From: Heterostelium album PN500
Taxonomy: Eukaryota > Evosea > Eumycetozoa > Acytosteliales > Acytosteliaceae
Assembly (NCBI RefSeq): GCF_000004825.1
Contig: NW_008805074.1
Span: 806,001 to 870,000 of the forward strand
Direction: 5' to 3'
Length of the DNA: 64,000 bases
Shown: piece after piece, positions 1 to 64,000 of the stretch
Position numbering within the stretch: the first letter of the stretch is position 1
Layout: the number at the start of each line of letters is the position of its first letter
Made by a program: the position numbers and the translations under genes
The notes under the pieces: generated by a model
The model's input: the letters and a program-made list of their open reading frames with translations, nothing else
Told to the model about the DNA's origin: nothing
The model's database searches: none

Positions 1-102
1 TATATCAAATCTCAGTATTATTATGTTTACTTGTGATTTGTTTGTGATTAATTAAATATAATTGATTTATTATTATATTTAATTTTGTTTTGTTTGTTTT
101 AT

Positions 103-1467
103 TTAGTTCTCAAGAGCTTTGATTGCCATGTGCATAGCACCATCTTTATGTTTATGACCTCCAATGAAACCATTTGCGTCTATAATAATAATAATTAAAT
201 GAAATTGAATTAATAACTAATTGCTTGATAAAATATATGGTATATGTTGTTATCTTATCTTTGTAGGGAAATACTTTACGTGTGAATATACAACCATCGA
301 TTCCAATGATATCACTCAGTTCTTGATCACGTTTACCTCTCCATGCCTCTGGGAGTGCTTTTCTCAGTGTGAACGAACTGTTGTCGAGGTTGACAGCCTG
401 GATGCGCCACGATCCAAGATTATCTTCAAACAAACAGAAAAGAATGGACTTGTTGATGTTGTTGAGCTTCTCGAGGTGATAGAGGTGCTCTTTCCACGGG
501 CAGAACTGTCTGAGCACAATGAGTTGACCCGATGAATGAACTTCCTTACGAGTACGAAGTGCCTCTTCGACGATGGCACGTGCAGGCATCCAGCTCTTTC
601 CATAGTAATCGACCTTGTCATTGAAGGTTTCACCCATCAACGCCATTGCCTTTTCGAAACGCTCATAGAGCACCTGTTCCGATTGATCTTCATTCCAATA
701 GGGATTCATCGACGCAACTCGCTGACTGATTGTTGTATTCATCTTGTATTTAGCTTTGATTTCAGCTGGATATCTTTCGATTCCATTATCAACACCATCC
801 AACTCTTCAATAAACTCTACAAAATATTATTGTTAATATATAATGTAAATACTTTACTACTTTTTAATATTATTATTATTATATGTATATATATTACCAT
901 TATACATCTTTCTTATAGATAATATCAGTGATTTCATCATTTACTTTTAATCTATTCTTTATGATTTCTTTACCGTAGTGTCTAATGAATAATAATGATG
1001 ATGATTAATATTAATGAATTATTGCTAATTCTATAAATAATATATACTTATAAATTAAACCAGCACTACTCAATTTAATTTCATGATGATCATCAAAAGT
1101 CTCTGTGAAACCAGCTTGGTGATGATCGAATCTCAATTTAGAAAAATCATAGGTTGCACCGACATCAACTGCAACATCAGCTGCATTAATAACAGCGGTA
1201 TCTCTAGATCTAATGATTTCTATTAAATAAATAAATAATTGTTGTTAGTAAGTAAATAAATAGGTAAATTATAATTACAAATAATAATAATAATAATAAT
1301 AATGATTGATAATACAAACTTGCGTCTTTAAATTTATTTGTTTGTTTTAAAAGATAACATGCCAATGCTTCATCAGCGTGGAAAGTACCTGAATGTGTAC
1401 AAATGGTCAACTCTGTCATTATCGTTGTTTTTATATTATTAAATAATCTTAGATTCGATCTAAACAT
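103..1467 (-). CDS. myg1: MYG1-family exonuclease (UPF0160)
   Basis: MYG1 proteins are DHH-like metal-dependent 3'-5' RNA exonucleases found in nucleus and mitochondria (family knowledge). Exons 1320-1467, 1048-1219, about 906-981, about 280-814 and 103-179 give about 335 residues. The first exon holds the family motif CTHSGTFHADEALACYLLK; exon 2 holds DVAVDVGATYD and RFDHHQAGF; exon 4 holds the FIEELDGVDNGI block; the last exon ends in ANGFIGGHKHKDGAMHMA, the family's C-terminal signature. The ATG at 1467 adds a short basic leader (MFRSNLRLFNN) ahead of a second ATG (MTELTICTHSG), so two starts could give mitochondrial and cytosolic/nuclear forms (inference). The exon 3/4 junction is odd: the only phase-consistent splice drops the expected KMYNE residues. 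Divergent from the protease gene, with 173 bp between starts. Confidence 0.88.
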
Positions 1468-1640
1468 CAAACACCAAAATTATGTAATAAACAACCAACA
1501 AATTATTACATCCTTGAATGAGATCTTCAAATTTTTTTGAAAAAACGAAAAAAAAACATCATTTTTATTTTTTATCAGATTAATTAGATTCATTGTATTT
1601 ATTAATTACATATTTATAACAATTACAACAACGACTACAA

Positions 1641-4600
1641 ATGTTGTCTTTATTCTCTAAAGGACTAGTTCGTGGTCGTGTTGCTAGTAATACTACTGGT
1701 GTCAACATTGGTGGTCGACCAACAACCTCTATCATTAGATCTTATGCAACAACAACTTCAGAACAAAAACAACAACAACAAGTTGTTGGTCAAAGTTTAA
1801 GAGGAAAAGAAAGATTAAAAACAAATTTAAAGGTTGGTGATAAGCTGCATGGTTTCAGTGTGGTCAATGTTCAAGATGTACCGGAGAGACAGTTCAATAC
1901 GTTTAGATTGAAACACGATGTAACCGGTGCAGACTATCTACATATCGATTGTGAAGATAAGAACAATGTATTTGCTGTGACTTTCAAGACTACACCGTTC
2001 GATTCGACCGGTGTCGCTCATATCTTGGAACACACTACGCTGTGCGGCTCCAAGAAGTATCCGATGCGTGACCCTTTCTTCAATATGCTGAAGCGTTCAC
2101 TCAACACCTATATGAATGCCTGGACTGCACCCGACCACACTTCCTACCCGTTCGGCACACAACACGAGAAGGACTACTACAACTTGCTCTCGGTCTACCT
2201 CGATGCCACCTTCTTCCCGCTGCTGACAGAGTCGGACTTTCGTCAGGAGGGTCACCGGCTGGAATTCGAACAACTCGACAATCCAGAGTCAAAGTTGAAA
2301 TTCAAGGGAATCGTATTCAACGAGATGAAGGGAGCGCTGTCCGATCCATCGGGATACTTCTCAGAGATCGCTCAACAGAGTCTCTACCCGGGAACGACCT
2401 ATGCTCACAACTCTGGTGGCGATCCCAAGGATATTCCGGCGCTGAGTTACCAACAACTAAAAGATTTCCACGCCACTTACTACCACCCCTCCAACGCATT
2501 CTTTTTCACCTATGGTGATCTGCCTGTGGAGCAACATCTGCGCTACATCGAGGAGAACGCACTCCAACATTTCAAGTCACCGAAACAAGTCGATAGCAAA
2601 GTGAATCATGTACAGCGTTGGGACAAACCACGTCGTATTACCGTTACATGTCCACCGTCGGCAATGGATGTCAACCCAGAACGTAAACACAAACTGTCGA
2701 TCTCGATACTGCACAAGGATAATACAGATATCTTTGAGGGTTTGTCTATGAATGTCTTGTCGAATCTCTTGATTCGTGGATCTAATACACCGATGTATCA
2801 AGCATTGCTCGAGAGTGGATTGGCGCTGGACTACACTCCCAACACTGGATTCGACGATAACCTTCATGAGAGTAGTTTCGGTGTCGGTGGAACCGGTATC
2901 AGAAAGGAAGATCTCGAAAAAGTCGAACAGACTATCATTTCAACCATGGAGAAAGCATCGCGTGACGGATTCGATTCCAATGTAATTGAATCGATCTTAC
3001 ATCAATACGAATTTGGACAGAAGGATGTTTCGGCATCACTTGGTTTGAAGTTGGTCGGTGGTTTGCAATCCAATTGGATTCATGGTGGTAATCCAATTAA
3101 TCGATTGTTCCTCAATGAAAACATTGCTAGATTGAGAAAGGAAATTGCAGCAGGTCCATTCTTCCAAAATAAACTTAGACAACTCTTGGATAATCCACAT
3201 CGTTTGACCATTACAATGTCACCGGATGACACCCAACAAGCTAGAGAAGCCGCCGAGGAGGAGAATGTTCTCTTGGGAATCAAGAGCAGCTTGGATAGCA
3301 AACAAGTGGAAACCATTGTGGAACAAGCTAAAGATTTACAACAACGTCAGAGTCAGCAACAAGATGTAAGTAGTCTTCCGAAACTATCGATTTCCGAGAT
3401 TGAAAAGAAACAACAAAAGACACCGTTCATCGATGAGAAGATAGGATCGACTGACCTCAGACTCTTTGACTTCCCAACGAATGGTATCACCTATTTCCGT
3501 TCGATGATTGACATCTCCACACTCCCAGAGGATCTCAAGATGTATGTACCATTGTTTTGTAGTTTGTTCGAGTCAATGGGTGCAGCGGAACTCGACCACA
3601 AACAACTCGACACTGAAATCAATTTGTACACTGGAAGAATGAATGTATCACCAATGATTTCCACCTCACCTTTCAATTTGGATTTGGTTGCCGAACGTAT
3701 CTATATTAAATCGGCTGCCATCAATAGAAATATCGAAAAGATGTTTTCACTTTTGAAAAAAATGATGTTGGAAAATCGTTGGAACAATCCCGATCTTCTT
3801 AAGAATCTACTTGGACAAATGCAATCGTCGATGATCGAAGGAATCACATCGTCTGGACTGTCATATGCTCGTACCTATTCATCATCACAGTTCTCAAGAG
3901 CCGGTCAACTCAGTGAGAAATGGCATGGTCTTACACACGTTAAGTTTACAAACGACATCATTGCCAAGAATGATCTCAACGACATCATTGCCAAGTTGAT
4001 TGCCATCAACAAGTTTATCCTCGATCGTTCATTAATGAGATGTTCAATCACCACCGAAAAAGATACAACGGAGCTGGCAAAACAACAACTCTCAATGTTC
4101 CTCCAACAATTCAACGAGAATCACACATCGATGGTGAACAACGAATTCCAAAAATCCGACAACACTGGCTCTTCATTGCCACACTATTTCGCAATTCCAG
4201 CAACTGTTAATTATATCTCAAAAAGCTATCAGGGTGTCAACTATTCACACGAGGATTCAGCACGTCTCGAAGTTCTCTCAAAGGTTCTCTCAGAGTACCT
4301 ACACAAAGAGATCAGAGAAAAAGGTGGAGCCTATGGTGGAGGTGTATCGTATGCCAGTGGATCCATTGGATTCTACTCGTATCGTGATCCAAATCTTGCC
4401 AAGACCATCAATGCATTCAATGAATCGATTGAATGGTCACAAGACAAGATCACACTTGAAAACGTTGAAAATGCTCAACTCTCGATTTTCGCTGATTTCG
4501 ATGCACCAGAATCACCATCGAATAAAGGTGTTGCTGAATGGATGAGAGGTATTACAGATGAAATGAAACAACAGTAAGTTGAAAAAAAAAAAAAAAATCA

Positions 4601-4820
4601 AAAAAACAAATCAAACATTCAAAAATTCTAATTTATTTATTATTATCAATATTATAGACGTAGAGATAGACTTTTAAGTATAAACAAGAATCAACTTGAA
4701 GAGGTTTCTGCTAAATATTTAAATCCACAAAAGACTTCATATACAACAGTACTTGGTAAACCAGATACTGAAATTAAAGGTCTTTCGAATAAAGAATGGG
4801 AATATAAAGAGTTAAACTAA
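1641..4820 (+). CDS. pitrm1: Mitochondrial presequence protease (PreP/PITRM1, M16C metalloprotease)
   Basis: This enzyme degrades cleaved targeting peptides and other short unstructured peptides in the mitochondrial matrix. Two exons, 1641-4573 and 4658-4820, give 1031 residues, the usual length for the family. The inverted zinc motif HILEH is at residues 127-131, followed by TLCGSKKYPMRDPF, and the third zinc-ligand region FNEMKGALSD lies downstream. The C-terminal half has the EKGGAYGGG block typical of M16C proteins. The N-terminus is rich in Arg, Ser and Thr and poor in acidic residues, fitting a matrix presequence. The donor is GTAAGT and the acceptor ATTATAG. The body has higher GC and C/G-ending codons than the flanks, as expected of a well-expressed housekeeping gene. 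Confidence 0.95.
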
Positions 4821-5000
4821 ACTGATCAGTTTAGACTCTTATATATGATCAACCAAAGTATATTATTTAATTTATATTATATTTTATTTAAAGATAGAAT
4901 AGAGCAGAAGAGGAAAGAAATTTACTTATTAGTTTGGAGGATAGGATAAAAAAAATATCTATAGATTTAACAGTTTTGATTATTAAGCGAATTATTATTA

Positions 5001-5220
5001 TTATTGTTGTTGTTGAGCAAGTTGTTGTTGCTGTTGTTGTAATTGTTGTTGAGCGAATTGTTGTTGTTGTTGTTGTTGAAGTAGTTGCTGTTGTTGATGT
5101 TGTAGATCAAGTTGTCGTTGTTGTTCCAACAATTGTTGTTGTTCTAATTGTTGTTGCTGTTGTTGTTGTAATAATAATTGTTGTTGTTCAAGCTGTTGTT
5201 TTTGTAGTAGCTCTGCTTGT
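5001..5220 (-). repeat. CAA/CAG (TTG/CTG on +) trinucleotide tract
   Basis: Nearly continuous TTG/CTG triplets on the plus strand encode the poly-Gln/Leu tail of the HTTM protein on the minus strand. Reading the plus strand gives a spurious Val-rich open frame. Confidence 0.9.
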
Positions 5221-7497
5221 TGTTGAGCTGGATCAGGCACAGGAGCAGGTTTCTCATAGCAAACATGACTCCAGAGGATTACATCGTTTAGCAGAGTTCT
5301 GGTGTTATCGAGATTCTGTTTTTCATTTCTATATACAATGTTGAACTTGTGCAGTCTCTTTGGTCCAGTATGCTTTAGATTCCACTCACGACAGATCCAT
5401 CTACCCATACCGAGACGAATCAATTCATAGCCGGAACCGGTGTTCAAGTTTTCGTAGACTTTGAACCATCTGTGGTTACCGATACACGAAGCATAGGGAT
5501 AAGGTTTATCTCGAGAGTATGGAGCGGGATTACCTTCGAGTGTGAAAAGACCGTCGTTTGCCCAGAGTTCCGTCTGTTGCCCGTCATCTAGCTCTGCTTC
5601 GAAGGTGTACCACCAATGAATTGAAGGTGGACGTGGTGAAAACATCGACCACATCTGGTCAACTCTCACAAAGAATACCAACCAATTTAGATTCTGTGGA
5701 AGGGCAATGGGGATTCCGATGTCTGCAGTAGAGCAATTCCAAGTGAGTGCCAGGAGAATACAGGATAGTGCGGTGACATTCAAGAGAGCACGCTTTGTCA
5801 TCTTTAGGAAACGTACTTTTCTGTTGAGACGTCTAAAGTAGTGGGTGGTAGCTTCATCGGGTGGTGCTGGACTAGAGATATCAGTTCCAGAGACAGTGTA
5901 TGAGTTCTCAGAGCTGTGATTGTAGTATGTCAAGAATGGTGAGGTTGGTTTGTTTACGAGGATGTCATCGTTGATCTTGATTGTCATTCTCTCAAAGAAA
6001 TCCATTGTCTTCTTTCCATAGTTTTGGACGACACGCATCTCTGCTACTCTGACCAATGGATTCATCAATGGCGATGCACGAAGTATCGATACGAATGCAC
6101 GGTATCCAGTGTGACGGATTCCCTTGTGATCACGGGTGATGATCCAATTGGTATTCTGATTGATTGGATCCTCTTTCATGATTCCATCTTGGTGTGACTC
6201 CTCGTCAAAGGTCAGTGGAGCAGGAGCCACCTCGATATCCGGCAGCAACAGGAACGACGATACCAAACCAGCAATATAATATCCGTACTTTCCATTGTAG
6301 AACAATTGGAAGTCACATCTCTCTTTGGTTCTGAGACGATCGAATACCTTGTCCCAAATCCACGATGGGAACAAGAGGAGAGAACCAGTAGCACAGACCG
6401 GACTGAAAATACCAAGTCTCATAAACATTCCAAAACCAATGTGCATCATAAAGAATCCTAGTGCACCAAAGGTTTTTACGGGACCGGTCCAGAATGGAGA
6501 AATACAAAGCAACATACCGAAACCCTCATACTTTAATACAGCATATGTAAGGATCTTCAAACAACCCGGGAAATTTAGAGCCATCTCTGCAAAACTAGTT
6601 CTAAAGTAATCTAGTTGCAGGGCAAAGTATGTAGCAGTCAAATCCTTTCGCCATTCATCACCAGTCTTGTGGATATATGAGAAAATATACAAGAATGAAA
6701 TTTGTAATAAAATTGCGATTGATGCTAATTTAAAAATTATAATTAATAATTAAATTTAAGAAATAAAGAATCGATTTATCGATTTTTTGCTTACCAAAAT
6801 TAACTACATTGAATTTTTTATGTTCTCTACGTAAAACTGGTTTTTTCAGGGCACTATCAACTGACCATACTGCACCACATGGCAAAAAGATAGCAAAGAA
6901 ACTCATGACTCTCATATAGACATCACCACCATGACCTACAATATTATTACGAGATTGTAAGGAGATAATAAATGCCCAATGAAGAATCATATTTAATCTT
7001 GTTCGATAACTAGTTTATATATTGTTTGTTAATATGAATGAATTATTTTCTTTTTTGAAAAATAATAAAATTAATAGATAATTGAAAAGATAACTTACCC
7101 AATCGAAACTAAGAAACAAATAATAATATTAACTATAAAGGTGAGCTGGATAAAACCTACGGTACCACTGATCAAATGAATCGAGAACCAATTGGTATTC
7201 CAGAAGTTATCCACAACAATAGATCTTGGTAATAAACCCTCATCTATGAAATAAAAATAAAAAAAAGATTAATTACATTTATAGTTAGAAAAAACATTAA
7301 GAAGATTAGTTGTTAATATTATTGGATACTATACCAGAATAATGAGCTTTGATGTCGGGCCATCTTTCAAGCAAATCGATTATTCCAATTATTCCTATAA
7401 AAAATCTAAAAATTGACAATGCTCTTTTGTCCACACCCAGAATTGTTTCCAACTTGCTGTGGACTGGCATCATTGGCTTCTTTTGAGAGAGAACCAT
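5001..7497 (-). CDS. HTTM/vitamin K-dependent gamma-carboxylase-like membrane protein with poly-Gln tail
   Basis: Exons 7335-7497, 7099-7243, 6795-7009 and 5001-6724 join in phase to 748 residues. The start region (DKRALSIFRFFIGIIGIIDLLERWPDIKAHYS), repeated membrane segments, the FWNTNWFSIHLISG block and the HKTGDEWRKDLTATYFALQ motif are typical of the HTTM domain shared with gamma-glutamyl carboxylase. The central part has further hydrophobic segments, and a C-terminal lumenal-type region contains VDQMWSMFSPRPPSIHWWY. The last ~75 residues are almost pure Gln with Leu, probably low-complexity expansion. True gamma-carboxylase activity cannot be claimed; many HTTM proteins have unknown substrates. 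The gene is convergent with the protease gene, with 180 bp between stops. Confidence 0.8.
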
Positions 7498-8704
7498 TCT
7501 TGATGATAGTTTTTTAAATAGTTATTCGATTAAGAATGAACTAATCTTTACAACAAAATAAATAGATATAATTTATTTTTAACAATATATTATTATGTTT
7601 TTGTTATAAAAGATAGATTTATATAAATAAACAATATATATATATAATAATTGATTGATTGCTATATGAACAAAAAAACAAAAAGAAAGCAACAATAGCA
7701 AAAACAAACCAAAGAAAGATATATTTATTATTAAATTTAAAATGAAATTAATCACTTTATTTCATTACTATTAATGTTTGACCAAGTAAGTAAAAGAAAA
7801 AAAGTAATAAGAGTGGCAATAGTGGCAGTCTGTCGTATTGAATACAGAACTGATGATGCTCTTTACATTACATTGTACTATGATTTTAATAAGGAACAAT
7901 GTATATATAGTATGGTATATTATTTTTTTTTTGTGATTATTACATGAATTAGCTTTCTTGAGAGAATGTGTGTGTTACTAACATGGGTGCTATTGTAATA
8001 TCAACAAGCAATAGAATTACATTTTTTTTTCTTTATTCACATTCTCTATTGATGTTTGACTTTCATTCTTTTAACACTAATTAATTCTCTTTTCATTTTT
8101 ATATAACAAACAAACCCTTTTGATAAATTTATAATATAAATATATTACATATATATGTTCTTATATTGGGTGATATTAGTGTAGTGTAAGTGGTGGTGCC
8201 ATGATTTTCAATTTACATAAAAACCACACAAATTTAATTTATAACTTAAACACACCACAAATGTTGCAACTTTTATTTTTTTATAAATATATAATCAATG
8301 TAATTCAATTCATTATCACACCAAATGAAATAAACCAAATTTAACTTTGACTTTAAACCAATTCAATTAAGAAAAATGATTTCAATTAGTAGTAAGAAAA
8401 TATATATACATGATAAATGACAATGAAAAATGCATGTGATTCTCCCGCCTGTTGAACTCATTCATAAAAACTCACACAATCTGAACACTCTTAGTATACA
8501 CTACACCAATACAGTTATAAAGGTAGGGTATGAAATAGATCTGATCAATTGATAGCAAAGAGTGAGTGATCACATGTAGAGAGAAAGTTATATGCATCGT
8601 CACTTCTACCTTGTTTTCTTTATTAAAATTGTTAAGGAATCAACTTGAATTTGATTTTAACGCATTATTTGTTTTAATTGCTTGGTTGAGTTGCTACTAA
8701 TATA
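7498..8704. other. Intergenic region, no gene seen
   Basis: This 1.2 kb holds the promoter of the HTTM gene and the 3' flank of the SLX4-like gene, both on the minus strand. It is AT-rich with poly-T runs. A less AT-rich patch at about 8430-8620 has no open frame that I would call coding and may be 3' untranslated sequence. Confidence 0.6.
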
Positions 8705-11700
8705 CTATTTTTGTTGTTGTTGTTGCTTTAATTTATTGAACTCCCAGACTTCATTGAGCTTCTGTACATAGAATGATCTATTTGCATCTTTGCCAGATGT
8801 TTTAACTCCAATCTCTGACACCAATTGTTTGAGTTCTGCTAATGTCATACTTTCATAATCTGGCTTTTTAAATTTGCTATTTACTTTTTGTGAAGATGAT
8901 CCTGATGACGATGATGATGTTGTTGTAGGTTTTGGTGCTGATTGAGATAATGATGATTGTGAAGATTGTGATGAATTTGTAGTTGATAACTTTGATATTA
9001 GTTTTGATTGCTGCTGAATACTCTGGGAATGAGATTTAATACCCAATCTATGTGGAACCAATGCTGTTGAAGTTGGTGATGTAATCATTTTATCTTGACT
9101 ATAGGTTTTGGGTGTGTGTGTAGTTAAATTATTGGCCACTGTTGATATTGTTGTGGTTATTGTAGACGTCTTATTATTACTATTACTACTATTACTATTC
9201 TTATTCTTAATCTCTTTGATTTGCTCTGGTTCTGGTTCAGGTATATCACCTCCACCAAGCTCATAATCATCATCGTCATTGTGTTTATTGCTACTTTTAC
9301 TTTGATGCAAGCCACTTAGAAAATAACTACTACCACCACCATTCATAGGAGTATGAGGATATCCTCCTCTACCAAAACTATTATTATTGTTATTGTTGCT
9401 ATTACTATTTAAAGGTGTTTGTTGGTATCTATTATTTGGCGATGTAAATGCTGAAGTTGATGATGGTGTTCGATTTATATTATCTTCAATATCGAAATTT
9501 ATATTAAGAGGTGCTGTTAATGGTGTCAGAATAGGTGATAAGGGTCTGGGCAATGCATCTACCTTTGATGAACTAGGAAGTAAATTGGAAATATTGCTGC
9601 TTGTACTATTTTTACTATTATTACTATTATTATTATTACTACTGTTGTTGTTGTTGTTGTTGATGATGATGTTGTTGTTACTGTCAGCACTGATAGTTGT
9701 GTTAATACTATTATTACTACTACTGATACTGTTATTGACATGAGAATCAGAGGTAGCTGTAATGTTAACATGTGAGGTTGAAGGAGAAGGTGAAGTGCCT
9801 CTATACAATTGCTTGGCTTTGTCAATCTCCAACTCTCTGGTAATTGATGCACGTCCTACTTTCACATAATACTTATCTTCCAACTCTTTGAGACCTTTGT
9901 CAAACTCTTCTTTTGCCGCTGAACATACATTGTGAAATATATCATTGATAGACTTGATTGTATTGACTAACAATGGATTACTATTACTTTGTTGCTGTTG
10001 TTGTTGTTGTTGATTGTGTGATGGTATTTGATAAACTTGTTGCTGTTGTTGTTGTTGTTGTTTTTGTGAATCAATAGAATTTAAATCATGATTAGTTGCA
10101 ATCACTGGTGAATTTAATATAGGTTGTGGTCTATTGATACTTGAATATACATTGGAATCTAATGAAGATGTTGATGTTGTTGATGATGATAATGATGATA
10201 TTGTCGATAAATTACTATTATCATTAATTAAATTATGAGTTGTTGTTGTTGTTGTTTGTGCTTGTAATTGTTGTTGTTGTTGTTGTGCTTGTTGTTGCAA
10301 TTGTTGTTGTTGTTGTTGCTGTTGTTGTTTCTGTAATTCTTGTTGTATTCTTTGTTGTAATTGTTCTTGTTTTTGTAACTCTAAAGCGACTCTCTGTTGT
10401 TCCAATTGCTCTTTCTCCTGTTGCAATTGTATTTGCTGTTGTTTATGTAATAACTTGTCTCGCTCAAGCTGTTCACGTTCCAATTCACTCTGTCTTGCCA
10501 ACTCCAGTTGCTTGTTGATCTCCAAGGTTCTCTGATGATCAGCTTCTATTTTCTTTTCGATTGCCTTTTGCTCCTCCATCTCCTTTAACTTTCGATCCTC
10601 GCTCTGACTATCGTACAACTCCTTCGTTGTTTGATCTCTAAACTTATTGATATCCCAAATCGATCCTTTCGACGGTGTATGTCTCTTTGCCAATCTACTT
10701 TTAAACAACTTTGATTGATCGATTACACTCAAATCCATCGTATCATTTCCATTATTAACATAATCATTCTTATTGTTATTCTCATCATCAAAGCTAATGA
10801 ACGATGTTGGTGGTGGTGGTGGTGGTGAATTAGTTGATGTCGTAGTTGTTGTAGTAGTTGTTGATGCGGCTGCAGATGTTGTAGTTGTAGTTGTAGGGAA
10901 TAACATCTTAACAATATTAGCACTCTTTAATTTTAAGAAAAAAGATAATATCATATCAATAATGTTAATAATTAACTTATTTTTTTTAATTAGATAATAG
11001 TTAATATATATTTACATACTTTGAGAGGAGATTGTTTACATTTGAAACCAGCTAAATCATAGGGTGTAGATTGTGATGTTGAATTTGAACCATAACTATC
11101 TTTCTTTGATTGTTCGAGTGACTCTGACAATACCAATGCCAACTGCATGTCTTCATCTTCATCGTTGCCAACATCACCATTATTATTATTATTGTTATCC
11201 TCATAATAATCGTCATCATCTGAAGTTGGAGGTGTTTCCACTGTCTTTTTATTTGACTTTTTCTTTGTTTGTTGTTGTTGTTTTTGTTGTTGTTTATTTG
11301 TTGTTGTCGTTTGTTGTTTTTGTTGACCTGTTGTAGCCTGTTGTTTTTGTTGTGCACTCTTCTTACTCTTACTATTTATATTACCGTTACTCTTTTTACC
11401 ATTACCATCATTATTACCATCAAGAAAGAATGTAGATTTAACTCCACCCGTTGGTGTAGATGTAACCGTTGATACATGTCTATTTCTTGCTTTACTATTT
11501 GTATTTGCTTGTTGTTGTTGCTGTTGTTTTGGTGGTGAATTCGGTGGTGTAAGATTATAAGATACAATCGCTTTGTTATTGTCTTTATCCTTATCATTCT
11601 TGTTGTCTGTTGTTGTCATGGTAGTAGTTGTTGTCATTGTTGTTGTAGTTGTGGTGGATGAGGATGATGACGATGTTCGACGAGAGTTGAGTTCATAGAG

Positions 11701-12678
11701 TTCATTAAGTTCACGAGATGAAATGTTACGTTCTTTAGCACAAGATTTAATATGTGAGATACGTCCACTCACAGTCTTTGATATGTTCTGATAGCATATG
11801 AAACAAATGTCACCGCTGTCCATCTGCTTCTGTTGCTCCTCCGACGGTTGATTGTCACGACGTCTGTTCTTGGCGAGATGAGACGAGTTCTCGTTGTTCT
11901 TGTTACGTGTACACCGGTCGATGTGATCCTCGACTCTGGCAGCACTGTATTTCGTTATATCTTTCGAGCAGATGTAACAAACGATTGGTTGCGACCCTCT
12001 CAACTTATCCATACACTTGGCAACGTGACGATCTCTTTCCTCGTAGGTCAGAGAACCAAACGATATATTACAAATAGAACACTTGGTAGAGAATCCAACC
12101 GATTTATTGAATGTCTGTGATAATTTATTGGACTGTTTACCAACATTGTTTTGTTGTTGTTGTTGTTGTTGTGACGATGGCAATGACAAACTTGTACCAT
12201 TGTTGTTGTTGTTATTATTGTTGCTAGCATTCTCATTGTTATTATTATTATTATTATTATTGTTATTGTTATTGTTATTAACATTATTAATATTATTTAA
12301 ATGTTTATTGGTTGACATATTTTGAGCTTTATCTAATTGATCGAATATTACTAATCTTTTATCTCTAACTAGTTGTTGTTGTTGTTGTTGTTGCTGCTGA
12401 TGATTCATGTTATCATTATTATTATTATTTTTATCCATATCTATATCTTTATCAAGATTGGTATCATCATTATGATTGTTATTATTATTATTATTTTCAT
12501 TGTCTACTACGATATGAACACTAGCAATCTTAACATTTTCCTTTGCATTCTGTCTCTCTATTGAACGAGGTGATAATTGAGTAAGTTGAGAACTCTCCCA
12601 ATTATCAAGATCTTGATCACCACTAAGAAAGTCAATATCTTTAAAACTATTACTATCTGTCATATCATATCGTATCAT
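8705..12678 (-). CDS. slx4: SLX4-like structure-specific endonuclease scaffold with UBZ fingers
   Basis: SLX4 scaffolds SLX1 and other nucleases for Holliday-junction and interstrand-crosslink repair in the nucleus. Two exons, 11020-12678 and 8705-10924, give 1292 residues. Three Cys-x2-Cys...His-x3-Cys fingers of Rad18/UBZ4 type begin near residues 200, 234 and 292 (CSICNISF, CYICSKDITK, CFICYQNISK). An acidic block DEDEDMQLALVLSESLEQS resembles the region after the fingers in animal SLX4. The C-terminus (MTLAELKQLVSEIGVKT followed by RSFYVQKLNEVWEF) fits the SLX4 conserved C-terminal domain that binds SLX1. Long Gln, Asn, Ser and Thr tracts and a coiled-coil-like Glu/Gln region separate the domains. 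ATG 12678 is used; an internal ATG at 12663 is equally possible. The identification rests on domain order, not overall similarity. Confidence 0.62.
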
Positions 12679-13217
12679 ATACAACTATTTCATATTAATC
12701 TATCAATTATATAAGTACATAACATTTTAAAATTGATCAAGTATGTCTATGAAAATTCTTAATATCTGTTTAAAAAAAACGAATTTAATTTAATCAAAAT
12801 TCGAATTTCTTGGAATTGAAGTTAGATCTTCCTTTTTTTTAATTTCATTGTCACCAAAGAACAAAACATAAAAAATCAATGTTGTCTAGACAAACATTAT
12901 TTGAGAAATCTTAGTTTTTAATAATAAATCATAGATATTAAATGATTATATAACAAAAATAAATAAAATTATTATTTTTCTTTGGTTTAAAATATAATAA
13001 TAAATTAAAGATTAAACATGAAATTCAACAAAAAATATAGTTATTTTAATCTAACTATTATTATTCTTCTTTGTTTTAGTTATAAAAATAAATAAAGCAC
13101 TGAATGCATTTGCAAAATATTTTATTTTTAAATTTTATTCATAAAAAAAAAGGAATTTCCAAAAAAGGTTTGACCATTTTTTGATTGATTAAATTTTTGT
13201 TTGATCAATATAATAGA
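12679..13217. promoter_or_regulatory. Divergent intergenic region, slx4-like / eEF1G-like
   Basis: About 540 bp of very AT-rich DNA between two divergent starts. It must hold both promoters, but no distinct motif is visible. I specifically looked for coding exons of the missing eEF1G N-terminal domain on the plus strand and saw none. Confidence 0.5.
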
Positions 13218-13730
13218 ATGTCAAATCAAAATCGAGCTCCTCATCCACTCTCTTTACTTCCACCTTCAAATTTTAATTTGGCAGAGTGGAAGATAAAGTA
13301 TATGAACGAAGATGTTCGTACGGTTGCACTCCCATGGTTCTGGCAAAACTTTGATGCCGAAGGCTACTGTGTATATTTTGCTAGCTATTTGTATTGTGAT
13401 GAATTAGGTACTGTTGTATACAAGACACAAGGCTTGATAAACGGCATGTTTCAGAGATTGGAGAGCTTAAGAAAATGGGCTTTCGCATCAGTGCTGATCA
13501 CCGGTGACAAAATCGATGGTGATGTAGAGAATCAAGAACTCACTGGCATCTGGATCTTCCGTGGTCAAGAACTCCCACAAGATCTAAAGGACTATGATGA
13601 TTATATCAACTTTAATTGGCATCATCTTGATATCAGAGATCCACTCAACAGGACTTTAATAGAAGACTATCTAGCTTGGGATGGCGATCTTGGAGGAAGA
13701 AAATTCATACAAGGTCAAATCTACAAATAA
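13218..13730 (+). CDS. Stand-alone eEF1B-gamma C-terminal domain protein
   Basis: A single-exon 170-residue protein corresponds almost exactly to the C-terminal domain of elongation factor 1-gamma. Visible family blocks are LPPSNFNLAEWKIKYMNED, ALPWFWQNFDAEGY, GLINGMFQRLESLRKWAFAS, GIWIFRGQELPQDL and GRKFIQGQIYK at the very end. Full eEF1G has about 400 residues: a GST-like N-terminal half that binds the nucleotide-exchange subunits, a linker, and this domain. Here the GST half and linker are absent. The chosen ATG at 13218 follows an A/T-rich leader; an in-frame upstream TTG is not used. The sequence is intact with good codon use, so it may be a functional duplicate or a truncated retained copy. 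A normal full-length gene is expected elsewhere. Confidence 0.8.
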   Translation: MSNQNRAPHPLSLLPPSNFNLAEWKIKYMNEDVRTVALPWFWQNFDAEGYCVYFASYLYCDELGTVVYKTQGLINGMFQRLESLRKWAFASVLITGDKIDGDVENQELTGIWIFRGQELPQDLKDYDDYINFNWHHLDIRDPLNRTLIEDYLAWDGDLGGRKFIQGQIYK

Positions 13731-14240
13731 ACCATACAGAACGAACCTTTCATTTGTTTATTTAATTATATATATCAATCCATTTTAACAATATCTAATA
13801 CTATCAACATTTTGTGCGAATTTGAATCGATAACCTGCTTTCTTTGTATTAGGTGATGTTGTTGGTTATCAATGCAATGCCAGAAATAGTTATTATTGAT
13901 TCAGCAGGCTTATTCGTTTAGTCTCAAGGCGTACATTTTACAAATTTTAAATTTATTGTGAAATAAAATTTATTTTAAAAATATTACTAAATTAATATTA
14001 AATAATTGAATATTATTTATATCTAAATTGTAAAGAAGAATGAAACCAAACAAACAATAAATAATTATAATATAATAATTATATTATATATTTTTAGAGG
14101 TTGTGCAATAAATTATTTTGCTCTATAAAAAAAAAAAAGATAATATTTGTTCAAGATAGATAGAGAAATGATAATTTAATTATTAAAATCAATAGTAATT
14201 GATGCCAAAAATGATTTATTCAAACTATATATCAAACCCT
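13731..14240. other. Convergent intergenic region
   Basis: About 510 bp of AT-rich 3' flank between the eEF1G-like gene and ribosomal protein L17. I see no gene. A mildly GC-richer stretch at 13801-13945 lies just after the eEF1G-like stop and looks like untranslated sequence. Confidence 0.5.
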
Positions 14241-15115
14241 TTAGGCTTTAACGACACTCTTTGAGGAGGGCAATGGAACCTTGGATTCAACTTCAGTGAG
14301 GATCAATTCGACTGAGGATGGTGAGCACATGTATGGATTGATACGACCATGAGCTCTGTAGGTTCTTCTACGTTGCTTTTGAGCACGTTGGACTTGAATG
14401 TGTGAAACGACCATCTTGTCGACGTCCAATTGCTTGGCTTCAGCGTTGGCAACGGCGTTCTTCAACAAGGACAAAACGTGTTCAACGGACTTCTTTGGCC
14501 ATCTGGCTTGAGTAACCTATTGATATTAAAATAATGATATGTTAATGACTACTCTATTCGAATTACATAAAATCCACCATTTTTTCTTTTTTCAAATCAA
14601 CATATTGAAATCTTAAATCAACTAAAACCTTATTTCTACATAGACCTGAATATGAAAAATGATGGATTCTCGCGAGAGTTATCTATAAATTTCAACTTAC
14701 TCCACCAAGATTCTTGGCTTGAGCGGTACGACCACAACCATATTTGTATCTACGGAATGGGATGGCTTCCTTGTGCTTGAGGACGTTCCACAAGTAGGTT
14801 TGAGCTCTCTTGATGTACATACCCTTGATAGCAGCAGCAGTTTCACGGGTGTTCTATTATGATTATTATGAAAAAGTAGTGTGAATATCTTTAATCCTAA
14901 ACCTGTATAATCAATCGTAACTCTAACTAATCTATCTAATCTTTACCTTGAAGTGAACACGCAAGTTGGTTCCACGTGCTAAACTGGCTGTATATCATAA
15001 TAATAAAGTAACAAAGATAAATGTTAATGTCTAAACTCAAACTCTAAATCTACGATAGTTGATATTTACACTTTTCTGGGTTGGTTGGTTTGGTAGCGTA
15101 GACTGGCTTGGTCAT
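14241..15115 (-). CDS. rpl17: 60S ribosomal protein L17 (uL22)
   Basis: This is a large-subunit ribosomal protein lining the peptide exit tunnel. Exons 15070-15115, 14947-14987, 14701-14853 and 14241-14516 give 171 residues. The motifs [20 protein letters not shown] and [17 protein letters not shown], the [15 protein letters not shown] stretch, and [20 protein letters not shown] are diagnostic for eukaryotic L17. Codon use is biased to C-ending codons, as expected for a highly expressed gene. A further intron lies in the leader: acceptor CTATAG ends at 15122, directly before CCAAAAATG, and a GGTATGTAG donor sits at 15258. Leader introns near the ATG are common in ribosomal protein genes. Confidence 0.96.
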
Positions 15116-15121
15116 TTTTGG

Positions 15122-15258
15122 CTATAGATTCGATATAGATAGATAAATATATAGAGAGTAGGTGGGAGAGCAATGAGTTAGTTTGATGAACGACAAATCA
15201 ACCTAGATGACTACATAGAAGGTGGATAGATAGATAAAGGGTCATAGTAACTACATAC
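15122..15258 (-). other. rpl17: Probable 5' UTR intron of rpl17
   Basis: On the minus strand a GTATGT donor at 15258 and a CTATAG acceptor at 15122 flank 137 bp, ending six bases before the L17 ATG. The leader exon would begin upstream of 15259, where a TCGCGA palindrome lies. Inferred from splice consensus only. Confidence 0.5.
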
Positions 15259-15591
15259 CAATCGCGACACTGGGTACAGATGAGGAACAGTGGTGTGTAT
15301 TCAAAAAACTGTGAGATCCACCCACTGTCGCTGATGCATCCCAACGAGTAGTCGAAAAAAATTAAAAAAAACACAAATTCAAAAATTCAAACGAACTTCC
15401 TCAATCCTCAATGAGTTTTTACAGTGTTTTCCACCACACTATTTTTTTATGAGTGTTTTTTTCTGAGAAGAGATTAGTTTTTCAAAATTTTAACCAAGTC
15501 AAAGATTAATGAGCTGACACCTATTACTTTTGTTCAATCTTTTGAGTATAATAATATGATTGCCCTTGTAACTATCTATTAAGATGTAAAA
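15259..15591. promoter_or_regulatory. Divergent promoter region, rpl17 / RING gene
   Basis: This stretch holds the rpl17 leader exon and both promoters. The part at 15259-15350 is notably less AT-rich, with TCGCGA, CCACCCACTG and GCTGATGCATCC. No TATA or initiator can be assigned with confidence. Confidence 0.4.
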
Positions 15592-16639
15592 ATGGATATA
15601 AATAATACAACAACAACAACATCCACAGTAGCTACACCTGGAAAGTCTTTTGATTTCAGTAAATTCAAAAATAAATATAGTTATATTGCAAATAAAGTAG
15701 AGGTTGAAAAGAAAAATGAAATATTATCTAGTTACAACTTGATTAATAATAGTAATAATAATAATAGTACAAGTAATAATAATAGTGAAGATCGTAATGA
15801 TAATGTAAATAGTAAAATTAATAATGAAAATGATAATAATGATAGTCAAAATACAGATGAACCAAGTCTAAGTTCCTTTGATTTAGATATTGAAAGTTAC
15901 AGTAATATTAATAGTAATAATAGTAATAATAATAGTAGCAATAATGATATAATTAATAGCAATATAAATAGTGTTAATAATGATAGTAATAATTCAACTA
16001 TAGTTGAACATAAATCAAGTCAAATCTCATCTTTAGGCAAAGAGGAGAAAGAAAAATCAGAGAATGCCACAAACAAGATCAAACACAAATTTGATAGTAT
16101 AGATATATTTAGTGTTACTGATATTCCTGAAAATAGTAATAATAGCAAGAGTAGTAATGAAAATAATAATAATAGTCAAAATAATATAAATGAAAATTCT
16201 AAAGAAAAGATTAAGTTTGACTCTTTAGATATTTTTAGTAATAGCCAAGATCTTGTAAATAGTGTAAATTTCGAAGAAAGTGAGAAGAAGAAGAATACGA
16301 CTACTTTTACAAATGTAGTTAAACAACAAAGTACAAAGTTTGATTCTTTAGATATCTTTAGTGATGAACCAGATCCTTTACTTCAATCGATTATCCAATC
16401 AACTTTACCAACGACAACAACCACAACAACAACAACAACAACGACTACTTCCTCATTTCACAATATTAGCAACGATAGTAATAATAATAACAGTTTTACA
16501 AATAACAATAGTACGAGTAATGCAAGTCTATTAGATAGTTCATCTTTTGAATTTGATTTTACGGATTTTAATAATACATCGAATACATCATCTAATAATG
16601 ATTATAGTAATGATAATATAAATAATAGGAGTACTGGTA

Positions 16640-16693
<54 letters not shown>

Positions 16694-17238
16694 TTAATAA
16701 TAATATTAGTAGTAAAACAATATGATTGGATGGTATTACACCGATTAAGAGTTCCAAGAAGAGAATCAACTATGATTTGGTGACTGGCTCTGCGATCAAA
16801 CCGAGAAAAGTATCAAAGAACTTTATGACACCTTCTTCGACATCCACATTGAAACGTAACAACACACTGCCTTCGTTAAGTGCAAGCCTATCTACCAGTC
16901 CAACAAGTCCATTCAGCAATGTAAATAAATCAGATTCCGACGAAACGACATCTACAAATATCAATCTTAATGATATCTTAAACAATACAACAACAACAAC
17001 AACAAGATCATCAACAAAAATATTTGATAACAATAATAATAGTTCAACAACAACGACAAGGAATAACAGTGGTCAATTATATTGCCCGATATGTCAGTGT
17101 ATACCGGTGAATGGACACGTTTCGTTGTGTGGGCATGTATGTTGTTGGGATTGTTGGAATCAATGGTTGTCTCTCAAACTTGAATGTCCAATCTGCAGAG
17201 AAAAGACCCGTCTCAAACAAATAAAACCTGTATCTTGA
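15592..17238 (+). CDS. Asn-rich RING-finger protein interrupted by one in-frame TGA
   Basis: One reading frame runs from ATG 15592 to TGA 17236-17238 (548 codons) but has a TGA at 16723-16725, directly after an AAT-repeat-coded poly-Asn tract. The part after the stop keeps the same frame and looks protein-coding. It ends in a C3HC4 RING finger (CPICQCIPVNG, then SLCGHVCCWDCWNQW, then CPICREKTRLKQ), so the full product would be a ubiquitin-ligase-type protein. The N-terminal half is Asn/Ser-rich and carries three copies of a KFDS(L/I)DIFS motif near residues 166, 203 and 251. No phase-compatible GT-AG intron removing the TGA was found. A sequencing error, read-through, or a recently broken allele are all possible. 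If the TGA acts, a 377-residue protein without RING is made. Confidence 0.6.
16641..16700 (+). repeat. AAT trinucleotide repeat
   Basis: About eighteen AAT triplets in tandem encode poly-Asn in the RING gene, immediately before the in-frame TGA. Such tracts are unstable and error-prone in sequencing, which bears on that stop. Confidence 0.9.
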
Positions 17239-17593
17239 TCATAATAATTTTTTACTTTTTTTTTTTTATGATTATTATTGTCAATTTATTTGTATATATA
17301 CAAATGACATTTTATTATTATAGTTTTGGTGTTTTGTTTTGTTTTGTTTTGTTTAATGTTTGGTGTCATGTGAAGAGGTTTGGTTTTGAATGAATGTAGC
17401 AAAAGATAATAGTAAATGAACCATTATCATATTAATTAACTGTTATTATTATCATTTGTTATTTTTTATGTTGATCGATCATATTAATAAATGATTTTAC
17501 ATCATTTATCTTTGTTATTATTATTATTATTAAGTTGTTGTTGTTTGATTATTAAAATATATTATAAAAAAAAAGTAGAGATCATCTTAATGT
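17239..17593. other. Convergent intergenic region
   Basis: 355 bp of AT-rich 3' flanks of the RING gene and NDUFS7; a GTTTT repeat and poly-T runs, no gene seen. Confidence 0.6.
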
Positions 17594-18248
17594 TTACTTT
17601 CTCCACCATGTCAATAAAGCTTGTTCTCTGTTAATCTTCTTTTGTAATTGTAATACACCATAGACGAATGCTTCAGCAGTTGGTGGACAACCTGGAATAT
17701 AAACGTCGACTGGAATAATACGATCGCAACCTCTAACTACTGAATAACTGTAATGATAATAACCACCACCATTTGCACAACTACCCATAGAAATAACATA
17801 TCTAAAATAATAATAATAATAATAATCAAATAATAATAATAGAAATATTAGTTTAAACTATTTAATTGATCAATCAATCTATATAGATATATATCATTCA
17901 ATGATATCAATTGTAATACCTTGGTAATGGCATTTGATCGTAGACTTTACGTAAGGCAGGAGCCATCTTGTTGGTGAGGGTACCGGCAACGATGATACAA
18001 TCGGATTGACGTGGAGAGGCACGAGGAATGATACCGAAACGATCAAGATCGTAACGAGCAGCATAACCATGCATCATCTCTACTGCACAACAGGCAAGAC
18101 CGAATGTCATTGGCCACAATGAACCGGTACGTGCCCAATTGACCAAACCATCCAACTTACTGATGACAATCTCTGGCACCGATGATGGTGGTGCTGCTTT
18201 GAATGACGATGCTAAAAGTTTTGAAAGATGTTGACCTGCTTGTGCCAT
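17594..18248 (-). CDS. ndufs7: NADH:ubiquinone oxidoreductase subunit NDUFS7 (PSST/NuoB)
   Basis: This is the mitochondrial complex I subunit that carries Fe-S cluster N2, the last electron carrier before ubiquinone. Exons 17920-18248 and 17594-17801 give 178 residues. Cluster ligands are visible in [20 protein letters not shown] and PGCPPTAEA. Other family blocks are [54 protein letters not shown] and [18 protein letters not shown]. The N-terminal extension is short (about 30 residues, [19 protein letters not shown]), probably a compact targeting peptide. Donor GTATTA, acceptor TTTTAG. Divergent from the NTF2-like gene. Confidence 0.97.
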
Positions 18249-18881
18249 TTTATTTGCTTATTTCACACTTTCTTAATTAATATATATTAATGAAAAAGAA
18301 GTTGATAATATAGATAGTTAACAAATAATAAAAACAACAAAAAAAACTAATAGAAAAACAAAATATTTTTTTTTTATTTTTTTATTTTTTTATTTTTTTG
18401 AAAAATTTTTTTCCATGTGATCATAAATCGAAGTTCTACCTAATTTAGCGCTAATATCACACTTGTAACAATGCAATTCAATCACTTGACACTCATATTC
18501 GATCAACCTTAGCAATAAATATATAATGTATAGTTACACTATACAAAAATAATAATATGTTAATTTAAAGTTTGATTTAGATCTTAGTATTTCGTATTTT
18601 GGCAGTCAATAATAATTATTATAATTATGTATCGGTTAAAGATAATATATGAATTTATTGTTTTAGATAATATGTTAACACTAACTTATTAATCAATGTT
18701 AGAGTTGGAATGGAATGTAAGATGACTGAAGTTCACCCCAACAATCATTTTAAATTTACAACACAATATTGATTTAATTTAATTTTAAAAATAATTTAAT
18801 TTATGAATGTGGCTGATTTATTAATATCCAAATCAAATTAAATTTCAATATTTTAAATAATAGTAATTATTAATAGACAAA
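18249..18881. promoter_or_regulatory. Divergent intergenic region, ndufs7 / NTF2-like
   Basis: 630 bp of AT-rich DNA between divergent starts, with long T runs just upstream of ndufs7. A slightly GC-richer patch at about 18415-18515 has no open frame or tRNA structure that I could fold. Confidence 0.45.
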
Positions 18882-19469
18882 ATGACAAATACCAATAAAC
18901 AAAACTTGGAAGAAATCATCAAAGGTATTGAAGAGAATAGAATCCTTGATGTCTTTGAAAAGTATTACCATGATGATTGTGTAATGTTCGAGAAAGGTGA
19001 TTCCACCAATAGAGTTGGAAAGGTAACTATTTTTTTTGAGGAGAAATAATATCACCTTTCATCAGAGTGCTTAGTAAAGTATCTAATTATGTTTTTTTTA
19101 TACTTTTTTTAGGATGCCAATAGAAAAGCTGAGGAAAGTTTTGTTCAAAATGCTCAGATTCATTCAGTTAAATGTAGAGTGAAAATATACTTTTATTTTT
19201 TCATATATATTTATATATTAATTTTTTTTTTTTGAAATATAAAAAATAGTAAACAAGATCATGGCGGATGGTAATAATACAGCCTATGAGATGTACATGG
19301 ATTTCACATACGGAGGTCACAATGTAAAGAAAACACAATGGGCCATTCAAGGTATGTATTAATATTAAATTCATGCGCTTTTTATCAAACTAATAAACAA
19401 TTTTTTAATAAATAATTTAAAAATATAGAATGGAGAGATGGAAAAGTGATCAAAGAAGAATTTTGGTAA
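18882..19469 (+). CDS. Small NTF2/SnoaL-like fold protein
   Basis: Exons 18882-19022, 19113-19173, 19250-19351 and 19429-19469 join in phase to 114 residues. The order fits an NTF2-like/SnoaL-like cone fold: an N-terminal helix (LEEIIKGIEENRILDVFEKYYHDDCVMFE), then strands ending in YEMYMDFTYGG and WAIQEWRDGKVIKEEFW. The family includes small-molecule isomerases and binding proteins, and the exact function cannot be read from the sequence. There is no signal peptide, so it is likely cytosolic. The second donor is GTAGAG, weaker than the others; using the GTGAAA two codons later would break the frame. Confidence 0.75.
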
Positions 19470-19778
19470 TGTTATAAGGTACCTACTTTGATGTCAATTA
19501 CCCAGCTTTTGTTAAAAAAAAAAAAAAAAAAGGTTGTTCCATTCAACTAAAAAGTTTTCAAATAAAATGAGCCTTTTAAAAAAATAAAATAATTAATTTA
19601 AAAAAAATATTTTTTTTTAACCAGTGGTGTGAAACAGTGTGATAATAGAAAAAAAAACACTAATTTATATTGTTATTTGTAATAGATTAATCAAAGTTTT
19701 ATATTATAATCAATATTTTCTATTTTTAATTAGTAAATATAATATAAATCCTTTAAATAAAGTAAAGTTTATAAAAAA
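19470..19778. other. Intergenic region
   Basis: About 310 bp of AT-rich DNA between two plus-strand genes, with an 18-A run near 19513; no gene seen. Confidence 0.6.
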
Positions 19779-20124
19779 ATGGGAAATAAAGTAACAAGTT
19801 TATTAGATAAATATGATAGAAGGTAATGTCTTTAAAAAAAACAAAAAAAAAAAAAAGTTGTTGCAACAACAACAAAAAAATATAAGATTACAACATACAA
19901 GATTACAGGAGTTCATTCAATATATTAATTCAACAAACACTATTAAATTTAGATATGGTGAATTAGATCCAAAGCAAGATGAGAGATTCACAAAGCATTT
20001 CATTATTGCTTCGATCGGTGTAGCATTGTTTTTTGGTGTTATATTCTCAGTTATTCTCATTTTATTAAAGAAGTTTGTTTATCCTGATGGTAAAATGGAT
20101 GGCACAGGAAGTACTGTTGTATAA
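19779..20124 (+). CDS. Small single-pass membrane protein with predicted N-myristoylation site
   Basis: A two-exon model (19779-19822, 19887-20124) gives 93 residues starting MGNKVTSLLDKYDRR, where Gly2 followed by Asn-Lys-Val-Thr-Ser fits the N-myristoyltransferase consensus. A charged segment follows, then one strong transmembrane helix (IASIGVALFFGVIFSVILILL) and a short tail (KKFVYPDGKMDGTGSTVV). The 64-base intron has a GTAATG donor and an ATATAAG acceptor after a poly-A/CAA stretch. The unspliced alternative starts at ATG 19813 with a Lys-rich leader, which I consider less likely. I recognise no family. Confidence 0.55.
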
Positions 20125-20358
20125 ATATCTTTTTAAAGTTAACAAAACAAAACAAAGCAAAACAAACCAGAGAAACAATTATCATCTTGCATAGTAATAT
20201 CATATAGAGAAAAAGAAAAGTGAATAATATAATAATAATATAATCATTTTCTTTGTAAATAAAATATAATAATAATACAAATATATATATATTTAAATCT
20301 AGAAAAAAAAGAGGTGATAAATCATCAATTGATTACTTTATTTATATATCTAAATTAT

Positions 20359-23300
20359 CTATCTGTTCTCAATGAATTTTAACATTTCATTTAGTTCAGT
20401 GAATAGAGCCATCGATATATCGTTGTTATTGTTATCCAAGAGATCTTCGATGGTCTGGAATGTCTGATTCTTGTGATCTTCTAATATGAGTTGGTGTTGT
20501 TGTTCGTCGGTGGTGATCCTGACGACTAGATTCTCGATCCTGACTGCCCAGTCCGAGGTAAATGAATGATCCAGTACATAGAGATATTTGTTTGATATGA
20601 GTAGATGATGCAACTTTTTAGATCGGTCAAAGTAATCGAGATGCGCCTGATAGTATTCGTTGCAATTGACATTCTTGAGGGCGTATAGTATCTCTTGCCA
20701 GAACGATTGCTCCAAGTTGTAGGGCCGCAGTATATGATCGTACCCAATGAATCGAGGCGGTCGGAATCTCTGAGCCATAAGCGATTCCTCAGGGTTACGA
20801 TAGCTATTTCTCAGGCCCTGAGAGGACTGATTGACCAGGTCGATCACACCAACGCCCGTCTTGACAACGGCGCCAACCGCACCTTTCACCAGTCCCGGTA
20901 TGAAGCCGTCCAATAATCCATTTTCTTTGATCTCCTTGAATGGCTGTGAGATGATACCGGTCAAACCATTGCCGAGTCCCCAACCCAAAGACAACAATCC
21001 CTGCGAGAAAGTAGGTGGATTCTGCCTCATCTTTTTCTTTCGCATCTCTTGGTAGTTCTTATCCATTGCAAGCGGTGAAATAACATTACCGATGGAACCG
21101 GTAATCTTACTGGCAGTGTTAAATATACCAAAGATCGAACTCTTCAAGAGGTTTCCAGTGCCGTGAACAATATCGAGCATCGACGATGACTCTTTGATCA
21201 TATTGACACCACGTCCCAAGCTATTGGTCAGCGACATCGGTGCACCAAATATATCAGAATAAAGTATAACCTTTCCGAAATACCATATGAAATGATTGGC
21301 TAGCGATTTCACCAAACCATCAAAAGTAGTAAACTGATGTTCCAGTTTCCACGATTCCAAGTAGAGCGAAGCGTTATCAATATTAGCCAGTGCACTTCCA
21401 ACCGAGCCAATCATGGCACTCGAATATTCTGATGAACAATAGCTAAATCTAATTTGTATTGGTGGTAAAGATAGCAATTCAAAATACATTCTTTTAGAGT
21501 CAACTGTTTCTGGTACAGGTATAAACCCTCTGTAAATATAAATTAAAAATGTTAGAAACTAACTCTTTTTTAATTGTTTTTAAACTTGTAACTTACCTTG
21601 GAGATGATTTAGGTGGTGCTTTAAAGAATTCTATTGAATTGTAAAAAGTATACAAGTGGAAAAGTAATACTTCGTCGATCTGAACTTTGACTGGTTGAAC
21701 TTCGAATTTCAGAATCTTAATATAGTCAATGGTTGTTTTCTCCTCGGATTTATATTCATATTTGGTGGATCTTGAGAATGTTGCAGTGAGCATATTCGGT
21801 AGTTGACTGCTATTATCATTATCACTCTTGGAGTCTGTATATCTAGATATCATCTCTGGATACATTGTATAGTAAAGCTGATTGTCAACCTTGATGGAAC
21901 CAATCGAGAACTTGATATTCTGTTCGAATTCCATCGTATTATTAAATTCCAAAATGATATCTTTGAGAGTGACAAACATCAATTCCTTTGGTTCTGAATC
22001 GATGATCGACAATGAAATACCATCGAGCTCTGCACTGAACGATAAAAGTGACGTCGGTTGTTGATCGGTCATTGATTTGATCTGTTTCGATTCTAAATCC
22101 TCGTTGATTGCTTGATTCATATCGATGATTCTCAATACATTGGTCGGCCCATTTGCATAGATTGTAGTTTTAATCTTTGCAACATATCCAGAGTGTAGCT
22201 GAAACATATTACGTTAATTATTAATAACCATTTTCATTGTTAAATTTAAAAATACTATAGTATTTTACTTACTCTAACAGGTACAGCATTACTCGAAGTA
22301 TATAATTTATCCAATCTTAAACTCTTATAGAATTTGGTGTTTGGTATCTTGATTTCAAGTTTTTCTTCTAGTCTTGGATCGTCCCAGGTGTAACGAATGG
22401 TTTGTCCACTCTCCACTTGGTGAAGAATGCCAGTATCTGATTGTGAGATGGTGATTGGCATGGTCGTTAGATTCTCAATCTTGAATGGTGGACACTCTTT
22501 GGACTCTGGATTGAATATGATAAAGAAGTAACCTTTCTCTGATATAATTTGGACTAGCGGGAGGTAGAGGTTATCATCGGATTCCGGAGAGAGTGAACTT
22601 GAACTTGGTGATCCAGGATTATTCACTTTGTAGGTTGATAGTCTGAGATGGAACATCGATGATTTGGTGATGTGGAACGATCCACTCCAGCTGTTGGTTG
22701 GCGACACCCTGACATAGAGTTGCTGTGGCTGGTCCAAGTCGAGGAAGTGGAATGGAATGGTAGCGCCAGGCTCCAAGATGTAGTCACGATAGATGTCAGA
22801 GTCTCTTTGACTATAGTAAAGAGGGAAAGGAAGTTTGTTGATAAGTAGATACTTGGGTGTGATTGTGATCTGTTTGGTTCTAAAGAATTCTTTGCTGGTG
22901 GTGACGTTCGAACAGAGTTGCAAACTGATTCGCCTGTTATTCTGGAATTTAGTGACGTTGATATCGCTTGGTTTCGTAGAGTTGAGAGGGATCGGTCTGG
23001 ACAGGTCGGACTGATCGATCTTCAAGGAGAACGATTGATTGTGAACATATTTAACAGAGGAGAACATCAGTGGCGGTGGAATCGGTGAGGTGGAATCGTA
23101 CCAGGTTCGTGGATCTCGCTTGATGTCGACATGTGCTGCACTCGATGATCCTGGAATCAACTGATTTTGCTGGATCGTAGAGGTGTCGGTAGACGATGAA
23201 TTGGTGTTACAAAGCAGCGGTAATCCAGTCCTGTTTATCATCCAAAAGTCTGCATACAAACAAAGAGAAATAGTTCCCAAAATCTGATGATATTCCAACT

Positions 23301-26300
23301 TCATTGACAATCGATTCTTTTCGGCATCCAACAGCGTAATGGATTGTCCGTCAATATCTTTCTTTGTGGAGAGATTGATCTGGAAGAGATTCGACCATTC
23401 GTGATGTTCGATCTTGACACGCATCATTATGATTGCCTCTGTGTTGATAGAGTGGACGTTGGTAGATGCGCCACTGGCAATATTGATTTCGTCGACAATG
23501 TTGGAGGAGCGCTGATACTGTAGACGACACGATATCGGTGTTGCCAATGCATTTTCAATGACAAGTGGTGTTGTAATCTTAATGATATGATTGTTATCCT
23601 GGAGAATATCATCGAGATCGTCACGTTCTGCACCGGTATCATCTTCAGCAGCAGCCGCAGCAGCTTGTTGATTTGCAAAGAGATGTGTGTCTATTTGCAC
23701 CAAGAAGTAGTGTCTAGGTGGGAACTGTATAATCTTTATACTCGGACCTTTGTTGAATTCGATTTCTTCACTGGTTTGACGAAGTTCCGTGTCACAGAAT
23801 TCAAACTTTGGCAGTAGAGGTAGCTGTCCGTTGACTATCGCCAATGAGCTCGATTGTCTCGCGCCAATTGTCCTTATGTTTTCGCGAGTCGGCCACATAT
23901 ACTTCATTGGCTTGTAGGTATCATTCACCAACAAGTAATTCGATCTGATAATCAAAGTTCTGAATCTTGGACCGAGAATGATTTCATAAGCAATCTGTTG
24001 ATGTTGTTCCAAATGTGTTTCATATTCTTGTTGGTTGTTGTTGTTGTCGTTATTATCGTTGTTGTTAGTGTCAGAAGATGATGATAATGCAGTAGTATCA
24101 TTGGAGGATACCAAATCGAAAAAGTGAATTCCACTTCTATCCACTGGAAGATGACTGATTTGTCGCCAGCCAGGTAGTTTCAAGTTGAGACTGTAGGTGG
24201 AGATCGATGTTGCATCTCTGAATTTCTTTGGTGGTTCCTCAAGAGTAAATGCCACTTCATCGCCAGTCTCAACACACTTTGTTGACTGAGGAAGTAGTTG
24301 TTTCAACTCCTTCGATCGAATCGACCAATTCAGTGGCAATCCAGTGTCATTTCGAAGAACAAACAAGTTACCGGTGGTTTTGAATGGTTTGTTGGTGGGA
24401 ATTCTCGAGAGTGAAGATCCGCTTGCCAATCCTTTGAATGTTGTCCAAGATGTATATAATACATCAAAGAGTGCAGTTGAGAGATTAAGGTTAAGTTGAC
24501 GACTGGTGGTGAGAATTACTTTGTTCATGGTAACGTTGTTCTCCTGAGAATTCAGTAGACTCAGTTTGAATCCCCAATTCTCAATCAGCGGTTCCCACTG
24601 AGAGTATTGATTGTTAAAGTAGTTGGCCGCCACAAACATTGCAATAAACATCTTGTTATCGATCAACTCTAGCGAAATGTTTGTGAGCTTGACATCGATC
24701 ACACCATTATAACCTTTTCCGTCATCGATTACTGTGATCGATGCACTCGGTAGCTGAAGATTGATATGTGGTTTTGCTTTGCCGACAGAAGATGATTTAC
24801 TACCACTTCCACTCTTTCTCAGATTAGGCTGTTGTTGATGATGTTGATCTCTCGATGATAGTTTGTTTGGCAGAATGGATATTAACGATTGTGCAAGTGT
24901 CAAGATATTATCGTAGCATGCCATACAGAGATGAAGATCCTGGAATGAGAATGTAACGTGTATGGGATTGCCCGATACAATGATATCGAATGGCAGTGAA
25001 GGATTGTCGTTTCCTTCGATCTGTCCAATGGTGGCGGTGACAGAGAGCGGATCGATAATCGATATCGTCGTACTATCTACTTGATCCAACCTGCATTTAA
25101 ACAGCTCGAATTTATCAAAGCAGAAGTTCATATCAGTATAGGTGAGTTTCGATTTCATTATTGAAACTTTTCCAAGTACCGATCCCTTGACAATCAGCGC
25201 GCGACTATCGGATCTCGTAGGATTCTCGATGAGACATACTTCAACCTTGGTAGCTTCAATGTGGACAATGAGTTGAGGTTCTTTGATATCGTCGTTATTC
25301 GATTCTTCAAGCATGGTTTTCACAGGCGAAGAGTGTTCCTGGTCGAATTGCTCGATTAGGTGCTTGTCCACTGGGAGCAACAGAGGCGAGAGCACTGGCG
25401 ATTCAACCTCAGACAGCGAAGAGAGTGCAATGATACCTGGCATAATAAAGTCGATAATGGCAATGATTGATTCCGGTACGATGTTGGCGCGTAGATGGTC
25501 GAGTGTGATTTTCATCTCTTGGCAGCCATTGCGTTGCTCACAGAGATAGATAGTCAGCTCCTTCTGTTTATGTTCCTTAGAGTGATACAGCAGCTTCTTA
25601 AAATGATTGTCCGATGTTTTACGGGTGTCGATCAACTCGATGGAGCTCATCGACAACGTCGTATACTCGTTGTAATGAAGGTAGTCAATCATTGAGAAAT
25701 CCAACTGGTCTATCTCAAAACAGACAACGGATTCACGATTCTTTCTAAAGATTTCCAGTGAGATGTGTGGCAGCCGGAATGAGATTTGGTCTTTGATGTC
25801 GGAGCTGGCGGGCTGAGTGTCCAGGTTGTACTTCTCAAGTCGTTGGTAGGTGCGAATCTTTTTCTTTTTCTTCTTTAGATTCGGCTCGACCAGCGACTTT
25901 ATGATGGAGATCAACAGGCTGTATTGTTGGTCGGTTATCTTGATAGCGATTGGCGAGATCTCACCGAGTACCTTTTGTTTCGGTGAATGGATGCCAGGTG
26001 TCTCTACAAATGTTTCAATACAAATGTAGAGGTTGACCTGGTTCGACAGTTTCTCAATCGACTGATCCACCACTTTGCCAGCGTGATACTTGCACGATTG
26101 GAAATTTATGGACGATGCATAGATGTAGATTTCCTCGGATTGTATCGATGGATCCTCCAGGCAATTGGAGTAGCTGTTGAACAGTGAGATATGTCCGAGG
26201 TCGGCAATGATGACGTAGGGCGACACCAAGTTCTTTGGGAAGATGATTCGCGGTGTGTTGACGTCGATCTCAAACATGACACGCGATCTCTGGTGACTAT

Positions 26301-29300
26301 CGTGTATTCTCCCAACAGCGCCTTTCGCACTTTCGGATATCGACATCTTGTTGTTCATCACCTGTTCAAAGTCATCAAAGTAATCGACGAGCTTATCGAC
26401 GAGCGAGCGTATTACCACCAGTTTGACAGAGCTCATTCGCACACTGATCGTTGTGTCCAGGCTGCTGTCAGAGTAGCTGTGCACGTAGATCTCAACGATA
26501 TGCTCACCGTCGGTTCCAAACAACGGTCCCAAGTCACTGGAAGCATCTCTACTGATGTCTGTCACCAACAGATTGCCCAGTTTAAATCGCATCAAACTTG
26601 ATTCCAAATCGATATCGAAATTCAATTGCATCGATTTGATTTCAAACGCAAAGAATGCTTCGTTATCGTCATTCAAATGTAAGTTTAGTGATTTCATTTT
26701 GATGGAAATGACAATCTTTGGATTATTCTTATCGGCTTTGAATGTTTCTTTTCCACCTCCTGTATTCGATTGACTTTATAAACAGGTTTAGTTATTAGTT
26801 TGTTCAAGTACTTGGTTAACTTTAACTTACTTTGATTTTGAAATACTATTGTTGTTCATATTCCTACTCTTGGATTGAAGTAAATTCAATATTTTGATGG
26901 CAATCTTTTTGTTGAAATTAAAGAGAAGTGTGTTAAAGTTGATGTCAATCTGCTGTGAGATTCCGTTGTACTGAGGTGAGTTCTTTTGGATGGCAGAGAT
27001 TGACATGGAAATCAGATTCTCTTCGGAGCTCGGATGTGGAAGTGGCGATGAGTTGGCTATGTACTTGAAGGATGGATCTGTGAATTCCTGATAGAGATCT
27101 TCAATATACAGATGTTTGAGTGATAGCACTATCGATAAATCATAGGTTCTCTGATGTATCAAAGCACCGATATCAGAGAGAAACAATTTGACAAACGGTT
27201 TGTCATTCTCCACAATATTGAGAGTCACCGTTGGAATGGAGAATGATACTTCAAAGATTGTATTGTAGACCATCAGAATAGGTAGTTGGTCTTGAGGATT
27301 CAACTCCAACTGTTCAATCGTATTGATTAAATCAAATTGAGTTTCCTCTTCACTCCTGAATGCTGTTTCGGGTTTTGTTGTTGTTGATTGTTGTTTTTCC
27401 CCATTATTATCATTGTTATTATTATTGTTAATATCATTATTAGCATTATCATTGTTATCAGTTTCAGTTGTTTGATCATTCATACCAACTGTTGGCGTGG
27501 ATGTAGTTGGTTGGAGAGGAGTTGGAAGTGGTGGCATATCATTGGGAGCAATTGAATCGAATATACGAATTAACATTTCAATTGTCTCTTGTGACAGCTG
27601 AATATCCAGTGATGGCAAGTCACCAAATAATCTAGTAATTAGATATGTTTGTTGGTTAGTTAGTTTGATTATTATTCGATTTGAATATTCCAAGTTTACT
27701 TACTTTAATTTAGTTAATAAAGTTTGTGATTGAATTATACATTTATATATTGAAAAATTGATATCGAATCTATTTACAAGTGGTAGTGATTGTTTCTATA
27801 ATATTTTAACAAATAACAAACATTTAGTAAAGATTGTTTAAATATAGATATTTATAAACGAAAAGTACATACATTTGATATGATAAAGAATTGGATATTC
27901 TTTAATTGAAGTTCGTAGAGGTCATAGAGATACTTTGGTACACTATCATCTATTTCAGCACTACCACCAGCACTGCCACTAATTTCCCTTAAAAGATTTG
28001 AAGGATCCTTCACTTCATCTAAAATACCATTCTTGTGTCCATTATTATGACTGTTGTTACTTTCTAGTTTTGGACTGGAGTTGGCACTGCTATTATTGCT
28101 ACTCTTACCACTTTTACTATTATTATCAGCGTTAGTGTTAGTGTTGCCAATATTAATACTAATGTTGTTATTTTCATTATCAGCAATTCCATTACTACTA
28201 TTCTCACTACCAACACCATTATTGGTTTCTTTGTTGCTATTATCACTCTCTTTGATATTATTATCATTGTCATTATTGTTATTGCTCTCTTTATCACTGT
28301 TTTCTTCTCCCTCTTCTTGTTGTTGTTGTTTCTTTCTATTTAATATCTCTTGAATATCTTCTACTTCATGTTGATCGACATGATTATTATAATCTAGATC
28401 GTCATCGTCAATGTAGTAGTCTTCGATGTTCGAAGATTTGTTTGAACTGTTCAGTGAGAAAGAACCCAAGTCCAACACTAGTATCGGTGCGTCTGGATCT
28501 GAGAAGCTCTCGGGTACCAGAATATGTGGAGCATTGATATTGATATCCAGATCGACAGTCTTGTGATTCTGTAATTCATACTGAATCCTAAGTGTAGTCC
28601 TATCCTTGAATATCTTTATCTGATTCCTCGCTGCCTCCTCAATGTCCTTCAAAGTATTTGATGGTGCATTTCCAAAGAATTCCACTATTTATAATTTGAA
28701 CAATTAATTAATAACAACAAATAATAGCTATTAATAATAATAGTTATAAACTACTTACGAACAGAATCCAAAATAGATTTACTATATACAACTTCCAATG
28801 GAAGTGTTTCGATGAATATGAAATAGTTGGCGTCGGAGTTGAGTGGATTCTCTTGTATCCACATTTCAAAGAGTGGTTGTGTTTCGTTGGTGTCGTGATA
28901 GTCACTCAGCTCCGAACCGGTATCATCGGTTGCCTCTATTATAGAGGAATCATCATTGTTATAGCTACTAGTACTATTGTTATTAAATATACTATTACTA
29001 CTTGTTGAATTTGTAAAGTTTATATTATTATTATTATTACTATTATTGTTATTATTCTGATTATGATTATAGTTTACTAATGATGATTTTAATGGACCCA
29101 TTAAAATAGGATAAACTGTATTCTCAGTGAATCTATCTTCAACATGAATGGTCTCTAAAATAGTTTGAAAGTATAATGATTCAACAAATTTATCCAGTTT
29201 GATTGTCACATTGGATAAAACAATGACAACATCATCTCTCTTTCCACTCTTATTACTGTTATTGTTTCGTGCTAATCTAAGTGCAATAGATCCTTTTGTC

Positions 29301-31575
29301 ATTGTAAAATTCATTCTTGTTTTAACATACTAAAGAAGAGATTCAATTTATATATTAGTTATTGATAATGAATATCAATATTTATCAATGAACTTACATC
29401 TTTTGGATAAACAATATTCTTTGTTACTTGATGTTCATCATAATCAATAGTTGAATATAGTTCACGCTTCTGTTCATCTGTAAACTCTAGATTCTCAAGT
29501 ATCTTGTCTTGGTCATCGACATTGGATTTCGAATTGTTTCCCCAACCAAGCCAACCGAACCAACCGCCACCACCGCTTGCGGTACTACTAGGACTTTTAA
29601 TAGTAGAAGATGATGTAGTGGTAGTATTGTTAGAAGGAGTAGATGATATAGATGAATTTACATTTGATGTTGTGGTTGATGATGATGTTGTAGATGTTAC
29701 AGAAGAAGATGAAGACGATGAAGAGTTTGGTGATGTAGATGGTGAGTTTGGTGTAATTGTTCCAGCCGGTGATGATGATGATGATGATGATGTTCCAGTT
29801 GTATTATTATTACTACTACTAATAGTACTATTAGTATTGTTGTTGTTTGCAATACCACTACTTCCACCCAACGTAGAAGATGTAACCAAAGCTGATTTCT
29901 CCTTACTAAAAGAATCCTCTCCTTTCATCTCTGCATCTGCCAACGATCTAAAATACACCAAATCCTCAAATCTATATTCTTTCTCCAGTTGTTCCAATCT
30001 TAATTTATTTACTTCTGACAACTAAATAGATTAGATTAGATTAATACCATAAGTATGTATACTCTAATAGTTTGTTGTTGTTGTTGTTGTTGTTATTGAT
30101 ACATACAATCTTCTTTCTCTTCTTTTGTTTATAAAGTAAAATGTATTCTAAACGATCTTTTCTTCGTTTCTCTATGAAACCGGGTGTCCACTTTGATAAT
30201 CGATCTTTGATATCGCTCAGCACACAGTAGATAGCAAACTTCCAACGATCCTTATTGTTGCGCAGGCCATGCTTTGGCTTGTACTTTCTGTACTTCTCAC
30301 CCTTCTTCAATATGGAGAACCACTCTACCAACGCCATGATTCCAACGTACTGATGTGACTCCAACTCCAAATTGATCTCATTGAATTCGAAATTAAAAGT
30401 GAAAGCTGGAATCAGTTTATTTGGTAAAACTGAATTATTTATCAATAACTATAGAATGTTTATATATATATAAGTGTTAGTTAGTTAGTTAAACAACAAG
30501 TTGTTATAAAATAAACATCAATCTAATAATAACTAATAACATACTTTTAAAGAACCACAAACAGGATGTAAAAGATAGTTGTGTAGTGGTTTCGAATCGG
30601 ATTTCGAATGAATAAGACTTGACATCTTTGATACTAATTCATTGATGTGTCCGCATTGTAAGAGTGGCGACTCCATATTGGTATCCCAATAGACTGATAG
30701 ATTGGAAAGTGTTATTAACTAGTTTAACGATAAATTGAAAAGTATTAATATTGATAATAACTCGAGTTTGATTCTAATTAAAACACATACTTTATGTACA
30801 AGTGTATGTGGAGTATGTAGAAAAGTAGGTTGCCAATCTTCGTTGGTCGATTGCGCTTTGAGATGTTCCAGTGTCAAACCGAAACAATAGGGTGGTTTCG
30901 AAGGATTGGTTATCGTATCTTCGAATCTGATATGTACATTATAAATGGAAATCTGAATGTTATCTACAATCTTATTTCTCAATGATTCCGTAAATGATGA
31001 TCTTTGTGGTTGTTCAATAACATCACTATCATTATTATTATTATTATTACTATTCGAAGTAGAAGTAGATTTATTATTGTTATTGCCGCTTGTTGAACTA
31101 TTTAAATTATTTAATAACTGTTTCTTTTCATCTTTTAACGATTCATAGACTATTAGTTTATCCAACTTTTTAGTCTGTTTGACCTGTTCGTCTTCTTCAT
31201 CCCATTCGTCCTGTGACTTTGGTGTGGCTACAATGTAGAGTTTATCGATGATGATGATGACAGGCTCTGTCTTTAGATTGTTCCACGGTATCTTTATCGA
31301 TAGTTTACCAAGAAATCCTTCTTTAACGGTGAACGGTAGATTATTGAAATTCTCCAACGCTCTCTTTTTCAACTCTAAATTCTCTAATGTGACATCACCT
31401 TTTTTGTTTGTTTTTTTTGTAATATTTAAATATTAATATATATATATAGATATGTATTCAAAAATAAACATTACATACCACTCCAAATACCAATCTTTAA
31501 ATTCTCGGTATTCAATGTCTTTATATACTTCCCAAGATAACGAGTAAGTAGATCTGCTACGAATCCTTCAAACAT
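20359..31575 (-). CDS. vps13: VPS13-family bridge-like lipid transfer protein
   Basis: VPS13 proteins form long grooves that move phospholipids in bulk at membrane contact sites. Twelve exons (31479-31575, 30791-31398, 30545-30718, 30107-30448, 29398-30021, 28759-29329, 27873-28684, 27704-27795, 26831-27631, 22273-26773, 21597-22198, 20359-21529) sum to 3464 codons. The N-terminus MFEGFVADLLTRYLGKYI, GIWSGDVTLENLELKK and WNNLKTEPVIIII form the chorein domain. A Trp-rich GGWFGWLGWG motif lies near residue 555. The VAB adaptor-binding region starts near residue 2170 (NDTGLPLNWSIRSKE, then LPGWRQISHLPVDRSG) and ends before exon 11. The last two exons carry the ATG2-C/APT1-like amphipathic helices (GSVGSALANID, GLLSLGWGLGNGLTGII) and a PH-like end. 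Asn/Ser-rich insertions sit at residues about 640-690 and 880-980. Dictyostelids have several VPS13 paralogues plus tipC, and I cannot say which this is. Confidence 0.93.
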
Positions 31576-32167
31576 CTCTGTCTCTCTATCTTTCTTGTTT
31601 GCTTTATTTAAAAAAATAAAATAAAAAAAAAGATGATAGATCTATATATATATTATAACTTAGGATGTGAATGAATATATATTTATCTAAATTAACATAT
31701 AATTATCTTTTCTTATATTAAAAATGAAAATGAAAATTAAATTAAATTAAATTAAATTTATGATGTTCATCATCATTATGAAAACTGTCTGAACACCCAA
31801 TAATAATATTTGCAACATTTTTTTTTTTTTTTAATTTTTTTAAATCCTAACTCGACAAAACAAAGAAATCAAAAATAAAAAGAATCAGAAAGTTCTTTTA
31901 ACAAAAGTTGATTTATTTGGATTTTTTTAAAATAAAAAACTTTTCAGAAAACAACAAACGTATTTTAATAAAATATATATATATACAAATAGTTACTAGA
32001 GAGTTCTTTAATATATTTATCTCTTTGAAAAATGTGCACAAATATTTTCAAGTGAGTCATTAAAAATTAAAAGTAGTTATTTTATTTGTATGGGAATTAA
32101 TTAATTTTGACTAGTGATCATGATCAACCTTTTTTTTTGTTTTTTCCGAAAAAAGTGTAACATTTTT
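31576..32167. other. Intergenic region upstream of VPS13
   Basis: About 590 bp of very AT-rich DNA holding the VPS13 promoter and the 3' end of the small orphan gene; repeated ATTAA units at 31738-31758. No gene seen. Confidence 0.55.
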
Positions 32168-32461
32168 TTAGTTGTAGATAATCTTGTGATAGATGATAAG
32201 AACATATTGATTGTTTTGGGCATTGTGTTGGAGGTTTGCATCAATGTGGTATTGGAACTTTCCTTCTACTTCCAAGCTTTGCAATGGGATTCTGACATTG
32301 ATAACATTCTTGTTACCATTGAAAACGGCACCGACATCAAAGGTATAGACATCAATTCCTGGGAATGTCTTCAAATTGTGTACTGTTGCATTTCCACTGA
32401 TAGCATAGTTTTGATAGCCAGTACTTGGGTATGGGTTCAAATGGATATTCAAATGAGGCAT
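32168..32461 (-). CDS. 97-residue orphan protein
   Basis: An intact single-exon frame from ATG 32461 (an upstream in-frame TTG is not used) gives MPHLNIHLNPYPSTGYQNYA... with alternating hydrophobic residues (GIDVYTFDVGAVFNG, NVINVRIPLQSLEVEG, YVLIIYHKI), suggesting a small all-beta fold. There is no signal peptide or Cys. Codon use is like the neighbouring real genes, and the opposite strand in this interval is a low-quality shadow. I recognise no family and assign no function. The flanks are AT-rich on both sides, as expected of a gene island. Confidence 0.6.
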   Translation of the reverse strand: MPHLNIHLNPYPSTGYQNYAISGNATVHNLKTFPGIDVYTFDVGAVFNGNKNVINVRIPLQSLEVEGKFQYHIDANLQHNAQNNQYVLIIYHKIIYN

Positions 32462-33578
32462 TATTTTTATTATTTTCTTTTCTAAAGTGTATACTTTTGT
32501 TTTTCTTTGATATTCACAATTTATCAACTATTTATAGTGTTTATTTTAAACTTCCTTCCATCGATTCTTTTAGTGAATTTACTTTGATGATTAATATATA
32601 TGAAATTGTAATCTTCTAAAGAACTCTTCATTCGTGTACTTAGAAGGTTCAATTTATTAATTGTATTTTTTTTAATAAAAAAATGATACTATGACACTCA
32701 ATCTAATATTAGATTATTAATAAATAGAATCTATCCAATTTGTAAACTAATCATTATTTTAATGGATTTATTGTATTATATATTTATTTAGGAAATATTA
32801 CTAACAAAACTATTATATATCTATTAATATCTACAACTTTGGTGGAAAAAAAATGTGTATTCACCTATTTTTTTATTTTTTTCTGAATTATATTAATTTC
32901 ATTTATTCCAAGAATATATATATATATTATTAGTAGATTTAGAATTAATGTTCTCATTAAAAATTTTGAATTTCTGATACAACAAATGAATTTACCAATT
33001 AAAACAAGTGAAAATTTTTTATTCAATAGGAAAAGAAAAGATGGTGATCTGTTCATTATTGGGTTTGTTTCTAAATTGAAAGTAATTAGGTTTGAAATCC
33101 TTAATATTTATATTTTGTTTTCAAAGAAATTACTATATAAGCGATTGTTTAATGCCTGAAAAGAGGATCAAAATTAAAAATATACTTTGAAACTTTAAAT
33201 AAAAGAAAAAATAAAACTAAAATGTCACAGAGCACTGAGGGGGATTTAAATTGACTATTTAATAAATCTCTATAGAAAATAATAGTTATTTAAGATATTA
33301 AATCACTAATTTTGAAATTTGTCTACAATCCAGATTAAAAATCAAATCATAAAAAAAAAATATAAAGTTTTTATTTATTTTCCTATATGGATCATATAAA
33401 AAGTCTTTAAAGAATGAAAACAGAGAATTCTATATTAATTTTCAAACTTACCTTTTTGATTTTAAGTTAAATTAAGTATAAAATTAAAAAATTAGTTTAA
33501 ATTATGTTTTTTTAAATTCAATAATTCTAAATCTTATCAACTCAAAATTTAATTAATAAAATACTTAGAACACAAACA
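32462..33578. other. Intergenic region
   Basis: 1.1 kb of about 80% AT DNA with many poly-A/T runs. I see no open frame with coding character and no tRNA-like fold. Confidence 0.6.
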
Positions 33579-33930
33579 ATGGTTTTCCAAAAAATTGAAA
33601 AATTAGGACTAAAAGATGAAGAAAATCCTGAAAAATTTAATATGATCATTCATAACCTCTCAATTGTTTTAAGGAATGTATGACCCTTTGCTGATCGCAA
33701 AGATATTACATTAGGAAATCAATTCTATTTATATCTTCAAATTTTTGATGAGAATTGCTTTAGATTTCAGTCGGAATTTAGAATAGAGTTGGAAGTCAAC
33801 ATCCATTGATCTATCTATTCAAAGATTCCTCTTTAGATCATTTGGATAATTTATTACCTTTTAAAAAATATGGCAAGAAAATGTTTTTAGATTCAATTAT
33901 AATTACAACAAGTAAAATAAATATTATTTC
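33579..33930 (+). pseudogene. Decayed protein-coding relic of unknown family
   Basis: Sequence with coding character starts at ATG 33579 (MVFQKIEKLGLKDEE...) but is interrupted at least twice before 33900. Later pieces, such as NQFYLYLQIFDENCFRF and LFKDSSLDHLDNLLPFKKYG, still look like protein. No splice model that I tried restores one frame. The most economical reading is a broken host gene copy; an unusual multi-intron gene is possible. The 3' end runs tail-to-tail into the Rab-like gene. Confidence 0.4.
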
Positions 33931-33933
33931 TTT

Positions 33934-34605
33934 TCAAAAAAAACAACAACAACAACGACCTTTTTTATTATCTTTTGCAGATGGAATCGAACGTAGTCTT
34001 GGTGATTGTGGTAATTCCTCTAGTTGATGGTGTCTATTTTGATATTCGACTATCGCTGGCAGTAGATAGGAATCGAATGGACCAGTTACGGTCTCTCTAA
34101 ACATTGCGCTCATTTCGAAATACTCGATGGAAAGCTTACTCTTGGATTGGCACCATTGCTCTACAGCTTCTCTGGTGACAACACGTTTGTCAACCAAGTC
34201 ACATTTGTTTCCGATTAACATCATCGGTAGCCTGACGAATCTCGAGTCACCAAGGTCGTTTTTGATGTATTGTGTGCACACCGACAGCTTGAATTCCTCT
34301 AGCCAGCCATCAAGGTTTTCAAACGATTTCAGATCGGTCAGATCGAACACCAGCACCAGAGCATCGGCGCCCTTATAGAGGTTGGTGAACGTAATCTGTC
34401 GGAACGTCTGTCTACCAGCGATATCCCAGAGTTGTGCAGTCAACTTCAAACCACTTACACTCTTCACGCTCGATAAGAACTCTGCACCAACCGTTTGCTT
34501 ATACATTTTACTCAACGTTTGATTTTTAACATAGAGATTTAACAATGATGTCTTTCCAACCTTTTCCTCACCCATTACAATTATCTTACATATAGATCTT
34601 TCCAT
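33934..34605 (-). CDS. Rab-like small GTPase with altered catalytic residues
   Basis: A single exon encodes 223 residues with Rab/Ras order: P-loop GEEKVGKTS (12-20), switch I YKQTVGAEF, switch II WDIAGRQTFRQ (60-70), NKCD base-specificity motif, and a shortened SAM motif in place of SAK. The C-terminus KKGRCCCCFF offers four adjacent Cys for geranylgeranylation, so membrane anchoring is likely. It is most like Rab7-type proteins in the region LLNLYVKNQ...YKQTVGAEFL. The residue equal to Ras Gln61 is Arg65, the following Glu is Gln, and the residue equal to Ras Gly12 is Glu14. Both changes are expected to impair GTP hydrolysis (established for Ras/Rab), so the protein may be constitutively GTP-bound or regulated by binding alone. 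Confidence 0.85.
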   Translation of the reverse strand: MERSICKIIVMGEEKVGKTSLLNLYVKNQTLSKMYKQTVGAEFLSSVKSVSGLKLTAQLWDIAGRQTFRQITFTNLYKGADALVLVFDLTDLKSFENLDGWLEEFKLSVCTQYIKNDLGDSRFVRLPMMLIGNKCDLVDKRVVTREAVEQWCQSKSKLSIEYFEMSAMFRETVTGPFDSYLLPAIVEYQNRHHQLEELPQSPRLRSIPSAKDNKKGRCCCCFF

Positions 34606-34956
34606 TTTTATATTATATATCTTAAATTATAATATAATATAATATATAAATATTATTTAAACTAATTAATAATGTAGAAATTTTTATCTTCTCATTCATT
34701 TGTTAAATATATTATATTATATTATAATTGATTATAAAGCTTAATATTATCATAAGATAGTTGTTTTTGTAAAAAAAAAAAATAGAAATGAATGAGAAGA
34801 TAAAAATTTTACATGAGAAAATGATTCTCTCTCCAAAGATTTAAAAGATATGTTCTCATTTGTTACTTAGAAACAAAGTTTGTTATCTTATTGTTTTTTT
34901 TTTTTTTTGAATTTCTATTTTATTATTTGTATATTTTCTTATCTATATTTAAATGT
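34606..34956. other. Intergenic region
   Basis: 350 bp of AT-rich DNA between two minus-strand genes (Rab-like promoter and tmco1 3' flank). TATAATATAATATAAT-type repeats flank 34630-34730. No gene seen. Confidence 0.6.
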
Positions 34957-35752
34957 TTATTGTTGCATTGCGAATGGGTTAGATTGCTTTGAAGCAGCTT
35001 GTTTGGTTCCCATTATTGTTTGAATGTTGGTTCTAATAAACATTGAGCAGAGTACATAGAGGAATGTCATTGAGCAATCGGTATAATCTTTACCTGGAAT
35101 GTTTCTGTGACTAAGATTTTGAATGAATCCAATCGGTTCGAATGGTAATTTACATACGATTTTACCATCAAATCTATAATTAAGAGGAGCAGGTAGATAT
35201 AAAATAAGTTTAATTGATTATTGAAAAAAAGATTATTAACTTTAAATACATACACAGTATTTAAATATGTGAATAAAGCAATCATTGAGACTGCAACGGC
35301 AAACATTGATTTCATCTTTGAGAATGATAGATCTTTGTTGGTTAATTTTAATGATTCTTCGATTCTTTCTAATTTTTTATCCTTTGCTTTGTTCTTTAGC
35401 TGAATAGTTGAAGTAGTTGACTCTGTTTCTTTAATCTTATCGACTTGTGCTTGTAATTTATCAGCACTTGCTTTCATTCTTTGATATGATTCTGTTCTAT
35501 ATACTAAAAGCCATGATAAACCTATTTTTCATTTAAATATATATATATAAACATAATTAATAATATTAATAAAACCATATATAACTTTAAATAGTATAGT
35601 TTGAAAAAATAAGCATAACACAATGATAATAACAGACTTTGGTTGATGAGTCATGACACCATCAACCAATGTATATATCTAACTAATTTACCTTCTGATA
35701 ACAATGCACTTGTAATTGAAATTGTAATAATAAATAGAATATCTATAACCAT
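34957..35752 (-). CDS. tmco1: TMCO1, ER calcium-load-activated channel / translocon factor
   Basis: TMCO1 is an Oxa1-superfamily ER membrane protein involved in Ca2+ leak and in the multipass translocon. Exons 35692-35752, 35254-35521 and 34957-35173 give 181 residues. The N-terminal helix (MVIDILFIITISITSALLSEG) is followed by LSWLLVYRTESYQRMKA, a coiled coil, the diagnostic NKDLSFSKMKSMFAVAVSMIAL helix, and FDGKIVCKLPFEPIGFIQNLSHRNIPG. The last part, DYTDCSMTFLYVLCSMFIRTNIQ, carries the third membrane segment. Length and order match animal TMCO1 closely. Donors are GTAAAT and GTATGT. Confidence 0.96.
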
Positions 35753-35991
35753 TTTTATTATATAATTGTGTAATATATATATGTATATCTTATAAACTAA
35801 GAAATGAAAATGAATTTGAAGCTGAGATGTGATGTAATTAGTTTTTGTCGGGTTGCACAAAATGCAAACTTTTTTTTATTGCAAAATGAGTTTTAATTTA
35901 TTTTATACAATTTGTTTGTTTATTTGTTATTTTTGTAATGTTTGTCATTGTTATTGTAATGATATGATATAGTAGATTTATGATATTTTTA

Positions 35992-37244
35992 TTACAGCCA
36001 GTGATCACTTATATTCTTTGGACCACGTATTGTTTTGACTAGTCGCTCCATGACGGTCTTCTTACGCACTGGATCTTTGTATTTACCACCGGGTTTCATT
36101 GCGAATGGGATGTTGTTGATGGTGGAATCCTGTGACGATTGATAGTTGATCTTGTTCTTGAGGAATTCGCAACGAATACGAGAGTTGGTCATCTTCTCAC
36201 CGATCAACACTCTCACCTTCTCGTTGGACTCGACTTGCAGTGCAGCGTTAAAGTAGAATACCGATTGCTCGTAGAGTGGAATCGCTTTGCTATAGTTGTG
36301 TACGTCATCCTCCTTGACTGCCTCCTGTGTATAGTTGATAGCCATATCGATATACTCTGAAGACGATGCTGACAACTCTATATTATTGTAGCTTGACATC
36401 ATATCGTTACCACCACCAGCAACCTGAGGAAAAGGTAAATCCATTGAACTACTACTACTACTATTGAAATTAACAGGTGAATTCGATCTAACCTTTAAAG
36501 ATAACTCTTCTGCTCTATTTGAATATTCTTGTTTCTTTTGGTTCAACATCAATCTTGTTTCAATATCTGACTCCACTGTTTTTTTTTATAATTAATAACA
36601 TTGATCAATCATAAACATATTATTAGATTTAAACTTACAGGTTGACGCTTGATCTAATAACTCTGCACATCCATTATAACATGTTATGGAATCAGATATT
36701 CTATTCTCAGCCTCTGCTTTTACAGCCATATTAGCTAGTGATAATGCACTTTGAATCAATTGACTGTGAAGAAGTATTGTTCAAAAAAAAAATAAATACA
36801 TAGATATATTGTTAGTAAAGTGAACTTAACTTATTTATACTTTTAGTTGTTGAACAACTATATATCTTTTTTAACTTACTCTTTGGATTGTGGAGGTGTA
36901 TGATGTTGTTGTGGAGATGTATTATTATTGAAGGGAGGTGGTGTTGGGAATGCAAAGGGTGGTGGTGTGGAAAGTATTGGTGGTGGTGTTGCTGTGGATA
37001 TCGATGTGGCAGGTGCATTATTGTTAAGATTGATTGTGGCACGTAGATAGTCTACACGCTTTGTATACTCTTGTATCTTTGATACGATGAGGTCTCTCGT
37101 CTGCTGATCCTTGGCCGTGTCGATCACCTGTCTCAAATGCTCGATCGCCAGACTATACATAGAGACAGCCTCTTGTGTTCTCTGTGCATTGTCCAAAGCA
37201 ACTGCTTTCTTTACCAATTCCAATGCTTCTTGTAATGATACCAT
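35992..37244 (-). CDS. Protein with three MIT domains
   Basis: Exons 36880-37244, 36639-36763 and 35992-36575 give 357 residues. MIT domains are three-helix bundles that bind ESCRT-III tails. The first (LQEALELVKKAVALDN ... LIVSKIQEYTKRVDYLRA) fills residues 3-68. A Pro-rich linker with several PPP motifs follows. A second MIT is split over exons 2 and 3 (ALSLANMAVKAEAENR, DSITCYNGCAELLDQ, RLMLNQKKQEYSNRAEEL). A third begins at YIDMAINYTQEAVKED and ends at RIRCEFLKNKI. A short basic tail ends NISDHWL. No AAA, kinase or protease domain follows, so it may act as an adaptor for endosomal ESCRT (inference). Confidence 0.8.
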
Positions 37245-38965
37245 GATAAATTAATTAATATCAACAATATACAACTCTCTCCTTTTTATTTTTTTGTTAA
37301 ACTCAAACCAACCAACAACCACAAATACAATGAACGAATGTAAGTAAATTAAATGACTAAAACTAAAAGACTAAAAACTAAAACTTAAACTAAAAAACAA
37401 ATATGATGTAACTTTATTTTTTTTGTAGTTTTTTTTTTTTAATATCGAAATAATAAAATATTATAAAAAATCCAATTCATTGAATTAATTTCAGTTAACT
37501 ATTTTGTCTTTGAAATTCGAGAAATTTAATTAATTGTTTGTTTGTCTGATTTTATAGATATCATTTTATATTAATTTGTATTTAGAGATCTTTAATTGAA
37601 AGAAGAAAGGTCATGATTGATCTCTCGATTTTGATAAATGGTAAACAATTTAAGCTAATTGTTAATACTGAAATTTTGTCTGTTAAAATTAAATTTATTA
37701 ATTTTTTGTTTTTTTTTGTGAATTTAATTTAATTTATTTTATTGAAGGACAAAGATGGGTGACCGACAAACCACCCCCCCATTTATTAAATTATTTTAAA
37801 TTCTTTTTAATACTTTACCTCATTGTAATAACATTAACATTGTGTTATTGTGTGATATCACAATCAAATTTTATTTAAAATAAAACGCACCATCAATCCC
37901 CTCCTTTTGTATAATAATAGTAGTAAAGTAATAATAAAAGATAAAAACAGTATATCATAAACAAAAGTTTAGATAAAACTATAGCAAAAAAGGTAGTTAG
38001 AAGTTATTAACACTGCAAACATATTTTATTTTTAAAAGAGTTATCTATTTGTCAATTTATAAATAGATACATCAATAATAGCTTTGGAGTCTATTAGATA
38101 TATCATAATATAATATATTGGTTTATAAAAACAAGTAAAGTAAAAATATATACCTACCATGTGGTATATAGAAAACAATCACTACTCACTGCTCTTCAAA
38201 CAATTTCGATTTTAAAACAGTAAAATTTTCATTCAAAGCAAATCTCTCACCAATGTAAATAGAAATTTAAAATCACAGACCAATAATAATATTTTTGCAA
38301 ATGAAAACAAAATCTGTTGATTAAAAAAAACAAAAAGCAAGCAATGTGAATGAAAAATTTATTACCAACAATAGAATAGTACTCCTATTTTATATTTTTC
38401 CATTCACTCCATTATTTATTTATTTATTTATATATTAATTAATTTCCATTACAATTATATATATTTTAATAAATCACCCAAAACACACAAAGAACAGAAC
38501 ATTTATACACACTACGCAATAGAAACACATGTTCATTTCCAGCATTCGAATTTATAATTTATAAATTTAAGCATACATACAACATTATAATGTAATAAAA
38601 AAAATTATGACCACACTTCACTTTCTATCACCACCATTATAAATATAAACAATAACAACAACAACAGCAACAGCAATAACTATAACAATAAAAAATGAGA
38701 AAAGAACAACATCCATAAACAGTGACCAAAAGACATATATTGACAAATAAACAAACAAACAACTAGACAATAATAGTTTCATGAAACAAAGAAAAATGAC
38801 AAGGACAACATAATATTTTTATGAAAAGCGAATAATACCAAATTAACAATAGAAATTGAGAAACAAACATTGCAACAACAACAACAACAACACCAACAAC
38901 TTGAACAAAACCAATATACACCAACATTAATTAATTTTAATTAATTTTTAAATTATATATTTGGA

Positions 38966-39089
38966 GAGCATTTTTACTATCAAATACTACTTTCAAATTT
39001 GATTTTTTGTTTTTGGTGCTTTCTAGTTCAAATCCATGTTTTTCCTAGCACAGTATTTACTCAGCTAGGTAATTAAATTTGAAAAGCTC
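38966..39089. ncRNA. Candidate structured RNA element in gene desert
   Basis: A perfect 10-bp inverted repeat (TTTCAAATTT at 38991-39000, AAATTTGAAA at 39075-39084) encloses 74 bases. Outside it, GAGC at 38966-38969 can pair with GCTC at 39086-39089. Inside, GTGCT (39016-39020) can pair with AGCAC (39047-39051), or CCTAGC (39044-39049) can pair with GCTAGG (39064-39069); the two pairings exclude each other. The inner part is GC-richer than the desert. No known ncRNA family or tRNA was recognised. Confidence 0.25.
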
Positions 39090-39925
39090 ATAACATATAT
39101 ATTAAATATAATTTAAGGAGGGAATCCAACAACTCTCCACCCTTTAATTTTACCATTATCATCATCTTGTTTTTTCTTCCTTCTTCATCATCTTATTCTT
39201 CATTTAAATAACTTTGGATTTAACAATTGGCCATTCAGATAGATGGATATAGATAGTGATGCACAATTAAATAGTAGTAATATTTGAATATCCGCTTGTT
39301 AAATTATTATTGAAAAAGTAATGGAATAAAAAATCAATAAGAGGGGAACAAACAAAAAAAAGGCGGTCCAAGTAAAAAAAACAACAAATAACAACAACAA
39401 TACAATAATACTTCTATTATAACCATTAAATCATTTTCTCATTAATTTTTAACTGTCTTTTACATGATGAGAAGTTAAAAAAAAAATCTAATGTTATTAC
39501 TTCGATTATCATTTTTTTTATTATTATCTTTTCAATTACTCCGACAAACAGAATAAATAACAACATTATTACTATCAGCCTGTCTGTCAATCTTTATAAA
39601 TATTATTTTTATATTAATTTATTTAAATTTTTATTTAAATTTTATTGTTTGTATTATAATCAAAATTGGTTTTCTTGTCTTTTTGCAATTCCTGTTTACT
39701 TAATACCACAACAATTACAATGCTACACTTTTGTGTGTGTGTGTGTGATTAAAAATATCATTTTAATTTTAAATTACTAACCAGACGAATACTTGTTTTT
39801 CTCACTTCTTCTCTTTTTTTATTAATTTTTTAGGATATTGATATTTGAAATAAATTATTTTCCAGCAACACCTTGATATCATCTCCTCAATCAATAATAA
39901 TAAAATCCAAGATAAATATAGAACA

Positions 39926-39942
39926 ATACACACCCACACAGT
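39926..39942. promoter_or_regulatory. CA-rich box resembling GBF G-box
   Basis: CACACCCACACA (reverse TGTGTGGGTGTG) resembles the GT-rich G-box bound by the developmental factor GBF in Dictyostelium. It lies about 590 bp upstream of the Sec7-PH start. Motif match only. Confidence 0.3.
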
Positions 39943-40522
39943 TAAACTAAAATCTCACCTTTTTAAAAATTAACTAGAAATAATAATATATCTTTACCAC
40001 ACCAATCAAATCTCAATAATCATTAATGTGTTGAAATTAACAATAACATCAGTCAGTAATAATAATAACAATAATAATAACACCACTCTATCAATTTACC
40101 ACAGTTCAATTCAATTACACAAGTTTTAATTAATAACAAAACAAACATACACTCTCAATCACTCATTCACTACCTCACACATCTCACACATAGTCCATCA
40201 ATCAACCAATCAGTCAAATCAATAATCCTATCAAACTACACTTTCAACAACAGAATAGTGCTGTTAAACAGTATCATCATAATCATTTGATTGGTAACAA
40301 AACAAAACCAACCTTTTTTCTTTCTTTTCTTTCTTTTTCCTGTCTAAACTCGATCTCTGCTTTACATTCTTTTTTTCTATTTCTAAATTAATACTATCAA
40401 TAATTTTATTTCCTATATAATTTGTTTGCTTTCCAAATTTGGAGCAATTTTTATTATTAGAAAATAATATAATATTACAGTAGAAGTAGAAGTAGTTATA
40501 GACTTTTTTTGGAAAGTCAATA

Positions 40523-43018
40523 ATGAATAGTGAATCAAAGAATGAGTTAAACATTCTCTCTCCGACTCCGGTCAGAAGAGAGATGGAAGAGAGCAGCTCG
40601 AGTCTTCCACTTCAGGCTATCGATTCAACCAGTATAAACAGATCACTGGAACACTCACAACATCCCGACATCACCAACAACACTCAAAAGATAGATATTG
40701 GTATCATCACAGCCGATAGCAAACCAACAGGTAAATCAACACTTGATATTCAACAACAACAACAACAACAACAAAACTCGAAACTCAAACAAATTCAATC
40801 AAAATACTCAACAACATCACCGATCATCATTTTATTCATCGAATTAGCACTTGCTCTTGCCACCATATTTCCACTGGTAGTAGGAATCATATATGACAAC
40901 ATTGCATATCTACTCTATGGTGTTTATGGAATTTTAACAATACCTTTTACTCTCGGTGGACTCTATGGTTTATTTAAATTAAAATCAAAACCAATATATA
41001 TTGTAAGTTATTTATCATTTAATAGCTTTCAAACAAAAGAAAACAACAAAACTAATTAATTTTCCAACAATTAAATAATAGTATTATTTTTGGAAGATAA
41101 TCTCAATATTGGGAATGATATTTATTAGTATAGCAATAGGTATATTAGCTAAATTCGACAAGATTCCATTGGTTAAGAACTGGTGGGCTAGTATCATTAT
41201 TTTGGTGGGAATAGGTATTTTTACTATTGTTTGGGATGTCACTTGTATTCTATGGGTGAAACCTGTACTGTCTGATATTATGTCAAAGAAGAGTTCAAAA
41301 CTGAAAGAGGTTGAAGATGAAGAAAACACAATAATGAAAGAGATTATCAAAGAAGAGAATGAATATGAAATGTTAAAACAAATGGCTCCAAAGTAAGTTT
41401 TATTTTGAAAGATTTATTATAAAAATGTCTTAATTACTCATTCTTTTTTTTTTTTTATCATAAGACCACAATATGGACAATTGATACCTGAAGAACCATT
41501 TAGAATAGCAATTAGGAAGTTTAATAAAGATCCAGAAACTGTAAATATATATATATAAAAAAAAAAATATATATTCAATTATTAATATTTATAAAAAATT
41601 AATAATTTATAGGGTATCCAATATATAAGAGAAAACAATGTACTATTAAATACTCAATATGATAATATAATAACATTTTTACATTCAGTCGATGAATTAA
41701 ATAAGATTAAATTAGGAGAATATCTAGGTGGAAAGTATGTATCAAAAAAAATTGATAATTTCATTTTATTGCACTTTACTAATTTTAAACAAATGAACTA
41801 GTCAACCACATAATAAGGAGATGCTTCAAAGCTTTGTAAATTATTATAATTTTGAATCAAAAGAGTTTGATGAAGCTCTTCGTAACTTTTTGTCAAAGTT
41901 CAAACTACCTAGGGAAGCTCAACAGATCGATCGTGTTATGGAGAGCTTTGCAATGAAGTATCACAATGATAATCCTGGAAAATTCACCGACTCTGACACC
42001 GCCTACCTACTTGCCTTCTCATTGATTCTACTCAACACAGACGCACACAATCCTGCCATTAAGAACAAGATGTCCAAGAGAGTATTTGTACAGAATAATA
42101 TCAACCTCAGAAAGGGAAAGAAGCAGGATCTTACACCAGAGTATCTAGAGAAGCTCTATGACCGTATTATCAACAACGAATTGAAATTGGATGAGGATAC
42201 ACTCTTCTCAAATGCTCAACTCAAGGGATGGCTCTATAAGATGTCTTCCCAAAAGAAAAATTGGCAAAAGAGATGGTTTGTACTCAAAAACAACTGTCTT
42301 TATTATTTCCCAACAGAGAAGAATGTAAGTTTGAAAACCGATTATCAATAGTAATATAAATCTGAAACAATTAAACTAATTAAAATATTCTATATAATTA
42401 TAGGAGGAAAATCCAAAAGTAATTATACCTTTGGAAGGTCTAAAGGTTACAAAGATATCGGATACATCTTTCCAAATCGAAGATTCCACTGTTCAAATGA
42501 TAAAGTCAGTCAAACTGACACCCAAAGGACCGATTGAAGGTCAACACGAGAAATATATTTTAAAAGCCTCAACACAAGAAGAAGCAATTAAATGGATCGA
42601 TTCAATTTCAAACAATGTTCTTGGTAGCCCAGTTTTGTTATTAATCAAGAAAAAGAAGAAGTTGTTAAATAGAAGTAGAGGTAGTGAATCAAGAAAAGAT
42701 CAAACTAACAGTAACAATAATAATAATAATAGTAATAATAATAGTAATAATAATAACAACAATATTAATAATATTAATCATAATAATAATACTAATAATA
42801 ATAATAACAATAATAATAATATTATTAATAATTTGGGATCTACACCAACCAATGACAATCACTTGGTCACAAGAGAACACAATCTGAATACTCATACCGA
42901 TTACGAATCATATACAAATGCAAGTCCGAAATCATCGGTGTTTGGAATGGACGATGCAACCTCCTCAGAAGACGAATATGGAAAGAGTAAACAAACTGAA
43001 ATAGAATTTCTGTATTGA
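40523..43018 (+). CDS. Arf guanine-nucleotide exchange factor: four membrane helices + Sec7 + PH
   Basis: Exons 40523-41002, 41082-41392, 41465-41540, 41613-41734, 41802-42324 and 42404-43018 give 708 residues. A Ser/Gln-rich cytosolic start is followed by four predicted membrane helices (about 100-124, 127-152, 161-184, 195-219). A Lys/Glu-rich coiled coil leads into a complete Sec7 domain from about residue 272. It has FRIAIRKFNKDPETGI, the catalytic glutamic finger in LPREAQQIDRVM (Glu368) and FSLILLNTDAHNP. A PH domain follows directly (LKGWLYKMSSQKKNWQKRWF ... EEAIKWIDSI), as in cytohesins, then a poly-Asn tail. Sec7 loads GTP on Arf, and PH binds phosphoinositides. Cytohesins are soluble, so the polytopic anchor is unusual. 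Ends in TGA, rare here. Confidence 0.88.
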
Positions 43019-43177
43019 TTAAATCGTTTTATTTTTACAAAGAATAAATAATTCTTTAGTAAACTATTAAATTATTATTAGATTGTTGTGATGTGTTTGT
43101 AATTAAATTATTGTTATTATTATTATAGTTTTAAGGAAATTTTAATTTTGCTATTTTATTATTATTATTATTATTAT

Positions 43178-45646
43178 TTAATATCTGTAACCACCTGCCA
43201 TTTGAGGATTACCCATCTGTGGATTACCCATTCCACCCATTTGTGGATTACCCATTGGTCTATTCATTCCTCCTTGCATCATACCTCCTTGCATTCCACC
43301 ACCTTGCATCATTCCTCCTTGCATTCCACCTTGCATCATACCTCCTTGCATACCTCCACTTTGCATCATACCTCCTTGAATCATACCTCCTTGCATTCCA
43401 CCCATTTGTGGGTTACCCATTCCACCCATTTGTGGATTACCCATTCCACCCATTTGTGGATTACCCATACCACCCATCATTGGTCTTTGATTCATTCCAC
43501 CCATCATTGGTTGTTGATTAATTGTCGAACCTGCAGATGTAATTGGACCAGTGGCAACTCTAGCCGGTGTGGATCTAACCTTGGCACCTTGACTATTGAT
43601 TGGATTGGTTGGTTGATTTCCTTTTCCAAGGTTAGTTAGATCGAAAAGATCTTTCTTTGCCCATGGATCGTTAGAGTTTGCTGATGGCTGTGAGCTTGTT
43701 TTTGATGATTGGAAGTCACCTGATGGTTGATCGAATGGATTGAAATCGTTACTAGTATTGAAATCTCCAAATTCATCTGTATACAAAAAAAAAAACAAAT
43801 AATATTAATATAAATCATGCTATTAATTATTGAATAAGTATAAATATAAATGAATCATACCTTTGGCGAATGGATCTTTTGTGTTTTGGAATTGACCAAA
43901 TTGATTTTGTTGTCCACCACCACCGAATTGATTTTGTTGTCCACCACCAAATTGGTTTCCACCAAATTGATTTTGTTGTCCACCACCACCACCGAATTGT
44001 AATTGTTGTTGTTGTGTATTTGATCCGAATGCATCGAATGAAGAGTTTGATCCACCATTTTGGAATTGACCGAATTGATTTTGTTGTCCACCACCACCGA
44101 ATTGGTTTTGTTGTCCACCACCGAATTGGTTTCCACCACCGCTGCTGCTGTTGCCATCCATGATTGGGTCGAAAACGATTGGTGCCTTAACAACTGGTGC
44201 TGGCTCTGAAAAATCAATCAATTGTGGCTCATTACCACCTCTGATTGGTGGGGTCGATAGGTTTCCACCGCTTGCAGCTCTAGGTCTCGATTTAGTGACT
44301 GGTGGTTGGTCGTCAAAGTCCATCTGTTGTTGTTGTTGCTGTCTACTGCTATTATTACCATTGTTGGATCTACTACCATTACCACTTCCGAAACGATCGT
44401 TGTCACGATCACCAAATCTATCATTATTATATCTGTCGTTATTGTTGTTGTCTCTTGTGTTTCCACCGTTACCAAATGCACCGCCATTCTGGTTCTCCTC
44501 TGGATTGTCGTAACCATAGATGTATGGATTGTGGTCGTCTTCGTTACGTGACGATCCATATGGCGAATCACGAGCACCACTACCACCGTATGGCGAATCA
44601 CGGTTGCCTCCACCTCCGTATGGCGAGTCACGACTACCTCCGTAGTTGTTATCACGACCGCTTCCACCGTATGGTGAATCACGAGCACCGCTTCCACCGT
44701 ATGGCGAATCACGGTTACCTCCACCTCCGTATGGCGAGTCACCTCCGTAACCACCACGCGCTCCACCACCGCCGTAACCTCTGTTGTCACCACTGTAGCT
44801 GTCGTAACCACCGTCATTTCCGATACCTACATATTTATTCTGGTTGGCTTTGGCTTTATCTCTTTCCTCCTTGATTCTCTTGTCGTCGTGTAATAATTCA
44901 ATAACTTGTTTTGCTCTCTCACGAACTGGATATTATGTATTGATCAACCAAAAAATAAAAATACATAAAAAAAAATTGTGGTGGAGTGGTGTGTTAGTGA
45001 ATGGGTGTGTTAGCTACGTTTACTATTTTTTTTTTTTTTTTGTTTTTTTTTTTTTTTTGTTTTTCAGATAAACATTAATGATACATACCACTTAAACCTA
45101 CATCCTTTTCATCCTCGATATATTGGAACTCAACCAATGTCTTGATTTCCATTGTATGATGTCTACAATCTCTAATTACTTGAGCTGATCCATTCTTTAC
45201 TAAATAATCAATCAAGAGTAATGACTAAATAATAATAATTAAAAAAAAAACAGAAAAAAAATATAATAATGAGTATTTACATGGATAGGTAATTAACTAT
45301 TTTGATAATGTGTTATTACCTTATAAACGTGTCTCCAGTATTTTCCTGGATCATTGATACGTTTCCAAATGACACCCATGATAATTGGGAAACATTCATA
45401 TCTATATGATTCTCTGGAGATCTCTTGCATTTGAGTACCTGTTGGTCCCCATTTATCATTGGAAGTCGCGTCCTTGACCTTTCTTTCGATCTCTGGTGTA
45501 TTCAAGACTGCATCTTTGCTATAATTTATATAATATATATAATATAATTATCAACTATAAATATTGATATACTGATATAACTATTTATACATTCTGTAAT
45601 TAACATACCCTTTCTTGACATATGTCTTCAATGATTCCATATTCAT
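43178..45646 (-). CDS. epnA: Epsin (ENTH-domain clathrin adaptor)
   Basis: Epsin bends PtdIns(4,5)P2 membranes and links cargo to clathrin during endocytosis. Exons 45609-45646, 45320-45518, 45089-45224, 43861-44925 and 43178-43776 give 678 residues. The ENTH domain fills about residues 1-150: MNMESLKTYVKKGKDAVLN, ATSNDKWGPTGTQMQEIS, GVIWKRINDPGKYWRHVYKSLLLIDYLVKNGS. Then come DSPYGG repeats, a poly-Gln stretch and QNQFGG repeats. The C-terminal half carries adaptor motifs: LIDFSEPA (clathrin-box-like), DPFAK, a single NPF, DPW and DLFDL. The end is made of Met/Gly/Gln repeats (MQGGMMQGG, GNPQMGGM). The intron before exon 4 contains very long A runs on the coding strand. Confidence 0.95.
43190..43510 (-). 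repeat. epnA: Met/Gly/Gln tandem repeats in epsin C-terminus
   Basis: Tandem short units coding GNPQMGGM and MQGGMMQGG make up the last ~100 residues of epsin. Confidence 0.85.
44555..44745 (-). repeat. epnA: DSPYGG-coding minisatellite in epsin
   Basis: Six near-identical units of roughly 27-30 bp, coding DSPYGGSGAR / DSPYGGGGNR variants, with one diverged DNNYGGS unit. The spacing is regular and third positions vary, which indicates selection for the peptide. Confidence 0.85.
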
Positions 45647-46335
45647 GATTTAATGACTTATTGTTTTACTATTATTATTATTATCTTTTTTAAAAATTAA
45701 CTTTCTAAAAATAAAATAAAAATAAAATAAAACTGCTTTAATTAAAATAAATTACAATTATATGAATTGAATAGTGATTGATTGATTGAAATAATAACAA
45801 TAAAAAATAAAAACAAAAATATAGTTATTAAAAAATAGAAATAGAAATATATAAATATATAAAATGTGTGTGTGGATATGATATTTAACAGCAATGTAAA
45901 TGAAATAAAATTTAAATAAATTGGTGTTATAGGAGTGTCAATTTAAATGTTTGGTAAGTTTGTTTTTTTTTTTTTTTTGATATCAAAAAAAAAATCAAAT
46001 CAAATTTTTTGTATTAAATTGTTGTTGAAGTTGGTGTTTTAATGTTTTGGAAATTATCATAATTCATTAAAAAAAAAAAAAGTGAATTTTTTTTTTTTTT
46101 TTTTCTGAAATGAAAAAGTTGAATTTTTTTTTTTTTTTAAACGATTGATACGAATTTTTTATTTTATTTGATTTCAAATCCATCCAACGATAACATTTAT
46201 TTATAATTTATCTGTTTTTGTTTGTTTGAGAATTTTCATATAAAATAAAATTTAATTAAAAAAAAAAAAATCAAATCACAAAAATTTATTATATATATAT
46301 TTATAATATAACAACAGAATAAGATAAAAAAAAAG
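45647..46335. promoter_or_regulatory. Divergent intergenic region, epsin / RPB5
   Basis: About 690 bp between divergent starts, with long T runs near 45965, 46090 and 46125 and A runs near 46070 and 46260. No gene or clear motif seen beyond these homopolymers. Confidence 0.5.
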
Positions 46336-47128
46336 ATGGATGAAGTTACAAGATTATATCAAATTCAAAAGACAATCCTTCAGATGCTACACGATCGTGG
46401 TTATATGATCACACCAGTACAGTTGGATCAGAGTAAAGATGAGTTCAGAAGAAACTTCAAGTCACGTGAAGATATGAATTCAATTCACACCAAGAGAGAA
46501 GATGCCGCCGATAAGATCTTTATTTTCTTCCCAAATGATCCTAAGGTCGGTGTAAAACCAATTAAAGAGTAAGTTTATTGAAATTGAATATACTACTAAG
46601 AGTGATTAGTACATTGATCAAACCAACTAATCATCTATCTATCTATCTATCTACTCATAATCAAACAAACACCTATAGATATGTAAAAAGAATGAAGGAG
46701 ATAGGAGGAACAAGAGCAATTATCGTAGTACAACAGGTTATGACACCATTTGCCAAACAAGCACTGGCCGAATTCTCACAGAATCGTGAGATCGTTTTGG
46801 AGAACTTTAACGAAGCCGAACTCCTAGTAAATATTACACATCACCAATTGGTACCAAAACACATTCTTCTCTCAAAGGAAGAGAAATCAGAACTTTTAGC
46901 AAAATAGTAAGCTATTTCAAGAAGATCTTGTCGGATGTTTCATTATTGTTCGTTTTTTTTTTTTACTAACTTGACACCACCTCTTATAATAGCAAAATGA
47001 AAGAGACTCAATTACCACGTATTCAAATCAACGATCCAGTTGCAAGATATTTCGGACTTCGAAGAGGACACGTAGTAAAGATTATTAGACCATCAGAGAC
47101 TGCTGGTAGATATATTACATACAGGTAA
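46336..47128 (+). CDS. rpb5: RNA polymerase subunit RPB5 (ABC27)
   Basis: RPB5 is a shared subunit of RNA polymerases I, II and III. Exons 46336-46568, 46679-46906 and 46993-47128 give 198 residues. The start [23 protein letters not shown] and the jaw domain ([33 protein letters not shown]) match the eukaryotic N-terminal half. The archaeal-like assembly domain is [40 protein letters not shown] and GRYITYR. The protein stops right after ITYR, a few residues short of the common LV-type ending; a fourth tiny exon is possible because GTAACT follows, but no good acceptor was found. A TCTA repeat fills part of intron 1. Confidence 0.96.
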
Positions 47129-47661
47129 CTACAGTAGAATACTTCTATAGATTCAGAGTTTGAAAGATATCTTTTAAGAATTTTTTTTTTTTTTTTTTAC
47201 TTTATTTTTTTGTAAAAATTTACAATGATCAATTCATCAACTTAAGTTATGGTATTATCATCAATCATCATCATTACGCGTGTTAATTTGTTAAAGTGTA
47301 TATATATGTGTGTAAATGGAATAACATTATTTGGGAATTGGGTCGATATTTTTGGACATACACATAGATCGAGATTGATTTAAACGACCACAAGTAATAA
47401 AAGAACTAGTTGACAGAGTTGGATTATATTTTATATAAATATAGACAAGCAAATGGATAGATTTTAAATATTAGCAATGAGTGGGTGTAGGTCAATCAAC
47501 AAATATCAGCTGCAGATTACAAATATACAACAAACATATATTATATAGGATGGTTTAAAACTGTTAGACATTAAAGAAAAAGTGTTTGTTTGGTGTTCGA
47601 TCGATCGATGTTGTTTGTTTGGTTGTTTGTTTGTTTTTGTTTATTGTCATAATTAATTGAA
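47129..47661. other. Intergenic region downstream of RPB5
   Basis: 530 bp of AT-rich DNA with a long T run near 47180; GATCGATCGATG near 47600. No gene seen. Confidence 0.55.
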
Positions 47662-47903
47662 TTAGCAATGCATTGTGGCAACTGCTTGCTGCTCTACTTC
47701 ACGATCTTGAACCGGCTTGGGTCCAATCGATCTAATAAAAATGAAAAAAAAATACCAAATTCCCCCATTTCCACAACAAAATTCCTGTGAACTGTTAATA
47801 CAACCAACAACTATACCCCTCCCCCAACCCACCAAACACACACGCACACATACACATACAACACAGAACAGATGATCATCAATTTCTCTTTTAATAATAA
47901 CAT
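47662..47903 (-). CDS. Possible tiny spliced gene for a 37-residue secreted peptide
   Basis: Two short exons, 47860-47903 and 47662-47731, join in phase with a GTATGT donor and a pyrimidine-rich TTTTTATTAG acceptor. The product begins MLLLKEKLMIICSVLSIG, like a signal peptide, and continues PKPVQDREVEQQAVATMHC. The second exon is a clear GC-rich island in the desert, which is why I looked. Against it: the intron contains a G-rich stretch (GGTGGGTTGGGGGAGGGG on the minus strand), unlike other introns here, and the island is also open on the plus strand. It could instead be the last exon of a longer gene. I recognise no family. Confidence 0.3.
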
Positions 47904-50900
47904 AGATAGATCTGCAACACCTCAACACTCTAAACTAAAAAACATTCATACAACAAACGACCACTCACCTCACTTCCCTTCCCTTCCTAATTAGTGGGGG
48001 TATTGATGTGATTGACTATTATCATTATTATTATTATTATTTATTATTTTAAAATAGAAACAAAAATGAATCAACAGTAACAACATCAAGCAAAGAGCTC
48101 ACCGCTATGTTTATTACTAAAACCATCTTGTTTGTTTGTTTGTTATTCAAATTACATCCATTCGCGCCTAACTGTTCGTTAAACGAACCAAAAATAATCA
48201 TTAACCATCATATCACTATTAATTCTGATGTTGTTGATGATCACTTGTTATAATTATCTTTCAAACTCAATCAATTTTATTATATAGACAAAAAGTGAGC
48301 CAACTGAACTAACTAATATTAATTAATTATTATTTTTCCTTTAATCATTTAATCAATAATCTCTATTTTTAACAACACAAAAACAACAATAATATTAATA
48401 ATAAAATAACAGATTGGTAGTGTGATTTTATTTAAAAAATTATTTAAATATTTTTAATTAGGTGTTTTTTTTTTTTTTTTTTCCTCTCACCTCTTCTTTT
48501 TCTAAAGTAAATAAGAACAACAACTCCGCTTCACTCTCACCAGAAATTGATATTCAAGATACACACAATAATTTTCATTTAAATATAACGCCAACTCATC
48601 AATATCATCACCAACAACAATAACAATTAATAGTAGATTTGAAATTCACTCCTCTCCAAACAAAAGAAAAGAAAAGAAAAAAATAAACTAAATAGATCGA
48701 AATAACAATAAAACTTAGTTTTTTACCAATAATTTTAATTTTTAATATTATCCATCCATCCCGACTCTTTATTATTATATTATTATATCTTTTTAGTCAG
48801 TAATCCAATAAATAGTAAATTTTGGTGAAAAAACCAACCATAATTTGATAAAGTAAGTAGTAAAAATGTGCACATACACCAAGTGTTCAGATAAAACCAA
48901 AACAAAATGAAACTGAACACCCGAATGTCCCAATAACTCTTGTTGGTTTTGCTCACACCTTTTTTTTTTTTTTTGCAAAAAACCAAAAACAACATCCAAC
49001 CATTCCATTTCATTCCAGGTCCACTCAATCAATGTTTAAATTTTCTTATTTGTAAACTTCGTACAACTTTAAATATATTTGTTTCTCATAAAAACGAAAA
49101 AAGGTAAACAAACACACATTTTGAGGGAATGAAAATCAAAAAAATTATAAACAGGTTATTTTTGCAAAAAAACGATAATATCGCCAAAAGTTTTAAATTC
49201 GATTTTTTTTGTTTAAACAATCCCAAAAAAAAAAAAAAAAAAAAAGCAAATTGTTAGGGGGTGGGTTTGTTCTTTATAATAATTAATTTAATTTTTACTC
49301 TCAAACAAACTAATTTCACTTGAAATCAACAAACATTGACCATCTTTATATCGAAATAAATAAAAAAAGATATTGATCAGACATACATAGATATACATAA
49401 ACATACATAGACAACAGGTATTCGGTAATCAATCATTCAATCAATCAATAATTCAATCACTCATTACGATAATTAGAATAATATAAATTTAATACAGAGA
49501 TATTAATTATAAACACATTTTACTTACATAAGTATATATTACTTACTTACCACTCCACTAAAACAAAATAAATATATATTTCTCATCACACATACATATT
49601 TTACTTTTTCACTTCCACTTCTGATGACACTAAAATCAAAAGCAAAAAAAAAAAAAAAAAAAGAGTAAAACAATTTAATGTTGTTTTAAAAATTATCTCA
49701 CAATATCATCTATCTATCTATCTATCAATGAATAGTCATCCAATCAATCAATCCAATCAAATTTTGATCAATCCATAAAATCGCATAAATAACAATCAAA
49801 CACACACACAGAGGAAAAACAACATATTATAATCCAATCAAACAAACCATTTCAAAACACACAAGACATGTCTGACATTATATGTGTGTGAAATGTGTTG
49901 GCGCGCAAAATAAGAGTATCATTATCATATGAGTTACACATATGATCCACAACATAGAAATTATAAATATTCAAAGACAAATAAAGAAGAGAAGAGAGAG
50001 CGTGTGTGTGTTCAAGGAGAATGTTTCTCACAACAAAGAGACAGATATTTACAAATACAGTACCAAGACAGACCACTTAACAAAAGTTACATACAATCAA
50101 TATCAATATCAATATCAATATTATGGATCTGTCAAACCCAATCCTATCATTTGTTTTTGTTTTTAATTAATTATTTTTAAAATAAAATATAATTTATTAA
50201 TTTTTATATCAAATTTATTTATTTAATTTTATTTGTTTGCTTGTTTTTTTTGATATTGGCGCATTTGTGAGTGCTATATGTGGTTGGTTTGGTTTGATTT
50301 GAATTCGATTTATATATTATAGAAGTGACTTTGCAGAGTGAGTTAATTGATGCTGATAAATATTATTAATTTATTATTTTGAAATTGATTCAATTTAATA
50401 TGATAGGAGGATAATAGGGAGATTTTGGGCATCAATCATCATTACACTTTAGCATTTTCGTTATAGTTTTCAAAGACTTGTAAAATCAAACAACAAAAAC
50501 AACAACAAACATTATTATTAATAATAATAATAATTTTATTAAATAACTACTATATATTACTTTTGTTCGTATTTTTATTTGTTTTTTGTCATTTATATTT
50601 ATCTAATCTAATCTTGTTTAATCTTTACAATAATAATTAACACCAACCAGTTAAATCAACAAACATTTACATCTTTTAAATTTTTATTATATTTAATTAT
50701 CCAAGATATATAATATATTGTTTTTATTGTTATTGTTGTTGTTATTATCTTGTTATTGTTGTTATTTCAATTCAAGATTGATTTCCTACCAATATTAAAC
50801 AATTAAATTATTTGGATATTAATTTAAGATATTTTTTTTTCGAAATTAAATTAATCTAAAAATAGATATAGAATATTTATAGTTGGTTGTTGTTGTTGGA

Positions 50901-51042
50901 TAGACAAACCTCAGTTATTTCAATAACTAAAACAACTATATTCATTTGTTAGTAGTAAGGAAAAGAGACACACACTTTTGGATCAGATTGTGTGTGTTTG
51001 GTGTTTTTTTATTCGGTGTTCTAGTTCGAACAATATCAAACG
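47904..51042. other. Long gene-poor region (3.1 kb)
   Basis: AT-rich stretch with simple repeats (TCTA near 49710, CAAT near 49435), long A/T runs and no exon that I trust. It contains a 15-bp palindrome at 48174-48188 and a GGGGGTGGGTTTG box near 49257. It probably serves as the upstream region of the RapGAP-CNH gene. Confidence 0.5.
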
Positions 51043-54003
51043 ATGGAGTATATATTGGCAGAGGGCGCAGAGTCAGGCTTAACTAGACCCTCATTTAATT
51101 GGCGATCTGAAAACGGTCAAGACACATTCGACGATTCCAGTAATCCTTTTGAATTCTCTGTTGAGACACCTGTCATTGAAAATCCAGAAGAATGTATTCT
51201 TTGGTATTTCAATTATTTTCTTGGAAAAAGTAAACTATTATTTCTATTATTATTCTATTTTATTTTTTTATAAATTAACCTTTTTTTACTGTTTAATATA
51301 GAACATCATAATTATTTAGGTTTAGACGAGATTACAAACGATGCTTTTGGAGCATCGATTCTAAAGGAGGAAACTCCACGTGGAGAAATGGTGTACAAAA
51401 TTATAGTTTGGTCTGGAAGTGGTGTAGAACGACAGATGTTCCAATGCAAACCAAAACAAACACTTACCTCTACAGAGATTGTAAAGAGAGCCGCACCTAA
51501 ATTGCAGTTTAAGAAACTCAAGGAAGTAGAGTCCACCGATATCCTACAGGATTTCAAAGAGTTGGAATCGACTCAAACCGAATTGGCATATAAATTTGGA
51601 ATATGGTTGGCAAAAGAAGGTCAAAGTAGTGAAGATCAATTTTATAACAATAGTAAATTATCATTCTTTTCTTCTTATTATATTAATATCCTATAAAGTT
51701 AATTTAACTAATTAATATCATATATCTTTTTTACAGATGAAGGAAGTGATAGATATAAAGAATTTCTAAAGATAATGGGAGATACTGTGGAGTTGAAATC
51801 TTTCAAGGGATACAGAGGTGGTTTGGATGTAACAAACAATACAACTGGCTCTCATTCACTGTTCACACGGTGGATGGACTATCAGATTATGTTTCATGTC
51901 TCTACGATGCTGCCTCATACACCTGGCGACAGTCAACAGATCGAACGTAAGCGACACATTGGCAACGATATCGTAATATTGATATTCTATGATATCGATC
52001 CATCGGTACCAATGAGTACAGAATTCATTAAATGGGATCCATCACATGTTAATTCAAATTTTAACCGTAAGAACAAAACAAAACAAACAAAACATAATCA
52101 ATATTAATCATTTTTTGATTATAATTACAGATATATTTGCAGTAGTTAAACCAGAGAATGACGATAGTTATAGATTAGAATTTATAGTAAAGAATTCAAT
52201 AGCAAACTTTGGTCCTAAATTACCTTTTCCATCTGTATTCCTGAAAGGTGAATCATTTAAACAATTTCTTTTAGCTAAATGTAAGATTGTTATTATTATA
52301 TCTACAGTTTGATATTTAGTTTATTAATTTAACTTTTATTATAATAATAGTGGTAAATGGACAAAGAGCAGCATTACAATCAGCTCCATCATTTTCCTCG
52401 AAGCTACAAAGAACATTTAGAGCACAATTAAATTCAATCTATCAAAAGTATACTTCAAATATACCTACCGCATCATCTGTAAATATCAAATCAAAAACAT
52501 TATTAATAATAATATGTTTATTAATATTCTATTCATCAAACATAACAACAGTTAATATCAAAGAGAAGATCATTATCATTAACATATATATCAAAAGGAA
52601 TGGAATTGAAAGCAAAAGAATTTGTAAATAATAGTAATTTAAGAGTAAAGGATTTTAGTAGAAATGTAAGTTGTTTTTGGTTTTTAAATATTAATACCTA
52701 TTAAATATTGCAATGTTTGTTAATACTTTATAATATTCTATTTGTTATTTAGTTATTTGAAACAGAGATATTATTTTCTAAATCATTTGATAATATCATT
52801 TGTTTGGATGTCATAGAATCAGAGGAAAACAATTGTATTTTAATATTCGCAACACTAGATTCAATCTATTTATTTAAGAATGGTGGTTCGTCAGAGTCTT
52901 CGTTTCAAAAGGTGGCAACACTCAAAGGTGTCACGAGACTGGTGGTCGTCAAGTCGGCCAGTTGTATTCTAGCACTCAATAGCAAAGGTCTGCATGTCTT
53001 TGATCTGGAGCATCTGAAGAAGTACTTTGCACAGAAAACAATGACCAAGATCTCACCGGATGCCGCATCAAAGCTGGAGGAACCAAAGCCGAAGCGAATC
53101 GATGGAACCAAAGGTTGTACTGTATTCGCAGTGTCAAAGAATAACAATAGCAGCAGCAGATCTTCTTCTTCTTACGGTGGTTCATCGTCAAACTCTTCGT
53201 CGTCTTCATCTTCATCGTCTTCTTCTGGTTCGCTAGATGAGCTGTGTGAGAGCGGTGGTCTCACCATCAACATAACACTGCTCTACATTGCACACAAGAA
53301 GAACTTTATCATGTATGAATGGCACAACGGCGAGTTTATCAAGTCAAAAGATATCCAGGTGTATGATAACGTCAAGTCGATATGCCATGTCGGTCCGGGA
53401 ATGGTGTGTATAGGTGTTGCCAAGGAGTTCCTGTTGATCGACATGTACACAGGCACGATAAAGGAGCTCTACAAGCAAGCGGACAGCGAGCCTGTCAAGG
53501 CGTTGTCACTCGACACTGAGATTCTGCTGTGTTTCAACAACATCGGGTTCTTTGTCGACGAGAAAGGCACAAGAACACGAAACTTTGATATCAAATGGGG
53601 CAGTATACCGTCGTCGATCGTACTACTCCCACATTATGTACTTGGCATTTCGGGACAGCTGATAGAGGTGCGCACTCTACTCAATGGCAATATCATACAG
53701 TCGCTGCCGACTCTGCAGTCATCAACCAACAGTCATAACAATATTAACAACTGTGCCGAGACGACATCGTCGGTGGTCAACGAAGGAAATGTAGCAAGTA
53801 AAGTTGGCTTTACAACCTTCAACGACATGGCGCACATTGACAATGGAAACATCTACGTTGCATCGTCCTACAAAGGAACCAGCTGTATCATACGTATCAA
53901 ACAATCCACTCAGCTACATCAATATCAAACATTGCCACTAGCAATAGTACAACAACATCATCATAATCTCCACCATTCCAACTCATTCAAAGACAGTGTA
54001 TAA
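51043..54003 (+). CDS. RapGAP-CNH protein (GARNL3-like)
   Basis: Exons 51043-51229, 51302-51652, 51737-52066, 52131-52280, 52351-52478, 52552-52665 and 52753-54003 give 836 residues. The first half is a Rap/Ran-GAP domain. DYQIMFHVSTMLPHTPGDSQQ is followed by IERKRHIGNDIVILIFYD, where the Asn of GND is the catalytic Asn thumb known from Rap1GAP. The second half, from about residue 430, is a citron-homology (CNH) beta-propeller: ILFATLDSIYLFKNGG, CILALNSKGLHVFDLEHL, TINITLLYIAHKKNFIMYEW, GMVCIGVAKEFLLIDMYTG, LLCFNNIGFFVDEKG. A Ser-rich insertion interrupts the propeller. The same pairing occurs in animal GARNL3. The expected role is switching off Rap1 in adhesion and chemotaxis (inference). 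Confidence 0.9.
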
Positions 54004-54417
54004 CAACAAAACCATTATTATTTATAATAAAAAAAAAAAAAAAAAGTTAAAATATTTAATAATTTAAAGTATTATTAAACATTACAATTAATTTAATTTA
54101 AATTTAATTGGGATTTTGATCAGCTGTTTGTTTTTGCATATATCTGATTGGTTATTTTTATCTTTTAAAGCACCCAATGTGTGTGTGATTGTGTGATTAT
54201 TAAATTTATCAAGTGAGTGTTTTAAATTTTAAATATCATATTTTTAATTTAATTTGAATTAAATATATATTTTTAATCAAGAGATATATATAGATATAGA
54301 TATACTTTAACCAAAATTTTATTTAACATTATTCATTTTATTTTCAATTTATTTTTAATTTTCAATATCTCTATCTTTACAAAAAAAGATCTAGATTTTC
54401 GTAAGATTAAAAAAAAA
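54004..54417. promoter_or_regulatory. Upstream region of first hydrolase-VanX gene
   Basis: 414 bp of AT-rich DNA with an A run after the RapGAP stop and ATATATAG repeats near 54285; the ATG follows an A9 leader typical of dictyostelid starts. No gene seen. Confidence 0.5.
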
Positions 54418-56946
54418 ATGATGCAAAAAGAGGTTGTTACATCTTTGGATGAAGCTACTATAATTCGACCAATTGAAGAATGGATTAGATATCAAATCAA
54501 TGATAAAGCAGTTCCTGTATTCGGCTTGACCATTACCAATAGAGAGAAGACTCTTTATACCAAAGTTCATCATCATCCTGATATTAAAACACCAATTCCA
54601 TCTATTGACCGGTCACTTTTCAATGTCGCTTCGGTCAGTAAGCTGTTTACCTATGTTGCACTTCTTCAGTTGGTAGAACAAGGAAAAGTATCACTCAACG
54701 ACCTGATCACCAAGTATATGCCATCTAACTTTGCACCAAAGAATCCAGTCGATTGTGATCCAAGTGAACCACCACTCTACAAGCAGATCACCGTCTTCAA
54801 TTTGATTCGTCATACCTCTGGATTGATTCGTGAACCTCTGGAAGGCAATTACTTTAATGAACATCAATGTAATCTTCAAGAGTTGGTTGATTCAATGGGT
54901 CGATCCACCTTGGTAATCAAACCGAATACCTGTCACAAGTATTCGAATGCCGCTGTTGCCATGGTCGGATATGTCATCCAAGTGGCATCAGGCATGATAT
55001 TCGAAGACTATGTCCAACAGTTTGTTCTCGATCCCATTGGGATGACACACTGCACTTTCAAGGACATCTGGAACAACACTCGCTATTCCAACGACGATGA
55101 GATGCGTCTTTCAGTTGGTCATATGTGGCGCTACTGGGATGAGACAACCACCGACGTCAGTGTCTTCAAAGAAGCACCATTAACTCATTTCGGAATGAAT
55201 CCAGCCGGTGGATTGAAATGTACACTCTCTGAGATCAATCATTTCCTCCGAGTATTCTTGAATGGTGGTGCACCGCTCTTGAAGGAGAAAACCTTCCAAT
55301 TCATGATAACACCACAACCATTGTCTGGACCTGCAGCGGAACCAAATACTGACTACCACTACCATCCATCTGAAATGACACATGGATTGGGTGTTGAAAT
55401 CAACCAACTTTGTGGACTACTGTTGGCACGACATGGCGGCGCAATCAATGGATTCGCCAGTGAGTTCCGTGTTCTCCCAGAAATTGGTGTCGGTATCTAT
55501 GCTGTGGCAACACTCGACTGTAACAATACTCTCTCCACTCAACTAGTAGAATATGCTTACCATCATATCATCTCTCACTACTTCAAACCATCACCAGAAA
55601 TACCATATGATCCACTTACTTTGGTTACAGCAAAATCACATATGAAATCAGTGATTGAAAGTCAGTCGATTCCAAATGAGATTCTTGATCAAGCAATGGG
55701 ATATTATGTGCTTGATAAAGGTGATCCCAAGACCTATGACCTTCATCGTTTCAAAGTCTACCAAGAGTACAATCAGAAGCTCTTTATTAGAACTTCGTTC
55801 ATCTCGAAACTTTCATGGGCTAACTCACCGTATCATCCAGAAGGAATGCTTGTTACAAACGATCGTTTGTCATTTGGAGGTCAGTTGAAGCTATATACCT
55901 CGACCGATGGTAAGGATACAGCAATCGAATCATTCCGCCGTATAAAAGATATATCTGACAACAATCTGTTCTATCAACCATACATCCCATTGCCACCAGT
56001 CTCGTCGGCCCCACAGGAAATACCTCAATTCCTCAAGAAACTAGTTGGACACTACGAAGCCAAAGACCAACTTGCTCTGATCTTTGAGGACGATGGTACA
56101 TTGATGATTTGCATTGAATGGTTGTTTATCTACACATTGACATTCGTATCTGAACAACCAGGTTGTGTTGTATTCAAATTCGCAACGGATTCATTGTATA
56201 AAGATGAAAGAGTTACATTCTATCTAAACTCTGACAGTCGTCCTGAGAGACTTGAACTCTCTGGTATACCATTCTTCCACAAACATGTCGGTCCAATTCC
56301 AGGTCAGAGACAAGAGGGTGTATGTTCATCTGGGGAAGCTCAAATCATATTAGATAAATCATACTCTGTAACTTGTCCACACAAAGCACCTACATCACAC
56401 AGTCTTGTTGATCTTTCAACACTCTCACCAACACTTCTCACCGATGTAAAGTATGCGACAACCGACAACTTTTCTGGAATTGCATTGTATAAAGTTGCCA
56501 AAGCATATCTCCATCAACAAGCTGCTGAATCATTACTTCGTTGTCATCAATGGTTGGAACAATGGGGTGTTGGTTTAATTATCTACGATTCTTACAGACC
56601 ATGGAATGTGACTTGGGCAATGTCGGAATCAGTCAAACCTGAATTCAGAGGATTGTATGTTGCCGATCCAAATAAAGGATCTGTTCACAATCGAGGTGGT
56701 GCTGTTGATTTGACTCTCTATGATTTGAAAACTGGTGAAATCATTCCAATGCAAGGTGAATACGATGAACTCTCAATCAGATCACACAGATCATATTTCG
56801 GTGGAACATCAAGACAGAGATGGTTCAAAAAGTTATTGACCACTGCAATGATGAATCATGATTTCATTCCATATGAACAAGAATGGTGGCATTTCGATTA
56901 TAAAATATCATTCGATGTTTTAAACATTCCATTGGAAAATCTTTAA
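54418..56946 (+). CDS. Serine beta-lactamase-like hydrolase fused to VanX-type D-Ala-D-Ala dipeptidase (copy A)
   Basis: This intronless gene encodes 842 residues. Residues about 15-395 are a class C beta-lactamase/DD-peptidase-type serine hydrolase: SVSK (72-75, nucleophile Ser72), YSN (175-177) and HGG (339-341, in place of KTG). A linker domain (VGHYEAKDQLALIFEDDG) resembles the C-terminal beta domain of such hydrolases. Residues about 645-842 are a VanX/M15D dipeptidase: YDSYRPWN, zinc motif SVHNRGGAVDL (His757, Asp764) and EWWHFDY (catalytic Glu822, zinc His825). VanX cleaves D-Ala-D-Ala, and the N-terminal part would act on D-amino-acid peptides, so both halves suit peptidoglycan stem peptides. 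There is no signal peptide. The first ATG is followed by a second Met. A bacterial origin is inferred. Confidence 0.9.
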   Translation: MMQKEVVTSLDEATIIRPIEEWIRYQINDKAVPVFGLTITNREKTLYTKVHHHPDIKTPIPSIDRSLFNVASVSKLFTYVALLQLVEQGKVSLNDLITKYMPSNFAPKNPVDCDPSEPPLYKQITVFNLIRHTSGLIREPLEGNYFNEHQCNLQELVDSMGRSTLVIKPNTCHKYSNAAVAMVGYVIQVASGMIFEDYVQQFVLDPIGMTHCTFKDIWNNTRYSNDDEMRLSVGHMWRYWDETTTDVSVFKEAPLTHFGMNPAGGLKCTLSEINHFLRVFLNGGAPLLKEKTFQFMITPQPLSGPAAEPNTDYHYHPSEMTHGLGVEINQLCGLLLARHGGAINGFASEFRVLPEIGVGIYAVATLDCNNTLSTQLVEYAYHHIISHYFKPSPEIPYDPLTLVTAKSHMKSVIESQSIPNEILDQAMGYYVLDKGDPKTYDLHRFKVYQEYNQKLFIRTSFISKLSWANSPYHPEGMLVTNDRLSFGGQLKLYTSTDGKDTAIESFRRIKDISDNNLFYQPYIPLPPVSSAPQEIPQFLKKLVGHYEAKDQLALIFEDDGTLMICIEWLFIYTLTFVSEQPGCVVFKFATDSLYKDERVTFYLNSDSRPERLELSGIPFFHKHVGPIPGQRQEGVCSSGEAQIILDKSYSVTCPHKAPTSHSLVDLSTLSPTLLTDVKYATTDNFSGIALYKVAKAYLHQQAAESLLRCHQWLEQWGVGLIIYDSYRPWNVTWAMSESVKPEFRGLYVADPNKGSVHNRGGAVDLTLYDLKTGEIIPMQGEYDELSIRSHRSYFGGTSRQRWFKKLLTTAMMNHDFIPYEQEWWHFDYKISFDVLNIPLENL

Positions 56947-57367
56947 AATTAAATAATAAATAAAAAGAGATTAAGAAGTTCATTGTGTCTTCATTTGATT
57001 ATTTCTAATTTTACTGAAATTTAGTTAACTTTTATATATAATAAAGGTGGGGAATTTCAAAAGGGTGAAAATTATTTATTTCAAACAAGTATGCAATGAA
57101 ACCAATTTTTTTAAATAATCAACATACTTCCTTTTTAAAAATATTTTTGTTCTTTTCCATTTTTTTGAGTGATCCTCAAATAAATTTATAATCATATTTT
57201 TATTACCCACTATCCAATAATTCATTTTTTATTAAATTTTGATTGTACCTTTATCCCCACTATAGTTTAAAATCGTTGTTGAATTAATTTTATACACTAA
57301 TTAATTTCTTGAATTTTAATCATTTTATTCGCTAAAGGTTAATAACCAAAATTATTTATAGATAATC
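56947..57367. promoter_or_regulatory. Spacer between tandem hydrolase-VanX genes
   Basis: 421 bp of AT-rich DNA serving as the 3' flank of copy A and promoter of copy B. It does not resemble the region upstream of copy A, so the duplication left no obvious shared promoter. Confidence 0.5.
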
Positions 57368-59905
57368 ATGCAAAAAGAAGAAATAGTTAATTCTTTAGAT
57401 GAAGAAAGTATAATTAAACCATTTGAAGAATGGATTAGATATCAAATCAATGATAAAGCAGTTCCTGTATTTGGTTTAACTATTACCAATAGAGAAAAGA
57501 CTCTTTATACCAAAGTTCATCATCATCCTGATATTAAAACACCGATTCCATCGATTGACCGAACACTCTTTAATATTGGATCAGTTGGAAAGCTATTTAC
57601 TTATATTTCACTTCTTCAGTTGGTAGAACAAGGAAAAGTATCACTAAACGACCCGATCACCAAGTATATGCCATCTAACTTTGCACCAAAGAATCCAATC
57701 GATTGTGATCCAAGTGAACCACCACTCTACAAGCAGATCACCGTCTTCAATTTGATTCGTCATACCTCTGGAATTGTAAGAGAGCCACCTGAAGGAAATG
57801 GATTTAATGTTGTTCAATGCGAAATTGAAGAGTTGGTTCAATCGATATGTGACTCTACTTTAATCTATAGACCAAATACAACATTTAAGTACTCCAACAC
57901 TGCTGTTGCCATGGTCGGATATATCATCCAAAAAGTATCTGGAATTTTATTCGAAGATTATGTTCAAAAGTATGTTCTCGATCCAATTGGAATGACACAT
58001 TGTACTTTTAAAAAAGACTTATGGAACAACACTCGCTATTCAAATGAAGATGAGATGCGTCTTGCAGTTGGTCATATGTGGAACTATTGGGATGAGACAA
58101 CCACCGACGTCAAAGTCTTCACAGAAGCACCTATAATCAAGTTGGGCATGAATCCGGCTGGTGGTTTGAAATGTACACTCTCTGAGATCAATCATTTCCT
58201 CCGAGTATTCCTAAATGGTGGCGGTGGTTTAATAGGTGAGAAATCTTTCCAACTCATGATGACTCCTCAACCATTGTCTGGACCTGTCTCCGAACTACAC
58301 TCTGACTACCACTATCATCCATCTGGAATGACACATGGATTGGGTGTTGAAATCAACCAACTATATGGTCTACTTATGGCCAAACATGGTGGTGCTCTCT
58401 ATGGATTCGCCAGTGAGTTCCGTGTTCTCCCAGAGATTGGTGTCGGTATCTACGCTGTGACCACTCTGGACTGCACCAACTCTTTGGTCAATCAGTTGAC
58501 AGATGTTATTCTCCAAAGAATAATATCACATTACTTCCAACCATCACCTCGAGTACCCTATGATGTATTGGCTCTTGAAAATGCCCAACTACAAATGAAA
58601 TCAATTCTTAAGTGCCAACCTATTCCAAAAGAGATTCAGAATAGAGTTCTAGGATACTATAAGATGATTGACGGAATTCAGGAAAAAGATACTCACCACT
58701 ACAAGATCTACCAAGAGTACAACCAAAAGATTTACAGGAGAACATTTTTGTCTATCAATCTTTCGTGGATATCACCTGAGAATGGATCACCAATTCTACC
58801 AGAAGGAGCCCTAGTCACCAATGATAGAATATCTTTCGGATTGCCAATGAAATTAAAGATATCCAATGATGGAAAGAATGTTGCCATTTATACCTATGTT
58901 AGACAAAATGATATATCTGAAAACAATCTCTTTTACCAACCATACATCCCATTACCACCAGTTTCAAAACCACCAAATGATATTCAACCATTCCTCAAGA
59001 ATCTAATTGGACACTATGAAGCAAACCAACTTGCAGTTATCTATGAAGATGAAGGAACCATGATGATATGTATTGAGACACTTTTTCATTGCACTCTCAC
59101 CTTGGTATCTCAAAGAGATGGTCGTTTGGAGTTTAAATTCTCACCAGATTCAATGTATAATGATGAAAGAGTTGTATTCTATCTCAATTCATCGGGAATA
59201 CCTGATAGATTCGAGTTGGAGAGAATTCCATTTTATTACAAGCATGTTGGTCCAATTCCAGGTGAAAGACAAGAAGGTGTTTGTAGTCCAGAGGAAAGTA
59301 AGATCATATTAGATAAATCATACTCTGTAACTTGTCCACACAAAGCACCTACATCACACAGTCTTGTTGATCTTTCAACACTCTCGCCAACACTTCTCAC
59401 TGATGTAAAGTATGCGACAACCGACAACTTTTCTGGAATTGCATTTTATAAAGTTGCAAAGGCATATCTCCATCGACAAGCTGCTGAATCATTGCTTCGT
59501 TGTCATCAATGGTTGGCACAATGGGGTGTTGGTTTGATCATCTACGATTCTTACAGACCATGGAATGTGACTTGGGCAATGGCAGAATCAGTCAAACCTG
59601 AATTCAGAGGATTGTATGTTGCCGATCCAAATAAAGGATCTGTTCACAATCGAGGTGGTGCTGTTGATTTGACTCTCTATGATTTGAAAACTGGTGAAAT
59701 CATTCCAATGCAAGGTGAATACGATGAATTCTCAGTCAGATCACACAGATCATATTTCGGTGGAACATCAAGACAGAGATGGTTCAAAAAGCTATTAACA
59801 ACGGCGATGATGAATCATGATTTCATTCCAAATAAATCAGAATGGTGGCATTTCGATTATAAAATATCATTCGATGTTTTAAACATTCCATTGGAAAATC
59901 TTTAA
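57368..59905 (+). CDS. Serine beta-lactamase-like hydrolase fused to VanX-type dipeptidase (copy B)
   Basis: This tandem paralogue of the preceding gene, 845 residues and also intronless, keeps every expected active-site residue. SVGK (72-75) replaces SVSK, YSN is in FKYSNTAVAM, and the third motif is HGG in AKHGGALYG. The VanX zinc motif is SVHNRGGAVDL (His760, Asp767), with EWWHFDY (Glu825, His828). The VanX halves of the two copies are about 97% identical in DNA by eye, and so is a stretch near the start. The linker region is much more diverged, which indicates gene conversion or selection. It ends 22 bp before the stop of the convergent phosphatase gene, so transcripts probably overlap. 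Confidence 0.9.
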   Translation: MQKEEIVNSLDEESIIKPFEEWIRYQINDKAVPVFGLTITNREKTLYTKVHHHPDIKTPIPSIDRTLFNIGSVGKLFTYISLLQLVEQGKVSLNDPITKYMPSNFAPKNPIDCDPSEPPLYKQITVFNLIRHTSGIVREPPEGNGFNVVQCEIEELVQSICDSTLIYRPNTTFKYSNTAVAMVGYIIQKVSGILFEDYVQKYVLDPIGMTHCTFKKDLWNNTRYSNEDEMRLAVGHMWNYWDETTTDVKVFTEAPIIKLGMNPAGGLKCTLSEINHFLRVFLNGGGGLIGEKSFQLMMTPQPLSGPVSELHSDYHYHPSGMTHGLGVEINQLYGLLMAKHGGALYGFASEFRVLPEIGVGIYAVTTLDCTNSLVNQLTDVILQRIISHYFQPSPRVPYDVLALENAQLQMKSILKCQPIPKEIQNRVLGYYKMIDGIQEKDTHHYKIYQEYNQKIYRRTFLSINLSWISPENGSPILPEGALVTNDRISFGLPMKLKISNDGKNVAIYTYVRQNDISENNLFYQPYIPLPPVSKPPNDIQPFLKNLIGHYEANQLAVIYEDEGTMMICIETLFHCTLTLVSQRDGRLEFKFSPDSMYNDERVVFYLNSSGIPDRFELERIPFYYKHVGPIPGERQEGVCSPEESKIILDKSYSVTCPHKAPTSHSLVDLSTLSPTLLTDVKYATTDNFSGIAFYKVAKAYLHRQAAESLLRCHQWLAQWGVGLIIYDSYRPWNVTWAMAESVKPEFRGLYVADPNKGSVHNRGGAVDLTLYDLKTGEIIPMQGEYDEFSVRSHRSYFGGTSRQRWFKKLLTTAMMNHDFIPNKSEWWHFDYKISFDVLNIPLENL

Positions 59906-59927
59906 AATATATGGAGTAATAATATTT

Positions 59928-61933
59928 TTATTTGATAGGAGGAATTTGACCTGTGGAATCAATTACATCACCATCTGGATCTATTGCCTCTGCAATAGTT
60001 GAATTGGCAGATACATTTACAATCCATAAATGACTAAAATAATAACATTAATAAAACTATACATTTATAATTATTTACACTTTTTTTTAACTTACTTTGT
60101 TAAAGATCTTTTTTCAAGGAACCATGGTAAATTAGTTGTATTACCAGGTTTAGTACGAGAACCTATACCAAATGCTCCGCCACCTACGTAAACTGTTCCA
60201 TTTTCTTCATCCACTTTGCCATTCCTCAGTGGTTTTGTTCGCTTGAAAATATGTTCGTGATTTTCCAATACCAATGATACATTATATTTATCGAATATCT
60301 TTGTAATGGTGGATTGTCCCATTGACGGAATTTTTGCTGTTAATGGCTGTGAACCTGCAGGATATATTGGAGAGTGATATATTACTACTCTATTGGTTAT
60401 GTTGTCTTTGGTCGAACTCCATTGATCGTCAAGCCATGTGGATTGGGGACCCCAACAACTGATTACACAACTATCCAATATCGCCAGACTGCCAAATGAG
60501 CTCAGTTGATGCATGTGATATGAAGATCGAGTTTGAGGGCTGCTATGTGCATCTTTTGCCGTGAATGATGTATATCTGAAAAAGAAAGGAACACTCGATC
60601 TCGGCTGGAAGAATGCACCAGCTTCATGATTACCAATTGCAAATAGGAAAGGCAGCATTAGTCCTTCCGATGTATTTCCAAAATTACTTATCAGAAATGC
60701 GAGCTTCTCGTCCCATCGCTGGTAACACGCAGGAACACCCTCGGCGTAGGCAACATCACCTCCAATAACCACAAAATGCAATGGACTAAATCGTTTTTTA
60801 ATAGCTTCGGCAGCCAGATCCCTTGCATCTTTATTCAACTGAATATCACCACCCACTACAAATCTAACGGGTGTATCGTTGTCGATAGGCAGTGTTCTAA
60901 ATTTGTGTATGGGAGAACACACCTTTCCTTTGTTGTAACAAACACTGAGTGAGTAGATAGTGTTTGGTTGTAAATTATCTAAATAATGAGTAGAGACGTA
61001 TCGCGACTCTTCTTTGATGATTGAATCCATCGGTTGTATAAAAGATCGTCCAACGGTTGTATTCTCTCCGGATGGCGATTGAACGGTGACACAGAAATCC
61101 GAAGGAAAGTCACGAGTATGATACTGAAGTATCATCGAGTGAGACGGATCCTCTGGTAGCGTCAGATAAAGATGACAAATCTCGTCATTTGAACAATAGG
61201 TACTACGTGTCAATCGAACGGATATGGTCATTGGATGAGAGCAAACACATACTCTGTCTAGAGCTAGCGGCACAACAATTGCAAACACCAGCACCAAAAT
61301 CATTAGGAAAATCGATGTCTTTGGAGATCTAACTATGTCATCTCTTGACAATGCCAATTGTTTCCTATACCAACCGATGGAGACCAAATTCTTGGCGGTT
61401 CGCTTGACATTGTCCACTGCATTTGCCAGCCTGTTATTGCCTCTGGACAAAGCTCGTGGATCTCTAAAAGTCGGCTTACTGTTGATATCGTTTAGCTCAC
61501 CATGAGCATTCGAGTCGTTGTAGTCATCTTCATCGACTTCAAACTCATTCCAAGCGACAGAGTTGTTGCTATTGTTATGATGAGCTTCAGATACACCTGG
61601 CATCAACTCAATATCACTCAGAGCAATATGAGTATGTGACTGAGGTATACCTCTAAGATGTATTAACGAGGCAAACAATAAATATATAAAAATAATAATG
61701 AGAACTGGTGCAATAACTATATACTGCCATGATGAAAGTGCTGAAATAACAAAAGCAAACGATAGTATCGTACCTGCCTTTAGTAGAGTAAAGAAATGAT
61801 GTACTTTACTGGTAGGTAACAATTTGCTCTTATTATAAAATAGTAATCTAATGAAAAATAACAGTAAACTAACAAACAAAGGTGTTAGAAAGAATGCCAA
61901 GAATCCTTTCTCTCTATAAGTTAGTTCTGTCAT
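59928..61933 (-). CDS. Membrane-anchored purple-acid-phosphatase-like metallophosphoesterase
   Basis: Exons 60096-61933 and 59928-60033 give 647 residues. The N-terminus has several hydrophobic segments (FLAFFLTPLFVSLLLFFIRLLF, AGTILSFAFVISAL, YIVIAPVLIIIFIYLLFASL) and another near residue 210 (IFLMILVLVFAIVVPLAL). A Fn3-like PAP N-domain follows, then the metal-binding blocks VVGGDIQLN, VVIGGDVAYAEG, AIGNHEAGAFF, VIYHSPIYPAG and ENHEHIFKRTKPL. These match the GD, GDxxY, GNHE, VxxH and GHxH motifs of purple acid phosphatases; the last has Asn before the first His instead of Gly. The catalytic part is probably extracytoplasmic, given NNT/NVS glycosylation-type sites. The substrate is unknown. 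Confidence 0.88.
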
Positions 61934-62367
61934 TGATTTTGTACAAGAATATAATTAATATATAATTAATAATGACTTTTATAGTTACAAAAAAAATAAA
62001 CAAATAAACAAACTATCACATTTCTTAATTAATTTATTTGAGAATATTAAAAATAATTAAATGTGAGGGTTATTCCAACACGTGTCACCCCTCTTCATTT
62101 GCGGCATTTCTCTTGATGGTTATTTTTGAAAAACGAAAATATAAAAAAAAAAAAAAAAAAAAGTTATCGCAAAGATAACAAAAGAGATTGCTTGTATAAC
62201 TTCAAAGAAATTGCAGATATTATATTTGTGTGTGTTTTGAATCTAAAATTAAATTATATTAGATTGTTTTTGTTTTTGTGTCTTGTTGTTTGTTTGTGTG
62301 TTTGTTTATTTTGAAATTGGATGGTGATCTTTTGGTATAATTGTTTCTTTTTAAAGGTTTAAGCTGT
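61934..62367. promoter_or_regulatory. Intergenic region: phosphatase promoter and beta-tubulin 3' flank
   Basis: 434 bp, AT-rich except for an island at 62065-62120 that contains the 8-bp palindrome ACACGTGT (62078-62085), an E-box-type core, about 145 bp upstream of the phosphatase ATG. A 22-A run follows near 62142. Confidence 0.45.
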
Positions 62368-64000
62368 TTAGTTCTCTTCAGCTTCCTCAACCAACTCTTC
62401 ATTTCCGTTCTCCATTTCGTCATCGTTGGAGACGTCGTTGTATTGTTGGTATTCGTATACGAGATCGTTCATGTTGCTCTCGGCTTCAGTGAACTCCAAC
62501 TCTTCCATACCTTCGAGGGTGTACCAGTGAAGGAAAGCTCTACGCTTGAACATAGCAGTGAAATGGGTGGAAATACGCTTGAAGAGATCTTGGATGGCAG
62601 TTGAGTTACCGATAAAGGTGACTGACATTGGCAAACCACTTGGTGGGATATCACAAATAGATGATTTAATATTGTTTGGAATCCATTCAACAAAGAATGA
62701 TGAGTTTTTAGATTGGATGGCAAGCCTTTAAAGTAATAATAATAATAATAAAGTAATAAGATTGAATTAGTATACTATTTAAATATAGTTAATTTTAAAA
62801 TTATTGATAAATTCAATTTCAACTTACATTTGCTCATCGACTTCTTTGGTGTGACACTTTCCTCTGAATACAGCGGAGGCAGTCAAGTATTTACCGTTAC
62901 GTGGGTCAGAAGCAGCCATCATATTCTTGGCCTCGAACATTTGTGCAGTCAAATCGGTGACAGAGATACGTTGGTATCCAGAGTTAACGCTGTTAAGAAG
63001 TGGAGCGAAACCAACCAAGAAGAAATGAAGACGTGGGAATGGAATTAAATTTACAGCAAGCTTTCTCAAATCACTGTTAAGCTAATTAATATGTGAAAAA
63101 AAAAAAAAAAAAGTTAAGTATATATATATAAAAAAATAAACATATATTTTTATATACTACTACTTACTTGACCTGGGAAACGGAGACAACAAGTGATACC
63201 ACTCATTACTGAAGAAATAAGATGATTCAAATCACCGTAGGTTGGGTTGGTAAGCTTCAATGTACGGAAGCAAATTTCATGTAAAGCTTCATTGTCGATA
63301 CACATGACCTCGTCGGCATTCTCGACCAATTGATGGACAGAGAGAGTAGCGTTATATGGTTCAGTGACAGAGAGTGATACCTTTGGTGATGGAACAACAG
63401 AGAAGGTACACATCATACGATCTGGGTAGTCTTCACGGATACGGGAGATCAAGAGGGTACCCATACCAGAACCAGTACCACCACCAATGGAGTGAGTAAC
63501 TTGGAAACCTTGCAAGCAGTCACATGACTCGGCTTCACGACGGACAACATCAAGAACGGAATCGACCAACTCGACACCCTCAGTATAATGACCCTTAGCC
63601 CAATTGTTACCTATTTGTAGTTAAGAAGAATAGAAATAAAAAGATAAAGAATATAAAGAAGAAGAAGAAGTTATTATTTTTGTTAGTAAAGTTATATTTA
63701 ATAATAAATATAGTTATTTATAGATTATTATGATGATAATTTACCAGCACCGGATTGACCGTTGATGAAATTGTCTGGACGGAACAATGAACCGTTGGTT
63801 GAGGCACGAATTGAATCCATGGTACCTGGCTCCAAATCGACCAAGACAGCACGTGGAACGTACTTCTTGTCTCTGGCTTCGTTATAGTATACATTGATTC
63901 TCTCTAATTGCAACTTTGAGAGGTGGGCATCATTGGTTGCCTTGTGGGTACCGTCTGGCTGAATACCGTGCTCTTGAGAGATGACTTCCCAGAATTTATT
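62368..64000 (-). CDS. tubB: Beta-tubulin (5' end outside window)
   Basis: Exons 63745-64000 (cut by the window edge), 63168-63610, 62828-63081 and 62368-62725 give 436 residues, beginning at [14 protein letters not shown]; about 17 residues are missing at the start. The tubulin GTP-binding signature [10 protein letters not shown], the beta-specific [28 protein letters not shown] and the acidic tail ending [10 protein letters not shown] are all present. Compared with other genes here, codon use is strongly biased to C-ending codons. It forms microtubules with alpha-tubulin. All introns have GTAAGT or GTAAAT donors. Confidence 0.98.

Follow-up and report, generated by a model that had tools for sequence, protein, structure and literature searches.

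A tandem pair of S12 hydrolase–VanX fusion genes in Heterostelium album belongs to a common bacterial family and may act on cell-wall D-peptides

The window analysed here, a stretch of 64,000 nucleotides, comprises bases 806001-870000 of a 1.02-Mb contig in the 32.9-Mb, 39-contig genome of Heterostelium album. Two genes lie head to tail on its forward strand, copy 1 at 54418-56946 (842 aa) and copy 2 at 57368-59905 (845 aa). Each is open from ATG to stop without interruption, and open reading frames, Pfam matches, alignments and a profile built from bacterial rows only identify both as an S12-type serine hydrolase that is joined through a linker to a VanX-type dipeptidase. In copy 1, the hydrolase domain (PF00144) is found at 54484-55515, the middle region (residues 379-652) at 55552-56373 and the VanX domain (PF01427) at 56398-56898. 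The corresponding stretches of copy 2, on the same strand, are 57428-58489, 58502-59335 and 59357-59857. The first-pass annotation had proposed two tandem fusion genes, and both are indeed intact with PF00144 followed by PF01427. It had also called them intronless among intron-rich genes. The former is confirmed, because bacterial proteins align across the entire open reading frame; as to the latter, a glance at the neighbourhood showed that the gene upstream of the pair falls into several open reading frames.

The open reading frames flanking the pair were recognized by models for CNH and for the purple-acid-phosphatase N-domain, with a VPS13 match further away. These flanks are of eukaryotic type, which makes contamination unlikely. 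The GC content at third codon positions is 0.36 in copy 1 and 0.31 in copy 2, compared with 0.33-0.51 in four other genes of the window. A profile search of the whole H. album genome located PF01427 at these two places only, while PF00144 gave ten matching stretches, two of them being the fusion genes. Elsewhere in the window, two long adjacent open reading frames (749 and 564 aa) with strong AT skew lie on the reverse strand at 8705-12684 and have no Pfam match at E 0.001, and long uninterrupted stretches at 1641-4577 (forward strand) and 22255-26697 (reverse strand) match PreP-type M16 peptidase and VPS13 models, respectively.

Both domains were recognized above the Pfam cut-off of 27 bits. 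PF00144 covers residues 23-366 of copy 1 (E 3.6e-44, 151.7 bits) and 21-374 of copy 2 (E 7.5e-46, 157.3 bits), and PF01427 covers residues 661-827 (E 5e-27, 95.4 bits) and 664-830 (E 2.4e-26, 93.2 bits). The claim that all catalytic residues are kept in both halves was upheld, with 12 of 12 checked positions intact in each copy. In the S12 half, the SxxK motif reads SVSK in copy 1 and SVGK in copy 2, followed in both by YSN and HGG, so that S72/K75, Y175-N177, H339 and G341 (SxxK, YxN, HxG) are in place. Both VanX halves contain SVHNRGGAVD and EWWH, with H757, D764 and H825 as presumed zinc ligands, E822 as the presumed catalytic glutamate and R727 as the conserved arginine, roles assigned after VanX.

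More specific family models were not reached by either half. The scores were 45.7 bits against a cut-off of 415 for the NCBIfam class C beta-lactamase equivalog and 56.6 against 266 for AmpH, and none of the S12 models among the 25 NCBIfam matches listed was reached at its cut-off by the S12 half. The VanX half scored 83.5 against 320 for the VanX equivalog and 124.2 against 176 for the DdpX-type D-alanyl-D-alanine dipeptidase model PRK10178. Among solved structures, the best 60 of 146 profile matches included, for the S12 half, a 'Pbp related beta-lactamase' (2qmi), IS11, Flp, a beta-lactamase family protein, a carboxylesterase, an alkaline D-peptidase and DD-carboxypeptidases, with the carboxylesterase (139.1 bits) and the alkaline D-peptidase (138.5 bits) scoring about equally. 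The VanX half matched solved VanX (1r44), and no solved chain covering both halves was among the best 60 matches in either of the two solved-structure searches. The middle region has no Pfam match in the amoeba; DUF3471 was seen below cut-off in two bacterial homologues. One AlphaFold2 model computed from nine sequences (mean pLDDT 71.2, pTM 0.62) consists mostly of strands in this region.

Sequence identity between the two proteins is 77%, and 196 of 840 aligned codons encode different amino acids; the copies are therefore not one stretch assembled twice. With dN 0.159 and dS 0.575 (NG86), both copies are under constraint. Divergence is greater in the S12 half and linker than in the VanX part. 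Among codons that encode identical amino acids, synonymous differences were counted at 12 of 192 within the last 204 codons and at 139 of 452 before them, and none of 20000 shuffles gave a value as low as that of the VanX end. This indicates gene conversion limited to the VanX ends, in a tract placed approximately at 56326-56946 (forward strand) in copy 1 and about 59285-59905 in its partner. Since synonymous divergence is also low there, the low divergence of the VanX part reflects gene conversion more than constraint.

No hydrophobic leader was found by hydropathy in either copy, in line with the earlier statement that a signal peptide is lacking, and a simple scan upstream revealed no spliceable leader exon. 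By a simple hydropathy rule, a signal- or lipoprotein-like start was assigned to 42 of 54 bacterial fusions, a count that takes in the aberrant locus L072 and frames of uncertain true start, versus 0 of 2 amoeba copies.

The architecture is not special to the eukaryote. A scan of genome contigs yielded ten loci, among them L003 in a Gemmata MAG, an 803-aa open reading frame that matches residues 19-842, and the idea that the fusion had been built in the amoeba was dropped after this locus and, subsequently, dozens of further bacterial fusions had been found. We surveyed genomes of five phyla with a nine-row profile (A1) in which two rows are the amoeba proteins. The counts are lower bounds, as only a few best candidates were scored per genome, and in three of the matches a stop was counted. 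Fusions were present in at least 24 of 392 planctomycete genomes (21 single matches over both halves plus three in pieces at one place), in at least 34 of 200 genomes of Gemmatimonadota, the phylum of L004 (33 plus one in two pieces within one open frame), and in at least 10 of 345 genomes of Bacteroidota, the phylum of L008. No match over both halves was obtained in 398 genomes of Pseudomonadota (the phylum of L005) or in 128 genomes of the phylum of L006. The fusion is thus a member of a common bacterial family found in at least three phyla and not a eukaryotic novelty.

To compare the amoeba proteins with this family over their whole length, a profile of 48 bacterial fusions was used, cut from an alignment (A2, without L072 and five near-copies) that had been built together with the amoeba rows, which were then removed. 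It matched residues 5-840 of copy 1 with 549.8 bits (E 5.6e-163) and residues 5-843 of copy 2 with 538.2 bits (E 1.8e-159), where E-values assume a search space of one million sequences. With bacterial rows only, the second part of the middle region, common to the bacterial fusions, by itself gave 51.8 bits for copy 1 and 31.8 bits for copy 2; for the first part alone, no match was listed against the bacterial-only profile. Copy 1 scored 192-210 bits against ten random six-sequence profiles of fusion-type VanX halves versus 99 bits against one six-sequence profile of ordinary VanX proteins.

Some members of the family depart from the common plan. In the planctomycete loci L033, L036 and L040, a second S12 domain stands in front, giving the order S12-S12-linker-VanX. 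Another S12 gene in the amoeba genome, L025, which entered the tree as a partial domain, groups with this extra front domain (100/94) on a long branch. L072 (Bacteroidota, about 1459-3729) is a full-length fusion in which 8 of the 12 checked positions are changed and both halves are affected; it is possibly a non-enzymatic member of the family, judging by these residues. L073, L074 and L079 are frames of about 350 aa with a fusion-type VanX domain and no S12 half, and a piece resembling the second linker part is present in L074 and L079.

Phylogenetic trees were calculated for the full-length proteins and for each half. Duplicate loci (L001, L002, L013, L017-L024) were left out of all trees; the half trees also exclude L027-L031, L054 (frame broken), L078, L007, whose VanX match is split in two, as well as 13 near-relatives and any match shorter than 120 profile positions. 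In the full-length tree (56 rows), the two amoeba proteins pair with 100/100 support and fall outside the bacterial fusions sampled, from which a branch of length 3 separates them. In the S12-half tree (59 rows), the amoeba sequences are nested within the clade that the S12 domains of fusions form (99/95), beside a long-branched S12 protein, and this neighbour makes their exact place unsure. The VanX-half tree (66 rows) has one group (98/98) that contains the amoeba, 41 rows from fusions and 16 from stand-alone VanX sequences of the fusion type and excludes seven other VanX rows; the amoeba stands at the base of this fusion-type group. An AU test did not reject a topology in which the amoeba VanX half was held with six of the seven other VanX rows (p-AU 0.141), and we consider the VanX tree too weak alone, at an AU p of 0.14, to prove a shared fusion. 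The possibility that the halves group with ordinary eukaryotic proteins was followed up within the amoeba's own genome: two other S12 genes do not group with the fusion.

Taken together, the proposed bacterial origin of the halves is borne out by the Pfam families, the fusions in three phyla and the whole-length match of 550 bits, and the proposed duplication by the two tandem copies. Judged from these comparisons, bacterial ancestry of the whole architecture is well supported. The gene was most likely acquired from bacteria as a finished fusion and then duplicated, with the VanX ends homogenised afterwards; the claim that the fusion arrived whole is drawn from the colinearity and the middle region and not from the VanX tree. 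S12 and M15 are mainly bacterial families, and from this and the spread of the fusion over three bacterial phyla we infer a transfer from bacteria to the amoeba. Regarding possible vehicles, one scan of viral contigs gave two pattern matches and no relative, and matches in none of 1220 plasmid records covered 80% of the query; both routes were set aside. None of 112 genomes of Legionella kin gave a match at E 1e-60, an absence that shows nothing by itself.

Gene neighbourhoods were inspected in 55 bacterial fusion loci with flanks (24 planctomycete, 10 Bacteroidota and 21 gemmatimonadote). No single neighbour is general across them. In 4 of the 24 planctomycete loci, a minority by raw count, a DgcN-like and a DgcA-like gene lie upstream on the same strand, immediately before the fusion in L127, L133 and L134 and separated from it by one gene in L110; the tree shows L133 and L134 to be closely related. 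NCBIfam models gave the pair its names in L110, L127 and L133; the two genes of L134 were recognized through their counterparts in L110, to which they are 58% and 61% identical. The substrate that NCBIfam gives in the name of DgcA is N-acetyl-D-Glu. Between the pair and the fusion, L110 has a gene for an amidohydrolase fused to an S12 domain (NCBIfam PRK09061 type), and the order DgcN-like, DgcA-like, amidohydrolase-S12 (in L110 only) and fusion is kept on one strand in all four loci. PRK09061-type amidohydrolases, which we take to be D-aminoacylase-like, occur near the fusion in 3 of the 55 loci (L110, L124 and L152). The DgcA, DgcN and amidohydrolase matches all score below their NCBIfam cut-offs. 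The gene next to the fusion is a diaminopimelate decarboxylase, scoring above cut-off, in 1 of the 55 loci (L117) and an amino acid permease in L118, and a DgcA-like gene is also present in L145 on the opposite strand. The enolase-type neighbours of L124, L151 and L152 turned out to be menC-like. Other adjacent genes have unrelated roles: a cysteine synthase type together with a MacB/FtsX-type permease (L119), an alpha-amylase (L112) and an oxidoreductase (L111). D-Glu and diaminopimelate are amino acids of peptidoglycan. By gene order, the arrangement in the four loci is a candidate D-amino-acid catabolic operon, and the DgcN-DgcA-like context provides a lead that may point to catabolism of cell-wall D-peptides.

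The reading that we favour, and regard as reasonably probable, is that the amoeba proteins are bifunctional hydrolases, inherited whole from bacteria, that would act in the cytosol and turn D-peptides of bacterial walls into food. The idea of a D-peptide hydrolase, already present in the first-pass annotation, is probable in the light of the domains and catalytic residues. The SxxK serine of the S12 half would form an acyl-enzyme on peptides (or amides or esters) that contain D-residues and would release short D-amino-acid peptides, upon which the VanX half, as a predicted zinc dipeptidase, would convert dipeptides of the D-Ala-D-Ala type to free amino acids. In bacteria, the protein would mostly be exported or lipid-anchored and scavenge cell-wall D-peptides. 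The leaderless amoeba form would most likely be cytosolic and act on D-peptides leaving the digestive vacuoles, such that bacterial wall peptides could become food. We infer the substrates, the order of the two steps, the location and the benefit from sequence and genomic context. A bolder version, which we offer tentatively and hold to be rather doubtful, goes further: the family would be a so far undescribed, dedicated bacterial enzyme for breaking down cell-wall D-peptides, linked in some planctomycetes with DgcN-DgcA-like use of D-glutamate. A bacterivorous amoeba would have taken it over in one piece and transferred its site of action from outside the cell to the cytosol, so that a eukaryote would have a complete path of its own, in two steps, from exported muropeptides to free D-amino acids.

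Instead of feeding the cell, the enzyme might serve detoxification or control of signalling, by clearing cytosolic D-Ala-D-Ala or muropeptide fragments or by destroying D-peptide antibiotics of the prey. The missing leader, which suggests a cytosolic location, and the S12 and VanX folds, which suit D-peptides, agree with such a role, as does the MacB/FtsX-type permease gene next to the fusion in one bacterial locus, L119. However, most bacterial relatives look exported and some stand beside catabolic genes of the D-Glu or diaminopimelate type, which argues for feeding, and we judge detoxification unlikely. The S12 half could also, by drift, have taken on an esterase, amidase or lipid-linked function, leaving the VanX half alone to act on D-dipeptides. 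S12 folds include esterases and amidases, which counts against the proposed D-peptide role; esterases are among the best solved matches, and the stronger divergence of S12 half and linker between the copies would fit as well. Yet both copies and 53 of 54 bacterial fusions retain the catalytic residues of the S12 half, and the similarity of the VanX parts is due to conversion more than to constraint. We judge drift of the S12 half as unlikely as detoxification.

It is very improbable that the amoeba acquired the halves as separate genes and fused them on its own. The basal position of the amoeba VanX half, the unrejected place next to ordinary VanX and the unmatched first part of the middle region would allow it, but the match is colinear from end to end, the second middle part is recognized by itself and the S12 half is placed inside the fusion clade, all of which speaks against it. 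A contamination or assembly artefact is highly unlikely: a single assembly stands behind both genes, but the pair is located on a 1.02-Mb contig between eukaryotic-type genes and has low GC3, on which grounds contamination was discarded.

VanX is a zinc-dependent D-Ala-D-Ala dipeptidase (PMC6403190). A gene of this kind is not unique in a eukaryote, as one study includes vanX in the set of peptidoglycan genes that it analyses in Cyanophora (PMC6704402), and another describes further wall-degrading enzymes that a protist acquired (PMC4967989). In open-licence literature, no publication was found for Dictyostelium together with VanX or D-ala-D-ala dipeptidase, and no description of an S12-VanX fusion was among the matches listed for VanX, Planctomycetes and serine hydrolase. 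With the present analysis, an old remark on a dipeptidase of bacterial origin by which a social amoeba degrades walls becomes a proposed two-step enzyme that can be tested and whose bacterial relatives and genomic context are identified. If the favoured reading is true, it would help to explain what a bacterivore does with the D-amino acids of its prey, and a common bacterial family would gain a role in the use of peptidoglycan-derived D-peptides.

Several known systems can be set beside the amoeba proteins. The horizontally acquired dipeptidase of Dictyostelium discoideum, which goes back to the 2005 genome paper, is said to be of the Peptidase_M15/VanX type. Its derivation from bacteria and its role in wall degradation are already in print (PMC4958254), which allows a comparison by description with the putative wall-peptide enzyme of H. 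album, the one eukaryote whose genome was searched. With the VanX/DdpX D-Ala-D-Ala dipeptidases of family M15, the amoeba VanX half shares the PF01427 fold, the zinc ligands and the catalytic Glu and Arg; it differs in being a piece of a larger protein and in scoring below the NCBIfam VanX and DdpX-type cut-offs. The S12 half has the same SxxK, YSN and HxG motifs as the S12 family, including AmpH, DD-carboxypeptidase, alkaline D-peptidase and LACTB. Closest are the bacterial S12-linker-VanX fusions, which have the same order of parts, are colinear over the whole length with 29-36% identity to copy 1, and carry the same catalytic residues in 53 of 54 cases. The amoeba copies differ from them by insertions near residues 110-120, 215-225 and 305-320 and in the middle region. 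They also do not have the additional front S12 domain found in three bacterial fusions, and they are without the export or lipoprotein leader that is usual, although not universal, among their bacterial relatives.
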